64,000 nt of DNA from Trujillonella endophytica. Its GTDB lineage: Bacteria > Actinomycetota > Actinomycetes > Mycobacteriales > Geodermatophilaceae. The translations under genes and the position numbers were made by a program. Below the pieces are notes generated by a model, which was given only the letters and a program-made list of their open reading frames with translations, was not told the origin of the DNA and made no database searches. The DNA is taken from the NCBI RefSeq assembly GCF_900110555.1, contig NZ_FOEE01000008.1, positions 62,001-126,000 on the forward strand, in the 5' to 3' direction. Numbering within the stretch: position 1 is the first letter of the stretch; the number at the start of each line of letters is the position of its first letter. Shown in pieces: positions 1 through 64,000 of this stretch.

Positions 1-971
1 ACGAGGCCTGGCGGGTGCTGCTGGACATCGAGCGGATCGCGCCGTGCATGCCCGGCGCGGCGCTGGACTCCGTCACGGGTGACGACTTCACCGGCCGGGT
101 CAAGGTCAAGCTCGGCCCGATCAACCTGACCTACCAGGGCAAGGCGTCGTTCGTGGAGAAGGACGAGGCCGCCCACCGCGCGGTCATCGACGCCCGGGGC
201 AAGGACCAGCGCGGCAACGGCACGGCCGCCGCCGTCGTCACGGCGACGCTCGCGGCCGAGGGCTCGGTCACCCGGGTCGACGTCCTCACCGACCTCAACA
301 TCACCGGCCGACCGGCGCAGTTCGGCCGCGGCGTGATGACCGACGTCGGCAACAAGCTGCTCGGGCAGTTCGCCGACAAGCTCGCCGCCCAGCTCGGCGA
401 GGGCGACGCGCAGGGCGACGCCGACCGCGCCGAGAGCGCCGCGGCGACGGCCGCGGCCACGGTGAGCGGCGCCGCCGAGGAGGTGGCCGCCTCGGTCGAG
501 CAGACGCCGGGGGACACCGCGGCCGCCGAGACCGCCCGCAAGGCCGGCACGGCGGCGAAGAAGACCGCGGCAGCGGCCACCGACGCGACCGGTGCCGGCG
601 GCCGGGCCCCGGCCAAGAAGGCGCCGGCGAAGAAGGCGGCCCCCGCGGCGACCGACACGGCGCCCGCCGCTGTGGCCGGCGCTGCGCCTGCCGCGGCGAC
701 GTCAGCCCCGGCGGCAGGCGTGTCCGGCGGCCGGCCGAGCGGCCCGCCGTCGGGCCCCAGCGCCCCGCCCGCGCGGCCGGCCACCGGCGCCCCGGCGAAG
801 AGCTCGCCGTCCACGGTGCGGCCGCCGGTCGCCGAGCCCGAGCCGATCGACCTGCTCGAGGTCGCCGGCGGAGCGGCGCTGACCCGCTACGCCCAGCCGC
901 TGGCCGGGGTGGCCGCGCTGCTGCTCGTCCTCGGCATCGTCCTGCGCCGCCGTCGGCGCCGCCGCCGCTAG
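1..971 (+). CDS. CoxG-like SRPBCC protein with membrane-anchor tail (5' partial)
   Basis: The frame is open from base 3, so the true start lies before the window; 322 residues are visible. The first ~130 residues form an SRPBCC/CoxG fold (EAWRVLLDIERIAPCMPGA, then GRVKVKLGPINLTYQGKASF). A long Ala/Pro/Lys-rich linker with KKAPAKKA-type repeats follows, then one hydrophobic segment (PLAGVAALLLVLGIVL) and a run of eight arginines, the layout of a cytoplasmic domain tethered to the membrane. CoxG proteins partner molybdenum CO dehydrogenase and have been linked to quinone or membrane coupling; CO-dehydrogenase genes would be expected upstream, outside the window. The family call is solid; the partner is inferred. 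A strong hairpin follows the stop codon. Confidence 0.85.
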   Translation, partial: EAWRVLLDIERIAPCMPGAALDSVTGDDFTGRVKVKLGPINLTYQGKASFVEKDEAAHRAVIDARGKDQRGNGTAAAVVTATLAAEGSVTRVDVLTDLNITGRPAQFGRGVMTDVGNKLLGQFADKLAAQLGEGDAQGDADRAESAAATAAATVSGAAEEVAASVEQTPGDTAAAETARKAGTAAKKTAAAATDATGAGGRAPAKKAPAKKAAPAATDTAPAAVAGAAPAAATSAPAAGVSGGRPSGPPSGPSAPPARPATGAPAKSSPSTVRPPVAEPEPIDLLEVAGGAALTRYAQPLAGVAALLLVLGIVLRRRRRRRR

Positions 972-981
972 TCGTACCGAT

Positions 982-1022
982 CGGAGTCGCTCGGTGCCGG
1001 GAACCGGCACCGAGCGACTCCG
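982..1022. terminator. Bidirectional terminator hairpin
   Basis: Perfect inverted repeat with arms at 982-1000 and 1004-1022 and a 3-base loop (gaa). It lies between the plus-strand CoxG-like gene ending at 971 and the minus-strand hydrolase ending at 1024. There is no T-tract, as is usual in high-GC actinobacteria. The convergent position supports a shared terminator. Confidence 0.85.
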
Positions 1023-1023
1023 T

Positions 1024-1653
1024 TCACCGCCTGGGATGGACCTCGTCCAGCCAGGCCAGGGCGGCCGCGGCGACGAGGTCGGGGTTCTTCTTGAGCGAGT
1101 GGTCGCCGGGCACCGCGTAGACCGAGGCCGTGGCCCGGCCCTGCAGCGCGGCGGCGACGTCGGCCGGTGCCCCGAACGCGTCGGTCTCGCCCTGGACGAC
1201 GACCAGCGGCACCTCGACCGCGGTCACCTCGTCGGCGCGGCTCTTCTCGGGCCGGCCCGGCGGGTGCAGCGGGAACGCCAGCGCCAGGACGCCGTCCGCG
1301 CCGAGGGCGGCCGCGGTCCGGCAGGCCACCCGCGCGCCGGCGCTGCGGCCCCCGAACACCAGCGGACCCGCCAGCCGGCCGCCGTCGCGGAGGGCGCCGA
1401 GCACCGCCGTCCAGCCCTCGTCGAGCCGCGGCGGGGCCGGGGCGACGCGCTTGCCGGCGACCCGCCAGGGCTGCTCCACGCGCAGCACCCGCCAGCCGGC
1501 GTCGGCGGCGTCCCGGGAGACGGCGGCCAGGTCGACCGACTCCACGCCACCGCCGGCGCCGTGGCCGAGCACCAGGGTGCCGTGGACGCCCGACGGCGGC
1601 TCGTCGGCGTGCACCCGCGCCGGGCCGTGCGGGGTCGGGATCTCGACGGTCAC
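1024..1653 (-). CDS. KANL3/Tex30-type alpha/beta hydrolase
   Basis: A 209-residue protein starting at GTG 1653, where GTGA overlaps the stop of the upstream HAD gene by 4 bases; longer starts would run deep into that gene. It has the marks of the KANL3/Tex30 alpha/beta-hydrolase group: LVLGHGAGGG near the N-terminus, the nucleophile-elbow sequence FGGRSAGAR, the FPLHPPGRPE loop, QGETDAFG carrying the likely acidic residue, and PGDHSL with the likely catalytic histidine. The protein is cytosolic and its substrate is unknown. It is last in a coupled trio DedA-HAD-hydrolase. Confidence 0.8.
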   Translation of the reverse strand: MTVEIPTPHGPARVHADEPPSGVHGTLVLGHGAGGGVESVDLAAVSRDAADAGWRVLRVEQPWRVAGKRVAPAPPRLDEGWTAVLGALRDGGRLAGPLVFGGRSAGARVACRTAAALGADGVLALAFPLHPPGRPEKSRADEVTAVEVPLVVVQGETDAFGAPADVAAALQGRATASVYAVPGDHSLKKNPDLVAAAALAWLDEVHPRR

Positions 1654-2321
1654 GATGCGGGGAGGGCGAGCAGCGCGTCGACGGCGCCGCCCAGGTCCGC
1701 TGCCACCAGCGCGGCGGGGTCGTAGACGGCCGGGTAGCTGCGCTCCTCGCGGGGGAACCACACGCCGGTCAGCCCGGCCCGGACCGCGCCGTGCACGTCC
1801 CAGCCGTGGGCGGCGACCAGCGCCATCGCGGCCGGCTCGACGCGGCATTCGCCGGCGGCCCAGAGGTAGACCTCCCGGGCCGGCTTCCAGGCCCGGATGA
1901 GCTCGCTGGACAGGGAGCGCTCGACCAGCGGCGCGATCCCGGCGCGCTCCAGGCCGGCCTCGGCGACGCCGGGGGAGCCGTGGGTGAGCGTCACGACCCG
2001 GACGCCGGCCTCGACCAGCCGGCGCAGCGCCGCCTCGACGTCGGGGTGCGGGGTGAGGTCCAGGAAGCTGTCGGCGATCCCGCTGCGGACGGAGGGGGAG
2101 AGGTCGGTGAGCTGGGCGAGGGCGGCGTCGAAGGCGTCGCGGAAGCGGCACCACGTGCCCGTGGTGGCCGCCGCGAAGCCGGTGAGCAGCGTGCGGGCGA
2201 AGACGGTGGCCAGGAGCTCCGGTCGCTCGCCGTGCTCGACGAGGCCCGCGCGGATCGGGGCGAGGTCGAGCAGGGTCTCGTTGACGTCGAGGGCGACCAC
2301 CTCGGGGCGGCGGGGCGTCAT
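1650..2321 (-). CDS. Haloacid dehalogenase type II-like HAD hydrolase
   Basis: A 223-residue HAD-superfamily enzyme. Motif I is VALDVNETLLD, with nucleophile Asp in D-x-N rather than the phosphatase D-x-D, as seen in 2-haloacid dehalogenases. Motif II is VVTLTHGS, the conserved Lys is in IRAWKPAREVY, and the usual C-terminal block reads MALVAAHGWDVHGAVRAGL. The family converts 2-haloalkanoic acids to hydroxy acids, though many members have unknown substrates. The ATG overlaps the DedA stop by 4 bases and the stop overlaps the hydrolase start by 4 bases, so the three are translationally coupled. Fold certain; substrate inferred. Confidence 0.85.
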   Translation of the reverse strand: MTPRRPEVVALDVNETLLDLAPIRAGLVEHGERPELLATVFARTLLTGFAAATTGTWCRFRDAFDAALAQLTDLSPSVRSGIADSFLDLTPHPDVEAALRRLVEAGVRVVTLTHGSPGVAEAGLERAGIAPLVERSLSSELIRAWKPAREVYLWAAGECRVEPAAMALVAAHGWDVHGAVRAGLTGVWFPREERSYPAVYDPAALVAADLGGAVDALLALPAS

Positions 2322-2992
2322 GCCTGGTCGCGCTCGTCCACCGGGAGGTCCGCGCCCGCGGTCGGCGGACGGCGGAGCTTGCCGGTGGCCTTGCGGTAGA
2401 CGAACCAGACCACGGCGAGGATCACGACGGCGACGACGACGTAGTCCAGGTAGTGCAGGTTCGCCTCGATGAAGTCCCGCGCCAGCCAGCCGAGGGTGAC
2501 CAGCACCGAGTTCCAGATCAGGCTGCCGCCGGTCGTGTAGAGCAGGAACTGGCCGAAGGGCATGCGCACGACACCGGCCGGCACGGAGATGAAGCTGCGG
2601 ACGATCGGCACCATCCGGCCGAAGAACACCGCGGCCCGGCCGTGCCGCTCGAACCACTCGAAGGTCTTGTCGACGTCCTCGGTCTCCACCAGCGGCAGCC
2701 GGTCGAGGAAGGCGTGCGACCGGCGGGGACCGAGCGCCCGGCCGATGTAGTAGAAGAAGACCGCTCCGAGGACCGAGCCCACGGTCGCGCAGAAGACGAC
2801 CAGGAAGAAGTCCAGCGGGGTCTCGATCAGCACCCCGGCGGCTCCCAGGACGGCCTCGCTGGGAATCGGCGGGATGACCGTCTCGAGCAGGATCGCGAAG
2901 CCGACGCCGATCGGCCCGAGGGTGTCGACGAGGTCGAGCAGCCATGCGGTCAGACCACCCTCGTCGGAGCTGACGGCGGCGAGGAAGGACAT
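2318..2992 (-). CDS. DedA family membrane protein
   Basis: A 224-residue integral membrane protein of the DedA/VTT family. Visible marks are LLETVIPPIPSEAVLGAAG near the N-terminus, FFYYIGRALG, the FFGRMVPIVRSFISVPAG segment with the conserved arginines, and GSLIWNS. Four to five hydrophobic segments end in a basic tail. DedA proteins act in membrane homeostasis and, in some bacteria, recycling of lipid carriers such as undecaprenyl phosphate; the role here is not shown. It is the first gene of the minus-strand trio; the promoter should lie in the 70-base divergent gap to the amidohydrolase. Confidence 0.9.
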   Translation of the reverse strand: MSFLAAVSSDEGGLTAWLLDLVDTLGPIGVGFAILLETVIPPIPSEAVLGAAGVLIETPLDFFLVVFCATVGSVLGAVFFYYIGRALGPRRSHAFLDRLPLVETEDVDKTFEWFERHGRAAVFFGRMVPIVRSFISVPAGVVRMPFGQFLLYTTGGSLIWNSVLVTLGWLARDFIEANLHYLDYVVVAVVILAVVWFVYRKATGKLRRPPTAGADLPVDERDQA

Positions 2993-3062
2993 GGCTCCAC
3001 GGTAACGGCGCCGTCACGGGTGTCGGCCGGGCCGGCGGGGCGCGTGGGGCTAGCGTGCCGCC
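2993..3062. promoter_or_regulatory. Divergent promoter region with short dyad
   Basis: The 70-base gap between the divergent DedA and amidohydrolase genes must hold both promoters. It contains the near-palindrome GTAACGGCGCCGTCAC (3002-3017, one mismatch), close to the DedA start codon. A binding protein cannot be named from this alone. Confidence 0.4.
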
Positions 3063-4361
3063 ATGTTCCAACGTTTCACCGCCCGGGCCGTCGTCGTGGG
3101 GGACCGATCCGGCACCGTCGTCCCGGACGCCGTGGTCGACGTCGCCGACGGTCTGGTGACCTGGGTGGGTCCGGCCGCCGACGCCCCGCCGGCCGGCGAC
3201 GCCGAGGTCGTCGCGCTGCCCGGCGTGCTCCTGCCGGGCCTGGTCAACGCGCACTCGCACGCCCCGATGGTGCTGTTCCGCGGCCAGGGCGAGGGGCTGC
3301 CGCTGGACCGCTGGCTGGGTGAGGTGATGTGGCCCCGCGAGGCGCGGCTGACGGGGGACGACGTCGAGGTGGCTATGACCGCCGCCTCGGCGGAGCTGCT
3401 GCGGGCCGGGGTGACCACGAGCGTGGAGATGTACTTCTCCCCGGAGCGGATCGCCGCCGCGGTCGGCCGCACCGGGGCCCGCGCCGTGATCGCGACCCCA
3501 CTGGTCCCGCTGCCCGGCATGCCGCCGCTGGAGGAGCAGCTGGCCGCCGCCGTCGACCTGGCCGGCACCGCGCCGCACGACGGCACCGTCGAGTACGGCC
3601 TGGGCCCGCACGCCGCGTACACGGTGCCGCTGCCGCTGCTGCGGGAGGCGGCGGGACTGGCGCGGGATCGCGGCCTGCTGCTGCACCTGCACGTCGCCGA
3701 GACCGCGACCGAGGGCGGCGACCTGCTCGCGGCCCACGGGCTGTCGGTGCCGGCGCTGCTCGCGGCGCACGACGTGCTGGGCGGCCGGGTTCTGGCGGCG
3801 CACTGCGTGCACATGGACGACGGCGACCTCGAGCTGTGGCGCGAGTACGACGTCGCCGTCGCCCACTGCCCGGCCAGCAACGCGAAGCTGGCCAGCGGCG
3901 TGGCCCGGCTGCGGGACATGCTCGACCGCGACATCCGGGTGGGGCTGGGCACCGACGGGCCGGCGTCCAACGACGGCCTGGACCTCCTGGCCGACGCCCG
4001 GCTGGCGGCGCAGCTGGCCCGGCTGCGGGAGGCGTCGGCGACCGCGCTGACCGCCGCCGAGGCGCTGTGGCTGGCCACCGGGGCGGCCGCGGACGCGATC
4101 GGCCGCCCCGACCTCGGTCGGCTCGAGGTGGGCCGGCGCGCGGACCTCGTGCACGTCGACACCCGGGACCTGGCCTTCGAGCCGGTGGGCGACCCGGCCG
4201 ACGTGATCACCCACCTCGTCTGGTCCGGCGCCTCGCGGCTGGTGCGCGACGTGTGGGTGGGCGGCCGGCAGGTCGTGGCCGGCGGCGAGTGCACGACCGT
4301 GGACGCCGAGGCCCTGCGGATCGAGGTCACCGAGCGAGCGGCCCGCCTCGCCCGCCCCTGA
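3063..4361 (+). CDS. Amidohydrolase, MTA/SAH deaminase-like
   Basis: A 432-residue metal-dependent amidohydrolase of the TrzN/MtaD/SsnA group, likely a deaminase of an adenosine-type or cyclic amidine substrate. The metal-binding HxH is at about residues 64-66 (NAHSHAP), followed by the RGQGEGLPLDRWL stretch, LHLHVAETATE, AAHCVHMDD, AHCPASNAKL, and GLGTDGPASND carrying the active-site Asp. The C-terminal beta-sandwich half contains GRRADLVHVDT. The ATG is at the end of the short divergent promoter gap. A guanine deaminase or other TrzN-like hydrolase remains possible. Confidence 0.85.
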   Translation: MFQRFTARAVVVGDRSGTVVPDAVVDVADGLVTWVGPAADAPPAGDAEVVALPGVLLPGLVNAHSHAPMVLFRGQGEGLPLDRWLGEVMWPREARLTGDDVEVAMTAASAELLRAGVTTSVEMYFSPERIAAAVGRTGARAVIATPLVPLPGMPPLEEQLAAAVDLAGTAPHDGTVEYGLGPHAAYTVPLPLLREAAGLARDRGLLLHLHVAETATEGGDLLAAHGLSVPALLAAHDVLGGRVLAAHCVHMDDGDLELWREYDVAVAHCPASNAKLASGVARLRDMLDRDIRVGLGTDGPASNDGLDLLADARLAAQLARLREASATALTAAEALWLATGAAADAIGRPDLGRLEVGRRADLVHVDTRDLAFEPVGDPADVITHLVWSGASRLVRDVWVGGRQVVAGGECTTVDAEALRIEVTERAARLARP

Positions 4362-4370
4362 GCACGAGCA

Positions 4371-4426
4371 GTGTGCGATCCGTGACCGTTCCGACCGGTT
4401 TCCGGTCACCGGGCGCACAGTGCCCG
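4371..4426. repeat. 56-bp dyad repeat, copy A
   Basis: This sequence recurs at 5426-5481 with 44 of 56 identical bases and no gaps. The two copies flank the DUF559 gene. Each is itself an imperfect palindrome: the left end GTGCG..GTGACCG pairs with CGGTCACC..GCGCAC on the right, so the RNA or single strand could fold into a hairpin. It could serve as terminator, binding site or element boundary; this copy also follows the amidohydrolase stop codon. Confidence 0.75.
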
Positions 4427-4430
4427 TGTC

Positions 4431-4458
4431 GTCCACAGGATGAGCGTCTGTCCACGGG
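4431..4458 (+). promoter_or_regulatory. Twin GTCCACRGG motif upstream of DUF559 gene
   Basis: GTCCACAGG at 4431-4439 and GTCCACGGG at 4450-4458 are direct repeats 19 bases apart start to start. The second ends 48 bases before the ATG at 4507. The same arrangement occurs ahead of the DUF222-HNH gene at 30161-30188. TCCACA is the core of actinobacterial DnaA boxes (TTGTCCACA), so DnaA or another factor could bind. Confidence 0.55.
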
Positions 4459-4506
4459 TCCGTCGCGGCGCCTCCTCGCCCGCTGCGGGGGCCGCACGCT
4501 GCGGCC

Positions 4507-5436
4507 ATGGTGGTCGATCTGCGCAGCATCGTCGGGGCGGACGGCGCGATGCGGATCTCCGATGTCGCCGCCCGCACGGGCTCGACGAGCGTGTCCCGCT
4601 GGGTCCGGGAGGGGCGGCTGCTGAAACTTCTCCCGCACGTCGTCGTCCTGCCCGAGGACGCCGGCCGGTGGCGCACGCGCGCGGTGGCGGCCGCCCTCTC
4701 GACGCGCGGCGTGCTGAGCCATGCCTCCGCGCTGGCGCTCTGGGACCTCGCCGAGCCGGACGGACGGGTGCACGTCGCGATCGACGCCCGCCGTCGCGCG
4801 CCCGAGCCGGTCGACTGGCTCGACGTGCACCGGGTCACCGGCCTGTCGCCGCGGACGCGCAGGGGGCTCCCGGTCACGGCACCGGCTCGCAGCGTCGTGG
4901 ACGCGTGGGGCGCCGCACACCAGGACGGCGGGTCCGCCGCTGCCGTCCGGGAGGTCCGGGCCGCCGCGATATCCGCCGTCCGCACCGGACGGTCCGACGT
5001 GCCGGAGCTGCGACGGGAGCTGACCCGCCGGCCGCAGCTGCCCGGCCGGGGGTTGCTGTTCGAGCTCGTGAGCCTGGTCGCCGCCGGGGCGCAGAGCGAG
5101 CTGGAGATCTGGGGCGTGCTGCACGTGCTGGACGTACCGGGACTCCCGCCCTACCGGCAGCAGCACCGGGTCCAGCTGCCCGGGACGCACGCCGACCTCG
5201 ACGTGGCCTGGCCGGAGGTGCGCCTCGCGGTCGAGCTGGACGGCGCCGCCTTCCACGGCAGCGCCGAGCAACGGGAGCGGGACCTGCGCCGGGACGCCGC
5301 GCTCGCTGCTCTGGGATGGCTCGTGCTCCGGTTCAGCTACCGCCGGTTGACCCGGGAGCCGGCCGCCTGCCGAGCGGAGATCGCTGCGGTCTACCGGACC
5401 CGGCTCGCGCTCGCCGCCACGCACGGTGTGCGCTGA
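4507..5436 (+). CDS. AbiEi-like/DUF559 domain protein
   Basis: A 309-residue protein. The N-terminal ~70 residues look like the winged-helix AbiEi-type antitoxin domain (MRISDVAARTGSTSVSRWVREGRLL), followed by the middle AbiEi-like segment (RGVLSHASALALWDL). The C-terminal ~90 residues are DUF559, a Vsr/PD-(D/E)xK-like nuclease fold (LDVAWPEVRLAVELDGAAFHG, then RDLRRDAALAALGWLVLRFSYRRL). Such fusions are common, often multi-copy, in actinobacteria and of unknown function. No AbiEii-type toxin gene is adjacent, so a standard type IV toxin-antitoxin pair is not supported. The gene is bracketed by 56-bp repeats and preceded by a twin GTCCACRGG motif. DNA binding and cleavage are inferred. Confidence 0.8.
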   Translation: MVVDLRSIVGADGAMRISDVAARTGSTSVSRWVREGRLLKLLPHVVVLPEDAGRWRTRAVAAALSTRGVLSHASALALWDLAEPDGRVHVAIDARRRAPEPVDWLDVHRVTGLSPRTRRGLPVTAPARSVVDAWGAAHQDGGSAAAVREVRAAAISAVRTGRSDVPELRRELTRRPQLPGRGLLFELVSLVAAGAQSELEIWGVLHVLDVPGLPPYRQQHRVQLPGTHADLDVAWPEVRLAVELDGAAFHGSAEQRERDLRRDAALAALGWLVLRFSYRRLTREPAACRAEIAAVYRTRLALAATHGVR

Positions 5437-5481
5437 GTGCCCGTTCCAGGCCGAAACCGGTCACCTGGCGCACAGTGCCCG
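5426..5481. repeat. 56-bp dyad repeat, copy B
   Basis: Second copy of the sequence at 4371-4426. It begins inside the last codons of the DUF559 gene and includes its stop codon. The last 15 bases are identical in the two copies and include GGCGCACAGTGCCCG. A 14-base fragment of the same end occurs in reverse orientation at 18044-18057. Confidence 0.75.
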
Positions 5482-5574
5482 GCAGATCGCTCCCCGGCAG
5501 CCCCGGTCAGCAGCGGGCGGGACGGCCCTCGCGGCGGGGGCGGACCCGGCCGGTCGGCTGGTAGACAGGGCGTC

Positions 5575-7089
5575 GTGGCCGGACCCCGCGACGTCGACGC
5601 GTCCTTCCTCGCCCTCCCGCTCTCCGCGCTCACCGACGCCGCGCTGACCCGTGCGGTCGACCTCGGCTGCGAGCACGCCGACATCCGGGTGGAGCGCATC
5701 CGCACCCAGTCGATCAGCCTGCGCGACGCCCGGCTGGAGAGCCTGGCCGACGGCGAGGACCTCGGGCTGGCCGTCCGCGTGGTGCACGAGGGCACCTGGG
5801 GCTTCGCCGCGGGCGTCGTCCTCACCGCGGCGGAGGCGGTGCGGCTGGCCGAGGAGGCCGTGGCCGTCGCCCGGGTCTCCGCGGCGCTGAGCAGCGACCG
5901 GGTGGAGCTCGCCCCCGAGCCGGTGTACCCGGACGCCGTCTGGGTCTCCGACCACGAGATCGACCCGTTCACCGTGCCCGACGGGGAGAAGACGGCGCTG
6001 CTCACCGAGCTGTCCGAGCGGCTGATGGCCGCCGACGGCGTCGAGCACGTGCAGTCGGGCTGCACGGCGGTGAAGGAGCAGAAGTACTACGCCGACACCG
6101 CCGGCACCCGCACCCGCCAGGAGCGGGTCCGCATCCACCCGCAGTTCACCGCGCTCACCGTCGACCGGGCCACCGGCGCGTTCGAGAGCATGCGCACCCT
6201 CGCCCCGCCGGTCGGCCGCGGCTGGGAGTACCTCACCGGCGGCAGCTGGGACTGGGACCGCGAGCTCGCCGAGATCCCCGAGCTGCTGCGGGAGAAGACC
6301 AAGGCGCCGAGCGTCGAGGCCGGCCGCTACGACCTGGTCGTCGACCCCTCGAACCTGTGGCTGACCATCCACGAGTCGGTCGGGCACGCCACCGAGCTGG
6401 ACCGGGCGCTGGGCTACGAGGCCGCCTATGCCGGCACCTCGTTCGCCACCGTCGACAAGCTGGGGTCGCTGCGCTACGGCTCCGAGCTCATGCACGTGAC
6501 CGGTGACCGCACCGCCGTCCACGGGTTGGCGTCGGTCGGCTGGGACGACGAGGGCGTCGAGGCCCAGCGGTGGGACATCGTGCGCGACGGCGTCCTCGTG
6601 GGTTACCAGGTCGACCGGAACATGGCGCGCCTGCGCGGGATGGAGCGGTCCAACGGCTGCGCCTTCGCCGACTCCCCGCGGCACGTGCCGGTGCAGCGGA
6701 TGGCCAACGTGTCGCTGCAGCCGGCCGCGGGCGGGCCCTCCACCGAGGAGCTGATCGCGGGCGTGGACCGCGGCGTCTACGTCGTCGGCGACAAGAGCTG
6801 GTCGATCGACATGCAGCGCTACAACTTCCAGTTCACCGGGCAGCGCTTCTACCGGATCGAGGGCGGGAAGCTGGCCGGACAGTTGCGCGACGTCGCCTAC
6901 CAGGCGACGACGACGGACTTCTGGGGGTCGATGCGGGCGCTGGGCGGCGAGCAGACCTACGTGCTCGGCGGGGCGCTGAACTGCGGCAAGGCCCAGCCCG
7001 GCCAGGTCGCCCCCGTCAGCCACGGATGCCCCTCGGCGCTGTTCGAGGGCGTCTCCATCCTCAACACGGTGCAGGAGGGCGGCCGGTGA
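5575..7089 (+). CDS. tldD: TldD family metalloprotease
   Basis: A 504-residue TldD, the catalytic subunit of the TldD/TldE cytosolic protease known from microcin B17 maturation and CcdA degradation. The zinc motif HExxGH is at residues 266-271 (HESVGH). GTG 5575 is chosen because it gives the usual family length and begins just before the recognisable family sequence; the upstream in-frame stretch overlaps the 56-bp repeat and is low-complexity. Its partner TldE follows after a 103-base gap carrying a REP-like hairpin. Native substrates in actinobacteria are not known. Confidence 0.93.
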   Translation: MAGPRDVDASFLALPLSALTDAALTRAVDLGCEHADIRVERIRTQSISLRDARLESLADGEDLGLAVRVVHEGTWGFAAGVVLTAAEAVRLAEEAVAVARVSAALSSDRVELAPEPVYPDAVWVSDHEIDPFTVPDGEKTALLTELSERLMAADGVEHVQSGCTAVKEQKYYADTAGTRTRQERVRIHPQFTALTVDRATGAFESMRTLAPPVGRGWEYLTGGSWDWDRELAEIPELLREKTKAPSVEAGRYDLVVDPSNLWLTIHESVGHATELDRALGYEAAYAGTSFATVDKLGSLRYGSELMHVTGDRTAVHGLASVGWDDEGVEAQRWDIVRDGVLVGYQVDRNMARLRGMERSNGCAFADSPRHVPVQRMANVSLQPAAGGPSTEELIAGVDRGVYVVGDKSWSIDMQRYNFQFTGQRFYRIEGGKLAGQLRDVAYQATTTDFWGSMRALGGEQTYVLGGALNCGKAQPGQVAPVSHGCPSALFEGVSILNTVQEGGR

Positions 7090-7114
7090 GCGGTCAGCGG
7101 CGTGAGCACCGCCC

Positions 7115-7166
7115 CAGGCTGGGGGCACCTCCCGCTTGCGGGGGACAGCGACCGAGGAGCGGAGCG
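7115..7166. repeat. REP-like palindromic repeat between tldD and tldE
   Basis: The tldD-tldE gap contains GCTGGGGGCACCTCCCGC, then TTGCGGGGGA and CAGCGACCGAGGAGCG. A CCCGC/GCGGG stem (7131-7141) is followed by a further G run. From memory, elements of this form (GGGGGCACCTCCCGC..GCGGGGG) recur between genes in several actinobacterial genomes; only one copy is in this window. It may attenuate transcription between the two protease subunits. Confidence 0.5.
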
Positions 7167-7192
7167 CCGCGCGTGAGCGAACGGGGAACAGA

Positions 7193-8581
7193 GTGAGTCG
7201 GTACCGCGCGCAGGAGCTCGTCGAGCAGGCGCTGGCTGCGTCGTCCGCCGACGGGCAGGTGGCCTACGTCGTCGACAGCTCCGAGGCCAACCTCCGCTGG
7301 GCGGGCAACAGCCTCACCACCAACGGCGCGATGCGGTCGCGGCAGGTCGTGGTGATCTCCTTCGTCGACGGCGGCGCCGGGATGGCCGCGGGCACGGTCG
7401 CCCGCTCGGGCACGCCGGACATCGCCGAGCTGGTCGCGGCGAGCGAGCAGGCCGCGCGCGACGCCGGACCCGCCGAGGATGCCGTCCCGCTGGTGTCGGA
7501 CGCCCCGCCCGGCTCCGGCGACTGGGACGCCGATCCGGCCGAGACCTCCATCGGCGTCTTCGAGGAATTCGCGCCGGCCCTCGGCGAGGCCTTCGGGCGG
7601 GCCCGCGACCGCGACGACCTGCTGTTCGGCTACGCCGAGCACTCCCTGTCCACGACCTACCTCGGCTCCTCCACCGGGCTGCGGCTGCGGCACGACCAGC
7701 CCACCGGCCGGGTCGAGCTCAACGGCAAGAGCAGCGACTTCAGCCGCTCGGTGTGGGCCGGCGTCGGCACCCGCGACTTCCTCGACGTGTCCGTCGCCGG
7801 GCTGGCCGCCGAGGTCGAGCGCAAGCTCGCCTGGTCCCGTCGGCGGATCGACCTGCCCGCGGGCCGCTACGAGACGCTGCTCCCGCCGTCGGCGGTCAGC
7901 GACCTGATGATCTACGCCTATTGGACGATGGAGGCGCGCGACGCCGACGAGGGCCGCAACGTCTTCGCCAAGGCCGGCGGCGGCAGCCGGATCGGCGAGC
8001 GGCTGGCCGCGCTGCCGCTGAGGCTGCGCAGCGATCCGGACGCCCCCGGGCTGGAGTCGGCGCCGTTCCAGGTCGTCGGCGGTTCCTCCGGGGCGGCCTC
8101 GGTCTTCGACAACGGCATGGCGACCCCGGCGGTCGACTGGATCTCCGACGGCGTGCTGACCAACCTCGTGCGCCCGCGGGCATGGGCGCTGCGGACGACC
8201 GCACCGGCCACGGCCGCCGTCGACAACCTGATCCTCGAGGACCCGAACGCGACGGCCAGCCTCGAGGAGATGGTCGCGTCCACCGATCGCGGCCTGCTGC
8301 TGACGACCCTCTGGTACATCCGCGAGGTCGATCCGCAGACGCTGCTGCTCACCGGCCTGACCCGGGACGGCGTCTTCCTGGTCGAGGGCGGCGAGGTCAC
8401 CGGCGCGGTCAACAACTTCCGGTTCAACGAGTCGCCCGTGGACCTGCTCGGCCGGATCACGCAGGCCTCGCGCACCGAGCGGACCCTGCCCCGGGAGTGG
8501 AACGACTGGTTCACCCGCGCCGCGATGCCCGCGGTCCGGGTGCCGGACTTCCACATGAGCTCGGTCTCGCCCGCCAGCTGA
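7193..8581 (+). CDS. tldE: TldE/PmbA family protease subunit
   Basis: A 462-residue non-catalytic partner of TldD. It lacks HExxGH and shows TldE/PmbA-type sequence throughout: YVVDSSEANLRWAGNSLTTNG, LPAGRYETLLPPSAVSDLM, LTGLTRDGVFLVEGGEVTGAVNNFRFNESPVDLL. GTG 7193 follows GGGGAACAGA and gives the usual length; an upstream in-frame extension would run into the REP-like repeat. It is expected to form a heterodimer with the upstream TldD in the cytosol. Confidence 0.92.
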   Translation: MSRYRAQELVEQALAASSADGQVAYVVDSSEANLRWAGNSLTTNGAMRSRQVVVISFVDGGAGMAAGTVARSGTPDIAELVAASEQAARDAGPAEDAVPLVSDAPPGSGDWDADPAETSIGVFEEFAPALGEAFGRARDRDDLLFGYAEHSLSTTYLGSSTGLRLRHDQPTGRVELNGKSSDFSRSVWAGVGTRDFLDVSVAGLAAEVERKLAWSRRRIDLPAGRYETLLPPSAVSDLMIYAYWTMEARDADEGRNVFAKAGGGSRIGERLAALPLRLRSDPDAPGLESAPFQVVGGSSGAASVFDNGMATPAVDWISDGVLTNLVRPRAWALRTTAPATAAVDNLILEDPNATASLEEMVASTDRGLLLTTLWYIREVDPQTLLLTGLTRDGVFLVEGGEVTGAVNNFRFNESPVDLLGRITQASRTERTLPREWNDWFTRAAMPAVRVPDFHMSSVSPAS

Positions 8582-8680
8582 GCCAGGACGGACCGGTCCG
8601 CCCGGGTCCGGTGGCACAGGTGTGACGGGTGGTGTCGGTGCGCTGCCTCACGGTGAAAAGGGCTTCAGTTACCGCGCCTG

Positions 8681-8714
8681 CGTGCCGTTGAAACGGGGCA
8701 CGGGGATATTTTTT
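8681..8714 (+). terminator. Possible intrinsic terminator or attenuator with T-run
   Basis: The region downstream of tldE holds CGTGCC/GGCACG arms (8681-8686 and 8697-8702) around GTTGAAAC, followed at once by GGGGATATTTTTT. A run of six T is conspicuous in DNA this GC-rich. It lies about 55 bases before the start of the small Cys-rich gene, so it could end tldE transcription or attenuate that gene. A promoter -10-like use of the AT patch is the alternative. Confidence 0.45.
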
Positions 8715-8767
8715 CCCGGCACCAGCACGCGGGCCCCATGACGGGGCCGTCGAGGGGAGCCTTCCCG

Positions 8768-9070
8768 ATGAGCAGGACGCAGAAGCCGTCGGTCTTCCAG
8801 ATCGGTCAGGTGTGGGACGACGGCCGCACCGTCGTCGTCTCGGGGTGGGGCCTGGGCCTGTGCGCGTCCGCGTGCACCTGCCACCGGCACCCGTCCGCGG
8901 GCCACCTCGCGATCGACGAGGACCAGGCCGGGGGCCGGCTGGGGCTGGTCAGCTACCGCGAGGGTGGGTGCGACTGCTGCGAGGCGTGGACCGCCGACGA
9001 GCTCTCCGCCGTCATCCGCGACTTCGACCAGGTCTCCGCCCTCGAGGCGCAGGAGCCCCTGGCCGGCTGA
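8768..9070 (+). CDS. Small Cys/His-rich hypothetical protein
   Basis: A 100-residue protein of unknown function, start at ATG 8768 with GGGGAGC spaced 8 bases upstream. It has two clusters of potential metal ligands: C32, C36, C38, H39, H41, H46 (CASACTCHRHPSAGH) and C68, C70, C71 (GCDCC). The remaining sequence is soluble-looking (VFQIGQVWDDGRTVVVSGWG at the front, acidic C-terminus). There is no signal peptide or membrane segment. Metal binding or redox chemistry is a guess from composition. An AT-rich hairpin precedes the gene and a 24-bp tandem array follows it. Confidence 0.65.
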   Translation: MSRTQKPSVFQIGQVWDDGRTVVVSGWGLGLCASACTCHRHPSAGHLAIDEDQAGGRLGLVSYREGGCDCCEAWTADELSAVIRDFDQVSALEAQEPLAG

Positions 9071-9082
9071 GCCCCCCCTTCT

Positions 9083-9178
9083 CCCCGGGGCAACTTCGCA
9101 CTATTGCCCGGGGGCAACTTCGCGCTGCTGCCCCGGGGCGATTCCGCGCTTCTGCCCCGGGGCGATTTCGCGCTTCTG
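9083..9178. repeat. Four 24-bp tandem repeats, AATTCCGCGC family
   Basis: Four abutting 24-base units at 9083, 9107, 9131 and 9155, the third and fourth reading CCCCGGGGCGATT/TYCGCGCTTCTG-like. Each is CCCGGGG-centred and so can form short stems. The same core occurs in opposite orientation at 46799-46914, and related half-sites occur at 11710-11735. There are no spacers and no cas genes. The rest of this gap (9179-9407) has no gene that I can recognise. Confidence 0.85.
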
Positions 9179-9407
9179 CGCGGGGTCGGCCGGGTCCGCA
9201 GGCGCGCGACAGATCCGCGCGCTGACCGCACGCCCGCCGAGGCGCCACCACTCGTGGCGATCTCGGCCCGGTCGACCCCGCCCCGCTGACCGGGCGGTAC
9301 CGCCGAGCACCGACAGATCCCGGCGGCCACTGCGACGCCCGCACCCTCCCGGGACGGATGTGACGGGCGGGGTCGGCTGCCCAGCCCCCGGCCCGCGTGC
9401 CCTCATC

Positions 9408-9433
9408 ACGTGTCGACACGTCGTCCTTACTGT
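9408..9433 (+). promoter_or_regulatory. 14-bp perfect palindrome before NlpC/P60 gene
   Basis: ACGTGTCGACACGT (9408-9421) is a perfect palindrome 79 bases upstream of the ATG at 9500. It is followed by CCTTACTGTCC, in which TACTGT (9428-9433) is a candidate -10. An operator overlapping a promoter spacer is the simplest reading. No ydaO riboswitch is visible here, unlike upstream of the paralogue at 50489. Confidence 0.45.
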
Positions 9434-9499
9434 CCGTCGTGGACGCGCGACCCACCGCCCCTTCCCCGGGCGGCGCGCGATGCACACGAGGAGCTGACG

Positions 9500-10507
9500 A
9501 TGCAGCGCAACCGGACGACGAGCCGCCGCTGGGCCGGTGCCGTGCTCGCGACCGCCGCCGCCATCGCCGTGGTGCTGGGCCCGACGTCCGCCACGGCCGC
9601 GCCGACGACCGCCGACGAGGCGGCCGACCTGGTCGCCCAGACCGGCCAGGAGCTGACCCAGCTGGACGAGCAGGTGCACCAGGCCGAGCTGACCGTGACC
9701 GAGCTGCAGCGGGTCGCCGCCGATGCGCGCGCCGTCGCCGAGGCCGCCGAGGCCGAGGTCGCCCGCTACGAGCCGCAGCTGATCGCGATCGCGCACACCG
9801 GCTACACGTCGGGCCCCACGTCGGGCGTGGCCGCGTTCCTGACCAGCGACTCCGCCGAGGACTTCGTCCAGCAGATGACGACCCTCGACATGATCGCCGC
9901 CCACACCGACAGCCTGCTCGTCACCGTGTCCGCCGCCCGGGAGCAGGCGGCCGCCGCCCAGTCCCAGGCGCAGGCCGCCGCGGCGGAGGCCGAGGCCGCG
10001 CTGGCCACGCTCGAGCAGCAGCAGGCCGAGGTGCAGGCCCGCGTGGACCAGTACGAGGCCGACTTCACCCGGCTCTCCGCGCAGGAGCGCGCCGCGGTCA
10101 CCGTCTCGCTGGCCGGCCCCGTGCTGGACGTGCCGACATCGCTGGCCCCGCCGCCCTCGGAGGCCGCCGGAGCGGTCGTCGCGGCGGCGCTGGCCCAGGT
10201 CGGCGACCCCTACGTCTGGGGCGCGTCCGGTCCGAACGGCTTCGACTGCTCGGGGCTGACCCAGTTCGCCTACGCCGCTGCCGGCGTCTCGCTGCCGCAC
10301 TCCAGCCGCGCGCAGGCGGGGATGGGCGTGGCCGTGTCGCGCGGCGAGCTGCAGCCCGGCGACGTCGTCTACTTCTACTCGCCGGTCAGCCACGTGGGCA
10401 TCTACATCGGCAACGGCCAGATGGTGCACGCCCGCACGTTCGGCCAGCCGGTCGCCGTCACCAGCGTGGACATGCGCGGCTACGCCGGAGCCCGCCGCAT
10501 CCTCTGA
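9500..10507 (+). CDS. Secreted NlpC/P60 peptidoglycan hydrolase
   Basis: A 335-residue secreted cell-wall hydrolase. ATG 9500 follows GAGGAG. A signal peptide (residues ~1-33, cleavage near ATAAP) is followed by a coiled coil to ~residue 200 and a C-terminal NlpC/P60 domain with catalytic C250 (FDCSGL), H298 (SHVGIYIG) and H310. These enzymes cut the D-Glu-diaminopimelate bond of the peptide stem; the coiled coil probably controls access, as in RipA/RipC-type proteins. It has the same architecture as the protein at 50489. The stop abuts the convergent YdeI-like gene through a shared TGATCA. Confidence 0.92.
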   Translation: MQRNRTTSRRWAGAVLATAAAIAVVLGPTSATAAPTTADEAADLVAQTGQELTQLDEQVHQAELTVTELQRVAADARAVAEAAEAEVARYEPQLIAIAHTGYTSGPTSGVAAFLTSDSAEDFVQQMTTLDMIAAHTDSLLVTVSAAREQAAAAQSQAQAAAAEAEAALATLEQQQAEVQARVDQYEADFTRLSAQERAAVTVSLAGPVLDVPTSLAPPPSEAAGAVVAAALAQVGDPYVWGASGPNGFDCSGLTQFAYAAAGVSLPHSSRAQAGMGVAVSRGELQPGDVVYFYSPVSHVGIYIGNGQMVHARTFGQPVAVTSVDMRGYAGARRIL

Positions 10508-13154
<2,647 letters not shown>

Positions 13155-13172
13155 GGCGGCGGCCGGCGCGGG

Positions 13173-14042
13173 TCAGGCGTCCGGGACGTCGCGCCAACTC
13201 CGGGTCGGCCGCCAGCCGAACAGCCGCTCCGCCTTCGCGCTGCTGATGGCCGACGCGTCGGGCCGGGGCAGCGGCCGCACCTCCAGGCCGGGGTGGACGG
13301 CGAGCGCCGCGGCCCGCAGGTCCCGCCCGGTGCCGTTGTCGGCGGCCGCCGCGTAGGCCACCTCGTGCCCCGGGGTGGTGGACTCGGCGGCCAGCGCGAT
13401 CAGGCCGGCGAGGTCGGCCACGTCGACGTAGGACCAGAACATCGGGCTGCGCAGCTCCGGGTCCCGCCGGAAGGGCCCCAGCGAGGCCGCGTAGGTCCGC
13501 GGCGTCAGCACCCAGGTGGGCCGCAGCGAGACGGCGGTGCAGGAGCTCCGCCGGACCAGCCCGTCGCAGAGCAGCTCGGAGACCTGCTTGGACAGCGCGT
13601 ACGGGTCCTCGGGGCGGTCGGGGTGCTCCTCGTCGATCGGCAGCCGCACCGGCGGCGCCGGGTCCCGGGCCCAGGTGATCCCGCAGACGCTGTCGGAGGA
13701 CAGGTTGACCAGCCGGCGCACCCCGTTCAGCGCGCAGGCCTCCACGACGTGCGCGGTCATCGCCACGTTGGTCGTGAACACGGTGGGCCCCGGGTCCAGC
13801 CCCGGCCGCGGGACGGCGGCGGTGTGCACCACCGCGTCGACGTCCCGGACGACGGACAGCGCCTGGCCGAGATCGGTGAGGTCGGCCCGCACGTAGGGGA
13901 CGGACCCCGGCGGAGGGTCGTAGTCGGGGACGGCGAGGTCGGTGCCCACCACCCGGTGCCCGCGCGCAGCCAGGGCCTCGACGGCGGCGGACCCGACCTT
14001 TCCCCGCGCCCCGGTGACCAGCACCCGCAGCGACCCGGCCAC
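13173..14042 (-). CDS. NAD-dependent epimerase/dehydratase (extended SDR)
   Basis: A 289-residue SDR with the N-terminal nucleotide motif VTGARGKVGSAA, the NLSSDSVCG strand and YALSK (the YxxxK catalytic pair). It resembles the sugar-nucleotide epimerase and uronate-dehydrogenase-like group. GTG 14042 starts one base after the stop of the enolase-superfamily gene, so the two are surely cotranscribed. In this context oxidation of a sugar or sugar acid is plausible, but no substrate is shown. Confidence 0.85.
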   Translation of the reverse strand: MAGSLRVLVTGARGKVGSAAVEALAARGHRVVGTDLAVPDYDPPPGSVPYVRADLTDLGQALSVVRDVDAVVHTAAVPRPGLDPGPTVFTTNVAMTAHVVEACALNGVRRLVNLSSDSVCGITWARDPAPPVRLPIDEEHPDRPEDPYALSKQVSELLCDGLVRRSSCTAVSLRPTWVLTPRTYAASLGPFRRDPELRSPMFWSYVDVADLAGLIALAAESTTPGHEVAYAAAADNGTGRDLRAAALAVHPGLEVRPLPRPDASAISSAKAERLFGWRPTRSWRDVPDA

Positions 14043-14043
14043 G

Positions 14044-15138
14044 TCAGCAGGCCAGCCGGTGCGCGGCGAGGAAGTCCTCGTCGAGGGTGACCCCGAGCCC
14101 CGGCCCCGTCGGCACCGGCAGGGCGCCGTCCACCAGGGCGTCGATGCCGAACGCCGGGGCGAGGAGGGGATCGAGGTGGAAGGGGAACTCGAAGACGTCC
14201 ACCGCGGCCGAGGACGCCGCCACGTGCAGGTTGGCCGCCACCGACACCAGCCCCGCGTGGTGGTGGCAGGCCACCCGGGCGCCGCGCTCGCCGGCGGTGC
14301 GCGCGATGGAGCGGGCCGCCTCGATGCCGCCCGCGATGGAGGCGTCGGGCTGGACGACGGTCATCTCGCCCGCGACCAGCGCGTCCAGGGCGGCGGCCGG
14401 CGAGGAGAAGTGCTCCCCGTAGGCCAGGGGCACCGCGACCCGGTCGGCCAGCCGGGCGATCGCCTCGTGCTGGTCGTGCGGCAGCGGCTCCTCGAACCAG
14501 GTGACCCCCACCTCGTGCAGCCGCTCGGCGATCGCCACCGCCTGCGGCAGCGTGAAGAACTCGCTCCCGTCGACGGCGATCTCGACACCGTCGCCGAGCA
14601 GTCCCCGCAGGTCGGCCAGGACGTCCATGGCGCGGGCCCAGTCGAGGCCCACGCGCATCTTCACCATGTCGACGCCCCGGTCCAGGAGCGGCCCCAGCCG
14701 CTCCAGGTGCTGCGTGGCCGGGCCCGACTCCAGGAAGGGACTGCTGCCGACGTACACCCGGATGCGGTCCCGGACCCGGCCGGTGAGGTCGCTGACCGAC
14801 CGGCCGGCGGCCCGGGCACAGAGGTCGGCCAGCGCGATCGCCAGGGCGCTGCGCGCCTGCCCGGCGACGCCCCGGTCGCCGAGCGTGCGCCGGGTCGCCC
14901 GGTGGACCGGGTCGAGCACGGCCTCGACGGAGGAGAGCTCCGCCCCCAGCAGCAGCGGGGCGTAGACGTCGTCCACGATCGACGCGAGCACGGTCGGGTG
15001 CGAGACGCCGAAGCTGTCGCACGCCTCGCCCAGCCCGACCAGGCCCTCGTCGGTCCTCACGCGGACCACGAAGAACGTCATGGTCTGCTGCGCCGTCGTC
15101 AGCCGGAGCGGAAAGGACTCGATGCCGGTGATCCGCAT
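14044..15138 (-). CDS. Enolase-superfamily enzyme (mandelate racemase-like)
   Basis: A 364-residue protein with the N-terminal capping domain (MRITGIESFPLRL) and a barrel domain. Candidate metal ligands lie in IAVDGSE, WFEEPLPHD and YGEHF; MVKMRVG holds a K-x-R at the usual K-x-K position. The later barrel strands read VVQPDASIAGGIEAA and CHHHAGL. Dehydratase or racemase action on a sugar acid or similar carboxylate is expected; isofunctional assignment is not possible by eye. It sits 14 bases after the binding-protein gene and one base before the epimerase. Confidence 0.85.
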   Translation of the reverse strand: MRITGIESFPLRLTTAQQTMTFFVVRVRTDEGLVGLGEACDSFGVSHPTVLASIVDDVYAPLLLGAELSSVEAVLDPVHRATRRTLGDRGVAGQARSALAIALADLCARAAGRSVSDLTGRVRDRIRVYVGSSPFLESGPATQHLERLGPLLDRGVDMVKMRVGLDWARAMDVLADLRGLLGDGVEIAVDGSEFFTLPQAVAIAERLHEVGVTWFEEPLPHDQHEAIARLADRVAVPLAYGEHFSSPAAALDALVAGEMTVVQPDASIAGGIEAARSIARTAGERGARVACHHHAGLVSVAANLHVAASSAAVDVFEFPFHLDPLLAPAFGIDALVDGALPVPTGPGLGVTLDEDFLAAHRLAC

Positions 15139-15152
15139 GCCGCGGCCGGGGC

Positions 15153-16322
15153 TCACCGGCCGCTCGGGCTGACGAACTGTGCCGGGTCGTAGCTGATCGA
15201 CTCGTCGATGAACTCGTTGGTGTAGAGGTCCTCGGGGGTGAGGCCGTCGGCCAGCTCGACGTCGAGGTCGGCGAAGACGCCGGTCAGCAGGTCGGTCATC
15301 TCGCTCATGCGGTCGGGGTCGAACGAGCCGAGCACGCCGTCGGGGCCGTCGGCGACGATGCCGTCGTCGTTCAGCGAGTCGGTGATGGCGTCGGCCCGCT
15401 CGGGCGTGATCTGGAAGAACTGGTCGATGTCGGTGAGGTAGTCCGAGATCGCGGTGTTCACCGGCTCCGGGTCGGCCATGTAGTCGACCTGGCCCTGCTG
15501 CAGCAGGGGCACCAGCTGGGCGAGGCAGTCGGAGTTCTCCTCGACGGTCTCGGGGATCCCGGCCCAGGCGGAGGGGTAGATCCGGTAGCCGGCGTCGTCG
15601 AGGGAGAGGAAGTCGATCTCGCGGGCGAACTCGGGGGTGTCGTTGACCAGGCGCCAGGGCTCCTGGGTCACGTAGCCCTGCATGACGACGTCCTCTCCGA
15701 GCACCAGCCGGGTGAGGGCGCCGTCGAAGGAGCCGTCCAGCTGGTCCTGGCGCACCCAGCCCTGCTGCACGAGGTAGTCCATGTAGGTCTGGCCCTCGAA
15801 GTACAGGACGGTCGCGTCGCTGTCGGCGATCTCCTCGAACGAGCCGAAGTCGTACTTCTCCGGGTCCCACAGCAGGATCTGGGGCGTGATCTGCAGCGGG
15901 GTCACCACGGCCCGCGTCGGCAGCTCGGCCGACAGCCGCACCGACTCGTCGGTGTCGACCATCCCGAGCAGGATGTCCGGGTCGGTGTAGAGCAGCGCGC
16001 TGTTGGTCTGGAAGCCGATGAACGGGCCGCCGGCGCGGATCTCGACGGTCACCCGGTCGTCGGCGACCGCGGGCCCGGAGTAGATGCCGTTGTCGGGGTT
16101 GGGCTCGGCCCGGTCGTGGTCGATCAGCTGGTAGGCGGCCGCGTGCTCCGGCTCGGGGAACCAGTTGGTCTGCAGCACCACGGTGGCGGGGCAGGCGGAC
16201 AGGGCGCCGTCGCCGCCCACCGCCTCGCCGGAGCCGTCGTCGTCCGATCCGCCGCAGGCCGCGAGGGTCAGGACGCCGGCGAGGGCGGCGGCCGGCAGGG
16301 CGCGGGAACGGGGCAGGCGCAT
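15153..16322 (-). CDS. ABC-type substrate-binding lipoprotein (orphan)
   Basis: A 389-residue lipoprotein with a signal peptide ending in the lipobox LTLAACGG. The rest resembles the NMT1/SsuA/ThiY-like class of binding proteins (VVLQTNWFPEPEHAAAYQLI, FIGFQTNSALLYTDPDILLGMV). No permease or ATPase gene lies nearby, so it must use a distant transporter or act otherwise. A 27-bp perfect dyad sits about 20 bases before its ATG, with GGAG spaced for a ribosome site between. It is part of the 13-18 kb minus-strand set; the ligand is unknown. Confidence 0.85.
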   Translation of the reverse strand: MRLPRSRALPAAALAGVLTLAACGGSDDDGSGEAVGGDGALSACPATVVLQTNWFPEPEHAAAYQLIDHDRAEPNPDNGIYSGPAVADDRVTVEIRAGGPFIGFQTNSALLYTDPDILLGMVDTDESVRLSAELPTRAVVTPLQITPQILLWDPEKYDFGSFEEIADSDATVLYFEGQTYMDYLVQQGWVRQDQLDGSFDGALTRLVLGEDVVMQGYVTQEPWRLVNDTPEFAREIDFLSLDDAGYRIYPSAWAGIPETVEENSDCLAQLVPLLQQGQVDYMADPEPVNTAISDYLTDIDQFFQITPERADAITDSLNDDGIVADGPDGVLGSFDPDRMSEMTDLLTGVFADLDVELADGLTPEDLYTNEFIDESISYDPAQFVSPSGR

Positions 16323-16340
16323 GACGAACTCCTCGGGGAA

Positions 16341-16367
16341 CGCGATATTGACGGCGTCAATATCGCG
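16341..16367 (-). promoter_or_regulatory. 27-bp perfect dyad operator
   Basis: Arms CGCGATATTGAC (16341-16352) and GTCAATATCGCG (16356-16367) are perfect inverted repeats around GGC. The site lies just upstream of the lipoprotein start and downstream of the XRE-cupin regulator gene, and is AT-rich for this genome. It is a strong candidate operator for that regulator. Confidence 0.8.
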
Positions 16368-16397
16368 GCGAGGGATTTCGCCGGGGTTTCCGCCAGG

Positions 16398-16988
16398 TCA
16401 GTTCTCCGGTCCCGTCCGCGCCGGCGGCCCCCCGGGCTGGACCACGAGGACCCGGGCGGGGCCGGCGCCGACGAGCCGGAAGCGGTGCGGCACCGAGCCG
16501 CCGTAGTAGAGGCAGTCGGCGGGGCCCAGCTCGTGCCGCCCGTCGCCGCCCAGGTCGACCTCGATCCGGCCGGCGAGGACGTACAGCACCTCGGCGACGG
16601 CGTGGGAGTAGTAGTCGTCGAACTCGGGGTTGGTGACCGTGAACTCCAGCGGCAGCAGACCCGCGCGGCCCTCGACCAGCGACCGCGTGGACCCGCCGTC
16701 GTGGTGCACGGTGGTCCCGGTCCCGGCGCGCACCAGGCTCACCCGCGTCTCGTCGGCGTCGGTTCCCGCCTCGGCCATCAGGGCCGGCGTCGACGTCCCC
16801 AGCGAGCGCGCCAGCCGGTGCAGCGAGGCCATGCTCGGCTGGGCGAGGCCGCGCTCGAGCTGGCTGAGGAACGGCTGGGAGAGGCCGGCCCGCTCCGCCA
16901 GGGCCACGAGGGTCAGGCCCTGACTGCGCCGCCGGTCGCGGATGCGCCGGCCGAGCCGGTCGTCGCCCGTCCCGCGCCCCTCGGCCAC
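16398..16988 (-). CDS. XRE-family regulator with C-terminal cupin
   Basis: A 196-residue regulator. Residues ~12-66 are an XRE helix-turn-helix (LGRRIRDRRRSQGLTLVALA, then SQPFLSQLERGLAQPSMASL). The C-terminal half is a cupin (YYSHAVAEVLYVLAGRIEVD, then GSVPHRFRLVG). This two-domain layout is typical of small-molecule-sensing regulators of catabolic genes. GTG 16988 is chosen because upstream residues are not family-like. It lies between the oxygenase gene and the 27-bp dyad, which it probably binds. Confidence 0.88.
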   Translation of the reverse strand: MAEGRGTGDDRLGRRIRDRRRSQGLTLVALAERAGLSQPFLSQLERGLAQPSMASLHRLARSLGTSTPALMAEAGTDADETRVSLVRAGTGTTVHHDGGSTRSLVEGRAGLLPLEFTVTNPEFDDYYSHAVAEVLYVLAGRIEVDLGGDGRHELGPADCLYYGGSVPHRFRLVGAGPARVLVVQPGGPPARTGPEN

Positions 16989-17034
16989 GGATCCATCGTG
17001 CCGCACGTCCGCCGCCGGGCTGCCGTGGCGGCCC

Positions 17035-18009
17035 CTACGCCACGGAGATGGACGCGAGCCGGGAGCGGAGGAAGCCACCCGCGGTCACGGGCTCGTAGCC
17101 GGTGGGCCCCGCGGCGGCGGTGGGCAGCGTCTCGACGACGACGTCGGGCTCGGCCTCGTGGAAGAAGACCAGGGAGAGCAGCTCCTCGGTGGGGACGGCG
17201 GCCGGCGGCGGCAGCACGCGGTGCATGGTCGAGCGCCAGCGGTCCCCGGTCCAGCGCGCGAGGAGGTCCCCGGTGTTCACGGTGAGCGCACCCGGGACGA
17301 AGGGGGCGTCCACCCACTCGCCGTCGGGGGTGCAGACCTGCAGGCCGCCGGCCCCGGGCTCCCGGTCGAGGAGGGTGAGCGTGCCGAAGTCCGAGTGCGG
17401 GCCGATCCGGAACTGGTCGTCGGCCACCCCGGCGAGGGCGGCGCGCGGCGGGTACCAGTTGAGGTTGACCGTCCAGGGCGCCTGCGTGCAGCGGCTGGTG
17501 AAGAAGTCCGGAGGCAGCGCGAGGGCCTCGGCGAAGACCGCGAGAAGGGTGTCGGCCAGGGCATCGGCCGCGGCGCCGAACGCGCGGCCGGCGGCCTGCA
17601 GGCCCGGCACCTCGGCCGGCCACACGCTGGGGGCGTACCAGCCCTCCTCGCCCGTGCCGGCCAGCCGGTCCGGGAGGGCGTCCTGCCCGAACGTCCAGGA
17701 CTCCTTGAGGTCGGGGGCGGTCTCCAGCCCCTCGGAGGCGCCGTTGGACTCGGCCCCCGGGGGGATCCAGCCGCGGCCGCCCACCCGGCACGCGTAGCCC
17801 GCCTTGGCCTCGGCCGGGAGGGCGAAGAACCGGCGCGCCTCCGCGCGGACGCCGTCCAGGAGGCCGGGTGACAGCCGGTGCCCCGTGACGAGCAGGAAGC
17901 CGATGTCGGCCAGCGCCCGGTCGACCTCCCCGGCGATGCGCCGGCGTGCCCCCCGGTCTCCGGTGTACCAGTCGGTCAGGTCGACGAGCGGAACGGTCTG
18001 CTCGGGCAC
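17035..18009 (-). CDS. IPNS-like 2-oxoglutarate/Fe(II) oxygenase
   Basis: A 324-residue member of the isopenicillin N synthase-like oxygenase family. The N-terminal segment is PLVDLTDWYTGD and the iron triad appears as HSD (GPHSDFGTLTLL) plus the His of TMHRVLPP. The usual R-x-S that binds 2-oxoglutarate, downstream of that His, reads EELLSLVFF here: the Ser is present but the Arg is not at its normal place, so the cosubstrate could differ. GTG 18009 gives the family length. It is the first gene of the set with the XRE-cupin regulator 46 bases downstream. Substrate unknown. Confidence 0.82.
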   Translation of the reverse strand: MPEQTVPLVDLTDWYTGDRGARRRIAGEVDRALADIGFLLVTGHRLSPGLLDGVRAEARRFFALPAEAKAGYACRVGGRGWIPPGAESNGASEGLETAPDLKESWTFGQDALPDRLAGTGEEGWYAPSVWPAEVPGLQAAGRAFGAAADALADTLLAVFAEALALPPDFFTSRCTQAPWTVNLNWYPPRAALAGVADDQFRIGPHSDFGTLTLLDREPGAGGLQVCTPDGEWVDAPFVPGALTVNTGDLLARWTGDRWRSTMHRVLPPPAAVPTEELLSLVFFHEAEPDVVVETLPTAAAGPTGYEPVTAGGFLRSRLASISVA

Positions 18010-18085
18010 GGTGATCTCCAGGTCGCGGCGGCGTCGGTGCCCCGGCACTGTGCGCCCGTCGTGTTGCGCCGCCGTAGCCGCCGCG

Positions 18086-18187
18086 AGGCCGTCGCGTTGC
18101 CCGCGGCGCGGGCCTCGCGCGAGGCCGTCCCGCCCGCGGCGCGGGTCTCGGGTCAGGCCGTCGCGCCCGCGGCGCGGGTCTCGGGTC
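18086..18187. repeat. Three 33-36-bp tandem repeats with internal hairpins
   Basis: Units begin at 18086 (36 bases), 18122 (33) and 18155 (33), sharing AGGCCGTCGCGYYGCCCGCG-type sequence. Each holds CCCGCGGCGCGGG, a small stem-loop. The last unit runs to the metX stop codon. The array fills the 176-base gap between metX and the oxygenase gene and may act as a terminator cluster for the met operon. Confidence 0.75.
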
Positions 18188-19322
18188 AGGTGCCGAGGAG
18201 TTCGCGGACCAGCGCGCCCACGGCGTCGATCTCGATGAGGAACCCGTCGTGCCCGTACGGGGACCCGATCACCCGCAGCGGGACGCCGAGGCCGTCGGCG
18301 ACCTGCTGCTGCAGCTCCAGGGGGTAGAGCCGGTCGCTGTCCACGCCGGCGACCACGGCGCGCGCGGTCACCCGGGCCAGGGCCGTGTCGACGCCCCCGC
18401 GGCCGCGACCGACGTCCCAGGTGTTCATCGTCTCGGTGAGCACCACGTAGCTGGCCGGGTCGAAGCGGACGGCCAGCTTGTCGGCGTGGTGGTCGAGGTA
18501 GGAGGCGACCTCGAACCGACCGGTAGCGGACGTCCGGTTGCCGAACCGCTCCTGGAGCTCCACGGAGCTGCGGTAGGTGAGGTGCGCGATCCGCCGGGCC
18601 ACGCCGAGCCCGGCGACGGGGCCGGGGCCGGGGAGGTAGTCGCCGCCGGCCCAGGCCGGGTCGACGCGGACCGCGGTCTGCTGCGTGGTCTGGGTGCCCA
18701 GCTGGTCGGCGGTCACCGCCGCGCCGGAGGCCAGGAAGAACAGGCTCGCGACCCGGTCGGGGTGGGCGACGGCCCACTCCAGGGCGCGCATGCCGCCCAT
18801 CGAGCCGCCCAGCACGGCCGCCCAGCGGCGGATGCCGAGCGCATCGGCCAGGGCCGCCTCCACCGCGACCTGGTCGGCGACCGTCACGGCCGGGAAGCGT
18901 GATCCCCAGGGGGCGCCGTCCGGTGCGGTCGACGAGGGTCCCGTGCTGCCCTGGCAGCCGCCGAGCACGTTGGCGCAGACGACGAACAGCCGGTCGGTGT
19001 CCAGCGGGGCGCCGGGGCCGACCAGGCCCTCCCACCAGCCGGCCGTGGGGTGCCCCGGGCCGGCCGGGCCGGCCAGGTGGCTGTCGCCGGTGAGGGCGTG
19101 CTCGACCAGCACCGCGTTGCCGCCGTCGGGGGCGAGCTCGCCCCACGTCTCGTAGGCGACGCGCACACCGGGCAGCACGCCGCCGCGCTCCAGGGCCAGC
19201 GGGCCGTCGAGGACCGTGTCCAGCTGGCAGAACAGCCGGGAGCCGACCGGGTCGCCGTCCCGCCAGCCGCCGGTGCGGGCGGGGGTCCGGGGCGCCGGTC
19301 CGGCACCCCGGACCCCCGCCAC
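18186..19322 (-). CDS. metX: Homoserine O-acetyltransferase
   Basis: A 378-residue MetX that acetylates L-homoserine with acetyl-CoA for methionine synthesis. It has an alpha/beta-hydrolase fold with VEHALTGDSHLAGP, the nucleophile S174 in GGSMGG, D330 (VDSDRLYP) and H358 (GHDGF). GTG 19322 begins one base after the metY stop. The pair forms a two-gene operon behind a SAM riboswitch. The stop codon lies within a tandem hairpin array. Confidence 0.95.
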   Translation of the reverse strand: MAGVRGAGPAPRTPARTGGWRDGDPVGSRLFCQLDTVLDGPLALERGGVLPGVRVAYETWGELAPDGGNAVLVEHALTGDSHLAGPAGPGHPTAGWWEGLVGPGAPLDTDRLFVVCANVLGGCQGSTGPSSTAPDGAPWGSRFPAVTVADQVAVEAALADALGIRRWAAVLGGSMGGMRALEWAVAHPDRVASLFFLASGAAVTADQLGTQTTQQTAVRVDPAWAGGDYLPGPGPVAGLGVARRIAHLTYRSSVELQERFGNRTSATGRFEVASYLDHHADKLAVRFDPASYVVLTETMNTWDVGRGRGGVDTALARVTARAVVAGVDSDRLYPLELQQQVADGLGVPLRVIGSPYGHDGFLIEIDAVGALVRELLGT

Positions 19323-19323
19323 G

Positions 19324-20616
19324 TCACGCCTCCTTGGCGGCGCGGAAACCGGCCTCCAGGTCGGCGATGATGTCCTCGATGCCCTCCAGGCCCACCGCGA
19401 GGCGGACCAGGCCCGGGGTGACGCCGGTGGTCAGCTGCTCCTCGGGGGTGAGCTGGGAGTGCGTCGTCGACGCCGGGTGGATCACCAGGCTGCGCACGTC
19501 GCCGATGTTGGCCACGTGGCTGTGCAGCTCCAGCGCGTCGACGAAGCGCTTGCCGGCCTCGACGCCGCCGTGCAGCTCGAAGGTGAGGACGGCGCCCGCG
19601 CCCTTCGGGGCGTACTTCTGCTGGGCGGCGTGCCACGGCGAGGACTCCAGGCCCGGGTAGTTGACCCGGTCGACGGCGTCGTGCCCCTCGAGGAACTGCG
19701 CCACCTTCAGCGCGTTCTGCACGTGCCGGTCCATGCGCAGCGACAGCGTCTCGATCCCCTGCACCACGAGGAACGCGTTGAACGGGCTGATCGCGGGGCC
19801 GAGGTCGCGCAGCAGCTGCACGCGCGCCTTGAGGGCGAACGCCGGCGCACCGAGGGAGGCATAGACGACCCCGTGGTACGTCGGGTCCGGGGTTGTGAAG
19901 CCGGGGAACTTGCCGCTGGTCCAGTCGAAGTTGCCCGAGTCGACGATGACGCCGGCGATCGCGGTGCCGTGGCCGCCCAGGTACTTGGTGGCGGAGTGGA
20001 CGACGATGTCGGCGCCGAACTCGATCGGCCGGATCAGGTACGGCGTGGCGATCGTGTTGTCCACGATCAGCGGGACGCCGTTGCGGTGCGCGACCTCGGA
20101 GACGGCGCTGATGTCGAGGATGTCGCCCTTGGGGTTGCCGATCGTCTCGGCGTAGAAGGCCTTGGTGTTCTCCTGGACCAGGGACTGCCAGTTCTCCGGG
20201 TCGTCGGGGTCCTCGACGAAGGACACCGTGACGCCGAGCTTGGGCAGCGAGTGGTGCAGCAGGTTGTACGTGCCGCCGTACAGCGACGCCGAGGCGACGA
20301 TGTGGCTGCCGGCCTCGGCGAGGTTGAGGATCGCGAGGGTCTCGGCGGCCTGGCCGCTGGCGACGGCCAGCGCGGCCACGCCGCCCTCGAGCGACGCGAC
20401 GCGCTGCTCGAGCGCGTCCTGCGTCGGGTTCATGATCCGCGTGTAGATGTTGCCCATCTCGGCGAGCGCGAACAGGTCGGCGGCGTGCTGGGCGTCGCGG
20501 AACTGGTAGCTCGTCGTCGCGTAGATGGGCAGCGCGCGGGCGCCGGTGGTCGGGTCGGGGCTCGTGCCGGCGTGGATCTGCCGGGTCTCGAAGCTCCAGC
20601 TCTGGGGGTCGGTCAT
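19324..20616 (-). CDS. metY: O-acetylhomoserine sulfhydrylase
   Basis: A 430-residue PLP enzyme of the Cys/Met metabolism family that makes homocysteine from O-acetylhomoserine and sulfide. Visible marks are FETRQIHAG, YTRIMNPTQDALEQRVASLEGG, IVDNTIATPYLIRP and the PLP lysine K211 in SATKYLGGH. The ATG at 20616 has GAGGAG close upstream. It is the first gene of the metY-metX operon, about 80 bases after the riboswitch aptamer. Some members also use O-acetylserine. Confidence 0.95.
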   Translation of the reverse strand: MTDPQSWSFETRQIHAGTSPDPTTGARALPIYATTSYQFRDAQHAADLFALAEMGNIYTRIMNPTQDALEQRVASLEGGVAALAVASGQAAETLAILNLAEAGSHIVASASLYGGTYNLLHHSLPKLGVTVSFVEDPDDPENWQSLVQENTKAFYAETIGNPKGDILDISAVSEVAHRNGVPLIVDNTIATPYLIRPIEFGADIVVHSATKYLGGHGTAIAGVIVDSGNFDWTSGKFPGFTTPDPTYHGVVYASLGAPAFALKARVQLLRDLGPAISPFNAFLVVQGIETLSLRMDRHVQNALKVAQFLEGHDAVDRVNYPGLESSPWHAAQQKYAPKGAGAVLTFELHGGVEAGKRFVDALELHSHVANIGDVRSLVIHPASTTHSQLTPEEQLTTGVTPGLVRLAVGLEGIEDIIADLEAGFRAAKEA

Positions 20617-20693
20617 GCGCCGGTCTCCTCTCGTCGGGAGACCCGGCGGCGCACCGGAACTCCGTCTTGCCGGGCGGCGGGCGCCGTCCGACC

Positions 20694-20773
20694 GGCTCTT
20701 CCCCTGGAGCACCTCGACGGAGTGGAGGTTGCCGGGCAGCCAGCCAGGTGCTTGTCACTGCCTCTCGGAAGCC
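20694..20773 (-). promoter_or_regulatory. SAM riboswitch (SAM-I/IV clan, probably SAM-IV)
   Basis: On the minus strand the leader of metY contains GAGAGGCAGUGACAAGCACC, then CUGCCCGGCAACCUCC and GAGGUGCUCCAGGGGAAGAGCC, the order and sequence of the SAM-I/IV aptamer core. Ends GGCUUCC and GGAAGAGCC can form P1. Position ahead of methionine genes fits repression by S-adenosylmethionine. Subclass is judged by memory of the actinobacterial consensus. Confidence 0.85.
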
Positions 20774-20836
20774 TGCCCAGAAGATATCCGCTCACCCGCC
20801 CCAGGCGTCACAGGGGTTCGGGTGGGGGCCGGGCGA

Positions 20837-21367
20837 TCATGACGTCGGCGCGCTGCTCCCGCCGGTCGAGGGGCGGGTCGTCGTCGGCGAGCGGCTGGTG
20901 GTGGGCGCCTCCGACTCCTCCTCGTCGCCCTGCCCGCCCGTGCCGTCGCCGGTCGTCGTGGGCTCGCCGGAGGGATCGCTCGAGGGCTCGCCGTCCTCCG
21001 TCGGTGTCGGCTCCTCGTCGCCGCCCGTGGTGGTCGGCTCCGTCGTCGGCACGGACGTGGGAGTCGGCTCGGTCGCCGGCTCGGGGGCCGGGGTGGTCTC
21101 CGTGGCGGGGACGACCGGCGCCTCGCGGGTGTCGCCCGCCGGTGCGGGGTCGGTCTCGGGCCGCACGTACAGGTAGAGGAGGCCGATGGCGAGGAACAGG
21201 ACGACCAGCACGACGGTCGACGTGCGGGCGCGGCCCAGCCGGCGCGGGATGCCCGACCACCAGCGGCGCGGGCCCTCGGCCGGTGCCGTGGTCACGGTGG
21301 GCGCGGGGGCGGTCGGCATGGTGCGGGTGGGCTCCTCGGGCGGCGGCGGCCCGTCGGGGGGCGTCAC
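20837..21367 (-). CDS. Single-pass membrane protein with Pro/Thr/Glu-rich tail
   Basis: A 176-residue protein starting at GTG 21367, whose GTGA overlaps the MscS stop. About 50 residues (with RRWWSGIPRRLGRAR) precede one membrane segment (TVVLVVLFLAIGLLYLYV). The following ~105 residues are low-complexity Thr, Pro, Glu, Gly and Ser, probably on the outside. It has no recognisable domain. Coupling to the mechanosensitive channel suggests an accessory or wall-spanning role, but that is a guess. Confidence 0.7.
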   Translation of the reverse strand: MTPPDGPPPPEEPTRTMPTAPAPTVTTAPAEGPRRWWSGIPRRLGRARTSTVVLVVLFLAIGLLYLYVRPETDPAPAGDTREAPVVPATETTPAPEPATEPTPTSVPTTEPTTTGGDEEPTPTEDGEPSSDPSGEPTTTGDGTGGQGDEEESEAPTTSRSPTTTRPSTGGSSAPTS

Positions 21368-22245
21368 TCGTCGTCCCCGGTGCCGGTCGGGGCCGGCCCG
21401 GCGGCCGGCGTCGGCACGCTGAGGCCCTGGCGGCGGAAGGCCAGCACCACCCGGGACCGCAGGTCCCGGCCGACCTCGAACTGCTTGCCCGGCAGGGTCC
21501 GCGCGACCATCCGCACGTTCACCTCGTCCAGCCCCAGGCTCATCACGCCCATGACGGAGGGCTCGTCGAGCAGCAGCGGCTTGAGGCGGGGATCGGCGAA
21601 GGCCTCGCGCCCCACGCCCCGCAGGATGTCGTTGACCTGGTTGACGTCGACGCTGGTCGGCACGGGGACGTCGACGACCGCGCGGGCCCAGTCGCGGGAC
21701 AGGTTGACGACCTTGACGATCTGCCCGTTCGGCAGCGTGACCACCTCGCCGTCGGGCGACCGGAGCCGGGTGATCCGCAGCGTGACGTCCTCGACGGTGC
21801 CGGTGGCCGGGTCACCGCCGCCGACCACCTGGATGGAGACGACGTCGCCGAAGCCGTACTGCCGCTCGGTGATGATGAAGAACCCCGCCAGGACGTCGCC
21901 GACGATCCGCTGGGCGCCGAAGCCGAGGCCGACGCCGAGCACGGTCGCCGGCGCCACGAGCCCGGTGACGGGCACGCCGAGCCGGTCGAGCACGAAGAAC
22001 ACCGAGACCGCGTAGATCAGGACGATCAGCGTCCAGGTGACCACCTGGGTCAGCGAGTGCCGGTGCTTGGCGGCCTCGGAGCGGACGAGCGCGTCGCCGC
22101 CGGTGGAGCGCCGGTCGATGTCGTCGGTGATCTTCCGGCCGGTCCAGGACACGAGCCGGGCGAGCAGTACGGATGCCAGGACGATCAGCACGATCTCCAG
22201 GCCGTGGCCCGCCAGCCACTCCAGCAGGTCCTCGAGCGGTTGCAC
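21364..22245 (-). CDS. Small-conductance mechanosensitive channel (MscS)
   Basis: A 293-residue MscS-type channel that releases solutes during hypo-osmotic shock. It has an N-terminal membrane segment (GLEIVLIVLASVLLARLV), a second around TQVVTWTLIVLIYAVSVFFV, the pore helix region GLGFGAQRIVGDVLAGFFII, then the beta domain (FGDVVSIQVVGGGDPATGTV, VVTLPNGQIVKVVNLSR). GTG 22245 follows GAGAGGACC and fits the family; the upstream in-frame extension is polar and unlikely. The downstream gene overlaps by 4 bases. Confidence 0.9.
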   Translation of the reverse strand: MQPLEDLLEWLAGHGLEIVLIVLASVLLARLVSWTGRKITDDIDRRSTGGDALVRSEAAKHRHSLTQVVTWTLIVLIYAVSVFFVLDRLGVPVTGLVAPATVLGVGLGFGAQRIVGDVLAGFFIITERQYGFGDVVSIQVVGGGDPATGTVEDVTLRITRLRSPDGEVVTLPNGQIVKVVNLSRDWARAVVDVPVPTSVDVNQVNDILRGVGREAFADPRLKPLLLDEPSVMGVMSLGLDEVNVRMVARTLPGKQFEVGRDLRSRVVLAFRRQGLSVPTPAAGPAPTGTGDDE

Positions 22246-22332
22246 GGGGTCCTCTCGGTCGACGTGGGGGAGTTCGGCGTCCACCCTTCCGTCCCGTCGC
22301 CGGACGGGCCAGTCCGGCCCCACGGGCGGCGG

Positions 22333-22713
22333 TCAGCCGGCCGGGCCGTCCCGGCGGGTGAGCCACAGCGCCGTCGCCAGCCATGCGGCGGCGGCGACCG
22401 CGACGAGCACCCACAGCCAGCGCAGCGGCTCGCCGGCGGTGGAGAGCACCAGCAGGCAGCTCACGACCAGCACGGCACCGGAGACGGTGAGCGAGCGCAG
22501 CAGGACGTCGACCGTGCCGGGCCCGGGGACGGCGACGAAGACGACGACCGCGACGAGGCCGAGGAACACGGCCAGCCCGGAGAGGTAGACCGCGGCGAGG
22601 CCGTACTGCGCGGGCAGGGCGACGCCGGCCAGCCCGAAGAGGACGGCGGCGAGCCCGAGCAGGAGCAGCGTGCGCCGCCGGCGCGGCGACCACGGCGGGC
22701 GCGGGGAGGTCAC
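22333..22713 (-). CDS. Small four-helix membrane protein, unknown
   Basis: A 126-residue protein with a basic N-terminus (SPRPPWSPRRRR) and four hydrophobic segments: LLLLGLAAVLFGLAGVAL, a second after QYGLAAVY, SGAVLVVSCLLVL, and LVAVAAAAWLATALWL. GTG 22713 is chosen for the short basic leader. It is 87 bases upstream of the MscS gene on the same strand, so it may be the first gene of that unit. I recognise no family. Confidence 0.65.
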   Translation of the reverse strand: MTSPRPPWSPRRRRTLLLLGLAAVLFGLAGVALPAQYGLAAVYLSGLAVFLGLVAVVVFVAVPGPGTVDVLLRSLTVSGAVLVVSCLLVLSTAGEPLRWLWVLVAVAAAAWLATALWLTRRDGPAG

Positions 22714-22848
22714 GGACCGAGGGTCCCTGCTGCGCGCGCGGAGCGCATCGGACCGGAGGACGACCCGCCGATGGGTTCGCCCTGCCGCCGGGTAGCGACA
22801 CCGGGGTGGGTAGGGGGCACGGCCGGGTACGGGGACTACCGTCCGGCG

Positions 22849-23805
22849 GTGCCCTCCGCCGTCCGTCCCGGCCTCGGCTACGCCGCCACCATCGGCGCCG
22901 CCGCCCTGTTCGGGATCAACGGCACCGTGTCGACGCTGGCCCTGCAGGCCGGCGTGGAGCCCACCCGGCTGGTGGCGCTCCGGTGCACGGGGGCGGCGCT
23001 CGGGCTGCTGGCGGTCCTCGCGGTGGTCTCCCCGGCGCGCCTGCGGCTGACCCTGCGCGAGGTGCCGTTCCTCGTGGCCTTCGGCATCGTCGGCGTGGCG
23101 CTCACGCAGTTCCTGTACTACGTCGCCATCGACCGCCTTCCGGTGGGCATCGCCCTCGTCTTCGAGATGACCGCACCGGTGCTGATCGCGCTGTACGTGT
23201 GGCTGGTGCGCGGGGAACGGGTGCGCAGCCGGCTGTGGGCGGCGCTGGGGCTGTCGCTGTCGGGGCTGCTGCTGGTCGCCCAGGTGTGGGAGGGCGGCGG
23301 CTCGCTCTCCGCGACCGGGATCGCGGCCGCACTGGGGGCCGCCGTCTGCCTGGCGACCTACTACCTGATGGGCGAGCGCGGGACGACCACCCGCGACCCC
23401 GTGGCTCTGACCTGCTGGAGCTTCGTCGCGGCCGCGCTGTTCTGGTCGGCGGCCGCGCCGTGGTGGGACTTCGACGCCGGCGTGCTCGGCGAACCGGTCC
23501 CGGTGTCCCTGGGCGCCCACGAGGTGCCCCTGGGCGTGCTGGTCGCCTTCATCGTCGTCGGCGGGGCGATCCTGCCGTTCTGGCTGTCGATCGGCGCCCT
23601 GCGGCACCTGCCGCCGACGACGGCGGGCCTGGTCGCGACGATCGAGCCGGTCTTCGCGTCGATCGTCGCCTGGCTGTGGGTGGAGCAGGTGCTCACCGGC
23701 TGGCAGGTGCTGGGTGGGCTGGTCGTCCTCACCGGGATCGCCCTGGCGCAGACGGCCCGGCGGTCGCCCGACGCCCCGCACGTGCCCGAGGTGGCGCCGA
23801 CCTGA
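22849..23805 (+). CDS. EamA/RhaT family transporter
   Basis: A 318-residue drug/metabolite-transporter superfamily protein with ten predicted membrane helices in two EamA repeats (first repeat LGYAATIGAAALFGINGTVS; second repeat includes LSATGIAAALGAAVCLATYYLMG, ending near ATIEPVFASIVAWLWVEQVL). Members export amino acids or other metabolites. GTG 22849 is preceded by a weak Shine-Dalgarno sequence. It is divergent from the small membrane protein; substrate unknown. Confidence 0.9.
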   Translation: MPSAVRPGLGYAATIGAAALFGINGTVSTLALQAGVEPTRLVALRCTGAALGLLAVLAVVSPARLRLTLREVPFLVAFGIVGVALTQFLYYVAIDRLPVGIALVFEMTAPVLIALYVWLVRGERVRSRLWAALGLSLSGLLLVAQVWEGGGSLSATGIAAALGAAVCLATYYLMGERGTTTRDPVALTCWSFVAAALFWSAAAPWWDFDAGVLGEPVPVSLGAHEVPLGVLVAFIVVGGAILPFWLSIGALRHLPPTTAGLVATIEPVFASIVAWLWVEQVLTGWQVLGGLVVLTGIALAQTARRSPDAPHVPEVAPT

Positions 23806-23830
23806 TCCGGGGATTCCCTCCGGCAGTCGT

Positions 23831-23849
23831 GCAGGTTAGCCTCGCCTAA
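23831..23849 (+). promoter_or_regulatory. DtxR/IdeR iron box
   Basis: gcaggttagcctcgcctaa matches the 19-base iron-box consensus (TTAGGTTAGSCTMACCTAA) at most positions. It lies 44 bases upstream of the SIP gene start. A second box at 28097 precedes the ABC permease genes, so both outer ends of this island carry the site. Repression in iron-replete cells is expected. Confidence 0.85.
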
Positions 23850-23892
23850 TCCGCCGTCCGCCCGGGTCGGCGCCGAGGATCGGGGACCGCTC

Positions 23893-24834
23893 GTGACGAC
23901 CACTGTCGAGGACGTGCAGGTGGCGGACCCCGTCGAGGCGCCCGGCTGGCGCTTCTACGACACGGTCGTGACCGGCACCCGCCGCCTGGGCCCGAGCATC
24001 GTCCGGCTGACGCTGGGCGGCCCCGAGCTGGCCGGCTTCGGCGCCGCCGGTGACGACCAGCGCATCAAGTTCGTGCTGCCCCGGCCCGGCACCGACATCA
24101 GCGGGCTGATGGTCGGCGGCGCCGACTGGTACGCCGCCTACTGCGCGATGCCCGACGAGGTGCGGCCGTTCCTGCGCACGTACACGGTGCGCGCGGCCCG
24201 GCCCGACCGCGCGGAGCTCGACGTGGACGTCGTCCTGCACGGCGTGGGCGAGGGCCACGCCGGCCCGGCCGCTGCGTGGGCCGCGGCGGCCGTCCCTGGC
24301 GACCGGCTCGTGCTGCTGGGCCCCGACCGGCCCGGCGCGGGGCGGATGTGGGGTGTGGAGTGGGCTCCACCGGCCACCGCGCACACGTTGCTGCTGGCCG
24401 CGGACGAGACGGCGGTCCCCGCGGTGGGCGCCATCCTCGAGTGCCTGGCTCCCGGGCGCCGCGTCGTCGCGCTGCTGGAAATCCCCGAGGCCGGCGACGC
24501 GCAGGAGCTCGACGTCGCCGCGGGCGTGACCGTGCGGTGGCTGCCGCGGGCGGGTCGCGCGCGGGGCGAGCTCCTCGTCCCGGCGGTGCACGCGGCGCTG
24601 TGCGAGCTGGGCATCGTCGGCTCCGGCGCGCACCCCGACGTGGAGGACGTCGACGTGGACGCGGAGCCGCTGTGGGAGGTCCCCGACCCCGATGCGACCG
24701 CCGGCTGCTACGCCTGGCTGGCCGGCGAGGCCGGCGTGGTGAAGCAGCTGCGCCGCCACCTGGTCACCGACCTGGGCGTGCCGCGCAACGAGGTCGCGTT
24801 CATGGGCTACTGGCGGCTCGGCGTCGCGAGTTGA
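23893..24834 (+). CDS. Siderophore-interacting FAD ferric reductase (SIP family)
   Basis: A 313-residue ViuB/SIP-family flavoprotein that reduces ferric siderophores in the cytosol to free iron. The FAD-binding motif is RTYTVRAARP; the C-terminal NAD(P)H-like domain holds LLLAADETAVPAVGAILECL and AGEAGVVKQLRRHLV. GTG 23893 follows the iron box by 44 bases. It converges with the FecCDE-type importer, with a hairpin between them; together they make an uptake-and-release unit. Confidence 0.92.
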   Translation: MTTTVEDVQVADPVEAPGWRFYDTVVTGTRRLGPSIVRLTLGGPELAGFGAAGDDQRIKFVLPRPGTDISGLMVGGADWYAAYCAMPDEVRPFLRTYTVRAARPDRAELDVDVVLHGVGEGHAGPAAAWAAAAVPGDRLVLLGPDRPGAGRMWGVEWAPPATAHTLLLAADETAVPAVGAILECLAPGRRVVALLEIPEAGDAQELDVAAGVTVRWLPRAGRARGELLVPAVHAALCELGIVGSGAHPDVEDVDVDAEPLWEVPDPDATAGCYAWLAGEAGVVKQLRRHLVTDLGVPRNEVAFMGYWRLGVAS

Positions 24835-24857
24835 GCTCGTGCGGCACAGGAAGCTCC

Positions 24858-24886
24858 CCCCGCGTCCTGGTCGCCGCGACGCGGGG
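24858..24886. terminator. Bidirectional terminator hairpin
   Basis: Arms CCCCGCGTC (24858-24866) and GACGCGGGG (24878-24886) lie in the 60-base gap between the convergent SIP and ABC ATPase genes. Confidence 0.75.
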
Positions 24887-24894
24887 TGTGTCTC

Positions 24895-25767
24895 CTAGGC
24901 CGGTGCCGGCAGCTTCGGGCCGTGCAGGCGGCGGACCGGGACGACCATCGGGGTGCCGGCCACCGGGTCGGGCACGACGCGCGCCTCGAGCTCGAAGACG
25001 TCGGCCATCAGCTGCTCGGTGAGCACCTCGGACGGCGTGCCGGAGGCCACCAGTACGCCGTCGCGCATCGCGACGAGCCGCTGGGCGTACCGCGCGGCCA
25101 GGTTCAGGTCGTGCAGGACGACGACGATCGTCCGGCCGCGCTCGGCGTGCAGCCGCGCCACCAGCTCGAGGACGTCGATCTGGTGGGCCATGTCGAGGTA
25201 GGTCGTCGGCTCGTCCAGCAGCAGCAGGTCGGTGCCCTGGGCCAGGGCCATGGAGATCCAGGCGCGCTGCCGCTGGCCGCCCGACAGCGCCTCGACCGGG
25301 CGGTCGGCCAGCTCGGTCATGTCGGTCCAGGCAAGGGACTCGGCGACGGCGAGCTCGTCGTCCCGGGACCACTGGCGCAGGAAGCTCTGGTGCGGGTGCC
25401 GGCCACGGGCGACGAGGTCGGCCACGGTGAGGCCGTCGGGTGCGGTAGGGGTCTGGGGCAGCAGCCCCAGCACGCGCGCCACCTCCCGGGTCGACGTCTT
25501 CGCGATCGCCCGGCCGTCGAGCAGGACCTGGCCCGACGCCGGCCGGAGCAGCCGGCCCAGCGCCTTGAGCAGGGTGGACTTGCCGCAGCCGTTCGGCCCG
25601 ACGATCGCGGTGAACGACCCCTCGGTGAGGGCCAGGTCGAGGTCGTGGACGACGACACGGTCGTCGTAGGCCAGGCGCACGGCCTCCGCGGCGAGGCGGA
25701 CCGGTCCGTCCGGGGCTCCCGGTCGGGGGCCGGGGGTCTTCGTCAGGTCGGCGAGGTGGGTGGTCAC
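24895..25767 (-). CDS. Iron-siderophore ABC transporter ATPase
   Basis: A 290-residue FecE/FepC-type ATPase. Walker A is GPNGCGKST, the signature LSGGQRQRAWISMALAQ, Walker B LLLLDEPTTYLD and the switch His VLHDLNLAARY. GTG 25767 overlaps the permease stop by 4 bases. It powers import of ferric siderophores with the two permeases upstream. No binding-protein gene is in the island, so the receptor must be encoded elsewhere. Confidence 0.94.
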   Translation of the reverse strand: MTTHLADLTKTPGPRPGAPDGPVRLAAEAVRLAYDDRVVVHDLDLALTEGSFTAIVGPNGCGKSTLLKALGRLLRPASGQVLLDGRAIAKTSTREVARVLGLLPQTPTAPDGLTVADLVARGRHPHQSFLRQWSRDDELAVAESLAWTDMTELADRPVEALSGGQRQRAWISMALAQGTDLLLLDEPTTYLDMAHQIDVLELVARLHAERGRTIVVVLHDLNLAARYAQRLVAMRDGVLVASGTPSEVLTEQLMADVFELEARVVPDPVAGTPMVVPVRRLHGPKLPAPA

Positions 25768-26936
25768 AGGGTCGATCGCCGCCTTCCGCGGACGAGGAGC
25801 CAGATCAGGTAGGGGGCGCCGACGACGGCGGTGATGATGCCGACGGGCAGCGCGGCCGGCAGGACCGTCCGGGTGAGCAGGTCGGCACCGGCCACGAGCA
25901 GGGCGCCGAGCAGGGCGGAGGCCAGCAGCGGAGGCCGCGATCCGCCGGTCAGCCGGACGGCGATCTGCGGGACGATCAGCGCGACGAAGGCGACCGGCCC
26001 GGCAGCGGCGACGGCGACGGCGGTCAGCACGACGGCGATCAGCACCACGGCGCCCTGTGCCAGAGGGAGGCGGACGCCGAGCCCGCGCGCGGTGTCGTCG
26101 CTGAACTGCAGCGCCGCCAGCGAGCGCGAGGCGGCGAGCGCCAGCGGCAGCAGCAGGGCGAGGGCCCAGGCGAGCGGCACGGCGTGGTCCCAGGTGCGGG
26201 CGTTGAGCGAGCCGGTGATCCACACGTAGGCGGCCGCGGCGTCGTAGATCTCGGCGCGGGTGAGCAGGTACTCCACGGTCGCGCTGCCCAGGGACCAGAG
26301 GGCGATGCCGACGAGGACGAGCCGGACGCCCTCGATCCCGGCCCGCCAGGCCAGCACGAAGAGCAGCAGCCCGGCGACGAGCGCGCCGAGCAGCGCGGCC
26401 AGCGGGATGCCGAGGCCGCCGAGCAGCTCGCCGGTCGTCGTCGACCCGCTGAGCACGATCGCGGCGACCGCGCCGACCGACGCGCCCTGGGTGATGCCGA
26501 GGACGTCCGGGGAGGCCAGGGGATTGCGGGCGAAGGTCTGGAACAGCGCCCCGGCCAGGCCGAAGGCCGCGCCGACGAGCAGTCCGACCACGACCCGCGG
26601 GGCCCGGAGCTCCAGCACGATGAACTCCGAGGTGCCCTCGCCCAGCCCGACCAGGGTGCGCAGCACCTCGCTCACCGCGATCGGGTAGTCCCCGCGGCCC
26701 AGGCTGACGGCGCTGACGACGACGAGCGCCGCCGCGGCCACGAGGGGCACGACCAGATGCCGCCAGCGGATCCGGCCCGACACCGGGCCGACCCGGACCA
26801 CCGTCGTCCCGCGGCCGCGGGGGGCGACCGCCGGGCGCTCCTCCGTCGCGGCCACCGCCCGGTCCGTCGCGGTCGGGTCCGTCGCGGTCGGGTCCGTCGC
26901 GGTCGGGTCCGTTGCGGTCGGGTCCGTTGCGGTCAC
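25764..26936 (-). CDS. FecCD-type iron-siderophore permease (second)
   Basis: A 390-residue FecCD permease with about nine to ten membrane helices. Family marks include ELRAPRVVVGLLVGAAFGLA, GALFQTFARNPLASPDVLGI, GPVAFVALIVPQIAVRL and VLPAALPVGIITAVVGAPYL. The first ~25 residues are five copies of a five-residue ATDPT repeat encoded by a 15-bp tandem repeat, followed by a polar stretch before the first helix. The start GTG 26936 overlaps the upstream permease stop by 4 bases. Confidence 0.93.
   Translation of the reverse strand: MTATDPTATDPTATDPTATDPTATDRAVAATEERPAVAPRGRGTTVVRVGPVSGRIRWRHLVVPLVAAAALVVVSAVSLGRGDYPIAVSEVLRTLVGLGEGTSEFIVLELRAPRVVVGLLVGAAFGLAGALFQTFARNPLASPDVLGITQGASVGAVAAIVLSGSTTTGELLGGLGIPLAALLGALVAGLLLFVLAWRAGIEGVRLVLVGIALWSLGSATVEYLLTRAEIYDAAAAYVWITGSLNARTWDHAVPLAWALALLLPLALAASRSLAALQFSDDTARGLGVRLPLAQGAVVLIAVVLTAVAVAAAGPVAFVALIVPQIAVRLTGGSRPPLLASALLGALLVAGADLLTRTVLPAALPVGIITAVVGAPYLIWLLVRGRRRSTL
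26862..26933. repeat. 15-bp tandem repeat in permease N-terminus
   Basis: About five copies of GTCGCGGTCGGGTCC (some GTTGCGG) encode the ATDPT repeats at the very start of the second permease. A perfect in-frame repeat of this kind can change copy number by slippage without frameshift. Confidence 0.8.
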
Positions 26937-28045
26937 GGGCCGGCCAGCCGGCGACGGCGGATCAGGGCGATGAAGAACGGCGCGCCGATGAAGGCCAGGA
27001 CGATGCCGACCTGGACCTCGCCGGGCCGGGCGAGGATGCGGCCCAGGACGTCGGCGGTCAGCAGGAGCACCGCGCCCAGTAGCGCCGAGCAGGGGACGAG
27101 CCACCGGTGCCGGGGGCCGGTGAGGGCGCGGACGACGTGCGGCACGACCAGTCCCACGAACGAGATGGGCCCGCAGGCGGCGGTGGCGGCACCGCACAGC
27201 AGCGTCACCCCGGCCAGGCCGGTGAGCCGGGCCAGCCAGACCCGCTGGCCGAGGCCGCGGGCGACGTCCTCGCCGAGCCCGAGCAGGTCGAGCGCGGGCG
27301 CGTTGAGCAGCGCCAGCAGCAGGCCCAGCACGATGAAGGGGGCGACCTGGCCGGCGACGTCGGAGTCGCGGCCGGCCAGCGACCCGACCACCCAGAACCG
27401 GAACCCGTCCAGGGTGTCCTGGTCGCTGACGAGGACGGCCTGGACCAGCGCGTACAGCAGGGCGGTGACCGCCGCCCCGGCGAGGGCGAGGGTCACCGGG
27501 GTGGCGCCGCCGCGTCCGGCCGAGCCGAGGGCGAACACCACGACGCTGCCGGTGAGCGCGCCGGCGAACGCGAACCAGACGTAGCCGGAGGGTGAGCCGA
27601 CGTCCAGCAGCCAGATGGACAGGACGACCGCGAACGAGGCGCCGGCGGTGACGCCCAGCAGGCCGGGGTCGCCCAGCGGGTTGCGCGTGTGGCCCTGGGT
27701 GAGGGCGCCCGCCGCGCCGAGGGCCAGCCCGGCGAGGATGCCCAGCACCGTGCGCGGCACCCGGAGCTCCCGGATGATCACCGCCTCGTCGGTGCCCAGA
27801 TGCGGGTCGGTGAGCGCCTCCCAGACCGTGCCCAGGGGGATCGACCGCGACCCGACGGCGACGCTGAGTGCGGCGGCCACGACCACGAGGGCGAGCAGGA
27901 CGAGCAGCGTGACGGCGCGGCCGCCGGCGCCCCGGAAGAGTCCGCGCCGCCGGGCCGCGCCGGGGGCCGCGACGGTGGTCGCGACGGTGGTCGCGACGGT
28001 CACGGGCGCGGGCGCGGGCGCCGGTGCGTCGGTTCCGGCGCTCAC
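26933..28045 (-). CDS. FecCD-type iron-siderophore permease (first)
   Basis: A 370-residue FecCD permease with family motifs ELRVPRTVLGILAGLALGAA, GALTQGHTRNPLGDPGLLGV and GPISFVGLVVPHVVRALTG. The first ~45 residues are an Ala/Pro/Thr-rich leader (APAPAPAPVTVATTVATTVA). GTG 28045 has AGGAG at good spacing. It is the first gene of the three-gene importer operon, behind the iron box at 28097-28115. Confidence 0.93.
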   Translation of the reverse strand: MSAGTDAPAPAPAPVTVATTVATTVAAPGAARRRGLFRGAGGRAVTLLVLLALVVVAAALSVAVGSRSIPLGTVWEALTDPHLGTDEAVIIRELRVPRTVLGILAGLALGAAGALTQGHTRNPLGDPGLLGVTAGASFAVVLSIWLLDVGSPSGYVWFAFAGALTGSVVVFALGSAGRGGATPVTLALAGAAVTALLYALVQAVLVSDQDTLDGFRFWVVGSLAGRDSDVAGQVAPFIVLGLLLALLNAPALDLLGLGEDVARGLGQRVWLARLTGLAGVTLLCGAATAACGPISFVGLVVPHVVRALTGPRHRWLVPCSALLGAVLLLTADVLGRILARPGEVQVGIVLAFIGAPFFIALIRRRRLAGP

Positions 28046-28096
28046 GGGGACTCCTGTGCGGGTGGCGGACGAGGGCAGGCGACGCACGCCTGAATC

Positions 28097-28115
28097 TCAG
28101 GCAAGCCTCACCTTA
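28097..28115 (-). promoter_or_regulatory. DtxR/IdeR iron box
   Basis: tcaggcaagcctcacctta matches the iron-box consensus with a few changes. It lies 51 bases upstream of the first permease start (28045) and 133 bases before the divergent APC permease (28249), which it could also affect. Confidence 0.8.
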
Positions 28116-28248
28116 CTGCCGGTTCCCCGCTTCTGGACCCTCCGGCCCGCGGCCGATCCCGGCGGGGAGGATGTCCCGTCGAGATCGGTCCGACCGTGGC
28201 GGGGGGCAGCAGGATGCAGCGAGGCGCAGTGGTGGCTCGGGGAGCCCG

Positions 28249-29844
28249 GTGACGGCGACGTCGTCCCGGCCCGGTGAGGCGCCGGTCGGGCTGCGGCCCG
28301 ATGCGATCGGGTTCCTCGACGCGCTGGTGATCGGGCTCGCCTCCACCTCGCCCGCCTACTCGCTGGCGGCGATCATCGGCCCGGTCGTGGCGCTGGTCGG
28401 CGTGCACGCCCCCGGGGTGCTGCTGGCCTCGTTCGTGCCGATGGCGCTGATCGCCTCGGCGTTCCACTACCTGAACAAGGTCGACCAGGACTGCGGCACC
28501 ACGTTCTCGTGGGTCACCCGCGCTATGGGGCCGTGGCTGGGGTGGATCGGCGGCTGGGCGATCACGATGACCGGCGTCCTGGTCGTCGGGTCGCTGGCCG
28601 ACACCGCGGTCCGGTTCGGCCTGCTCATGGTGGGGCTGGACTCGGTCGCGGCGTCGACGCCGTGGGTGGTGGCGCTCGTCGTCGTCGTGATCATCGGGAT
28701 GACGGCGATCTGCGTGCTCGGCACGGAGTTGTCGGCGCGGGTGCAGAACGCGCTGATCCTCGCGCAGGTCGGCGCGCTGCTGGTCTTCGCGGTGGTCGCC
28801 CTCTGGCGGTCGCTGGCCGGCGACGGGCTGGACGGCGGGCTCACCCCGTCGCTGTCCTGGCTGGACCCGTTCGGCGAGGGCGGGGCGGCGCTCACCGGTG
28901 GTCTGCTGCTCGGGGTCTTCGCCTACTGGGGGTGGGAGTCCGCGGTCAACCTCAACGAGGAGACCCAGGACTCGGCCAGCGCACCCGGCCGGGCTGCGAT
29001 CTGGTCGACCGTCGTCCTGCTGATCACCTACGTGGCGGTGGCGTACGCGGTGCTGGCGTTCTCCGGCACCGGGTACCTGACGGCCAACGAGGGGGAGGAG
29101 GAGTTCCTCTTCGCGATGCTCGGCACCGACGTGCTCGGCGGCTGGGACTGGGTGCTGCTCCTCTCCGTGGCGACGGCGGCGCTGGCCTCCACCCAGACGA
29201 CGATCATCCCGGCGTCCCGGACCGGCCTGTCCATGGCCCGCCGCGCCGCGCTGCCCCGCGCCTTCGCCCGCGTGCATCCCCGCTTCCGCACGCCCGACGT
29301 GTCCACGTGGTGGGTCGCCGGCATCGCCGCCGTCTGGTACGTGCTCATGACGCTGGTCAGCGAGAACGCCCTCTTCGACTCGCTCACCGCGCTCTCGCTG
29401 CTGATCGCCTTCTACTACTCGCTGACGGGGCTGGCGTGCGTGGTGTTCTACCGGCGCCTGCTGCTGACCAGCGCCCGGACGTTCCTGCTCGTGGGCCTCG
29501 GCCCCCTGATCGGCTCCGCGCTGCTGGCCTGGCTGCTGGTGGAGTCGGTCGTGGACCTCGCGGACCCGGCGAACTCGGAGCTGGCGACGTCGTGGTTCGG
29601 CCTGGGACCGCCCCTGGTGATCGGCGTGCTGATCATGCTGGTCGGCGTCGTGGTGATGGTCGTGTGGCGCTTCGTGTGCCCGCGGTTCTGGTCGGAGCGG
29701 CCGAGCGTGGCCAAGGGGGTCGCGGATGAGCCGGTCGGGCCGGTCGGGCCGGTCGGGCCGGACGGGCCGGTCGTGCCTGTCGTGCCGGACGGGCCGGACG
29801 GGCCGGATGGGCCGGACGGACCGGTCGTGCCGGACCGGCCGTGA
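28249..29844 (+). CDS. APC family amino-acid permease with collagen-like tail
   Basis: A 531-residue amino acid-polyamine-organocation permease, about twelve helices, starting IGFLDALVIGLASTSPAYSL, with FAYWGWESAVNLNEETQDSA and TTIIPASRTGLSMARR. GTG 28249 is chosen for the compact leader; ATG 28171 is in frame but places GGGGAGG too close. After the last helix (IMLVGVVVMVVWRFV) and a basic stretch, the final ~36 residues are GPx triplets (GPVGPVGPVGPDGPVVPVVP, then DGPDGPDGPDGPVVP). Such a cytosolic collagen-like tail is unusual in this family. The DUF167 gene overlaps its stop. Confidence 0.88.
   Translation: MTATSSRPGEAPVGLRPDAIGFLDALVIGLASTSPAYSLAAIIGPVVALVGVHAPGVLLASFVPMALIASAFHYLNKVDQDCGTTFSWVTRAMGPWLGWIGGWAITMTGVLVVGSLADTAVRFGLLMVGLDSVAASTPWVVALVVVVIIGMTAICVLGTELSARVQNALILAQVGALLVFAVVALWRSLAGDGLDGGLTPSLSWLDPFGEGGAALTGGLLLGVFAYWGWESAVNLNEETQDSASAPGRAAIWSTVVLLITYVAVAYAVLAFSGTGYLTANEGEEEFLFAMLGTDVLGGWDWVLLLSVATAALASTQTTIIPASRTGLSMARRAALPRAFARVHPRFRTPDVSTWWVAGIAAVWYVLMTLVSENALFDSLTALSLLIAFYYSLTGLACVVFYRRLLLTSARTFLLVGLGPLIGSALLAWLLVESVVDLADPANSELATSWFGLGPPLVIGVLIMLVGVVVMVVWRFVCPRFWSERPSVAKGVADEPVGPVGPVGPDGPVVPVVPDGPDGPDGPDGPVVPDRP
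29730..29840. repeat. 9-bp repeats encoding GPx tail
   Basis: Imperfect tandem repeats built on GGGCCGGTC and GGGCCGGAC encode the Gly-Pro-Val/Asp triplets at the C-terminus of the APC permease. They are in frame and a likely site of length variation. Confidence 0.8.
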
Positions 29845-30095
29845 GGCTGACCGTGCGGGTGCGGCCGGGCGCCGGCCGGACGGCGGTCGGGGGCTCGCAC
29901 GACGGCGCACTCGTCGTCCGGGTGTCGGCGCCGGCCGTGGACGGGCGGGCGACGGAGGCCGCGCTGGCCGCGGTCGCCGAGGCGCTCGGGTTGCGCCGGC
30001 GGGACGTCGAACTGGTGACCGGGGCGACGAGCCGGACGAAGGTGATCGCGGTGCCGGACGGTCTCGAGGCGGCGGTGGCGGCGCTGCTCGGGTGA
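29841..30095 (+). CDS. DUF167 (YggU-like) protein
   Basis: An 84-residue DUF167 protein (MRLTVRVRPGAGRTAVGG, VRVSAPAVDGRATEAALAAV, VELVTGATSRTKVIAV), full length for the family. Function is not established. GTG 29841 lies in GTGA, which overlaps the permease stop, so it is translationally coupled to the transporter. Confidence 0.9.
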   Translation: MRLTVRVRPGAGRTAVGGSHDGALVVRVSAPAVDGRATEAALAAVAEALGLRRRDVELVTGATSRTKVIAVPDGLEAAVAALLG

Positions 30096-30160
30096 CGCTG
30101 CCGTGGGTGGTGTGCATGGCGCAGATCGTGCAGGGCGGCGAGGGCGATTCCGGGAAATCC

Positions 30161-30188
30161 GTCCACAGGCTCGCGCACTGTCCACAGG
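30161..30188 (+). promoter_or_regulatory. Twin GTCCACAGG motif upstream of DUF222-HNH gene
   Basis: GTCCACAGG at 30161-30169 and again at 30180-30188, 19 bases apart. The second ends 47 bases before the ATG. This is nearly the same arrangement as at 4431-4458 ahead of the DUF559 gene. The core matches DnaA-box sequence. Confidence 0.6.
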
Positions 30189-30229
30189 CTCCTTGACCTG
30201 CGGTTTCTGTCGGTGCCGGCGGCTATTCT

Positions 30230-30245
30230 TCGTACATGTGTTCGA
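30230..30245 (+). promoter_or_regulatory. LexA (SOS) box overlapping start codon
   Basis: TCGTACATGTGTTCGA differs at one position from the actinobacterial SOS box TCGAACRNRYGTTCGA. The ATG of the DUF222-HNH gene lies inside it. A -10-like TATTCT at 30224-30229 is 6 bases before the ATG, so the mRNA may be leaderless and LexA would cover the transcription start. Confidence 0.75.
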
Positions 30246-31504
30246 TAAGAGAGCCGGGCGCCGATCTGTTCGGATTGGGGTTGGACGAGTTGGCCGGGCG
30301 GGTGCGGGACGGGCTGGTGGCGGTGAATCGGGCGGCGGCGGAGTTGACGCGGCTGGTGCGGGTGGCCGATGCGCGGCAGCTGCCGGAGCGCGACGGCCTG
30401 CGGTCGATGACGTCCTGGCTGGTGGGGCATGCCGGGATGGCTCCGGCGGCGGCGGCGCGGGTGGTGGCGCACGGCCGGGCGCTGGCGCACCTGCCGGCGG
30501 TGGAGGCCGCCTACGCCGCGGGGGCGGTGACCGGTGAGCACGTGACCGAGGCGGCGAAGGCGGTCACGCCCCGGCGGCTGGGGCAGGCCGCCGACGCCGG
30601 GATCGACGTCGGCCGGATCGATGCCGCCCTGGCCACCGTCGCCACCTGCCAGCCGTTCGCGAAGCTGGGCGAGGCCGTGGAGCGGTACCTGGCGCAGCTG
30701 GATCCCGACGGGCCCGAGCCCGATCCCGCCGTCGAGCGGGAGTTCACGATGACCACCCATGCCGACGGGTCGGTGTCGGGCCGCTTCCACCTCGACGCCG
30801 TGGGCGGAGCGAAGGTCAAGGCCGCGATCGAGCCGATCGCCGCCACCTCGCGCACCGCCGGCGACGACCGCACCCGCCGCCAGCGCTACGGCGACGCGCT
30901 GGTCCAGCTGTCGGATCTGGCCCTGGCCGGCGGCGAGCTGCCGGTGCTGCGGACCCGCAAGCCGCAGATCGGCGCGATCGTCGGCCTGGACGCCCTGGTC
31001 GACCCGGACGTGGGCCGTGGTGCCGGGCAGCTGGACTTCGGCGCGCTGCTCTCGGCCGCCCGGGCCCGCTGGCTGGCGTGTGACTCCGACGTGGCCCGCA
31101 TCGTCCTGGGCCCCGACGGGGTGCTGCGCGATCTGGGCCGCGAACACCGGGTGGTCGACCGGCACCTGCGCCGCGCGGTCGACCTGCGCGACAACGGCTG
31201 CGTGTTCACCGGCTGCACCGCCCCGCCGTGGTGGTGCGAGGCCCATCACCTGCTGCACTGGGCCTTCGGCGGCAAGACCGAACTGGAGAACCTCGCCTCC
31301 CTCTGCGAACGCCACCACGCCAAGGTCCACCACGGCTACCGCATCGAACGCCGACCGGACGGCACCTGGCGCACCCGTCGCCCCGACGGCACCGAGATCC
31401 TCATCCCCCACCGCTTGCCGCCAGAGGACCCCCTCATCGGCCATGACGACACGTCCCGCGAGCCCTTGATCGACACCGGGCCACTTCTGCTCGCCGGGGT
31501 CTGA
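30236..31504 (+). CDS. DUF222 HNH endonuclease-like protein (13E12 family)
   Basis: A 422-residue protein of the DUF222-HNH (mycobacterial 13E12 repeat) family. The N-terminal ~300 residues are DUF222 (ELTRLVRVADARQLPERDGL, SMTSWLVGHAGMAPAAAARV). The C-terminal HNH nuclease motif is around residues 322-367, with CVFTGCTAPPWWCEAHHLLH, then LASLCERHHAKVHHG: Cys pairs for zinc and the HH and H residues for catalysis. The family is multi-copy in actinobacteria and several mycobacterial members are LexA-controlled, which fits the SOS box here. Biological role unknown. Confidence 0.9.
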   Translation: MCSIREPGADLFGLGLDELAGRVRDGLVAVNRAAAELTRLVRVADARQLPERDGLRSMTSWLVGHAGMAPAAAARVVAHGRALAHLPAVEAAYAAGAVTGEHVTEAAKAVTPRRLGQAADAGIDVGRIDAALATVATCQPFAKLGEAVERYLAQLDPDGPEPDPAVEREFTMTTHADGSVSGRFHLDAVGGAKVKAAIEPIAATSRTAGDDRTRRQRYGDALVQLSDLALAGGELPVLRTRKPQIGAIVGLDALVDPDVGRGAGQLDFGALLSAARARWLACDSDVARIVLGPDGVLRDLGREHRVVDRHLRRAVDLRDNGCVFTGCTAPPWWCEAHHLLHWAFGGKTELENLASLCERHHAKVHHGYRIERRPDGTWRTRRPDGTEILIPHRLPPEDPLIGHDDTSREPLIDTGPLLLAGV

Positions 31505-31530
31505 CCGCCGCTCCGCACCGCACCGCCGCA

Positions 31531-31555
31531 GCCGCCCACCATCACGGTGGGCGGC
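31531..31555. terminator. Bidirectional terminator hairpin
   Basis: Arms GCCGCCCACC (31531-31540) and GGTGGGCGGC (31546-31555) with a 5-base loop, between the convergent DUF222-HNH and DUF2237 genes. Confidence 0.8.
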
Positions 31556-31620
31556 CGCAGGCGCGCGCCCGATTCGGGTGGATGGGTCCGGCCCAGTCGC
31601 AGCGGCCTCGCTGCTGCCGC

Positions 31621-32022
31621 CTAGCTCAGGCCGCTGATGTCGTCGGGGACGTCGACGGCGTGCTGCCGCAGCGCCTCGAGCGGGACGACCTCCAGGGCGC
31701 GCTCGTTCGTCGCCGCCAGCACGACGCCTGCCGCGGCGCCCGCCTGGTAGGCCTGCAACCACCGCACCGCGACCACGCACCACCGGTCCCCGGGCTGCAG
31801 TCCCGGGAAGTCGTGCTCCGGCCGCGGGGTGCTCAGGTCGTTGCCCAACTGCTGCTGCAGGGCCAGGAACTCCGCCGAGACGACGGCGCAGACCGTGTGC
31901 CGGCCGAGGTCGTCCGGGCCACTGCTGCAGCACCCGTCCCGGTAGAACCCGGTCAGCGGCTGGGTGCCGCAGGGCTCCAGCGGACCGCCCAGCACGTTGC
32001 GCTCCCCGTCGGGACCGCTCAT
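31621..32022 (-). CDS. DUF2237 family protein
   Basis: A 133-residue DUF2237 protein (NVLGGPLEPCGTQPLTGFYR, RHTVCAVVSAEFLALQQQLG, NDLSTPRPEHDFPGLQPGDR, WCVVAVRWLQAYQAG), full length for the family. It has conserved Cys at CCSSG. The reaction is unknown. It stands alone, 134 bases downstream of the cell-surface genes on the same strand. Confidence 0.9.
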   Translation of the reverse strand: MSGPDGERNVLGGPLEPCGTQPLTGFYRDGCCSSGPDDLGRHTVCAVVSAEFLALQQQLGNDLSTPRPEHDFPGLQPGDRWCVVAVRWLQAYQAGAAAGVVLAATNERALEVVPLEALRQHAVDVPDDISGLS

Positions 32023-32155
32023 GGCCCGCTCACCGCCCGCTCGTGTCCGTCGCCGGCGGCTACCGCCGAACGGTGCAGAACCTAGTGCGGGGCGGCCGGG
32101 TCCGCCGGACCGGCGGCCGGACCCCCGCAGGGCCCGGCCGCCGGCCCGTGTGCGG

Positions 32156-33334
32156 TCAGGCGGTGCCGGCCGCCTCCCGGCGACGGGAGCCCGCCACCGT
32201 GCCGAGCCCGGCCACCAGGCAGAGCGCGGCGATCAGCAGCATCCCGTCGAGATCGGCCCCCGTGTAGGCCAGCTCGGCGGCGCCGGTCAGCGCCGGGCCA
32301 CCCGAAGCCGCCCCGGCCCAGACGGCGCTCGCAGGGCCGCCGAGGACCGCCGGCTGCGCGGCGCCCACCGCGGTGCCGGGCGTCCCGGGAGTCCCCGGGG
32401 TGCTCGGCGTGCTCGGGGTGCCGGGACCGGTTGCGCTGCAGCTTCCCCCGCCGCTGCCGAGCAGCCCGACGCCGGTGCCGCAGACGGTCACCGGGACGTC
32501 GACGTCGACCCCCGGGCCGTTGGTGCCCGGGCCTCCCGTGCCGGGAGCACCGGGGGCGACGGCGCAGGCGCCCGAGGCGTCACCCAGTGCGCCGACGCCG
32601 TTGCCGCAAACGGTCACCGGCACCTGCACGTCCGCGAGCGAGCCACCCGTGCCGGAACCGCCGGCCACCGGGCCTCCCGTGCCGGCAGCACCGGGAGTGA
32701 CGGCGCAGGCGCCCGAGGCGTCGCCCAGCGCGCCGATCCCGTTGCCGCACACGGTCACCGGCACCTCCACCTCTGCGAGCGAGCCACCCGTGCCGGACCC
32801 GCCGGCCGCCGGACCTCCCGTGGGGGCACCGGGAACGACGACACAGGCGCCCGAGGCGTCGCCCAGCGCGCCGATCCCGTTGCCGCACACGGTGACGGGC
32901 AGCGAGATGCCGAGCAGGCCGCCGTCGCTGCCGGCAGGCGCCGGAGCGGTGCCGGACGCCGCGGCCTCGCCGAGCACACCCACGGCGTTTCCGGCGACGG
33001 TGACCGGCACGCTGACGTCGGCGGGCTCCGCGACCGGTGGCGATGCGGGCGCCTGCGTCGCGGTCGCCCCCAGCAGGCCGACACCGTTGCCGCCGACGGT
33101 CACCGGCACGGACGCGGACAGACCGCCGAGGTCGACGCGGACGTCGGCGGTGAGCGCCGGCAGGTCGATGCCCGGCGCGGGGACGTCGCCGAGAACGGCG
33201 AGCGCGTTGCCGGTCACGGTGACCGGCACGGTGACGTCGAGGCCGTCGTCCGCGGACGCGACCCCCGTTCCGACGGCCCACAGGCCCCCGGTGAGCAGCG
33301 CGGCCTCCAGGCCGCGACGGATCCAGGTGTTCAT
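32156..33334 (-). CDS. Chaplin-like multi-repeat protein with LAxTG sortase signal
   Basis: A 392-residue secreted wall protein. A signal peptide (MNTWIRRGLEAALLTGGLWA, cleavage near ASA) is followed by seven chaplin-like repeats of form VPVTVxGN(G/A)xxxLG. Repeats 1-3 have T, G or A where chaplins have Cys (TGN, GGN, AGN); repeats 4-7 have two cysteines (CGN or CGT, then GAC or GSC). Long Pro/Gly/Thr spacers follow, then ELAYTGAD, a hydrophobic segment and a basic tail, a class E-type sortase signal. Streptomyces long chaplins have only two chaplin domains. Amyloid or hydrophobin-like surface activity is inferred. The start ATG has AGGAGAGG upstream. Confidence 0.88.
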   Translation of the reverse strand: MNTWIRRGLEAALLTGGLWAVGTGVASADDGLDVTVPVTVTGNALAVLGDVPAPGIDLPALTADVRVDLGGLSASVPVTVGGNGVGLLGATATQAPASPPVAEPADVSVPVTVAGNAVGVLGEAAASGTAPAPAGSDGGLLGISLPVTVCGNGIGALGDASGACVVVPGAPTGGPAAGGSGTGGSLAEVEVPVTVCGNGIGALGDASGACAVTPGAAGTGGPVAGGSGTGGSLADVQVPVTVCGNGVGALGDASGACAVAPGAPGTGGPGTNGPGVDVDVPVTVCGTGVGLLGSGGGSCSATGPGTPSTPSTPGTPGTPGTAVGAAQPAVLGGPASAVWAGAASGGPALTGAAELAYTGADLDGMLLIAALCLVAGLGTVAGSRRREAAGTA

Positions 33335-33423
33335 GGCAGTACCTCTCCTGACGAGTGGGTCCCCGGTCCGGCAGGACGGCGGGGAGTGGCGCTGCGCCGG
33401 CACACGGGCCGGCGGCGCCGCAC

Positions 33424-34290
33424 TCAGTCGGGAGAGGTCGCGGGGTCCTCGGGAGTGTCGAGGGACGGCGGGACGTCGGCTCCGGCGACGCCACAGAGCA
33501 GCGCCGCCCCACCGGTCGTGCCGTGGGACGGGAGGGCCGTGGGCGGCAGGTCCGTGCCCGCCCCCGCCCCGGCCGACGACGGCGCCGGACCGACCGGCGG
33601 CAGTGTCGAGGGACCGGTCGGCAGCGGCCGCTGCGCGGGCGGCGGGGGCGGCGCGAGGGCCTCACCCGTCAGCGCGACGGCGGCGGAGGAGACGCCGATG
33701 AGGGGGGCGCCTGCGCCGGCGGCGGAGGCCGCCGACGCGAGCGGCGGCAGAGCGCCCGCCGCCGGCGCGGATGCAGTCGCCGATGCAGGAGCCGGGGCGG
33801 CAGCCGCCGGAGGGGCGGGAACGCCAGGCGGCGTCGCGACGACCCCGGGCAACTCGAGGACCGCACCCAGGACCGGCCGGACCACCGCGCCGACCACCGG
33901 CGCGGCGGGCGTGCGGTCCAGGACGGCGAGCACGGGCTCGGCCACCGCCTCGAGGACCGGGGCCGCGGCGGTGAGCACCCCGTCGACCACGCCGTCGGCC
34001 ACAGGCCGGACAGCGGGCGGCAGCACCCCGACCACAGACCGGACGGCGGGCGGCAGCAGGTCGGCCACCGGCAGTGCCTCGGCGACCACGCCCGTCAGGT
34101 CCTCCGCGCCGGTCAGGTGCACGACGGCAGCGACCGTCCCGGTCAGCGGGTCGGAGGCCGGGAGTTCCTCGGCCGACGCGCTCCCGCCGACCTGCCCGGC
34201 CAGCCACAGCCCGGCCCCGAACCCGGCGACGGCGAGGCCCCGGACGAGGGCGCGACGGAGCCCGGGGGCCCAGCCTCCGCGTCCGCGCAT
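33424..34290 (-). CDS. Secreted Ala/Pro/Val-rich protein upstream of chaplin-like gene
   Basis: A 288-residue secreted protein with signal peptide (LRRALVRGLAVAGFGAGLWL, cleavage near ASA). It has a middle region of Val/Leu/Pro repeats (PVADLLPPAVRSVVGVLPPA, VADGVVDGVLTAAAP) that may form amphipathic helices, then an Ala/Pro-rich C-terminal half. There is no sortase signal or membrane anchor. It lies 89 bases upstream of the chaplin-like gene on the same strand and starts at ATG 34290 with AGGAG, so both are probably cotranscribed and act together on the cell surface. No known domain. Confidence 0.75.
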   Translation of the reverse strand: MRGRGGWAPGLRRALVRGLAVAGFGAGLWLAGQVGGSASAEELPASDPLTGTVAAVVHLTGAEDLTGVVAEALPVADLLPPAVRSVVGVLPPAVRPVADGVVDGVLTAAAPVLEAVAEPVLAVLDRTPAAPVVGAVVRPVLGAVLELPGVVATPPGVPAPPAAAAPAPASATASAPAAGALPPLASAASAAGAGAPLIGVSSAAVALTGEALAPPPPPAQRPLPTGPSTLPPVGPAPSSAGAGAGTDLPPTALPSHGTTGGAALLCGVAGADVPPSLDTPEDPATSPD

Positions 34291-34490
34291 CCCGACTCCT
34301 CGCCGCTGCGTGATTGATCCACTTCGAAGAGTGACCCCGACAGGCGGCCTGCGCGCGCCGGTACCTATCGCCCGATGCGGTGGATCGAGAAAAGTCCGAT
34401 CACCCCCTGTCATCGGAGTGCGCGGTGGTCGGGGCAGATGCGGGCGCTGTGCCACGTGAAACGTGTGGGGTGGGATGGCAAGGTGCCGTC

Positions 34491-36506
34491 GTGATCGGAA
34501 GCGAGCCCGATGTCCTCTGGCGGCCTACCCCCGAGTCGATCGCTGCCACGCGGCTGGCCGACTTCGCGGCCCGGGTCCGGCAGCGGCGCGGCCTCGACCT
34601 CGGCCATCCCCTCGACTACGACCGCATGTGGCGCTGGTCGGTCGAGCACCTCGACCAGTTCTGGGCCGAGGTCGCGGACTGGAGCGGCGTCCTCTCCGGC
34701 GTGCCCGACGACCGCGTGCTCCCCCGTCGCGAGATGCCCGGCGCGGAGTGGTTCCCCGGGACGACGGTCAACTACGCCGAGCAGGCGCTGCGGCACGCGA
34801 CCGACGCTGAGCCCGCGCTGATCGCCGTCACCGAGGAGACGCTGGCGGGCGACGGCGCGCCGGTCGAGATCTCCTGGTCGTCGCTCCGCGGGCAGGTGGG
34901 CGCCTTCGCCGCGACGCTGCGCCGCCTCGGCGTGCGGCGGGGCGACCGGGTCGCCGGCTACCTGCCCAACGTCCCCGAGGCGGTCGTCGCCTTCCTCGGC
35001 GCGGCGTCGATCGGCGCGGTGTGGTCCTCGTGCGCGCCGGACTTCGGCACCCGCAGCGTGCTCGACCGCTTCTCGCAGATCGAGCCGACCGTGCTGGTCG
35101 CCGTCGACGGCTACCGCTTCAACGGCCGCCCGCACGACCGGCGCCAGGTCGTGGCCGAACTGCGCGCGGCGCTGCCCAGCCTGCGCGCGACGATCACCGT
35201 TCCCCGGCTCTTCCCGGACGAGCCGCCCGGCGGGCGCCCGGACGTCGGCCCCGGCCGGGTGCTCGCCTGGGCCGACGCCGTCGCCGACGAGCAGGAGCCG
35301 CGGTTCGAGCCGCTGCCCTTCGACGCGCCGCTGTGGATCGTCTACAGCTCCGGCACCACGGGGCTGCCCAAGGGGATCGTGCACGGGCACGGCGGCGTCG
35401 TCCTCGAGCAGGTCAAGCAGCTGGCGCTGCACGGGGACGTCCGCCCGGGCGACCGCTTCTACTGGTACGCCTCGACCGCCTGGATCATGTGGAACATCGC
35501 CACCTCGGCGCTGCTGGTCGGCGCGACGGTGGTCGTGCACGACGGCGCCCCGGCGTACCCCTCGGTGGACGCCCAGTTCGCCCTCGCCGCCCGCACCGGG
35601 ATCACCTACCTCGGCACGAGCGCCGGCTACCTGACGGCCTGCGAGAAGGCCGGCATCCGCCCCGGCGAGGCGCACGACCTGTCCCGCGTCCGCGCGATCG
35701 GCTCCACCGGCTCGCCGCTGCCGACGGCGGCCTTCCACTGGGTCTACGACGCGGTGGCGCCCGACGTCTTCCTCGGTTCGCTGTCCGGCGGCACCGACGT
35801 CGCCACCGGCTTCATCGGCAGCTCGCTGCTGCTGCCGGTGACCGCCGGCGAGCTCCAGCGCCCCATGCTCGGCGTCGCGGCTGCCGCGTGGGACGAGGAG
35901 GGGCGGCCCGTCGTCGGCGAGCTCGGCGAACTCGTGATCACCGAGCCCATGCCGTCGATGCCGCTCTACTTCTGGGCCGATCCCGACGGCAGCCGCTACC
36001 GCGAGGCCTACTTCGAGCCCTGGCCCGGCGTCTGGCGGCACGGCGACTGGCTGGAGGTCACCGAGCGGGGCACCTGCATCATCACCGGGCGCTCGGACTC
36101 CACGCTCAACCGCGGCGGCGTGCGGATGGGCACGGCGGACATCTACGCCGCCGTCGAGCCGATCCCCGAGGTCGCCGACTGCGTGGTCCTGGGCGTCGAG
36201 GAGCCCGACGGCGGCTACTGGATGCCGCTGTTCGTCCAGCTCGCCCCCGGAGCCGAGCTCACCGAGGCCCTCGTCGGCCGCATCCGCGAGGCGATCCGCA
36301 GCCAGGCCAGCCCGCGGCACGTGCCCGACGAGGTGATCGCCGTCCCGGCGGTGCCGCACACCCGCACGGGCAAGCGCCTGGAGGTGCCGCTCAAGCGGCT
36401 GTTCCAGGGCGTGGACCCGCACAGGGCCGTCAATCCCGGCGCCGTCGACGACCCGTCCGCGGTGGAGCACTACCTCGCCCTGGCCCGCGAGCGCGCGGCG
36501 CGCTGA
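34491..36506 (+). CDS. Acetoacetate-CoA ligase
   Basis: A 671-residue adenylate-forming enzyme that activates acetoacetate to acetoacetyl-CoA. N-terminal ACAS-like part (VLWRPTPESIAATRLADFAA, NYAEQAL), AMP-binding motif IVYSSGTTGLPKGIVHGHGG at about residues 282-301, YASTAWIMWNI, GSLSGGTDVATGFIGS, the GRSDSTLNRGGVRMG hinge and the C-terminal Lys in HTRTGKRLEVPLKR. GTG 34491 is the last plausible start. A homologue acting on another short beta-keto acid is possible. It is followed on the same strand by an acyl-CoA dehydrogenase. Confidence 0.9.
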   Translation: MIGSEPDVLWRPTPESIAATRLADFAARVRQRRGLDLGHPLDYDRMWRWSVEHLDQFWAEVADWSGVLSGVPDDRVLPRREMPGAEWFPGTTVNYAEQALRHATDAEPALIAVTEETLAGDGAPVEISWSSLRGQVGAFAATLRRLGVRRGDRVAGYLPNVPEAVVAFLGAASIGAVWSSCAPDFGTRSVLDRFSQIEPTVLVAVDGYRFNGRPHDRRQVVAELRAALPSLRATITVPRLFPDEPPGGRPDVGPGRVLAWADAVADEQEPRFEPLPFDAPLWIVYSSGTTGLPKGIVHGHGGVVLEQVKQLALHGDVRPGDRFYWYASTAWIMWNIATSALLVGATVVVHDGAPAYPSVDAQFALAARTGITYLGTSAGYLTACEKAGIRPGEAHDLSRVRAIGSTGSPLPTAAFHWVYDAVAPDVFLGSLSGGTDVATGFIGSSLLLPVTAGELQRPMLGVAAAAWDEEGRPVVGELGELVITEPMPSMPLYFWADPDGSRYREAYFEPWPGVWRHGDWLEVTERGTCIITGRSDSTLNRGGVRMGTADIYAAVEPIPEVADCVVLGVEEPDGGYWMPLFVQLAPGAELTEALVGRIREAIRSQASPRHVPDEVIAVPAVPHTRTGKRLEVPLKRLFQGVDPHRAVNPGAVDDPSAVEHYLALARERAAR

Positions 36507-36645
36507 TCCGCGGGGACCCCGCCGGTGACCCGCCGACGCAGGCGATCGTGATCTCCCTCTCGACCACGGGTGACGACGACGCCCGGGGGGCATGCCCGGC
36601 GGTCAGGGTGTCGAGCACCGCCGGCCGAGCAGGGAGCGAGCGACG

Positions 36646-37920
36646 ATGACGTCGAGCGACAGCGCCAGTTCCGAGACGACCGGGACGACCGCGCCGCAGG
36701 AGGCCCGCCCACCGGAGCTGCTGCCGCCGTGGCACACCCCCGAGCGGGAGCGGCTGCAGCTGCAGGCCCGCCGCTTCGCGCTGGAGGAGGTCCTGCCGGT
36801 CGCCAACGAGCTGGATCCGCAGAAGGGCGAGATCCCCGCCTCGCTGCTGCAGCGGCTGGCCGAGCTCGGCTACTTCGGGATCACCGTTCCCGCCGAGCAC
36901 GGCGGCCTGGGCTTGGGCGTCTTCGAGTACTGCATGGTCTCCGAGGAGCTGGCCCGCGCCTGGATGAGCACCGCGAGCATCCTCGCCCGCGCGCAGGGCC
37001 TGGGCACCACGCTCGCCGACGCCGGCCGCCGCGCCGAGCTCCTCCGCCGCAGCGCCCGCGGCGACTGGATCGGGGCCATCGCGCTGTCGGAGCCCGACGC
37101 CGGCTCCGACCTGGCCGGCGTCACCACCCGCGCCGTCCGCGAGGGGGACGAGTGGGTGGTCACCGGGCACAAGCGCTGGTGCGGGAACGCCAAGGCGGCC
37201 GACTTCATCCAGGTGCTGGTCCGCGAGCGCGACGCCGAGGACGGGGAGCCGCGCTCACGCGGGCTGACGAACCTCCTGCTGGAGAAGCGGCGGGGCGAGT
37301 TCCCCGCGGGCCTGTCCGGCCACCCGATCGACAAGGTGGGCTACCACGGCTTCCTCACCTGGGACCTCACGTTCGACGGCGTCCGGATCCCGGCCGGGAA
37401 CATGCTCGACGACGCCAACGCGGCCGACGGCGACGGGGAGGACGCCGCGCGGGCCGGCATGCGCAAGGCCAAGGAGTTCCTCGACACCGCACGGGTGCAC
37501 ACCGCCGCCCGCGCCGTCGGCCTCGCCCGCGCCGCGCTCGAGGATTCGGTGCTGTACCTCCAGGAGCGCGAGCAGTTCGGCCACCCCATCGCCGACTTCC
37601 AGGCGCTGCGCTTCGCGATCGCCGAGATGGCCGCGCAGATCGAGCAGAGCCGCGCGTTCTACCGGCAGGTCGCGCACCTGCTCGACCTCGGCGTCCCCTG
37701 CGAGCGGGAGGCCGCCATGGTGAAGCTGGAGGCGACCGAGATGGCAGTCCGGGTCACCAACCAGGCCATGCAGCTGCACGGCGGCAACGGCTACACCACC
37801 GAGCGGCAGGTGGAGCGGCACTGGCGCGACGCGAGGCTGACCACGATCTTCGAGGGCACGAGCGAGATCCAGAAGCGGATCATCAGCGACCGCATGCTGC
37901 CCCGCTCCCCGCTGACCTGA
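36646..37920 (+). CDS. Acyl-CoA dehydrogenase
   Basis: A 424-residue FAD enzyme. It shows LGYFGITVPAEHGGLGLGVF, IALSEPDAGSDLAGVTTRAV, GHKRWCGNAKAADFIQVLV, REQFGHPIADFQALRFAIAE, and the catalytic Glu E403 in IFEGTSEIQKRII. It oxidises an acyl-CoA at the alpha-beta bond and passes electrons to ETF; chain-length class is not clear. ATG 36646 follows AGGGAGCGAGCGACG. Context with acetoacetate-CoA ligase suggests branched-chain amino-acid or ketone-body metabolism. Confidence 0.93.
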   Translation: MTSSDSASSETTGTTAPQEARPPELLPPWHTPERERLQLQARRFALEEVLPVANELDPQKGEIPASLLQRLAELGYFGITVPAEHGGLGLGVFEYCMVSEELARAWMSTASILARAQGLGTTLADAGRRAELLRRSARGDWIGAIALSEPDAGSDLAGVTTRAVREGDEWVVTGHKRWCGNAKAADFIQVLVRERDAEDGEPRSRGLTNLLLEKRRGEFPAGLSGHPIDKVGYHGFLTWDLTFDGVRIPAGNMLDDANAADGDGEDAARAGMRKAKEFLDTARVHTAARAVGLARAALEDSVLYLQEREQFGHPIADFQALRFAIAEMAAQIEQSRAFYRQVAHLLDLGVPCEREAAMVKLEATEMAVRVTNQAMQLHGGNGYTTERQVERHWRDARLTTIFEGTSEIQKRIISDRMLPRSPLT

Positions 37921-38034
37921 CCGGCCCGCGGGGCACCGGCAGCGCGGGGGCCGGCGCTCCCGGACCCCGGCCTGGACAGTGCACCCAGTGCAAGGTCATG
38001 CTCGCTGCGGTCGTCACGACGGAGTGAGGGGTCG

Positions 38035-38952
38035 GTGCAGGTGGCAGAGGTCGAGGTCAACGGCGGGATCGTGGTCCACGAGTTCGTGGGTCCGGAGGAC
38101 GGCGAGGTGGTGGTACTGACGCCCGGCGGGCGGTTCAGCAAGGACTACCCGGGCGTCCGGGAGCTCGCCGAGGCGATCGCCGAGGGGGGCAAGCGTGTCC
38201 TCCTGTGGGACCGCCCCAACTGCGGCGCCTCCGACATCCAGGTCTACGGACGCTCCGAGTCGCACATGCGCGCGCACACCCTCGGGCTGCTGCTGGAGGA
38301 GCTGGGCATCGAGAAGGTCGTCAAGCTCGGTGGCTCGGGCGGCGCCCGCGACTCGGTCATCTTCGCGCTGATGTACCCGGAGAAGGTCAGCCGGCTGGGC
38401 CTGTGGAACATCGTGGGCGGCAACTTCAGCACGATGTCGCTGGCCGGGGTCTACATCCTCAACGAGCTGCGCACCGTCCGGAGCAAGGGCATCGAGGGCG
38501 TCATCGAGCTGGGCGGCCCCGCCGGCGGCTGGTGCGACCTGGTCGCCGCCAACCCCCGCAACGCCGACCGCCTGCGCGCCATCGGCGCCGAGGAGTTCGA
38601 GCGGGTCATGGACCGCTGGCTCGACGCGTTCATCCCCAAGCCGAACGAGGCCATCCCCGGCGTTCCGGACTGGGAGTTCGGCGAGATCTCGGTGCCCACG
38701 CTGATCATCCGGCCCGGGCGCGACGACCACGACCACCCGGTGAAGACAGCCTTCCAGGTGCACACCCTGATCAAGGGCTCCCGGATCATCGAGCCGCCGT
38801 GGCCCGAGGACGCCTGGGAGCAGGGCGGGCGGGACCGCGAGGCGGGCACCGGCGGCATCTTCCAGGCCTGGAAGCTGGCGGGCCCCACGTTCATCGACTT
38901 CATCGACGGCAAGGAGGCCGGGGTGGCCACCACGCTGCCCTGGAACGCCTGA
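38035..38952 (+). CDS. Alpha/beta hydrolase
   Basis: A 305-residue alpha/beta hydrolase with oxyanion region VVVLTPGGRFSKDYPGVREL, the strand LLWDRPNCGASD, the nucleophile elbow KLGGSGGARDS (Ser in GxSxG), and a late strand PTLIIRPGRDDHDHP carrying likely acid and histidine residues. Close to hydrolases of aromatic-degradation type, but no substrate is shown. GTG 38035 follows GGAGTGAGGGG. Probably the last gene of the acyl-CoA group; a hairpin follows. Confidence 0.87.
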   Translation: MQVAEVEVNGGIVVHEFVGPEDGEVVVLTPGGRFSKDYPGVRELAEAIAEGGKRVLLWDRPNCGASDIQVYGRSESHMRAHTLGLLLEELGIEKVVKLGGSGGARDSVIFALMYPEKVSRLGLWNIVGGNFSTMSLAGVYILNELRTVRSKGIEGVIELGGPAGGWCDLVAANPRNADRLRAIGAEEFERVMDRWLDAFIPKPNEAIPGVPDWEFGEISVPTLIIRPGRDDHDHPVKTAFQVHTLIKGSRIIEPPWPEDAWEQGGRDREAGTGGIFQAWKLAGPTFIDFIDGKEAGVATTLPWNA

Positions 38953-38964
38953 GCAAGGGTCCCG

Positions 38965-38994
38965 GCTGCCCCCACCGCTCTCGGCGGGGGCAGC
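38965..38994. terminator. Bidirectional terminator hairpin
   Basis: Arms GCTGCCCCCACCG (38965-38977) and CGGCGGGGGCAGC (38982-38994), one mismatch, 4-base loop, between convergent hydrolase and glucosidase genes. Confidence 0.85.
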
Positions 38995-39001
38995 GGGGCC
39001 G

Positions 39002-40726
39002 TCAGGGGAGCCGGAGCACCCGTGCCTCCCATGCGCGCAGCTCGGGACCGGCGTCGGGCAGGTTGCCGAGGACGAGCTCCGCGTCGGCCGCCTCGGGCAG
39101 CAAGCCGGCCAGCTCGTACGGCGTGCGGCCGAGGTTGCACACGACGAGCAGCGTCTCCCCCTCCAGGGAGCGGGTGAACGCGTACACCTCCTCGTGCTCG
39201 GGCAGCAGCATGGTGAAGTCGCCGACCGCGACGACCGCGGAGGAGTGCCGCAGCGCGATCAGCCGCCGGTAGTGCGCGAGCACGGACGCCGGATCCCGCC
39301 GCTGCGCCTCGGCGTTCCACTCCGCGGCGTCGGGGTTGACGGCGATCCAGGGCGTGCCGTCGGTGAACCCGGCGTTCGGCGAGGCGTCCCATTGCACGGG
39401 GGTGCGTGCGTTGTCCCGGCTCATCGCGCGCAGGGCGGTCAGGACGTGGGCCGGGTCGGCTCCGGCAGAGACCGCGTGCACGTGGTGGTTGAGCGACTCG
39501 ACGTCCCGGAACTGCTCGAGCGAGGTGAACGGGAAGTTGGCCATCCCCAGCTCCTCGCCCTGGTAGACGTAGGGCGTGCCGCGGTGCAGGTGCAGCAGCG
39601 TGGCCAGGCAGGTCGCCGAGTCGCGCCGGTGGCGCGGGGAGTCGTCGCCGAAGCGCGAGACCGCCCTCGGCTGGTCGTGGTTGTCCCAGTAGAGGGAGTT
39701 CCAGCCGACGTCGGCCAGCCCCGCCTGCCAGCGCCCGAACGAGGCCTTGAGGTCGCGGATCCGCAGCGGGTGCACGTCCCACTTCGACGTCCCGTGGTCC
39801 AGGCCGACGTGCTCGAACTGGAACACCATGTCCACCTCGGCGCGCGCCGGGTCGGTGAACAGCCGCGCCTGCTGCACCGTCACGCCCGGCATCTCCCCGA
39901 CGGTGAGGAACGCCCCCTCGCGCCCGGCGAGGACCTCGCGGTGCATCTCCTGCAGGAACTCGTGGATCCGCGGCCCGCAGAGGTAGGACGCCGAGCCGTC
40001 GCCCAGCGCCGAGCCCGGCAGCGGCGGCCCGTCGGCCAGTGACCCGTCGGGGGCGACGTCCTTGCTGATCATGTTGATGACGTCCATCCGGAAGCCGTCG
40101 ACCCCGCGGTCGAGCCACCACCGCATCATCTCGTAGATGGCGGCCCTGACCTGCGGGTTCTCCCAGTTCAGGTCCGGCTGGCGGCGGTCGAACAGGTGCA
40201 GGGAGTACTCGCCGGTCGCCGCGTCGAGCTCCCACGTCGGGCCGGAGAAGAACGACTGCCAGTTGGTCGGCTCCGCGCCGGGGGCGCCGGCCGCCATCCC
40301 CGCCCGCGGCGGCCGCCACCAGTACCAGTCCCGCTTGGGGTTCGTGGTCGACGAGCGGCTCTCGACGAACCAGGGGTGCTGGTCGCTGGTGTGGTTGACC
40401 ACCAGGTCCATCAGCAGCTTCATCCCGCGGGCGTGCAGGTCGGCCACCAGCCGGTCGAACGTCGCCAGGTCGCCGAAGAGCGGGTCGACGGCGGTGTAGT
40501 CGCTGATGTCGTAGCCGTTGTCGGCCTGCGGCGACGGATAGACGGGGGAGAGCCAGAGGACGTCGACCCCGAGGTCGGCCAGGTGGTCCAGCCGCTGCAG
40601 GACGCCGCCCAGATCGCCGACGCCGTCCCCGTCGGAGTCCATGAACGACCGCGGATAGACCTGGTAGACGACGGCGCTGGTCCACCACGCCGGCTCCCGG
40701 CCCTCCCGCTGCTGCTCGCCGGTCAT
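39002..40726 (-). CDS. GH13 alpha-glucosidase (oligo-1,6-glucosidase type)
   Basis: A 574-residue GH13 enzyme. The conserved regions are DLVVNHTSDQHPWF, the nucleophile Asp in GFRMDVINMI, acid/base Glu in TVGEMPG and the transition-state Asp in WDNHDQPR. RQPDLNWENPQVRAAI is the mark of the oligo-1,6-glucosidase group, and Val after the nucleophile (MDV) favours alpha-1,6 over alpha-1,4 linkages in known members. It is cytosolic, with no signal peptide. It stands alone; an 8-bp-arm dyad lies in its divergent promoter gap. Confidence 0.92.
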   Translation of the reverse strand: MTGEQQREGREPAWWTSAVVYQVYPRSFMDSDGDGVGDLGGVLQRLDHLADLGVDVLWLSPVYPSPQADNGYDISDYTAVDPLFGDLATFDRLVADLHARGMKLLMDLVVNHTSDQHPWFVESRSSTTNPKRDWYWWRPPRAGMAAGAPGAEPTNWQSFFSGPTWELDAATGEYSLHLFDRRQPDLNWENPQVRAAIYEMMRWWLDRGVDGFRMDVINMISKDVAPDGSLADGPPLPGSALGDGSASYLCGPRIHEFLQEMHREVLAGREGAFLTVGEMPGVTVQQARLFTDPARAEVDMVFQFEHVGLDHGTSKWDVHPLRIRDLKASFGRWQAGLADVGWNSLYWDNHDQPRAVSRFGDDSPRHRRDSATCLATLLHLHRGTPYVYQGEELGMANFPFTSLEQFRDVESLNHHVHAVSAGADPAHVLTALRAMSRDNARTPVQWDASPNAGFTDGTPWIAVNPDAAEWNAEAQRRDPASVLAHYRRLIALRHSSAVVAVGDFTMLLPEHEEVYAFTRSLEGETLLVVCNLGRTPYELAGLLPEAADAELVLGNLPDAGPELRAWEARVLRLP

Positions 40727-40821
40727 GCCCCCAGCCCAGCACGCCCGGCAGCCCGTCGCATCCGCGCCCGATCCGCGCGCGAAGGGGGTGACGCCGTCCG
40801 CGACCCCCACTACGTTCCCGC

Positions 40822-40840
40822 CGGTCCGAATGTCGGACCG
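40822..40840. promoter_or_regulatory. Dyad in divergent gap, possible operator
   Basis: CGGTCCGA (40822-40829) and TCGGACCG (40833-40840) are perfect arms around ATG. The site is 95 bases from the glucosidase start and 54 from the lipoprotein start. It could be an operator for either gene or a hairpin in the lipoprotein leader. Confidence 0.45.
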
Positions 40841-40894
40841 ACGTTCCGCCCCGCGCGCGATCGCCCGCGGGGACCAGCCGTACCGAGGAGATCC

Positions 40895-41395
40895 ATGTCC
40901 CGCCCTGCCCTGCGCCGTGCCCTGCCGGCCGGCCTGTTCGCCGCCGCCCTCCTGCTGACCGGTTGCGGATCGGACGACGACGACAGCACCGGCGCCTCCG
41001 GCGGGGGCGTCGGCGCGGTCGACGACGGCGGGACCGGCACGGACACCGGCGCGCCCGAGGAGTGCGCCGAGGCCTTCCCGACCGCGTTCGGGGTGGCCGA
41101 CATCGCCGACGTCGAGCTCCTGCCCGATGACTTCCCCGAGCCGCCCGCGGACTCCACCCTCTGCGAGACCGGCGGCACCGGCAACGGCGGCCAGGAGTAC
41201 GCGAACTACGCCTCCCCGCTGGGCGAGGAGGAGCTCTTCGCCTACTACGAGGAGAACCTGCCCGCCGGATACGCCGCGGAGCGCACGGAGGACGGGCTGG
41301 GCGAGCCCATCCTGGCCGGGCAGAGCGGGGAGCTGTACTGGCAGATCGAGTCCGAGGACGGCGGCTTCAGCCTGGTGCTCGCCACCGACGGCTGA
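40895..41395 (+). CDS. Small lipoprotein, unknown function
   Basis: A 166-residue lipoprotein: basic N-terminus, hydrophobic stretch (GLFAAALLLTGCGS) with lipobox LTGC, then a Gly/Asp-rich spacer and a ~110-residue acidic domain (PEECAEAFPTAFGVADIADV, PLGEEELFAYYEENLPAGY). ATG 40895 has GAGGAG. It is exported and attached to the membrane; no family recognised. Confidence 0.8.
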   Translation: MSRPALRRALPAGLFAAALLLTGCGSDDDDSTGASGGGVGAVDDGGTGTDTGAPEECAEAFPTAFGVADIADVELLPDDFPEPPADSTLCETGGTGNGGQEYANYASPLGEEELFAYYEENLPAGYAAERTEDGLGEPILAGQSGELYWQIESEDGGFSLVLATDG

Positions 41396-41504
41396 CGCAG
41401 CGGCCGCGGGCACGGATCTCCCTCGGTGCCCACCTGCCGGCTCGGGCCGGCGCTGCTTGGATGGAGCGCGGTGCCGGGACCTCCCCGGTACAGGAGGGAG
41501 AACC

Positions 41505-41882
41505 GTGGCCGAGCTGACCCGACCGGACGTCGACCCACCCACGGGCCCGGCCCCGGCCGACCTGGTCGTCGAGGACATCGTCGTCGGCGACGGACCCGAG
41601 GCCACGCCCGGCAGCCTGGTGAGCGCCCACTACGTCGGCGTGACCCACGACGCCGGCGAGACCTTCGACGCCTCCTGGGACCGCGGCGACCCGCTGGAGT
41701 TCCGGCTGGGCGTCGGCATGGTCATCCAGGGCTGGGACGAGGGCATGCAGGGGATGCGGGTGGGCGGCCGGCGCCGGCTGACCATCCCCGCGCACAAGGC
41801 CTACGGCGACCGCGGGGCCGGCGGGGTCATCAAGCCCGGCGCCACCCTGGTGTTCGTGGTGGACCTCGTCGGCGTCCGCTGA
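41505..41882 (+). CDS. FKBP-type peptidyl-prolyl isomerase
   Basis: A 125-residue single-domain cytosolic FKBP. It shows VSAHYVGVTHDAGETFDASW, FRLGVGMVIQGWDEGMQGMR, VGGRRRLTIPAHKAYGDRGA and PGATLVFVVDLV, with the active-site aromatic residues in place. GTG 41505 follows AGGAGGG. It catalyses proline cis-trans isomerisation in protein folding. Confidence 0.95.
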   Translation: MAELTRPDVDPPTGPAPADLVVEDIVVGDGPEATPGSLVSAHYVGVTHDAGETFDASWDRGDPLEFRLGVGMVIQGWDEGMQGMRVGGRRRLTIPAHKAYGDRGAGGVIKPGATLVFVVDLVGVR

Positions 41883-41888
41883 CCGCAG

Positions 41889-41922
41889 CCGCCGGGGGAC
41901 GACGAGGGTCGTCCCCCGGCGG
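41889..41922 (+). terminator. Terminator hairpin after FKBP gene
   Basis: Perfect 15-base arms at 41889-41903 and 41908-41922 with a 4-base loop, 6 bases after the FKBP stop. It separates FKBP from the DsbA-like gene on the same strand. Confidence 0.85.
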
Positions 41923-41965
41923 TCCGGCCCGGAATGACGGGGCCGCGGTCGTGGTTGGCCGCGGG

Positions 41966-42658
41966 GTGCGCGTAGAGGTGTGGAGCGACGTCGTCTGTCC
42001 GTGGTGCTACATCGGCAAGCGCCGGCTGGAGACCGCCCTGGAGCGGTTCGCCCACCGCGACGAGGTCGAGGTCGTGTGGCGGTCGTTCCAGCTGGACCCG
42101 AACGTGCCCGAGGGCGAGACGCACGCGACGCTGCCGGCGCTGGCCGCCAAGTACGGCCGCAGCGTCGAGGAGATGCGCGTCACCATGCGGCACGTCGAGG
42201 AGACCGCCGCCGGTGAGGGCCTGCACTACGACCTGGCCGACGGCGTCAGCGGCAACACGCTCCTCGCCCACGAGCTGCTGCACCTGGCCGCGGAGCACGG
42301 GCTGCAGGCCGCGATGAAGGAGCGGCTGCTGCACGCCCACTTCGAGCAGGGCCGCTCGGTCTTCGACGTCGACTCGCTGGCGGCCCTGGCCGTCGAGGTC
42401 GGCCTGGACGACGCCGAGGTCCGCGCTGCGCTGGCCGACTCCCGCCATCGCGCCGCCGTGCAGGAGGACATCGCCACGGCCCGGGCGCTCGGCGCGACCG
42501 GCGTGCCGTTCTTCGTCGTGGACCGCCGCTACGGCGCCGCGGGCGCGCAGCCGGCCGAGCTGCTGCTGCAACTGCTCGACCGGGCCTGGGCCGAGGCGCA
42601 CCCGCTCGCCACCGTTCCCGCCGCCGAGGGCTGCGCGGACGGCACCTGCGCGGTCTGA
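41966..42658 (+). CDS. FrnE-like DsbA family oxidoreductase
   Basis: A 230-residue DsbA/2-hydroxychromene isomerase-superfamily protein with active site C11-P-W-C14 (VVCPWCYIGKRRLE), RSFQLDPNVPEG, GVSGNTLLAHELLHLAAEHG and the cis-Pro region GATGVPFFVVD. A further Cys pair lies at the C-terminus (GCADGTC). FrnE proteins are cytosolic thiol-disulfide enzymes linked to oxidative-stress tolerance. GTG 41966 is chosen; GTG 41951 is also in frame. Confidence 0.92.
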   Translation: MRVEVWSDVVCPWCYIGKRRLETALERFAHRDEVEVVWRSFQLDPNVPEGETHATLPALAAKYGRSVEEMRVTMRHVEETAAGEGLHYDLADGVSGNTLLAHELLHLAAEHGLQAAMKERLLHAHFEQGRSVFDVDSLAALAVEVGLDDAEVRAALADSRHRAAVQEDIATARALGATGVPFFVVDRRYGAAGAQPAELLLQLLDRAWAEAHPLATVPAAEGCADGTCAV

Positions 42659-42665
42659 CCGCCGC

Positions 42666-43631
42666 TCAGGCCAGCAGGTCCGCCGCCGCGCGCAGCGCCC
42701 GCTGCGCCCCGGCGTCGAGCTCCCGGACGACGTCGGACGCCGAGCGCTCCGCGGTGACCAGCCCGACCGCCTCGCCCGCGTAGACCGGCGCCTGGTCGAG
42801 GTCGCCGCTGATCCGCGCCTGCACGACCCGCTGCGAGGCGGCGTCGTCGGCCAGCAACTCGTCCTCCCGGCCGTGCCAGGTCCGGCTGAAGACGTTGGTC
42901 AGCGCCCGCCCCGGCCAGCGCTGCGGCCAGGCCAGCCGCTGGGCGACGTCGAAGGCGCGGGTCAGCACGGTGTCGTCGCCGGACGCCCCGCAGACCCGCG
43001 CCCGGGCCGCGGGGGTGCCCAGCCCCTCCGGGCACGCGAGCAGGGCGGTCCCGATCCACACCCCGGCCGCCCCGGCGACGAGCGCGGCCGCCATGCCGGA
43101 ACCGGTCGCGATGCCGCCCGCGGCGAGCACCGGCCGGTCGGTGAGGGTGAGCGCCTCCTGCAGCAGCGGCAGGGTGGCGCGGTGTCCGGTGTGGCCGCCG
43201 GCCTCGGTGCCCTGGGCGACCAGGAGGTCGGCGCCTGCGGCGACGGCCCGGTGCACGTCGGCGGTGGTGTTGACCTGGACGGCGACGGGGATGCCGGCGG
43301 CGTGCAGGCGGTCCGCCCAGGGGGAGGGGTCGCCGAAGGACACCGACACCAGGGCCGGGCGGGCGGCGATCGTCGCGTCGAGCAGGTCCGGGCGATCGGG
43401 CAGGACCCAGGCCATGAGGCCCACGCCGAACGGCAGGCCGGCGGCGATCGCGCACTGCTCGGTCACGTACTCGGTCGGGACCGCGCCGCTGACGCCGATC
43501 ATCCCGAGCCCGCCGGCGGCCGACACCGCGCGGGCGAGCGCGCCCCCGGCCACGCCGGCCATCGGTGCCCCGACGACCGGCGTGGTGAGACCGAACGAGC
43601 GGGTGAGCGAGGTCTGGATCACGCCGCCCAT
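42666..43631 (-). CDS. Nitronate monooxygenase-like FMN enzyme
   Basis: A 321-residue FMN TIM-barrel enzyme of the nitronate monooxygenase/2-nitropropane dioxygenase family. It shows APMAGVAGGALARAVSAAGG, LVAQGTEAGGHTGH, VLAAGGIATGSGMAAAL and AGVWIGTALLA. It probably oxidises nitronates such as propionate-3-nitronate, a detoxification role. ATG 43631 fits the family; a longer start adds only seven residues. Convergent with the DsbA-like gene, 7 bases apart. Confidence 0.9.
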   Translation of the reverse strand: MGGVIQTSLTRSFGLTTPVVGAPMAGVAGGALARAVSAAGGLGMIGVSGAVPTEYVTEQCAIAAGLPFGVGLMAWVLPDRPDLLDATIAARPALVSVSFGDPSPWADRLHAAGIPVAVQVNTTADVHRAVAAGADLLVAQGTEAGGHTGHRATLPLLQEALTLTDRPVLAAGGIATGSGMAAALVAGAAGVWIGTALLACPEGLGTPAARARVCGASGDDTVLTRAFDVAQRLAWPQRWPGRALTNVFSRTWHGREDELLADDAASQRVVQARISGDLDQAPVYAGEAVGLVTAERSASDVVRELDAGAQRALRAAADLLA

Positions 43632-43829
43632 CGTGGCGTACGGCCGCACCCGGGAAGCCGTCGGCGGCCGCAGAGGCGGACGGATCGATCCGTCACGCAG
43701 CGCGCCGGGGGTCGGCCTACAGGGTGCGGGGGTCGTCGAGCGGGTCGGGCACGTCGGGATCGGTGACGGTCATGGCCGCTCCCTTCCCGGGGCCGTCGCG
43801 GGGCGACCGCGCGAGCCGAACGTGTCAGC

Positions 43830-43844
43830 GATGTGTTACACATC
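43830..43844 (+). promoter_or_regulatory. ArsR-type operator
   Basis: GATGTGTTACACATC is a perfect palindrome around one T, ending 5 bases before the ArsR-family GTG. The position fits autorepression. Confidence 0.7.
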
Positions 43845-43849
43845 GGGTC

Positions 43850-44179
43850 GTGCAGACGCTGGGCGCCCTCGCCGACCCCACCCGGCGGGAGATCGTCGCC
43901 CTGCTGGCGGGCGGGGAGATCGCGGCCGGCGACCTGGCCCGCCGGTTCCCCGTGAGCCGGCCGGCGGTCAGCCGGCACCTGCGGGTGCTGCGTGAGGCCG
44001 GTCTGGTCAGCGCCCGGGTCGAGGGGCGGCGCCACCTCTACGCCCTGGAGACGGCGCCGCTGCGCGAGCTCGACGCCTGGCTGGAGCCCTACCGGGACCT
44101 GTGGGCGCGACGGCTGGACGCACTGGACACCGAGATCGCCCGCGGACGGCGGGCGGCGACCCGGGAGGAGACCCGATGA
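43850..44179 (+). CDS. ArsR-family transcriptional regulator
   Basis: A 109-residue winged-helix regulator (LGALADPTRREIVALLAGGE, FPVSRPAVSRHLRVLREAGL, VEGRRHLYALE). There is no Cys metal site, so it is of the non-metal group often paired with SRPBCC genes. GTG 43850 lies just after the palindrome. Its stop overlaps the ATG of the SRPBCC gene (ATGA), a very common ArsR-AHSA1 pairing. The signal is unknown. Confidence 0.9.
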   Translation: MQTLGALADPTRREIVALLAGGEIAAGDLARRFPVSRPAVSRHLRVLREAGLVSARVEGRRHLYALETAPLRELDAWLEPYRDLWARRLDALDTEIARGRRAATREETR

Positions 44180-44691
44180 CCGCAGTGCCCGACGAGCGTC
44201 GAGGCCGGATCAGCACCGACCCCGACGGGCGGCGGCGGCTGGTCTTCCGCCGCTCGTGGCCGGACCCGGCGGCGGACGTGTGGGCCGCGCTGACCGAGCC
44301 GGAGCGCACGGCCCGGTGGATCGGTCGCTACGAGGGCGGGACGGGGCCCGGCGCCGAGGGGGCGTTCAGCATGGACGCCGAGGAGGGTGCGCCGAGCCAG
44401 CCGGTCCGCATCGAGGAGTGCGACCCGCCGCGCCGGCTGGTCCTGCAGTGGCTCGACGGGATGGGCTGGCGGGTGGAGCTGGACCTCGCCGAGGACGGCG
44501 GGACGACGACGCTGACCTTCACCCAGGTCCTGCCGGCCGACACCGACGCCGGCTTCCTCACCGACGTCGCCGCCGGCTGGCACTGGTACCTCGACCGGCT
44601 GCACGGCGTCCTCACCGGGGCCGAGGTGCCGGCCGACTGGGACGCGTTCCTCGCCGCGGTCGGCCCGGGGTACGCCGTCCAGGGCAGCTGA
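44176..44691 (+). CDS. SRPBCC (AHSA1-like) protein
   Basis: A 171-residue START-like protein (LVFRRSWPDPAADVWAALTE, PERTARWIG, VRIEECDPPRRLVLQWL, GTTTLTFTQVLP). The fold binds hydrophobic ligands in a cavity; the exact role is unknown. It is coupled by a 4-base overlap to the ArsR gene, which probably controls it. Confidence 0.9.
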   Translation: MTAVPDERRGRISTDPDGRRRLVFRRSWPDPAADVWAALTEPERTARWIGRYEGGTGPGAEGAFSMDAEEGAPSQPVRIEECDPPRRLVLQWLDGMGWRVELDLAEDGGTTTLTFTQVLPADTDAGFLTDVAAGWHWYLDRLHGVLTGAEVPADWDAFLAAVGPGYAVQGS

Positions 44692-44842
44692 CCGGCAGCG
44701 GGCCGGGCGTCCGGCACGGCGCCGGGCACCTCTGGTTCCGGTTCCGGGGCGTCCGGCACCGCCCGTGTCCGGCGGCCCCGACGGGGCGCGTGGGTTAGCG
44801 TGGCGGGGATCCCTTCCCCTTGAACACGACGGGTTCCTGCGC

Positions 44843-46057
44843 GTGTCTCCCTACCTGCACGTCCTGCGGACACCGCATGCCGTCCCCATGGTTCTGGCCG
44901 CCTTCATCGGCAGGCTCCCCCTGTCGATGGTGGGGCTGGGCTGCGTGCTCCTGGTCGCGGCGGAGACCGGTTCCTACGGCTTCGGCGGCGCCGTCGCCGC
45001 GGCCGGGGCCGTGACGACGGCGGCCGCAGGGCCATGGCTGGGCCGGCTGGCCGACACCTTCGGGCAGCGCCGCATCCTGCTGCCGGTGACGGCGGTGTTC
45101 GCCGCGTCCGGGGTGGCCTTCCTCGCGGCCGTGAAGCAGGACTGGCCGGCCTGGACGGTGTTCGTCTTCGCCGGGCTGGCCGGTGCCTGCATCCCGCCGG
45201 TGTCGTCGATGATCCGCGTCCGCTGGACGCACCTGCTGCGCGGCACCGCGCGGCTACCCGCGGCCCTGGCCATGGAGTCGGTGGTCGACGAGTTCGTCTT
45301 CATCGTCGGCCCGGTGCTCGTGACCTTCCTGTCCACGACCGGCCACGCCACCTCCGGCGTCGTCACCGCGTTCGTCCTCGCCGTCGTCGGCAGCCTGCTG
45401 TTCAGCGCGCAGCGGCGCACCGAGCCGCCGCCGCACGGGCACGTCAGCAGCAACGGCCCCGCGGCCATCCGGACGCCCGGTCTGCGGGTGCTGTTCGTCG
45501 TCGGCGCGGCGGTCGGCGCCATCCTCGGCACCCTGGAGATCGCGCTCGTCGCGTTCGCCGACGAGCAGGAGGCCATGTCGCTGTCCGGCGTGCTCATCGC
45601 CGGGCTGGCGGTCGGCTCGATGGTCAGCGGCATCGGCTGGGGCACCGTGCACTGGCGGACGCCGCTGAACCGCCGGCTCGCCGTGGTGCTCGTCGTGCTG
45701 ACGCTGCTGATCGTCCCGCTGCTGTTCATCCAGAACGTGTGGGTGATGGTGCCGTTCGTCGTCGTCGCCGGGATCTCGCTGTCCCCGTCGCTGATCAGTT
45801 CCTTCACGCTGGCCGAGCTGCTCGTGCCGCCGTCGGCGGTGACCGAGGCGTTCACCTGGATCGGCACGTCGCTGGGGCTCGGGGTGGCGGTGGGTGCCTC
45901 GCTGGCCGGCCTCGTCGTCGACGAGTTCGGGGCCAACGCCTCCTTCCTGGTGGCGATCGTCCCGGCGGCCGTGGCGGCCGGCGTCGTCGCGGCGTTCCAG
46001 CGGCTGCTGGTGGTGCCCGCGGAGGCCGCCGAGGCGCCGTCCGTGTTGGCCGGATGA
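44843..46057 (+). CDS. MFS transporter
   Basis: A 404-residue major-facilitator protein with about twelve helices. It shows AAGPWLGRLADTFGQRRILL (motif A-like GRLADTFGQRR), MESVVDEFVFIVGPVLVTFL, then the second half from LRVLFVVGAAVGAILGTLEI. The ESVVDEFVFIVGP stretch is common in actinobacterial MFS proteins of unknown substrate. GTG 44843 opens close to the first helix. Confidence 0.88.
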   Translation: MSPYLHVLRTPHAVPMVLAAFIGRLPLSMVGLGCVLLVAAETGSYGFGGAVAAAGAVTTAAAGPWLGRLADTFGQRRILLPVTAVFAASGVAFLAAVKQDWPAWTVFVFAGLAGACIPPVSSMIRVRWTHLLRGTARLPAALAMESVVDEFVFIVGPVLVTFLSTTGHATSGVVTAFVLAVVGSLLFSAQRRTEPPPHGHVSSNGPAAIRTPGLRVLFVVGAAVGAILGTLEIALVAFADEQEAMSLSGVLIAGLAVGSMVSGIGWGTVHWRTPLNRRLAVVLVVLTLLIVPLLFIQNVWVMVPFVVVAGISLSPSLISSFTLAELLVPPSAVTEAFTWIGTSLGLGVAVGASLAGLVVDEFGANASFLVAIVPAAVAAGVVAAFQRLLVVPAEAAEAPSVLAG

Positions 46058-46097
46058 GCAGGGCGGCGGAGCCGGTCCCCGGGGTCCGCGGCCGCGG

Positions 46098-46760
46098 ATG
46101 ACGCGCGCCCGTCCCGCCGCGGGTGGGGGTCGCCGGCTGGGGGTTCCGCCCGAGCGGCTCGGGCGGTGGCTGGACGGCGTGGCGACCCGGCACGGGGCGT
46201 TCACCGACGTCCACGCCGACGGGGACGCGCTCGCGGTGGCCTGCGCGGACGGCACCGCGGTCACGCTGCGCGCCCCGTTCGGCTGGGTGCCCGAGGCGCC
46301 GCTGCTGGCGTCGTTCACCGCGGCGGCCGGGCGTCCGCGGCGGGTGGCGGTCCTGCTGGTGCGGCGCGGGCGCTGGGCGGTGGGCGTGTTCGCCGGCCCG
46401 GAGCTCGTCGTCTCCAAGGTCGACAGCCGGCTCGTGCAGGGCCGGACGGCGGCCGGTGGCTGGTCGCAGCAGCGCTTCGCCCGGCGGCGGGACAACCAGA
46501 CGGCCGCCGTGGTGTCCTCCGCCGCGGACACCGCCGCGCGGGTGCTGCTCCCGCACGCGGCCGGACTCGACGCGGTGGCCCCCGGCGGCGACCGCGGCCT
46601 CGTCGACGACGTGCTCGCCGACCCCCGCCTGCGCGCCCTGGCCGCGCTGCCCCGCCTCGCCCCGCTGGAGGTCGGGGAGCCGACGAAGGCGGTGCTGCTC
46701 GAGACCCCGCAGCAGTTCCGCGCGGTCGCCGTCCACATCCGCGAGCCCGGCGACACCTGA
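46098..46760 (+). CDS. acVLRF1-family peptidyl-tRNA hydrolase
   Basis: A 220-residue protein of the actinobacterial VLRF1 family, related to eRF1 and Vms1/ANKZF1 release factors. The catalytic-loop region reads GRTAAGGWSQQRFARRRDNQ, with the Gln of the GGxSQQR motif expected to release peptides from tRNA. N-terminal ~60 residues (LGVPPERLGRWLDGVATRHG) precede it. By analogy it rescues stalled ribosome products. The MFS gene is 40 bases upstream; a repeat array follows. Confidence 0.88.
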   Translation: MTRARPAAGGGRRLGVPPERLGRWLDGVATRHGAFTDVHADGDALAVACADGTAVTLRAPFGWVPEAPLLASFTAAAGRPRRVAVLLVRRGRWAVGVFAGPELVVSKVDSRLVQGRTAAGGWSQQRFARRRDNQTAAVVSSAADTAARVLLPHAAGLDAVAPGGDRGLVDDVLADPRLRALAALPRLAPLEVGEPTKAVLLETPQQFRAVAVHIREPGDT

Positions 46761-46774
46761 TCCCCGCTCCCGTC

Positions 46775-46914
46775 CCCCCGGGCAATTCCGCGCTTCTGCA
46801 CCGCGCGGAAGCGCGGAATTGCACCGCGCGGAAGTGCGACATTGCACCGGGGCGGAAGCGCGGAATTGCACCGCGCGGAAGCGCGAAATTGCACCGGGCA
46901 GAAGCGCGGAATTG
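46775..46914. repeat. Inverted unit plus five 23/24-bp tandem repeats, AATTCCGCGC family
   Basis: One unit in forward orientation (46775-46798) faces five tandem units in reverse at 46799, 46822, 46845, 46869 and 46892, with the consensus CACCGCGCGGAAGCGCGGAATTG (first ten then GAAGCGCGGAATTG). The junction forms a perfect 14-base stem (46783-46796 with 46808-46821). The same core occurs at 9083-9178. Confidence 0.85.
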
Positions 46915-46971
46915 CACCGGGATGGGGGGCGGGGGGACGCGCCGGGGCGGTGCGTCCGGTAGGACGAGGGC

Positions 46972-49059
46972 GTGACCGTGACGCCCGACTCCGTCCTCGC
47001 CGCCGAGCGCGCTCACCTCCACCGCGCCGCCGCCTGCCTGACCGGGATGCGCGCCGCCGCCGCGGCCGTGGTCGACGCCGGCGGGGACGCGTGGGCCTCG
47101 GAGCGGCTGGGCGCGGCGCGCGCCGAGCGGTTGCGCGCCCTGGCGGAGGACCCGGGCGTCCCGGCGTTCTTCGGCCGCACGGACGGCTCCCGCACGGACG
47201 GCTCCCGCACCGGCGGCTCCCGCACCGACGGCTCCCGCAGCGACAGCCAGGTTTCCGCCGGCGGCGTCGAGACCTTCCACATCGGCCGACGGCACGTCCG
47301 CGACGCGGCCGGCGAGCCGGTGGTCATCGACTGGCGCGCGCCGATGAGCCGGCCGTTCTACCGGGCCACGGTCGCCGATCCGCAGGGCCTGGTGCGCCGC
47401 CGTCGCTTCGGCTTCGACGGCGGGGAGCTGACCGGCTTCGAGGACGAGCTGCTCGGGGCCGGCGAGGAGGGCGGCGGTCGGCTGCTGCGGGAGGAGATCG
47501 AGCGCCCGCGCAGCGGCCCGATGCGCGACATCGTGGCCACCATCCAGCCCGAGCAGGACGAGATCGTGCGCGCGCCGCTGACCGAGTCGGTCTGCGTCCA
47601 GGGCGCCCCGGGCACCGGCAAGACGGCGGTCGGCCTGCACCGGGCCGCGTACCTGCTCTACACGCACGCCGGGCAGCTGGCCCGCACGGGCGTGCTCGTC
47701 GTCGGCCCCAACCGGGCGTTCCTCCGCTACATCGAGCAGGTGCTGCCGACCCTCGGCGAGGTGGACGTCGAGCAGACGACGGTCGCCGACCTGACCGCCC
47801 GGGTGCCGGTGCGCGCGGCGGATCCGGACCCGGTGGCCGCGCTCAAGGGCGACGAGCGGATGGCCGCCGTGCTGCACCGGGCGCTGTGGGGAGCGATCGC
47901 CAAGCCGGCCGACGACGTCCAGGTGCCGCTCGCCGGGCGCCGCTACCGGGTACCGGTGGAGCGGCTCAAGCGCTACGTCGACGACCTGCGCCGGCGCGGC
48001 CGTGGGGACGACGACCAGCTGGTCCTGCACTACGCGGCCGGCCGGGAGCGGCTGGCGCTGACCCTGGCCGAGGACGCCCGCCGGCAGAAGGAGGAGGCGG
48101 GCGGCAGCCCGACCGACGCCGAGACGGCCCGGGCGGCCCGCAGCCCCGAGGTGCGGGCGTTCTGCGACGCGGTCTGGCCGGCCCGCGACGCCGCGGCGCT
48201 CGTCTGCGAGCTCCTGGCCGATCCCGCGCTGCTCGCCCGGGCCGCGCGCGGCGTGCTCGACGAGGCCGAGCAGGCGGCGCTGCGGTGGCCGGTGGCGCCG
48301 CGCTCGGTGCGGACGGCGCCCTGGTCGCCCGCCGACGCGGTGCTGGTCGACGAGGTGGCGGGCCTGCTGGAGCGGACCGGGGGCTACGGGCACGTCGTCG
48401 TCGACGAGGCGCAGGACCTGTCGGCGATGCAGTGCCGCGCGATCGCCCGCCGCCTGGCCGCGGGATCGCTGACCGTGCTGGGCGACCTCGCGCAGGCGAC
48501 CGGCCCGGGGGCGACGGGGGACTGGGCGCCGACCCTGCGGGGTCTCGGCCGGCCGGGCACCGCGGTCCGGCCGCTGACGCGTGGCTACCGGGTCCCCGGG
48601 GAGGTGCTCGACTTCGCCAACCGGCTGCTGCCGGTGATCGCGCCGGGGCTGCCGGCGGCGACCGCGGTGCGCCGGGACCCGGGCGCGCTCGCGCTGCGGC
48701 CGGTGGCGGACCTGGCCGGCCCGCTCGCCGACGTCGTCCGCGAGCTGGTGGCCGCGCCGGGCTCGGTCGGCGTCGTCTGCGGCGACGCGGCCGTGGCGGA
48801 GGTGACCGCCGGGCTGTGCGCCGCCGGGCTGCCCGCGGAGCCCCTGGCCGACGACGGCGCCGCGGCCGGCCGGCTCGCCGTCGTCCCGGCCGGCCTGGCC
48901 AAGGGGCTGGAGTTCGACGCCGTGGTGGTGGTCGATCCGGCGGCGATCGTGGCCGCCGAGCCACGGGGGCTGCAGCGGCTCTACGTCGTCCTCACGCGGG
49001 CGGTCAGCCGCCTGGTGGTGCTGCACCGGGGAGACCTGCCGGAGCCGCTGGCGAGCTGA
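46972..49059 (+). CDS. HelD/HelR-like superfamily 1 helicase
   Basis: A 695-residue UvrD-like ATPase of the HelD/HelR group, which removes or recycles RNA polymerase and can protect from rifampicin. Marks: N-terminal helical arm (VLAAERAHLHRAAACLTGMR), VIDWRAPMSRPFYRA, Walker A GAPGTGKTA near residue 212, VVDEAQDLS near 481, and LAKGLEFDAVVVVDP, YVVLTRAVSRL. Between the arm and the ATPase core lies a repeat RTDGSRTDGSRTGGSRTDGS encoded by 15-bp tandem repeats (~47173-47245). The last 56 bases overlap the convergent YihY gene. Confidence 0.9.
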   Translation: MTVTPDSVLAAERAHLHRAAACLTGMRAAAAAVVDAGGDAWASERLGAARAERLRALAEDPGVPAFFGRTDGSRTDGSRTGGSRTDGSRSDSQVSAGGVETFHIGRRHVRDAAGEPVVIDWRAPMSRPFYRATVADPQGLVRRRRFGFDGGELTGFEDELLGAGEEGGGRLLREEIERPRSGPMRDIVATIQPEQDEIVRAPLTESVCVQGAPGTGKTAVGLHRAAYLLYTHAGQLARTGVLVVGPNRAFLRYIEQVLPTLGEVDVEQTTVADLTARVPVRAADPDPVAALKGDERMAAVLHRALWGAIAKPADDVQVPLAGRRYRVPVERLKRYVDDLRRRGRGDDDQLVLHYAAGRERLALTLAEDARRQKEEAGGSPTDAETARAARSPEVRAFCDAVWPARDAAALVCELLADPALLARAARGVLDEAEQAALRWPVAPRSVRTAPWSPADAVLVDEVAGLLERTGGYGHVVVDEAQDLSAMQCRAIARRLAAGSLTVLGDLAQATGPGATGDWAPTLRGLGRPGTAVRPLTRGYRVPGEVLDFANRLLPVIAPGLPAATAVRRDPGALALRPVADLAGPLADVVRELVAAPGSVGVVCGDAAVAEVTAGLCAAGLPAEPLADDGAAAGRLAVVPAGLAKGLEFDAVVVVDPAAIVAAEPRGLQRLYVVLTRAVSRLVVLHRGDLPEPLAS

Positions 49060-49948
49060 GCCGTCCGGCGGTGATCCGCTCGTCGAGGGCCTGGGTGACC
49101 AGCCAGCCGCCGAGCAGCACCAGGTGCAGCAGGAACAGCCAGAGCGCGATGGCGACCGCCGCGCCCACCGGGGTAAGGCCGCCGAACGGCGCGCCCAGGT
49201 CCAGCGGCAGCGACAGGAAGAGCACCAGCCCCTGGAGGAATCCGGACAGGCAGGCGGCCGTGAACAGCGCCCCGCAGGCCAGCGCCGTCCACCCCAGCCG
49301 GCCCGCCGCCACGACCCGGTAGCCCCAGGCGAGCGGCACGGTGAGCGCGAACAGAACCGAGTAGTAGCCCAGGGCGAACCGCCCGATCGCCGCGCCGGCT
49401 CCGGGCTGCTCGGCCAGCGACGCCATCCCGTCGGCCGCCAGCAGCACCGGATACAGCAGCAGGGGGGTGACGAGGACCAGCGGCAGCCCCAGCAGCCGGC
49501 CGCGCCAGCCGGTCAGGGTGTCGCGGCGGGACGAGAAGCGCAGCAGGGCCCGCCGCAGCCCCTCGCCGTACAGCGACAGGGGGAGGACGGCGAGCAGGAG
49601 GCCGAGGACGTCCATGCCGAGGCCGGCGTCGACCAGGTCGCGCACCACCCCGGGGGCGCCCAGCTGCGACGGCAGGATCGCGGTGAGGCCGTCGGTCCGC
49701 CGGGAGACCTCGTCGGCCCCGGCGACCCAGCCGGTCAGCCGCACGGCGACCAGCAGCAGGGGGACGACGGCGATGCCGGCGTAGAAGGTCAGTCCCGCGG
49801 CGATCAGCGCGAGGTCGCGGCCACGCAGCCGGCGCTGCACGGACGCCGCGAGGTACCCGGTCTCCGCGGCGACCCGGGCGCGGGACCAGGGGGTCCGCGC
49901 GGGCGGCGGAGCCGGGGCGGCGGGAAGCGGGCCGCTCAGCCGTCGCAC
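49004..49948 (-). CDS. YihY/BrkB (UPF0761) membrane protein
   Basis: A 314-residue inner-membrane protein with six helices: LALIAAGLTFYAGIAVVPLL, the GLGMDVLGLLLAVLPLSLYG segment with SLYGEGLRRALLRF, then LVLVTPLLLYPVLLAADG and the C-terminal pair. Function not established. The start GTG 49948 is uncertain since internal starts exist in the Pro-rich leader. Its 3' end overlaps the helicase gene tail-to-tail by 56 bases. Confidence 0.85.
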   Translation of the reverse strand: MRRLSGPLPAAPAPPPARTPWSRARVAAETGYLAASVQRRLRGRDLALIAAGLTFYAGIAVVPLLLVAVRLTGWVAGADEVSRRTDGLTAILPSQLGAPGVVRDLVDAGLGMDVLGLLLAVLPLSLYGEGLRRALLRFSSRRDTLTGWRGRLLGLPLVLVTPLLLYPVLLAADGMASLAEQPGAGAAIGRFALGYYSVLFALTVPLAWGYRVVAAGRLGWTALACGALFTAACLSGFLQGLVLFLSLPLDLGAPFGGLTPVGAAVAIALWLFLLHLVLLGGWLVTQALDERITAGRLSSPAAPAGLPGAAPPGG

Positions 49949-50244
49949 CCGGGGGTCGGGAAGGGCGGCCCGCCCGTTCCGGAGCGCGCCGGGACGAGGG
50001 CGCGGGCCGGCGTCCTCCGCGGGATGCGCATGACCGCTGGGTGCGCGCCGGACCGGCCCGGCAAACGCGCGTGCCGGTTTCCGCGACCGGTGGCGAGCGT
50101 CACCCGAGAGGATCGCGCGGCCGGACCGGGGTCGTGCGCGGCGAGTGCGCCGTCCGTGCTGGTCAGCGCCGTGCCGTCTGACCAGCCCCCATGGCCACCC
50201 GGGGTCGGTCGCTCACGGTGAGCGAACGAATTACACGCTGGTGA
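49949..50244. other. Gene-free stretch upstream of c-di-AMP riboswitch
   Basis: 296 bases without a gene I can support, between the YihY start and the promoter of the NlpC/P60 gene. Short open frames here lack start signals or family likeness. It must hold the YihY promoter on the minus strand. Confidence 0.5.
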
Positions 50245-50274
50245 TTGTCACGTCGCCATAACGGCCCTTACGGT
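50245..50274 (+). promoter_or_regulatory. Promoter for riboswitch-controlled NlpC/P60 gene
   Basis: TTGTCA (50245-50250) and TACGGT (50269-50274) with an 18-base spacer resemble -35 and -10 elements. The leader from about 50281 would be roughly 200 bases, long enough to hold the whole riboswitch. Confidence 0.5.
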
Positions 50275-50324
50275 CTGTGTGTCCGAGGGGGCGCTGCGTC
50301 ACTGACATGGGTGACACCCTCCGG

Positions 50325-50470
50325 ACGCCGTCGAGCCGGCCGACCCTTCGGGGAACGCCGGGCCGGGGACCCAGGTAGTCCCGGGGTGTAGCGCACGCGG
50401 TCCGCCGCGGGCGCCGGGCGAACTCCCGCCCGAACCCGTCAGCTAACCCGGTAGGCGGCCGTCGGAGAAA
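50325..50470 (+). promoter_or_regulatory. c-di-AMP riboswitch (ydaO/yuaA type)
   Basis: The leader contains CGGGGAACG, GGGGACCCAGGUAGUCCCGG, GGGGUG and, near the 3' end, GAACCCGUCAGCUAACCCGG followed by UAGGCGG (50432-50458), which is the signature end of the ydaO aptamer. The sequence lies 20 bases upstream of the start of a cell-wall hydrolase, the classic target of this riboswitch in actinobacteria, where c-di-AMP turns expression off. Confidence 0.9.
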
Positions 50471-50488
50471 GAGAGTGCCGCCCGCACC

Positions 50489-51592
50489 ATGGCGACCCCT
50501 GTTCGCGCCTTCCCCGCGCGCGCCCACCGCCCCGGCCCCGCCGCCGTCCTCCGCCGGGCGGTGCTGCTCGCCACGTCGGTGGGGGTCGCCCTCGGCGTGG
50601 CACTCGTCCCCGGCTCCGCTGCCGCCGAGGAGCCGGCCACGGCCTCCGAGGCCGCCGAGCTCATGGCGGCCCGCGGGCACGACCTCGAGGTCGTCACCGA
50701 GCAGTTCAACGAGGCGCGCGAGCAGCTGGCGGCCCTGCAGGCGCAGGCGGCCGAGGCGGCGGCCGCCGCCGACCAGGCACAGGCGCAGGTGGCCGGCGCC
50801 CAGCAGCAGGTGCGGGGCGTCGCCCGCAGCGCGTGGACCGGCCAGAGCGGCGGGTCCCTGCAGGCGCTGCTGACCAGCGACTCCGCCGACGAGTTCGTCG
50901 ACCGGGTCAGCGTCCTCGACATGGTGGCCGACCACCAGAACGGCATCCTCGCCGGTGCGGTCGCGACCAGCGAGGCCGCGGCCGCCGCCCGGGCCACCGC
51001 CGACCAGGCCGCGGCCCTGGCGCAGCAGACCTACGACGCGGTCGCGGGCCAGCAGGCCGCGCTCGAGGCCGAGATCGCCGAGTACCGCGCGGACTTCGAC
51101 CGGCTCAGCGCCGCCGAGCGGCAGACCGCCCTCGCGGCCGCCGCCGCCGCGCACGCCGAGACCGCGGCCAGCCGAGACGAGCGCGAGGAGCCCGCGCCGG
51201 CGGCCGCGGCACCGTCCGGCCCGGTGGTCGGGGGCAGCGGAGCCGTCCAGACGGTCCTGGACACCGCGATGGCGCAGCGGGGCAAGCCGTACGTGTGGGC
51301 CGCCGGCGGGCCGCGCGCCTTCGACTGCTCCGGCCTGACCCAGTACGCCTTCCGGGCCGCCGGGATCAGCCTTCCGCACTCCAGCCGCCTGCAGGCGCAG
51401 ATGGGCCAGGCGGTCTCCCGGGCGAACCTGCAGCCCGGTGACCTGGTCTTCTTCTACAGCCCGGTCAGCCATGTGGGCATCTACATCGGCAACGGCCAGA
51501 TGGTGCACGCGCCGACGTCCGGGGACGTCGTCAAGGTCGCCCCCGTCGACGCGATGGGCGGCTACGCCGGCGCCCGCCGCATCGCCGGGTAG
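50489..51592 (+). CDS. Secreted NlpC/P60 peptidoglycan hydrolase, c-di-AMP-controlled
   Basis: A 367-residue secreted hydrolase. Signal peptide to about residue 48 (VALVPGSAAAEE), coiled coil to ~residue 225, then an NlpC/P60 domain with C280 (FDCSGL), H in SHVGIYIG and H in QMVHAPT. It is a paralogue of the protein at 9500: the same layout and the same GGYAGARRI-type C-terminus. It cleaves the peptide stem in septum or sidewall remodelling. The riboswitch ties it to c-di-AMP, and thus to osmotic and turgor state. Confidence 0.93.
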   Translation: MATPVRAFPARAHRPGPAAVLRRAVLLATSVGVALGVALVPGSAAAEEPATASEAAELMAARGHDLEVVTEQFNEAREQLAALQAQAAEAAAAADQAQAQVAGAQQQVRGVARSAWTGQSGGSLQALLTSDSADEFVDRVSVLDMVADHQNGILAGAVATSEAAAAARATADQAAALAQQTYDAVAGQQAALEAEIAEYRADFDRLSAAERQTALAAAAAAHAETAASRDEREEPAPAAAAPSGPVVGGSGAVQTVLDTAMAQRGKPYVWAAGGPRAFDCSGLTQYAFRAAGISLPHSSRLQAQMGQAVSRANLQPGDLVFFYSPVSHVGIYIGNGQMVHAPTSGDVVKVAPVDAMGGYAGARRIAG

Positions 51593-51613
51593 GCACCGAC
51601 CCGGGCCACGGGC

Positions 51614-52171
51614 TCAGGCCACCCGCTGCAGCAGGCCCCACACGAAGCGGGCGCGGCGGCCGTCGGGCAGCGCGACCTCCCAGTGCGCGGGGGTGTCGGC
51701 CCCGACGTGCCGCGCGCCCGGCACGGCCGCGACGTCGTCCACCACGTGCTGCCAGACCAGCAGGCGGTCCGGGCCGGCGGCCGGGATCCCCGAGTCCGGC
51801 CCGCGGACCAGCTGCTCGTCCAGCACCTCGCCGCCCGGACCGCTGACCACCCGCCAGCGAAGCTGCGGCCACAGCGGCAGCGGCCACTGGCGGAGCTCCA
51901 GCATCAGGTCGCCCTGCGGGCGCGGAACGCAGGTGTCGGGCGGGCCGAGCACCGCCGTCCGCAGGGCGAGCCCGCGCGGTGCCCGGCGGCTGTGGTGCAG
52001 CGCCTCCCACCGGCTGTACGCGGCGTTCGCCTGGCCGCGGGTCGCGCCGAGCTTGGGCAGGGCCTGCTGGACGAGGTCGGGACGGACGTCGGCCATGCGG
52101 CGCAGGAGGACCAGGCAGAACTCCCGCCGCGCCAGTCCCCGCACGCGGGCAGACCCTGCCACGCACGTCAC
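51614..52171 (-). CDS. Hypothetical protein
   Basis: A 185-residue soluble protein I do not recognise. It has an N-terminal helical part (ARREFCLVLLRRMADVRPDL, QANAAYSRWEALHHSRRAP) and a C-terminal beta-rich part (LMLELRQWPLPLWPQLRWRV, EVALPDGRRARFVWGLLQRV). ATG 52096 is an alternative, shorter start. It stands alone between the NlpC/P60 gene (convergent, 21-base gap) and a divergent DUF3817 gene. Confidence 0.65.
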   Translation of the reverse strand: MTCVAGSARVRGLARREFCLVLLRRMADVRPDLVQQALPKLGATRGQANAAYSRWEALHHSRRAPRGLALRTAVLGPPDTCVPRPQGDLMLELRQWPLPLWPQLRWRVVSGPGGEVLDEQLVRGPDSGIPAAGPDRLLVWQHVVDDVAAVPGARHVGADTPAHWEVALPDGRRARFVWGLLQRVA

Positions 52172-52254
52172 ACCCGCCGGCGGGGACCCCGCGGCGCGGC
52201 CGGCCGTTGGGGAGATGGCCCTGATCCCCGGGGGCCGCCGTCGAGAGGGAGCCG

Positions 52255-52572
52255 ATGACCCCGCGCACCGCCGTCCAGCTGTTCCGCACCGTCGCCGTCG
52301 CCGAGGCGCTGACCTGGGTGGGCCTGCTGGCCGGCATGTACGTCAAGTACGTGCCGGAGACCTCCGAGCTCGGCGTGAAGATCTTCGGCCCGCTGCACGG
52401 GGCGGTGTTCGTCCTCTACGTGGCGGTCACCCTGCTGACGGCGCGCCGGCTGCGCTGGTCGCCGGGGACGGCGCTGCTCGCGCTGGCCGCGTCGATCCCC
52501 CCGTTCGCCACCGTGGTCTTCGAGGAGTGGGCCCGCCGCACCGGCCGGCTCCGCGCCGCCGAGACGGCCTGA
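52255..52572 (+). CDS. DUF3817 small membrane protein
   Basis: A 105-residue DUF3817 protein with three hydrophobic segments (TVAVAEALTWVGLLAGMYVK, PLHGAVFVLYVAVTLLTARR, TALLALAASIPPFATVVFEE). Full length for the family. The role is unknown, membrane location is clear. ATG follows GAGAGGGAGCCG. Confidence 0.88.
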   Translation: MTPRTAVQLFRTVAVAEALTWVGLLAGMYVKYVPETSELGVKIFGPLHGAVFVLYVAVTLLTARRLRWSPGTALLALAASIPPFATVVFEEWARRTGRLRAAETA

Positions 52573-52610
52573 CCTCGGGGGCGCCCCGGCGCTGCCCTAC
52601 GGTCGCCGTC

Positions 52611-53939
52611 ATGCCCGCGCCCGAGCCCGTGCTGCCGTCGACCGCCCGCGCCCTGCTGGCGCGGACCGCCCGCGCCCAGCGCGACGGCCGCGTCCCGGGC
52701 CTGGTCGCCGGCGTGGTGCGGGGCGGCGGGCTGGCCTGGTCGGCCGGTCGCGGCGAGGTGCCCGGGCCGGTGACCGACGTCCAGTACCGGCTCGGCTCGA
52801 TCAGCAAGACCGTCACCGCCGTGGCCGTGATGCGGCTGCGCGACGAGGGCCGGCTCGGCCTGGACGACCCGCTGGAGCGGCACGTGCCGGGCACCCCGCT
52901 GGGCGACCGCACGGTCGGGCAGCTGCTCTCCCACCTCGCCGGCGCCTCCGCGGAGAGCCCGGGCGGCTGGTGGGAGCGGGTGCCCGGCGGCTCCCTGGCG
53001 GAGCTGCGGCTGCGCGAGGAGCAGGTCGTGCTCGGCGCGGCCCGGCGGTTCCACTACTCCAACCTCGGGTTCGGGCTGCTCGGTGAGCTCGTGGCCCGGC
53101 ACCGCGGCCGGCCGTGGGCCGACGTCGTCCGCGACGAGGTGCTCGCCCCCCTCGGGATGGGCCGCACCACCCCACGCCCCCGGCAGCCGGCCGCCCAGGG
53201 CACCGCGGTGCACCCGTGGGCCGACGTCGTCCTCGCCGAGCCCGAGCACGACGCCGGCGTGATGGCCGCCGCGGGGCAGCTGTGGGCGTCCCTGGCCGAC
53301 CTGGCCCGGTTCGCCGCCTTCCTGCTCGGCGACACCGGCGACGTGCTGCGCCCGGCGACCCTGGAGGAGATGGCGGTCCCGGCCGGGGTCGACGCCTCCG
53401 CGCCGGGCTGGTCGGCCTACGGCCTCGGGCTGCAGGTCCTCCGGCTGGACGGCCGCACCTACACCGGCCACGGCGGCTCGATGCCCGGCTTCCTGGCCGG
53501 GGTGTTCGTCGACCGCGAGGAGGGCGCGGGCGCCGTCACGCTGGCCAACACCACCAGCGGCATGCCCCCGCTGTGGCCCGACCTCCTCGCCGACCTGCGG
53601 GCCGCCGAGCCCGCGGTGGTGGCGGAGTGGCGGCCGTCGCCGGCCCCGGTGGACCTGGAGGTGCTCGGCGTCTGGTTCTGGGGGCCGGCGCCCTACGTGC
53701 TCCGCGCCGTCGCCGGTGGGCTGCTGGACCTGGCGCCGATGGCCGGCCGGACGGGGCGGGCCAGCCGCTTCGCCCCGCGCGCGGACGGCACCTGGCTCGG
53801 CCTGGACGGCTACCACGCCGGCGAGATCCTGCGGATCGCCCCGGACCACCTCGACCTGGGCACGTTCGTGTTCACCCGCACGCCCTACGACCCCGAGGCC
53901 CCGGTGCCCGGCGGCGTCGACGAGCGAGGCTGGTGCTGA
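52611..53939 (+). CDS. Serine hydrolase, class C beta-lactamase fold
   Basis: A 442-residue penicillin-binding-like hydrolase. Catalytic S-x-x-K is SISK (GSISKTVTAVAVMRLRD), the Tyr is in YSNLGFGLLGELV and the third motif is HGG (YTGHGGSMPGFLAGVF). A ~90-residue C-terminal beta domain follows. No signal peptide, so it is probably cytosolic; esterase or peptidase activity is likely. The stop overlaps the start of the DUF3253 gene (TGATG). Confidence 0.9.
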   Translation: MPAPEPVLPSTARALLARTARAQRDGRVPGLVAGVVRGGGLAWSAGRGEVPGPVTDVQYRLGSISKTVTAVAVMRLRDEGRLGLDDPLERHVPGTPLGDRTVGQLLSHLAGASAESPGGWWERVPGGSLAELRLREEQVVLGAARRFHYSNLGFGLLGELVARHRGRPWADVVRDEVLAPLGMGRTTPRPRQPAAQGTAVHPWADVVLAEPEHDAGVMAAAGQLWASLADLARFAAFLLGDTGDVLRPATLEEMAVPAGVDASAPGWSAYGLGLQVLRLDGRTYTGHGGSMPGFLAGVFVDREEGAGAVTLANTTSGMPPLWPDLLADLRAAEPAVVAEWRPSPAPVDLEVLGVWFWGPAPYVLRAVAGGLLDLAPMAGRTGRASRFAPRADGTWLGLDGYHAGEILRIAPDHLDLGTFVFTRTPYDPEAPVPGGVDERGWC

Positions 53940-54250
53940 TGACGGACCCCGCTGCCCCCCACCACTCGCAGGCTCGCGGCGGGCCCCTGCAGGGGGGCCG
54001 TGATCGGCTCGACGCCGAACTCGAGCGGCGGATCGTCGCGCTGCTCGACGCGCGGGCGGCGGGCGCCTCCATCTGCCCCTCGGAGGCGGCGCGGGCGGTG
54101 GACCCGACCGGCTGGCGCGACCTCATGCCCGCCGCGCGGGCGGCCGCCGGCCGGCTGGCGGCGGCCGGGGAGGTCGAGGTGACCCAGGGCGGTGCGGTGG
54201 TCGACGTCGGCACCGCCCGCGGCCCGGTGCGCGTCCGCCGTCCCCGCTGA
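53939..54250 (+). CDS. DUF3253 protein
   Basis: A 103-residue DUF3253 protein (LERRIVALLDARAAGASICP, SEAARAVDPTGWRDLMPAAR, GEVEVTQGGAVVDVGTARGP), which looks like a small winged helix. It may bind DNA, but no target is known. ATG overlaps the serine-hydrolase stop by one base. Confidence 0.88.
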   Translation: MTDPAAPHHSQARGGPLQGGRDRLDAELERRIVALLDARAAGASICPSEAARAVDPTGWRDLMPAARAAAGRLAAAGEVEVTQGGAVVDVGTARGPVRVRRPR

Positions 54251-54281
54251 GCGGCCCCGGCGGCCCGGCGGGTGGGGCCGC
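54251..54281. terminator. Bidirectional terminator hairpin
   Basis: Arms GCGGCCCC (54251-54258) and GGGGCCGC (54274-54281), directly after the DUF3253 stop and before the convergent Lrp stop. Confidence 0.75.
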
Positions 54282-54282
54282 G

Positions 54283-54789
54283 TCAGTCGTCGCCGGGACC
54301 GTCCGGGAGCGTGCCGTCCGGCCCGCCGGCCGCGCGCTCCAGCAGCGGCGTCACCCGGTGCTCGACCAGCCGGCGCAGGGCCAGCGCCGTGTCGGTGCGC
54401 TCCACGCCCGGCAGCGCCAGCACCCGCTCGGTGATCCGCCACAGGTCGTCGGCGTCGACCGCCGCGACCCGGACCAGCAGGTCGGCCGCCCCGGAGAGCG
54501 CGGTCACCTCCAGGACCTCGGGGACGTCGGCGAGCGCGGCCCCGACGTCGCTCAGGCTGCGCTGCACCACCTGCACGGTCAGATAGGCCTCCAGGGGGAG
54601 GCCCAGCGCCGCCGGCCGGACCCGTGCGGTGAACGGGGCGAGGGCTTCGCCGGCCTCGAGGCGGGCCAGCCGCGCCTGCACGGTGTTGCGCGCCAGCCCG
54701 AGCCGCTGGGACAGGGCCATCATCGAGGCGCGGGGGTCCACGTCGAGCGCCTGCAGCAGCCGGGCGTCGGTGGGGTCCAGGGAGGTCAC
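54283..54789 (-). CDS. Lrp/AsnC-family regulator
   Basis: A 168-residue regulator with N-terminal helix-turn-helix (LDPTDARLLQALDVDPRASM, LSQRLGLARNTVQARLARLE) and the RAM effector domain (LPLEAYLTVQVVQRSLSDVG, SGAADLLVRVAAVDADDLWR). It senses amino acids or keto acids. GTG 54789. Divergent from the 2-oxoacid dehydrogenase operon, which it probably controls together with its own gene. Confidence 0.92.
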   Translation of the reverse strand: MTSLDPTDARLLQALDVDPRASMMALSQRLGLARNTVQARLARLEAGEALAPFTARVRPAALGLPLEAYLTVQVVQRSLSDVGAALADVPEVLEVTALSGAADLLVRVAAVDADDLWRITERVLALPGVERTDTALALRRLVEHRVTPLLERAAGGPDGTLPDGPGDD

Positions 54790-54809
54790 GCTGCGCAGTC
54801 TGACATGGC

Positions 54810-54847
54810 TGGACGTCCAAGTACTGCGCGATCTGCGTAGGACGTCC
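54810..54847. promoter_or_regulatory. Two GGACGTCC sites, likely Lrp operators
   Basis: GGACGTCC, a perfect palindrome, occurs at 54811-54818 and 54840-54847, both followed by AAG, 29 bases apart (about three helical turns). They lie just upstream of the Lrp start in the divergent gap. Confidence 0.65.
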
Positions 54848-54919
54848 AAGCATCCTTGCGCACGTGTCGGCGCGAGTGATCTGCTCCGCAGCGGGACGCG
54901 TCGTGTCACCATGGTGTGA

Positions 54920-54942
54920 GTGGCGCCACACCCCGGCGCCAC
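54920..54942 (+). promoter_or_regulatory. Inverted repeat in pdh leader region
   Basis: GTGGCGCC (54920-54927) and GGCGCCAC (54935-54942) around a 7-base loop, 64 bases before the E1 alpha start; CACCATGGTG (54907-54916) is next to it. Either an operator or a leader hairpin. Confidence 0.4.
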
Positions 54943-55006
54943 GCACGTCCACCGATCGCGCCGTCCGGCGACCCCGGGCCCGCGGGAGACGACGAGGAGA
55001 TGCCCC

Positions 55007-56143
55007 ATGCCCACGCTGCCCCGCGAGGTGGCCGGCCCCGTACCCGGAGCCGGCGCGCCGCATCCGCCCCGGCAACCCGACCTCGTGCAGTTGCTGACGC
55101 CCGAGGGCCGGCGCGTCGAGCACCCCGGCTACGCGATCGACGTCTCGCCGGACGAGCTGCGCGGCCTGTACCGCGACCTCGTGCTGGTCCGCCGCTGGGA
55201 CACCGAGGCGACCGCGCTGCAGCGGCAGGGTGAGCTGGGCCTGTGGGCCTCGCTGCTGGGCCAGGAGGCGGCCCAGGTCGGCGCCGGGCACGCGCTCGCG
55301 GCCGGCGACATGGCCTTCCCCACCTACCGGGAGCACGGCGTCGCCTGGGTGCGCGGGGTCGACCCGCTGCACGTGATGAGCCTGTTCCGCGGCGTGGACA
55401 ACGGCGGCTGGGACCCGGTGGCGACCGGCTTCCACCTGTACACGATCGTCATCCCCGCGCAGACGCTGCACGCGACGGGCTACGCGATGGGCGTGCAGCG
55501 CGACGGCGCCGAGTCCGCCGTCCTGGCGTTCTTCGGCGACGGGGCGAGCAGCCAGGGCGAGGTCAACGAGGCGATGATCTGGGCCGCCTCCTTCGCGGCG
55601 CCGGTCGTCTTCTTCTGCCAGAACAACCAGTACGCGATCAGCGCGCCGACCGAGCGGCAGTCGCGGGTGCCGCTGTACCAGCGGGCGGCCGGCTTCGGCT
55701 TTCCCGGCGTGCGGGTCGACGGCAACGACGTGCTCGCCGTCCTGGCCGTGACCCGGGCGGCCCTGGCCGCGGCCCGCGAAGGCCAGGGCCCGACGCTCGT
55801 CGAGGCGTTCACCTACCGCATGGGCGCGCACACCACCTCCGACGACCCCACCCGCTACCGGCTGGCCGACGAGCTCGAGGAGTGGGCGCTGCGCGATCCG
55901 ATCGTCCGCCTGCGGCTCCACCTCGCGGAGGAGGGGCTGGCCGACGAGGCGTTCCTCGCCGGGGTGGACGCCGAGGCCGACGACCTCGCTGCCCGGATCC
56001 GCAGCGGGACGATCTCGATGGAGCCGCCCCCGGCGGTGAGCATGTTCGACGCCGTCTACGCCGAGCAGACCGCGCCCCTGGCGGCCCAGCGGGCGGAGTT
56101 CGAGGCCTACCGGTCCACGTTCGAGGGGGCGGGGCAGGAATGA
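55007..56143 (+). CDS. 2-oxoacid dehydrogenase E1 alpha subunit
   Basis: A 378-residue thiamine-diphosphate-dependent E1 alpha (LVLVRRWDTEATALQRQGEL, GQEAAQVGAGHAL, FFGDGASSQGEVNEAMIWAA with the GDG metal motif, CQNNQYAISAPTERQS). Either pyruvate or branched-chain 2-oxoacid dehydrogenase; the split E1 plus Lrp control leans to branched-chain or general keto-acid use. ATG 55007 has GAGGAG. First of a coupled E1a-E1b-E2 set. Confidence 0.92.
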   Translation: MPTLPREVAGPVPGAGAPHPPRQPDLVQLLTPEGRRVEHPGYAIDVSPDELRGLYRDLVLVRRWDTEATALQRQGELGLWASLLGQEAAQVGAGHALAAGDMAFPTYREHGVAWVRGVDPLHVMSLFRGVDNGGWDPVATGFHLYTIVIPAQTLHATGYAMGVQRDGAESAVLAFFGDGASSQGEVNEAMIWAASFAAPVVFFCQNNQYAISAPTERQSRVPLYQRAAGFGFPGVRVDGNDVLAVLAVTRAALAAAREGQGPTLVEAFTYRMGAHTTSDDPTRYRLADELEEWALRDPIVRLRLHLAEEGLADEAFLAGVDAEADDLAARIRSGTISMEPPPAVSMFDAVYAEQTAPLAAQRAEFEAYRSTFEGAGQE

Positions 56144-57120
56144 GCACCGAGACGCTCACGATGGGCAAGGCGCTGAACCTCGGGCTGCGCCGGGCGATGG
56201 AGGACGACGCCAAGGTCGTGCTCATGGGCGAGGACATCGGCCGCCTCGGCGGCGTCTTCCGGATCACCGACGGCCTGCAGAAGGACTTCGGCGAGGCCCG
56301 TGTCGTCGACACCCCGCTGTCCGAGGCCGGGATCATCGGCACCGCGGTGGGGCTGGCGATGCGCGGCTACCGGCCGGTGTGCGAGATCCAGTTCGACGGC
56401 TTCGTCTTCCCCGCCTTCAACCAGCTGGTCACCCAGGTGGCCAAGATGCACGCCCGCACCCGCGGCCGGCTGTCGATGCCGGTCGTCGTCCGCATCCCCT
56501 TCGGCGGCGGCATCGGCGCGGTGGAGCACCACAGCGAGAGCCCGGAGGCCTACTTCGCGCACACCCCGGGGCTGAAGGTCGTCGCCGTCAGCAATCCGGT
56601 CGACGCGTACTGGGGCATCCAGCAGGCGATCGCGGCGCCCGACCCGGTGATCTTCCTGGAGCCCAAGCGCCGCTACTGGGAGAAGGCCGAGGTCGACCTC
56701 GACGCCACCCCGGAGCCGCTGTTCGGCTCGCGGGTGGTCCGCCGCGGGGACGACGTCACCGTGCTCGCCTACGGCCCCATGGTGAAGACGGCGCTGCAGG
56801 CCGCGGAGGCCGCGGCGGAGGAGGGCCGATCCCTCGAGGTCGTGGACCTGCGCACGCTCTCCCCGCTCGACCTGGACCCGGTGGTGGCGTCGGTCCGGCG
56901 CACCGGTCGCTGCGTCGTCGTCCACGAGGCGCAGGTGACCCTGGGCATGGGCGCGGAGATCGCGGCCCGGGTCACCGAGGCGTGCTTCCACTCCCTGGAG
57001 GCGCCGGTGCTGCGGGTCGGCGGCTGGGACGTGCCCTACCCGCCGGCCCGGATGGAGGAGGAGTACCTGCCCGACCTGGACCGGGTGCTCGACGCCGTCG
57101 ACCGCGCGATGGCCTTCTGA
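56140..57120 (+). CDS. 2-oxoacid dehydrogenase E1 beta subunit
   Basis: A 326-residue E1 beta (MGKALNLGLRRAMEDDAKVV, LMGEDIGRLGGVFRITDGLQ, DTPLSEAGIIGTAVGLAMRG, IPFGGGIGAVEHHSESPEAY, and the C-terminal VGGWDVPYPPARMEEEYLPD). Pairs with E1 alpha to form the decarboxylase. ATG overlaps the E1 alpha stop by 4 bases, and its stop overlaps the E2 start. Confidence 0.95.
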   Translation: MSTETLTMGKALNLGLRRAMEDDAKVVLMGEDIGRLGGVFRITDGLQKDFGEARVVDTPLSEAGIIGTAVGLAMRGYRPVCEIQFDGFVFPAFNQLVTQVAKMHARTRGRLSMPVVVRIPFGGGIGAVEHHSESPEAYFAHTPGLKVVAVSNPVDAYWGIQQAIAAPDPVIFLEPKRRYWEKAEVDLDATPEPLFGSRVVRRGDDVTVLAYGPMVKTALQAAEAAAEEGRSLEVVDLRTLSPLDLDPVVASVRRTGRCVVVHEAQVTLGMGAEIAARVTEACFHSLEAPVLRVGGWDVPYPPARMEEEYLPDLDRVLDAVDRAMAF

Positions 57121-58466
57121 TGGGCGCGCTCCGGCAGTTCGCGCTCCCCGACGTCGGCGAGGGCCTCACCGAGGGCGAGATCCTGCAGTGGCTGGTCGCC
57201 GTCGGCGACGAGGTGACGGTCAACCAGCCGCTGTGCGAGGTGGAGACCGCCAAGGCCGCCGTCGAGCTCCCCTCGCCGTACGCCGGCACGGTCACCGAGC
57301 TGCTGCACGAGGCGGGCGCCACGGTGGACGTCGGCTCGCCGATCGTCACCATCGACGTCGGCGGCGAGGCCGCGGACGGCGGGGGCGCCGCGGACGCGCC
57401 CGAGCGGACCGCCAACCTGGTCGGCTACGGGCCGCGGACCACCGAGGCGCGCCGCCGGCCGCGGCGCGGCGCGGGAGCCGTCGCCGCGCTCGCGAGCGCG
57501 CCCACCGCCGCGCCCGCCGCCCCGGTGCACGCCGCCGTCCCGGCGGCCGCCCCGGTGCACGCCGCCGTCCCCGCCCGGCCGGCGCCGCACCGCACCGGCC
57601 GGCCGCGGCCCCTGGCCAAGCCGCCGGTGCGCAAGCTCGCCCGCGACCTCGGCGTCGACCTGACGCTGCTGGCCGGCAGCGGTCCGGGCGGGGTCATCAC
57701 GCGGGCGGACGTCGAGACCGCGGCGGCGGACACCGCCCCGGCGCTGTCGGCCGCCCCGGCGGCCGGCGCGGCCGAGCAGCGGATCCCCGTGACGGGCGTC
57801 CGCAAGCACACCGCCGCGGCGATGGTGGCCAGCGCGTTCACCGCTCCGCACGTGACCGAGTTCCTCACCGTCGACGTCACCCGCACGATGAAGCTGCGCG
57901 GCCGGCTGGCCGCCCGGCCGGAGTTCGCCGGCATCAAGGTCAGCCCGCTGCTGTTCGTCGCGAAGGCGCTGCTGCTCGCGGTCCGCCGGCATCCGATGGT
58001 GAACGCCCGCTGGGAGGAGGAGACCCGGGAGATCGTCGTCCCCGGGCACGTGCACCTCGGCATCGCGGCGGCCACGCCGCGCGGGTTGCTGGTGCCGAAC
58101 GTGAAGGAGGCCGACCGGCTGTCCCTGCCCGACCTGGCGCGCGCCCTCGCCGAGCTCACCGAGACCGCCCGCGCCGGGCGGACCTCGCCGGCCGACATGG
58201 CCGGCGGCACCATCACGATCACCAACGTCGGCGTCTTCGGGGTCGACACCGGCACACCCATCCTCAATCCCGGCGAGTCGGCGATCCTCGCCTTCGGCGC
58301 GGTGCGGCCGATGCCCTGGGTGCACAAGGGCAAGGTGCGACCGCGCCAGGTCACCACGCTGGCCCTGTCGTTCGACCACCGGGTGGTCGACGGCGAGCTC
58401 GGCAGCCGGTTCCTCGCCGACGTGGGCGCGGTGCTGCACGACCCGGCGGCGGCCCTCGCGTACTGA
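57120..58466 (+). CDS. 2-oxoacid dehydrogenase E2 (dihydrolipoyl acyltransferase)
   Basis: A 448-residue E2 with one N-terminal lipoyl domain (lipoyl Lys K45 in VETAKAAVEL), an Ala/Pro linker, the E1/E3-binding domain (PPVRKLARDLGVDLTLLAGS, GPGGVITRADV) and the catalytic domain ending in SFDHRVVDG with H420 and D424. The linker holds a repeated VHAAVPA motif. ATG overlaps the E1 beta stop (TGATG). No E3 gene follows, so lipoamide dehydrogenase is encoded elsewhere. Confidence 0.95.
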   Translation: MGALRQFALPDVGEGLTEGEILQWLVAVGDEVTVNQPLCEVETAKAAVELPSPYAGTVTELLHEAGATVDVGSPIVTIDVGGEAADGGGAADAPERTANLVGYGPRTTEARRRPRRGAGAVAALASAPTAAPAAPVHAAVPAAAPVHAAVPARPAPHRTGRPRPLAKPPVRKLARDLGVDLTLLAGSGPGGVITRADVETAAADTAPALSAAPAAGAAEQRIPVTGVRKHTAAAMVASAFTAPHVTEFLTVDVTRTMKLRGRLAARPEFAGIKVSPLLFVAKALLLAVRRHPMVNARWEEETREIVVPGHVHLGIAAATPRGLLVPNVKEADRLSLPDLARALAELTETARAGRTSPADMAGGTITITNVGVFGVDTGTPILNPGESAILAFGAVRPMPWVHKGKVRPRQVTTLALSFDHRVVDGELGSRFLADVGAVLHDPAAALAY

Positions 58467-58472
58467 CGGGCC

Positions 58473-59669
58473 GTGACCGAGCTCGCGAGGTTGCTGGCGT
58501 TCGCCGCCCGCTCCCGGGTACCCGACGGCGGCTTCGGCCTCCTCGGTGCCGACGGTGCCCTGCTCGACCGGCCGCAGCAGACCTACGTCGTCGCGCGGAT
58601 GACGCATGTGTTCGGCCTCGCGCACCTGCTCGGCCGCCCGGGCGCGGCGGACCTGGCCCGGCACGGGGTGACCGCGCTGCTCGACGGGCCGCTGCACGAC
58701 GCCGAGCACGGCGGCTGGCGGTCGGCGGGGGACGACGACCGCAAGACCGCCTACATGCACGCCTTCGTCGTCCTGGCCGGCGCGACGGCGACCACCGCCG
58801 GCATCGACGGCGGCCGACGGCTGCTCGGGCAGGCGCTCGCGGTGTGGGACGGCCACTTCCGGGACGACGCCGCGGGCCTGGCCGTCGAGGAGTGGACCCG
58901 CGACTGGGCCGCTTGCAGCGACTACCGCGGGATCAACGCCAACATGCACGGCGTCGAGGCCACGCTGGCCGCGGCCGATGCGCTGGCGGGGGAGCAGCCG
59001 GAGGCCGCCGCCGGGCTGCGCGTGCGGGCGCTGCGTGCCACCGAGCGGGTGGTGCACGGCTGGGCGCGCGAGCGACGCTGGCGGCTGCCGGAGCACTTCA
59101 CCGCCGACTGGGCACCGCTGCCGGAGTACGGCCGCGACCGCCCGGCCGATCCGTTCCGGCCCTTCGGCGTCACGGTCGGGCACCAGTTCGAGTGGGCCCG
59201 GTTGTGCCTGCACCTGCGGGCCGCCCTCGCCGAGGAGGCCGGGAGCAGGTCGCGCGCGAGAGTCCCGGGGTGGCTGCTGGAGGACGCCGTCGCGCTGTTC
59301 GAGGCGGCCGCCGGGCGGGGCTGGGCGGCCGACGGGCATCCGGGCTTTCCGTACACGCTCGACTGGGACGACCGGCCCGTCGTCGGCGCGCGCATGCACT
59401 GGGTGCTCTGCGAGGCGATCGCCGCCGCCACGGTGCTCTCCGCCGTGACCGGCGAGGCGCGGTACGGCGATCTCGCCCGGGTCTGGCGTGCGCACGGGGA
59501 GGAGCGCTTCGCCGATCCGGCCACGGGGAACTGGCGCCACGAGCTGACCCCGGGCGGAGCGCCCGCGGAGTCCGTGTGGTCCGGCCAGCCCGACGCCTAC
59601 CACCTGGCGCAGATGCTGCTGCTCGCCGGCCGCCCGGTTCGGGGCAGCCTCGCGGAGGCGCTCCGCTGA
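58473..59669 (+). CDS. AGE-family sugar epimerase/isomerase
   Basis: A 398-residue (alpha/alpha)6-barrel protein of the N-acylglucosamine 2-epimerase group, close to YihS/mannose isomerases (QQTYVVARMTHVFGLAHLLG, DYRGINANMHGVEATLAAAD, VGHQFEWARLCLHLR, GARMHWVLCEAIAAATVLS). The His residues in MTHV, MHG, GHQFEW and MHW match active-site positions of the family. It interconverts aldose and ketose sugars, perhaps mannose-fructose. GTG 58473 is only 6 bases after E2, so it is in the dehydrogenase operon, an odd partnership. Confidence 0.88.
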   Translation: MTELARLLAFAARSRVPDGGFGLLGADGALLDRPQQTYVVARMTHVFGLAHLLGRPGAADLARHGVTALLDGPLHDAEHGGWRSAGDDDRKTAYMHAFVVLAGATATTAGIDGGRRLLGQALAVWDGHFRDDAAGLAVEEWTRDWAACSDYRGINANMHGVEATLAAADALAGEQPEAAAGLRVRALRATERVVHGWARERRWRLPEHFTADWAPLPEYGRDRPADPFRPFGVTVGHQFEWARLCLHLRAALAEEAGSRSRARVPGWLLEDAVALFEAAAGRGWAADGHPGFPYTLDWDDRPVVGARMHWVLCEAIAAATVLSAVTGEARYGDLARVWRAHGEERFADPATGNWRHELTPGGAPAESVWSGQPDAYHLAQMLLLAGRPVRGSLAEALR

Positions 59670-59749
59670 CCTGCAGATCCGTGTGTCCGGGCCGCTCGGG
59701 GCGGGTAGGTGCCACACGACCGATATCCCGAGAACCGAGGAGGCCGTCC

Positions 59750-60217
59750 GTGGCCAGCGTGCAGGAGTCCGTCGACGTCGACGTCCCTATCCGGGTCGCC
59801 TACGACCAGTGGACGCAGTTCGAGTCCTTCCCCCAGTTCATGGGAGGTGTCGAGCGCATCACCCAGACCGACGACACCCACACCCACTGGGTCACCAAGA
59901 TCGACGGGGTGAAGCGGGAGTTCGACGCCGAGATCACCGAGCAGCACCCCGAGGAGCGCGTGGCCTGGACCAGCACCGGCGGTGAGGCCAAGCACGCCGG
60001 CGTGGTCACGTTCCACCGCCTCGACGACACGAAGACGCGCGTCATGATCCAGATCGACTGGGAGCCCGAGGGCCTGGTGGAGAAGGCCGGCGCCGCACTC
60101 GGCTTCGACGACCGGCAGATCAAGGCCGACGCCAAGCGGTTCAAGGAGTTCATCGAGAGCCGCGGCACTGAGACCGGTGCCTGGCGCGGCGACGTCTCCC
60201 GGCCCGACCAGGCCTGA
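59750..60217 (+). CDS. SRPBCC polyketide cyclase/dehydrase-like protein
   Basis: A 155-residue START-like protein (ESVDVDVPIRVAYDQWTQFE, SFPQFMGGVERITQTDDTHT, ERVAWTSTGGEAKHAGVVTF, GFDDRQIKADAKRFKEFIES). Common in actinobacteria; may bind a lipid or other hydrophobic ligand. GTG 59750 after GAGGAGG. A very strong hairpin follows. Confidence 0.9.
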   Translation: MASVQESVDVDVPIRVAYDQWTQFESFPQFMGGVERITQTDDTHTHWVTKIDGVKREFDAEITEQHPEERVAWTSTGGEAKHAGVVTFHRLDDTKTRVMIQIDWEPEGLVEKAGAALGFDDRQIKADAKRFKEFIESRGTETGAWRGDVSRPDQA

Positions 60218-60251
60218 GTCCGAGCCCGATCGGCCCCGCGAGGGGCCGGAC

Positions 60252-60297
60252 CGACGACGGCGCCCGCTCCCCGCACCGGGGGCGGGCGCCGTCGTCG
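60252..60297 (+). terminator. Strong terminator hairpin
   Basis: Perfect 16-base arms at 60252-60267 and 60282-60297 with a 14-base loop, 34 bases after the SRPBCC stop, no T-tract. Confidence 0.9.
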
Positions 60298-60452
60298 TCC
60301 CCCGGTCGCGGTTTACGCCCATAGGGGTCGAGACCGCCCGAGAGATGAACATCCGTAGGCCTGCAATGGAACACACCTGCGATCCATAGGAATGAACCAG
60401 TGCTGAGCTGCTTTACTATGGGTGTATCAGCCGCACGACCCCGGAGAGCAGC
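60298..60452 (+). promoter_or_regulatory. AT-richer promoter region for small protein
   Basis: The stretch after the terminator is much less GC-rich than its surroundings, notably 60340-60430 (GATGAACATCC, GGAACACACC, ATAGGAATGAACC, TTTACTATGGGTG). TACTAT (60414-60419) is a plausible -10, with the ATG of the 43-residue protein 34 bases downstream. A -35 is not clear. Confidence 0.45.
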
Positions 60453-60584
60453 ATGAGCACCGTGTCCACCTGGCGACAGCGCCGGCAGGCCTCGCGCACC
60501 CGCCGAGCCCTCGAGCGCGCCCTCTTCCGGGCCCCCGGCCCCGGCCTGCGGGACGAGTTGCTGACCATCGCGAACGGGCGCTGA
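60453..60584 (+). CDS. Small basic 43-residue protein
   Basis: ATG 60453 follows GGAGAGCAGC and reads MSTVSTWRQRRQASRTRRAL, then ERALFRAPGPGLRDELLTIA and NGR. It is strongly basic at the N-terminus and ends in a conserved-looking (L)RDELLTIA helix. Similar Arg-rich short proteins ending in an R-(D/E)-E-L-L motif occur in actinobacteria, from memory. A clear ribosome site and the AT-rich upstream region argue that it is real. Function unknown; a nucleic-acid- or ribosome-binding peptide is possible. Confidence 0.7.
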   Translation: MSTVSTWRQRRQASRTRRALERALFRAPGPGLRDELLTIANGR

Positions 60585-60777
60585 CGCCCCGCCCCCTCGC
60601 GGGGGCGTCGGTGCATCGCGTGGACGACAGGGCGGCCGCGGCTTCGGGTCCGCGCCGTCTCACCCCCCAGGGGTGGACAAGGCGCGCGCCGGCCGGCCGG
60701 TGGCGTCACCCCGTCGGCCTCCCCCGCAGGGGTCGGTCGGGCTCAACCGCGGGGGCGGGCGTGCCGATGGGGAACGG

Positions 60778-62268
60778 GTGAGGACACCCGACCGCGGCGG
60801 ACGGCTCCGGCCGGGGCGTCGGCGCAGCACTCCCCCGTCGGCCCCCGCGCCCGCGGGCACGACGGCGCAGCGCCTGACCGCACTCGAGGCGGCGGCCGCG
60901 GGGCTCTCCTCCGGCGCGGAGCCGGCCGTCGCCCTGACCGACCTCCTGGCGCACGCCGCCCGGGCGCTCCCCGGCGCCGCCCTGCTGCTCGCGGTCACCC
61001 CGGCCGGGGGCGAGGCCGTGCTGTCACGGGCGGTCGGCCTGCCGGAGGAGCAGGTGGCCGGCCTGGCCGCCGTCCTCGTGTCCGGCAGCGCTCCCGCGGC
61101 GGGGGCCGTCGTCGTCGACGTCGTCTCCGGCCGTCGCTGGCACGGCCGCGTGGCAGCCCTGCCCGGTCCGGCCGCGACGGCGGCCGCCTCGGCGGAGGCC
61201 GGTCCGGACGCCGACCCCGACCCGCTCGCCGGCGCCGGCGGCGTGCTGGCCGCCTATGCCGGGCTGGTCGCCGCCGTGCTCGAGCGCTGGACCGCCGGCG
61301 AGGAGGCGCGCCGCGAGGCCGCCCGCGCCGAGACCCTGCTGACCCTGGCGGCCGCCCTGGCCGCCGCGCCCAATGCCACCGCGGTCTGCGCCGCGGCGGC
61401 CGAGGCGCTCCCCGCCGTCGTCGGCTGCGACCGGATCGGGCTCCTGCTGTGGGAGACCGGCGCCGGCCGGCTGCGCGCCGTGGCGGGCCAGACCTCGCCC
61501 GAGGGGCTGCCGCTGGAGCTCTACGCGGAGGAGACGCCGGAGCTGGTGGGCATGCTCACCGACCGCCGTCCCCGGGTGCTGCGCTGGGAGACGTGCAGCC
61601 CCGCGATGCGGGACCTGCTCGGCGCCGGCGGGGTCACCGACGCGCTCGCCGTCCCCCTCATGGCCGGCGGGGCCTTCCTCGGCGTCGTCACGGCCGCCTG
61701 GCCGGCCGGCAGCGCGCCCGCCGCGCCGGAGGGCGAGCAGCTCGACCGGCTCCGGGGTGCGGCCGACCAGGTCGCCGTCGCGCTGGACCGGCTCCGGCTG
61801 GCCGACAGCCTCCACCACCAGGCCACCCACGACCCCCTGACGGGCCTGCCCAACCGGGAGTTGCTGCGCCAGCGGCTGGAGTCGGCGCTGACGACGGTCC
61901 GCGCCGATCAGCACGTCGGCGTCCTCTGCTGCGACCTCGACGGCTTCGCCGCGGTCAACGACGAGCACGGTGGGCAGGCCGGCGACGAGCTCCTGCGGCA
62001 GGTGGCCGCGCGGCTGCGCGCCGCCGTCCGTCCCGGGGACACCATCGCCCGGCTGGGCGCCGACGAGTTCGCCGTCGTCCTGCCGGGGCTGGGCGCCGCC
62101 GCGGACGTCGAGGCCGTGCTGGCCCGGGTCCGGGCGTGCTTCACCGAGCCCTTCCGCCTGGCCCGCCGCCCCGTTCCGGTCGGCTGCGCCGTCGGGGTGG
62201 CCGTGCACTCGGGGGAGTGGGGTGTGGCCGACGACCTGCTCCGCGCCGCCCGCGCCGACCGCCGCTGA
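60778..62268 (+). CDS. GAF-GGDEF protein with shortened GGDEF domain
   Basis: A 496-residue protein: an N-terminal ~170 residue region (TALEAAAAGLSSGAEPAVAL), a GAF domain (~190-345, NATAVCAAAAEALPAVVGCD), then GGDEF from ~350 (HDPLTGLPNRELLRQRLESA, CCDLDGFAAVNDEHGGQAGD). The signature is RLGADEFAVVL, with Ala as the second residue, and the protein stops at DDLLRAARADRR, before the usual ALYxAK end. Diguanylate cyclase activity is therefore doubtful; it may bind GTP or be regulatory. GTG 60778 is chosen; upstream starts are possible. Confidence 0.82.
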   Translation: MRTPDRGGRLRPGRRRSTPPSAPAPAGTTAQRLTALEAAAAGLSSGAEPAVALTDLLAHAARALPGAALLLAVTPAGGEAVLSRAVGLPEEQVAGLAAVLVSGSAPAAGAVVVDVVSGRRWHGRVAALPGPAATAAASAEAGPDADPDPLAGAGGVLAAYAGLVAAVLERWTAGEEARREAARAETLLTLAAALAAAPNATAVCAAAAEALPAVVGCDRIGLLLWETGAGRLRAVAGQTSPEGLPLELYAEETPELVGMLTDRRPRVLRWETCSPAMRDLLGAGGVTDALAVPLMAGGAFLGVVTAAWPAGSAPAAPEGEQLDRLRGAADQVAVALDRLRLADSLHHQATHDPLTGLPNRELLRQRLESALTTVRADQHVGVLCCDLDGFAAVNDEHGGQAGDELLRQVAARLRAAVRPGDTIARLGADEFAVVLPGLGAAADVEAVLARVRACFTEPFRLARRPVPVGCAVGVAVHSGEWGVADDLLRAARADRR

Positions 62269-62315
62269 GGCAGGACCCCGGCCCCGCAACCCCGCGCAGC
62301 CCCCGGGCGGGCCTC

Positions 62316-62335
62316 CGGCCCCGGGCCCGGGGCCG
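62316..62335. terminator. Palindromic hairpin between convergent genes
   Basis: CGGCCCCGGGCCCGGGGCCG is a perfect 20-base palindrome between the GGDEF gene and the Tyr-phosphatase gene. Its arms could form a terminator stem for both. Confidence 0.6.
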
Positions 62336-62348
62336 TCCGACGCTCCCC

Positions 62349-63182
62349 TCAGTCCCGTAGGCGGGCCCGCAGCGCCGCCTGCTCCCCGGGCCCGAAGCCG
62401 TTCGCCGTCAGCCAGCCGACCGGGCCGCCGTACCGCTCGTCGAGCAGGGCGAGCACCCGCTCCATCGTCTCGGCGCGGGGGGTGTGCGAGGCGACGTCCC
62501 GCCGCTCCATGTCCTCGGCGTAGGTGGACGAGGCGGCGAGCTTGGCCACGAGGGCGTCGATGACCTCGGCCGTCATCGCGTAGTCGGCCACGATCTCCTC
62601 GTGCGGCACGCCGGCCACCGCCAGGGAGAAGGCCACGATGACGCCGGTGCGGTCCTTGCCGGCCGCGCAGTGCACGACCGAGGCGCCGTCCGCGGCCGCG
62701 AGGGCCCGCAGCGCCCCGACGACGTTCTCCGGCCGGTGCTCGAGGTAGCCGAGGTAGGAGCGGACGGCCGGCGGCTCCCCCTGGTCGGCGCCCCCCACCT
62801 GGCGCGGCAGCAGCGACTCCAGCCAGCCGCCCGGCACCTCGGGCAGCTCGGCCTCCTCGGCGGCGAAGACGTCGGTGTGGTGGCCGCGCTCGGGCAGCAG
62901 GCTGAAGTGCCGGTGGGTGACCTCGGACAGGTCGCGCAGGGGGCCACGCCCCTCCATCAGCACCTCGGCGATGCTGCGCAGGTCGATGACCTCGCGCAGC
63001 CCGACCTGCTGCACCAGCCGGTGGACGTCGGTCGCGCTGAGAGTCTGCAGGTTGTCGCTGCGCAGGACGCGCCCTGGCCGCGTCGTCCCGCCGTCGGTGG
63101 TGGGCAGCCCGCCCAGGTCGCGGGTGTTGGTGGTCCCCTCGAGGGTCAGCCAGCGGTCGGTTTGCACGGAGCGGGAGGTCAC
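62349..63182 (-). CDS. Tyrosine-protein phosphatase (DSP3-like)
   Basis: A 277-residue phosphatase of the Tyr/Ser phosphatase family found in actinobacteria (TLEGTTNTRDLGGLPTTDGG, VLRSDNLQTLSATDVHRLVQ). The P-loop CX5R is HCAAGKDRTG with C172 and R178. It is cytosolic by sequence; PtpB-type members in pathogens are secreted and accept phospholipids as well. GTG 63182. Convergent with the GGDEF gene. Confidence 0.92.
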   Translation of the reverse strand: MTSRSVQTDRWLTLEGTTNTRDLGGLPTTDGGTTRPGRVLRSDNLQTLSATDVHRLVQQVGLREVIDLRSIAEVLMEGRGPLRDLSEVTHRHFSLLPERGHHTDVFAAEEAELPEVPGGWLESLLPRQVGGADQGEPPAVRSYLGYLEHRPENVVGALRALAAADGASVVHCAAGKDRTGVIVAFSLAVAGVPHEEIVADYAMTAEVIDALVAKLAASSTYAEDMERRDVASHTPRAETMERVLALLDERYGGPVGWLTANGFGPGEQAALRARLRD

Positions 63183-63250
63183 GCCCCGACGGTACGGCGG
63201 GGAGATGACATCCCGGCAGGCGCGCGGCACCGTGCGGGCGAAGCCGTCGC

Positions 63251-64000
63251 TCAGGTGCCGGCCGGCTCCCCCGGGATGGTGAACAGCGGGGCCCAGGCCT
63301 CGTCGGGCCCGACCGGGAACAGCGTTCCGGGGGCCTGGCCCCGGCTGGCCCACCGCGCCTCGTACGGCAGACCGTCGAGGAGCACGCGGTCGCCGCGCTG
63401 GTAGAGGACGTCCGGGCTCCACGGGGTGGTGACGTCGGAAACGGTCGGCACCGGCGCCGGCGCCGCCTCGGAGGTGGTCACGGCGCCGAGCAGCGTCCAG
63501 GGAGACGGGGTGCCGGTGACGCCGGGCGTGGACGGGTCCACCCCGGTGGCGTACCAGCGGGCCTCGTAGACGTGGCCGCGCCAGACCACCTTGTAGCCCG
63601 TCGGGTACCGGCCCTCGGGCCGCCAGACCGGGTAGGGGCTCGTGGCCGGGTCGTCGACGACGGTGCCCCGGACGGGCTCGGGGTCCACGTCGCTGATCCG
63701 GACGTCGGTCCCGTCGTCGCCCAGGCCGGCGAACGCGGCCACGAAGGCCAGCGGCTCCTGGTCGACGCCGCTGCAGGTGTTGGAGAGGACCGCGACGGAG
63801 GCGAAGCTCGCGCTGCACGCGGTGTCCCGGTTCAGGGACCACAGCGAGATCCGGCCGAGGCCGTGGGCGCGGGCGAAGGAGGCCAGCCCCTCGGCGTCGG
63901 CGAGGCCGAAGACCTCACCGGGGACGTCGTTCTGGCCGATCATGGGCGTCGCGCCGACGCGGGCCCAGGCCTCGCCGGCCCCGAGGGTGGTGCCCCGCTC
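63251..64000 (-). CDS. GH18-like glycosidase with C-terminal carbohydrate-binding repeats (5' partial)
   Basis: The frame stays open to the end of the window, so only the C-terminal 249 residues are visible. ATPMIGQNDVPGEVFGLADA, followed by GLGRISLWSLNRDTAC, matches the late part of GH18 chitinase-like barrels. Two similar repeats follow, of form YPVWRPEGRYPTGYKVVWRG and VLYQRGDRVLLDGLPYEARW, each with YEARW, a CBM5/12-type chitin- or cellulose-binding module. Probably a secreted or wall-bound chitinase-like enzyme; the catalytic DxxDxDxE motif would lie outside the window. Confidence 0.85.
   Translation of the reverse strand, partial: ERGTTLGAGEAWARVGATPMIGQNDVPGEVFGLADAEGLASFARAHGLGRISLWSLNRDTACSASFASVAVLSNTCSGVDQEPLAFVAAFAGLGDDGTDVRISDVDPEPVRGTVVDDPATSPYPVWRPEGRYPTGYKVVWRGHVYEARWYATGVDPSTPGVTGTPSPWTLLGAVTTSEAAPAPVPTVSDVTTPWSPDVLYQRGDRVLLDGLPYEARWASRGQAPGTLFPVGPDEAWAPLFTIPGEPAGT

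Follow-up and report, generated by a model that had tools for sequence, protein, structure and literature searches.

Matched palindromes at both ends of DUF559 genes in Trujillonella endophytica and its relatives: candidate REPtron-like units with a nuclease in place of a transposase

The spread of dispersed palindromes in bacterial genomes is poorly understood. The described system closest in layout to the locus reported here is the REPtron, a RAYT (TnpAREP) gene with flanking and dispersed REPs, in which palindromes bracket a single enzyme gene and non-autonomous copies lie mostly between genes (PMC3733652, PMC8266576). The TIRtron, a TIRYT gene with long terminal inverted repeats, has matching terminal repeats that are also dispersed in some genomes (PMC3733652). 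The enzymes that these two papers tie to dispersed palindromes are the tyrosine transposases RAYT and TIRYT. From a different context, the EDxHD homing endonuclease I-Bth0305I has been reported to form dimers on a target site just short of 60 bp (PMC3943268). AbiEi and Rv2827c are described as binding inverted repeats in promoters and as autoregulators, and the AbiEi-family protein Rv1044 is reported to have bound no cognate promoter (PMC7319586). For a DUF559 protein of Caulobacter, a function in mismatch repair has been suggested (PMC12907096). In open-licence papers, we found nothing that links DUF559 to palindromic repeats.

We analysed a window of 64,000 nucleotides from Trujillonella endophytica, in which a block of 1.1 kb separates an amidohydrolase gene from the gene for TldD. 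The block had been described in a first-pass annotation as a self-contained unit with a REP-like layout, a description supported by dispersed copies of the palindrome, by cognate palindromes at other DUF559 genes, and by an empty site with a solo palindrome for a paralogous unit. With a probability of about 0.6, we assign it to a family of REPtron-like units, with the order palindrome, box, gene for an AbiEi-like/Vsr-like nuclease and palindrome, which have this nuclease instead of a RAYT transposase, and for which we infer binding, cutting and movement. The differences from the REPtron are clear: the enzyme is an AbiEi-like/Vsr-like nuclease, and no HUH/Y1 tyrosine transposase was found by Pfam or fold comparison; the palindromes are about 60 nt long; the GTAG tag is missing at the ends of the window copies and of a 30-copy consensus. 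As RAYT enzyme and GTAG tag are absent, the unit is not classed as a REPtron. It differs from the TIRtron, as described in PMC3733652, in that the TIRtron enzyme is a tyrosine transposase and that each end repeat is here itself a palindrome.

The unit in the window and its protein

The features of the unit are as follows.

4363-4428, + strand: upstream palindrome (copy 1, core 4371-4426), which starts directly 3' of the amidohydrolase stop codon
4430-4439, + strand: TCCACA box CGTCCACAGG, just inside the upstream palindrome
4507-5436, + strand: gene of 309 aa, with an AbiEi-like N-terminal half (about 1-192) and a DUF559/MTES_1575 Vsr-like nuclease as C-terminal half (about 194-301), according to profiles, model and fold comparison
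5426-5481, + strand: downstream palindrome (copy 2), in which the gene's stop codon lies and at whose end (5481) the BLAST alignment with the filled site in Blastococcus sp. CPCC 205250 stops

The core of copy 1 begins at 4371, 9 nt past the amidohydrolase stop, and the stop codon of the DUF559 gene (5434-5436) lies within copy 2; the two copies bracket this one gene, as had been stated. Recomputation gave the same similarity as originally noted, with 44 of 56 positions identical without gaps (4371-4426 against 5426-5481), and an extended alignment over 64 nt has 77% matches. Pairs of 56-mers with at least 44 matches, at offsets of 60-3000, do not occur in 10 windows with shuffled 3-mers. The only other such pairs in the 64-kb window, at about 32.5-33.1 kb and at 46.8 kb, represent tandem arrays (about 32510-33120 and 46787-46860; the periods are approximately 138-141 and 70 bases). 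The core GGTCACCKGGCGCACAGTGCCC, which is common to both copies, has two matches in the window at up to 3 mismatches; both are exact, and 0.01 would be expected.

Both copies are imperfect palindromes, with 17 of 29 possible pairs each, and to this extent the first-pass annotation stands. When folded as single-stranded DNA, copy 1 is a strong hairpin (z -3.6; 1 of 200 shuffles as good) and copy 2 a weak one, which folds no better than shuffled sequences (z 0.1; 107 of 200 as good). Rfam, applied to window positions 4200-5700, returned nothing with E up to 1. Between tldD and the gene that follows, at about 7125-7150, there is a further GC-rich inverted repeat, around CTCCCGCTTGCGGGGG.

The TCCACA box resembles what we take to be the actinobacterial DnaA box, TTGTCCACA. 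In related loci it often has the form TTGTCCACAG, just inside the upstream palindrome region, and 40 of 53 DUF559 loci have TCCACA in the 200 nt that precede the gene, compared to 36 of 1937 random 200-nt pieces. This strong signal comes from a first, mostly same-family set. The box is not clearly enriched phylum-wide (9 of 39 loci against 15 of 117 in-gene pieces), and a DnaA-like box was rejected as a general feature of the units.

The N-terminal half of the protein is matched by PADLOC AbiEi profiles (best E 5e-11). MTES_1575 and DUF559, both in the C-terminal half, are the sole Pfam matches of the gene, in line with the initial remark that a transposase is missing. Of the features of an IS element or MITE (a transposase, terminal inverted repeats and a target-site duplication), a transposase domain was revealed neither by Pfam nor by fold comparison in this one gene of the unit. 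In the predicted structure (mean pLDDT 93, pTM 0.76), residues 1-192 superpose on the AbiEi antitoxin (Z 13.3, rmsd 4.9, 181 aligned) and on Rv2827c (Z 9.5). Residues 194-301, approximately, superpose with 92-96 residues on Vsr-type nucleases: 3hrl (Z 11.3), 3r3p, which is the catalytic domain of I-Bth0305I (Z 10.8, rmsd 2.8, 96 aligned), and Vsr itself (1vsr, Z 8.4). The C-terminal half belongs to the Vsr-like nucleases by fold, and by sequence the likeness is weak. Five residues (E200, D232, E243, D245, H250) are invariant in an alignment of 32 sequences, from which L209 was left out due to an internal stop. Nucleotidyltransferase-like chains that match residues 48-193, approximately (MenT1, Z 8.7), and other all-helical matches (VIA-align) were read as common arrangements. 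According to the model, the protein is predicted to join an AbiEi-like DNA-binding half to a Vsr/EDxHD-like nuclease half.

With I-Bth0305I, which is reported to have a long target (PMC3943268), and with Vsr the unit shares the nuclease fold, but the gene was not seen inside an intron, it carries an AbiEi-like DNA-binding half, and its palindromes are paired. With the AbiEi and Rv2827c antitoxins described in PMC7319586 it shares the N-terminal fold and upstream inverted repeats, but here a nuclease is fused and repeats occur at both ends. As opposed to AbiE type IV toxin-antitoxin systems, there is no adjacent gene for an AbiEii nucleotidyltransferase toxin, the neighbours being the amidohydrolase and TldD.

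Cognate palindromes across the DUF559 family

A relative of the DUF559 gene is present in 36 of 39 related genomes (own genome counted), and PF18741 is matched in 64 of 149 genomes sampled over the phylum Actinomycetota. Upon scanning for palindromes, many DUF559 loci were found to have alike palindromes on both sides, with a sequence that varies between loci. Three such units, in addition to that of the window, occur in the window's own genome (L003, L004 and L005; L068, L069 and L070 when longer stretches are taken). As in the REPtron, the gene is flanked by palindromes of the same family.

For 53 loci (54 were tried, L064 being left out as it was not recovered), the mean score between upstream and downstream palindrome is 49.3, compared to a permuted mean of 27.8 and a maximum of 42.9 in 5000 permutations; some permuted pairs are raised by synteny, so that the bias works against the observed effect. 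After 80 loci from named records had been added, a score of at least 40 was found in 64 of 119 loci but in only 5 of 1477 similarly spaced control pairs from flanking DNA. The 119 loci are the usable ones among 120 distinct loci out of 133: 13 were dropped because their gene ends were identical, and one because its flanks were short. A phylum-wide set of 40 hand-picked loci from 29 genomes, with open frames of about 290-380 aa, left 39 usable loci once L337 had been dropped (contig edge). The threshold is reached by 21 of these 39 and by none of 1482 cross-locus pairs. No pair at threshold was found in 55 of the 119 and in 18 of the 39 phylum-wide loci. A palindrome of about 60 bp on both sides, with a sequence that differs by gene, is common in the DUF559 family.

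Palindrome similarity and protein similarity are correlated (rho 0.36) over 3082 non-syntenic pairs from the 83 loci with pairs among 158 examined. None of 500 Mantel permutations is as high, their maximum being 0.20. In a family subset of 60 loci, with synteny included, rho is 0.55 against a permutation maximum of 0.23. Judged by such similarities, these comparisons show the palindrome type to follow the protein type.

Near clpX, which was recognised from its translation, DUF559 units are found in either orientation. A quick tree was built from 70 proteins, with rows shorter than 240 aa and most loci outside the named records left out. In it, all 16 rows of the 'same' orientation are found in one clade (100*) of 40 rows, and 19 of the 20 'opposite' rows are outside of it. 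Recent inversion as the main cause of the opposite orientations was rejected on these grounds; L223 is the single clpX row that does not fit the split. Mean palindrome similarity is 36.4 among 'same' units, 16.9 between 'same' and 'opposite' units, and 17.4 within the 'opposite' class, which is diverse.

We also compared each locus with its counterparts at the same site in other species. The clpX and amidohydrolase site classes were assigned just among loci from named records plus L001, and the loci were unselected, so that the following values replace earlier figures from loci picked for high scores. The upstream and downstream palindromes of one locus are more alike than those taken from different species, with means of 49.6 versus 30.9 (clpX same), 37.5 versus 21.0 (clpX opposite) and 56.8 versus 45.3 (amidohydrolase). 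Between species, upstream palindromes score 48.2 with each other in the clpX 'same' class, about as high as the own pair, and 59.7 at the amidohydrolase site, which is higher. In only 6 of 17, 7 of 20 and 2 of 5 loci, respectively, is the own downstream copy the best partner of the own upstream copy. The own similarity exceeds the median of the orthologous upstream-upstream and downstream-downstream comparisons in 8 of 17, 17 of 20 and 5 of 5 loci.

Solo copies, empty sites and filled sites

In what follows, G000 denotes the window's own genome, G001 and G002 its congeners, and other G numbers the genomes of relatives. At least four solo copies of the window-type palindrome occur in G000:

C10:146601-146666, 79% identical to its own complement
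C17:41451-41507
C16:240859-240910
C22:13635-13702, weaker (E 0.001)

These named copies rest on longer matches. Pattern counting in the own genome was of limited help: with up to 3 mismatches allowed, the pattern had 44 matches and its reverse had 23. According to ORF lists, the inspected copies lie near gene ends; one is located about 11 nt past the stop of an apparent protohaem farnesyltransferase gene, and a ctaA-like gene follows in convergent orientation, as read from the translations. The search of relatives that had been suggested at the outset covered 20 of 23 family genomes and found the window type in G000, once in G002, and as one weak partial match each in G004 and G018; it is absent from the remaining 16 of the 20.

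The palindrome type of the paralogous unit L070 has at least 62 matches in G000, on both strands, none in the congeners G001 and G002, and 1-11, several of them weak or partial, in 13 of the other 17 genomes; as 40 first-look candidates per genome were scored, these figures are lower bounds and absence refers to those candidates. An alignment was made of 30 distinct G000 copies, which include both ends of the unit itself; three of the 30 form a short array, and about 28 are solo copies. By a GC-frame heuristic, 22 of 25 sites lie between genes, the other 3 being called within a frame. Among the 19 intergenic sites for which both neighbours were called, 14 are located between convergent genes, some neighbours being several hundred nt away. 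Palindromes are thus dispersed in the intergenic DNA of their own genome, as is the case for the REPtron. In many units both ends carry a palindrome type of the unit's own. The two types that were searched genome-wide occur in addition as scattered solo copies, most of them at the ends of genes and many between convergent ones. On this comparison, palindrome families appear to be largely species-specific.

Congener G001 has, at a site orthologous to that of a G000 solo copy with the GATCATCGGC palindrome, a long palindrome of a different type (L372, G001:C44:61900-63000, at about 545-620). We had predicted that it belongs to a G001 DUF559 gene, which was not confirmed: its type is found at none of the G001 DUF559 loci examined. 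Other strong palindromes occur at the same intergenic position upstream of tldD in L088, L089, L097 and L104.

The closest relatives of the window unit, from Blastococcus sp. CPCC 205250 (L192, 75%) and three Modestobacter (66-68%), are found at the same amidohydrolase gene and form one clade with it (98*). The idea of one cassette that moved in recently was rejected on account of these same-site units, and the window unit is old at the amidohydrolase site. As the clade extends over two genera, Blastococcus and Modestobacter, movement would be rare, and mobility itself is inferred. When G001 and G002 are compared to L192, both flanks align at 87-92%, and L192:2340-3483, with both palindromes and the gene, is missing. 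In place of the unit there are about 41-42 nt with one hairpin. The whole block is absent, with precise boundaries, from this site in both congeners, as the first-pass annotation had envisaged, but the retained hairpin has another sequence and is not one copy of the window repeat.

Gene and repeats are not at the same place in all relatives: none of the amidohydrolase loci from 17 relatives (of 22) that were compared aligned across the L192 unit. No DUF559 gene was found upstream of tldD in 29 tldD loci of relatives (31 relatives matched; the upstream stretch was 1.5 kb for most). The alignment between window and L192 stops at the end of copy 2, with tldD beyond. At the G004 site orthologous to that of paralogous unit L070, the gene is missing and a single palindrome of the L070 type is present. 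With respect to the same flank, the gene has the inverted orientation in G005 and is collinear in G022. G004 has an L070-type unit elsewhere (C12:288753-289865), the flanks of which match none of the G000 sites compared.

Proposed mechanism and alternative explanations

As far as sequence comparison can show, these units have cognate palindrome pairs, a coupling of palindrome and protein type, dispersed and largely species-specific copies, and presence or absence with boundaries at the palindromes. We propose that the AbiEi-like half would recognise the palindrome, which is consistent with the inverted-repeat binding described for AbiEi and Rv2827c (PMC7319586), and that the Vsr-like half would nick or cut it. 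Occasionally, repair or recombination might then place a copy of the palindrome, and sometimes of the gene as well, in a new or empty site, and recombination between the two end palindromes could delete the gene, so that one solo palindrome is left. Solo copies would be tolerated at gene ends, where they possibly act as terminators. The resemblance in length between the palindrome and the I-Bth0305I target (PMC3943268) is a suggestive parallel only, and the window protein may have a role in repair. More tentatively, and with somewhat less than even confidence, we suggest a class of transposase-free mobile palindromes in Actinomycetota, where an AbiEi-like/Vsr-like nuclease recognises and nicks its own palindrome of about 60 bp and spreads palindromes, rarely the gene, by homing-like repair, each lineage having its own enzyme-palindrome pair. 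If true, a second, unrelated enzyme would have the same layout, which would provide a testable role for DUF559 proteins and many natural enzyme-palindrome pairs for studies of DNA recognition; it would also mean that a toxin-antitoxin DNA-binding fold has been joined to a repair/homing nuclease fold.

Nothing would need to be mobile if the palindromes were operators and regulatory or chromosome-organising sites of the AbiEi-like protein, with the nuclease half serving in repair or defence. The AbiEi fold of the N-terminal half, together with the autoregulation via promoter inverted repeats described for AbiEi and Rv2827c (PMC7319586), speaks for such a view, as do the tracking of protein type by palindrome type and the frequent occurrence of units at conserved sites. 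It leaves unexplained, however, why a second copy is present at the 3' end of the gene, why paralogue-type copies are found between convergent genes (14 of the 19 intergenic sites for which both neighbours were called), and why the whole block can be absent with palindromes at the boundaries; we consider it unlikely.

The position of the inspected window-type copies near gene ends, the many paralogue-type copies between convergent genes, and the other hairpins at the same places in congeners would all suit ordinary bidirectional transcription terminators that became similar by local duplication or convergence. Yet the sequence identity exceeds what pairing needs, both ends of DUF559 genes match far beyond the null of 5 in 1477, and the palindrome families are largely species-specific, which makes this explanation improbable. 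Still a little less credible is a passive cassette, in which the palindromes are only substrates for homologous recombination that deletes, inverts or swaps the gene, the nuclease not acting on them. The solo palindrome at the orthologous L070 site in G004, the reversed orientation of the gene with respect to one flank in G005, and the opposite orientations near clpX fit with this, but the latter mostly represent old separate clades and not mainly recent flips, and neither the approximately 28 dispersed copies of one type nor the tracking of protein type by palindrome type would be accounted for. We retain the REPtron-like unit as the preferred reading.

Several loci show rearranged or decayed forms. 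In G005 (C18:111433-142057), two L070-like genes (L180, L190) are found in opposite orientation about 27 kb apart, at a place where G000 has one unit; units may here bound an inversion or a duplication. Decayed-looking DUF559 units are a 41-aa remnant in G000 (L006, C21:53087-53209) and L183 from contig C13 of G001, where about 500 nt are missing inside. Finally, the units from records of Bacillus sp. AZ43 (marked unverified; L206) and of a Chloroflexi MAG (L259) fall inside the Geodermatophilaceae tree, so that these titles are probably wrong, or the bin mixed.
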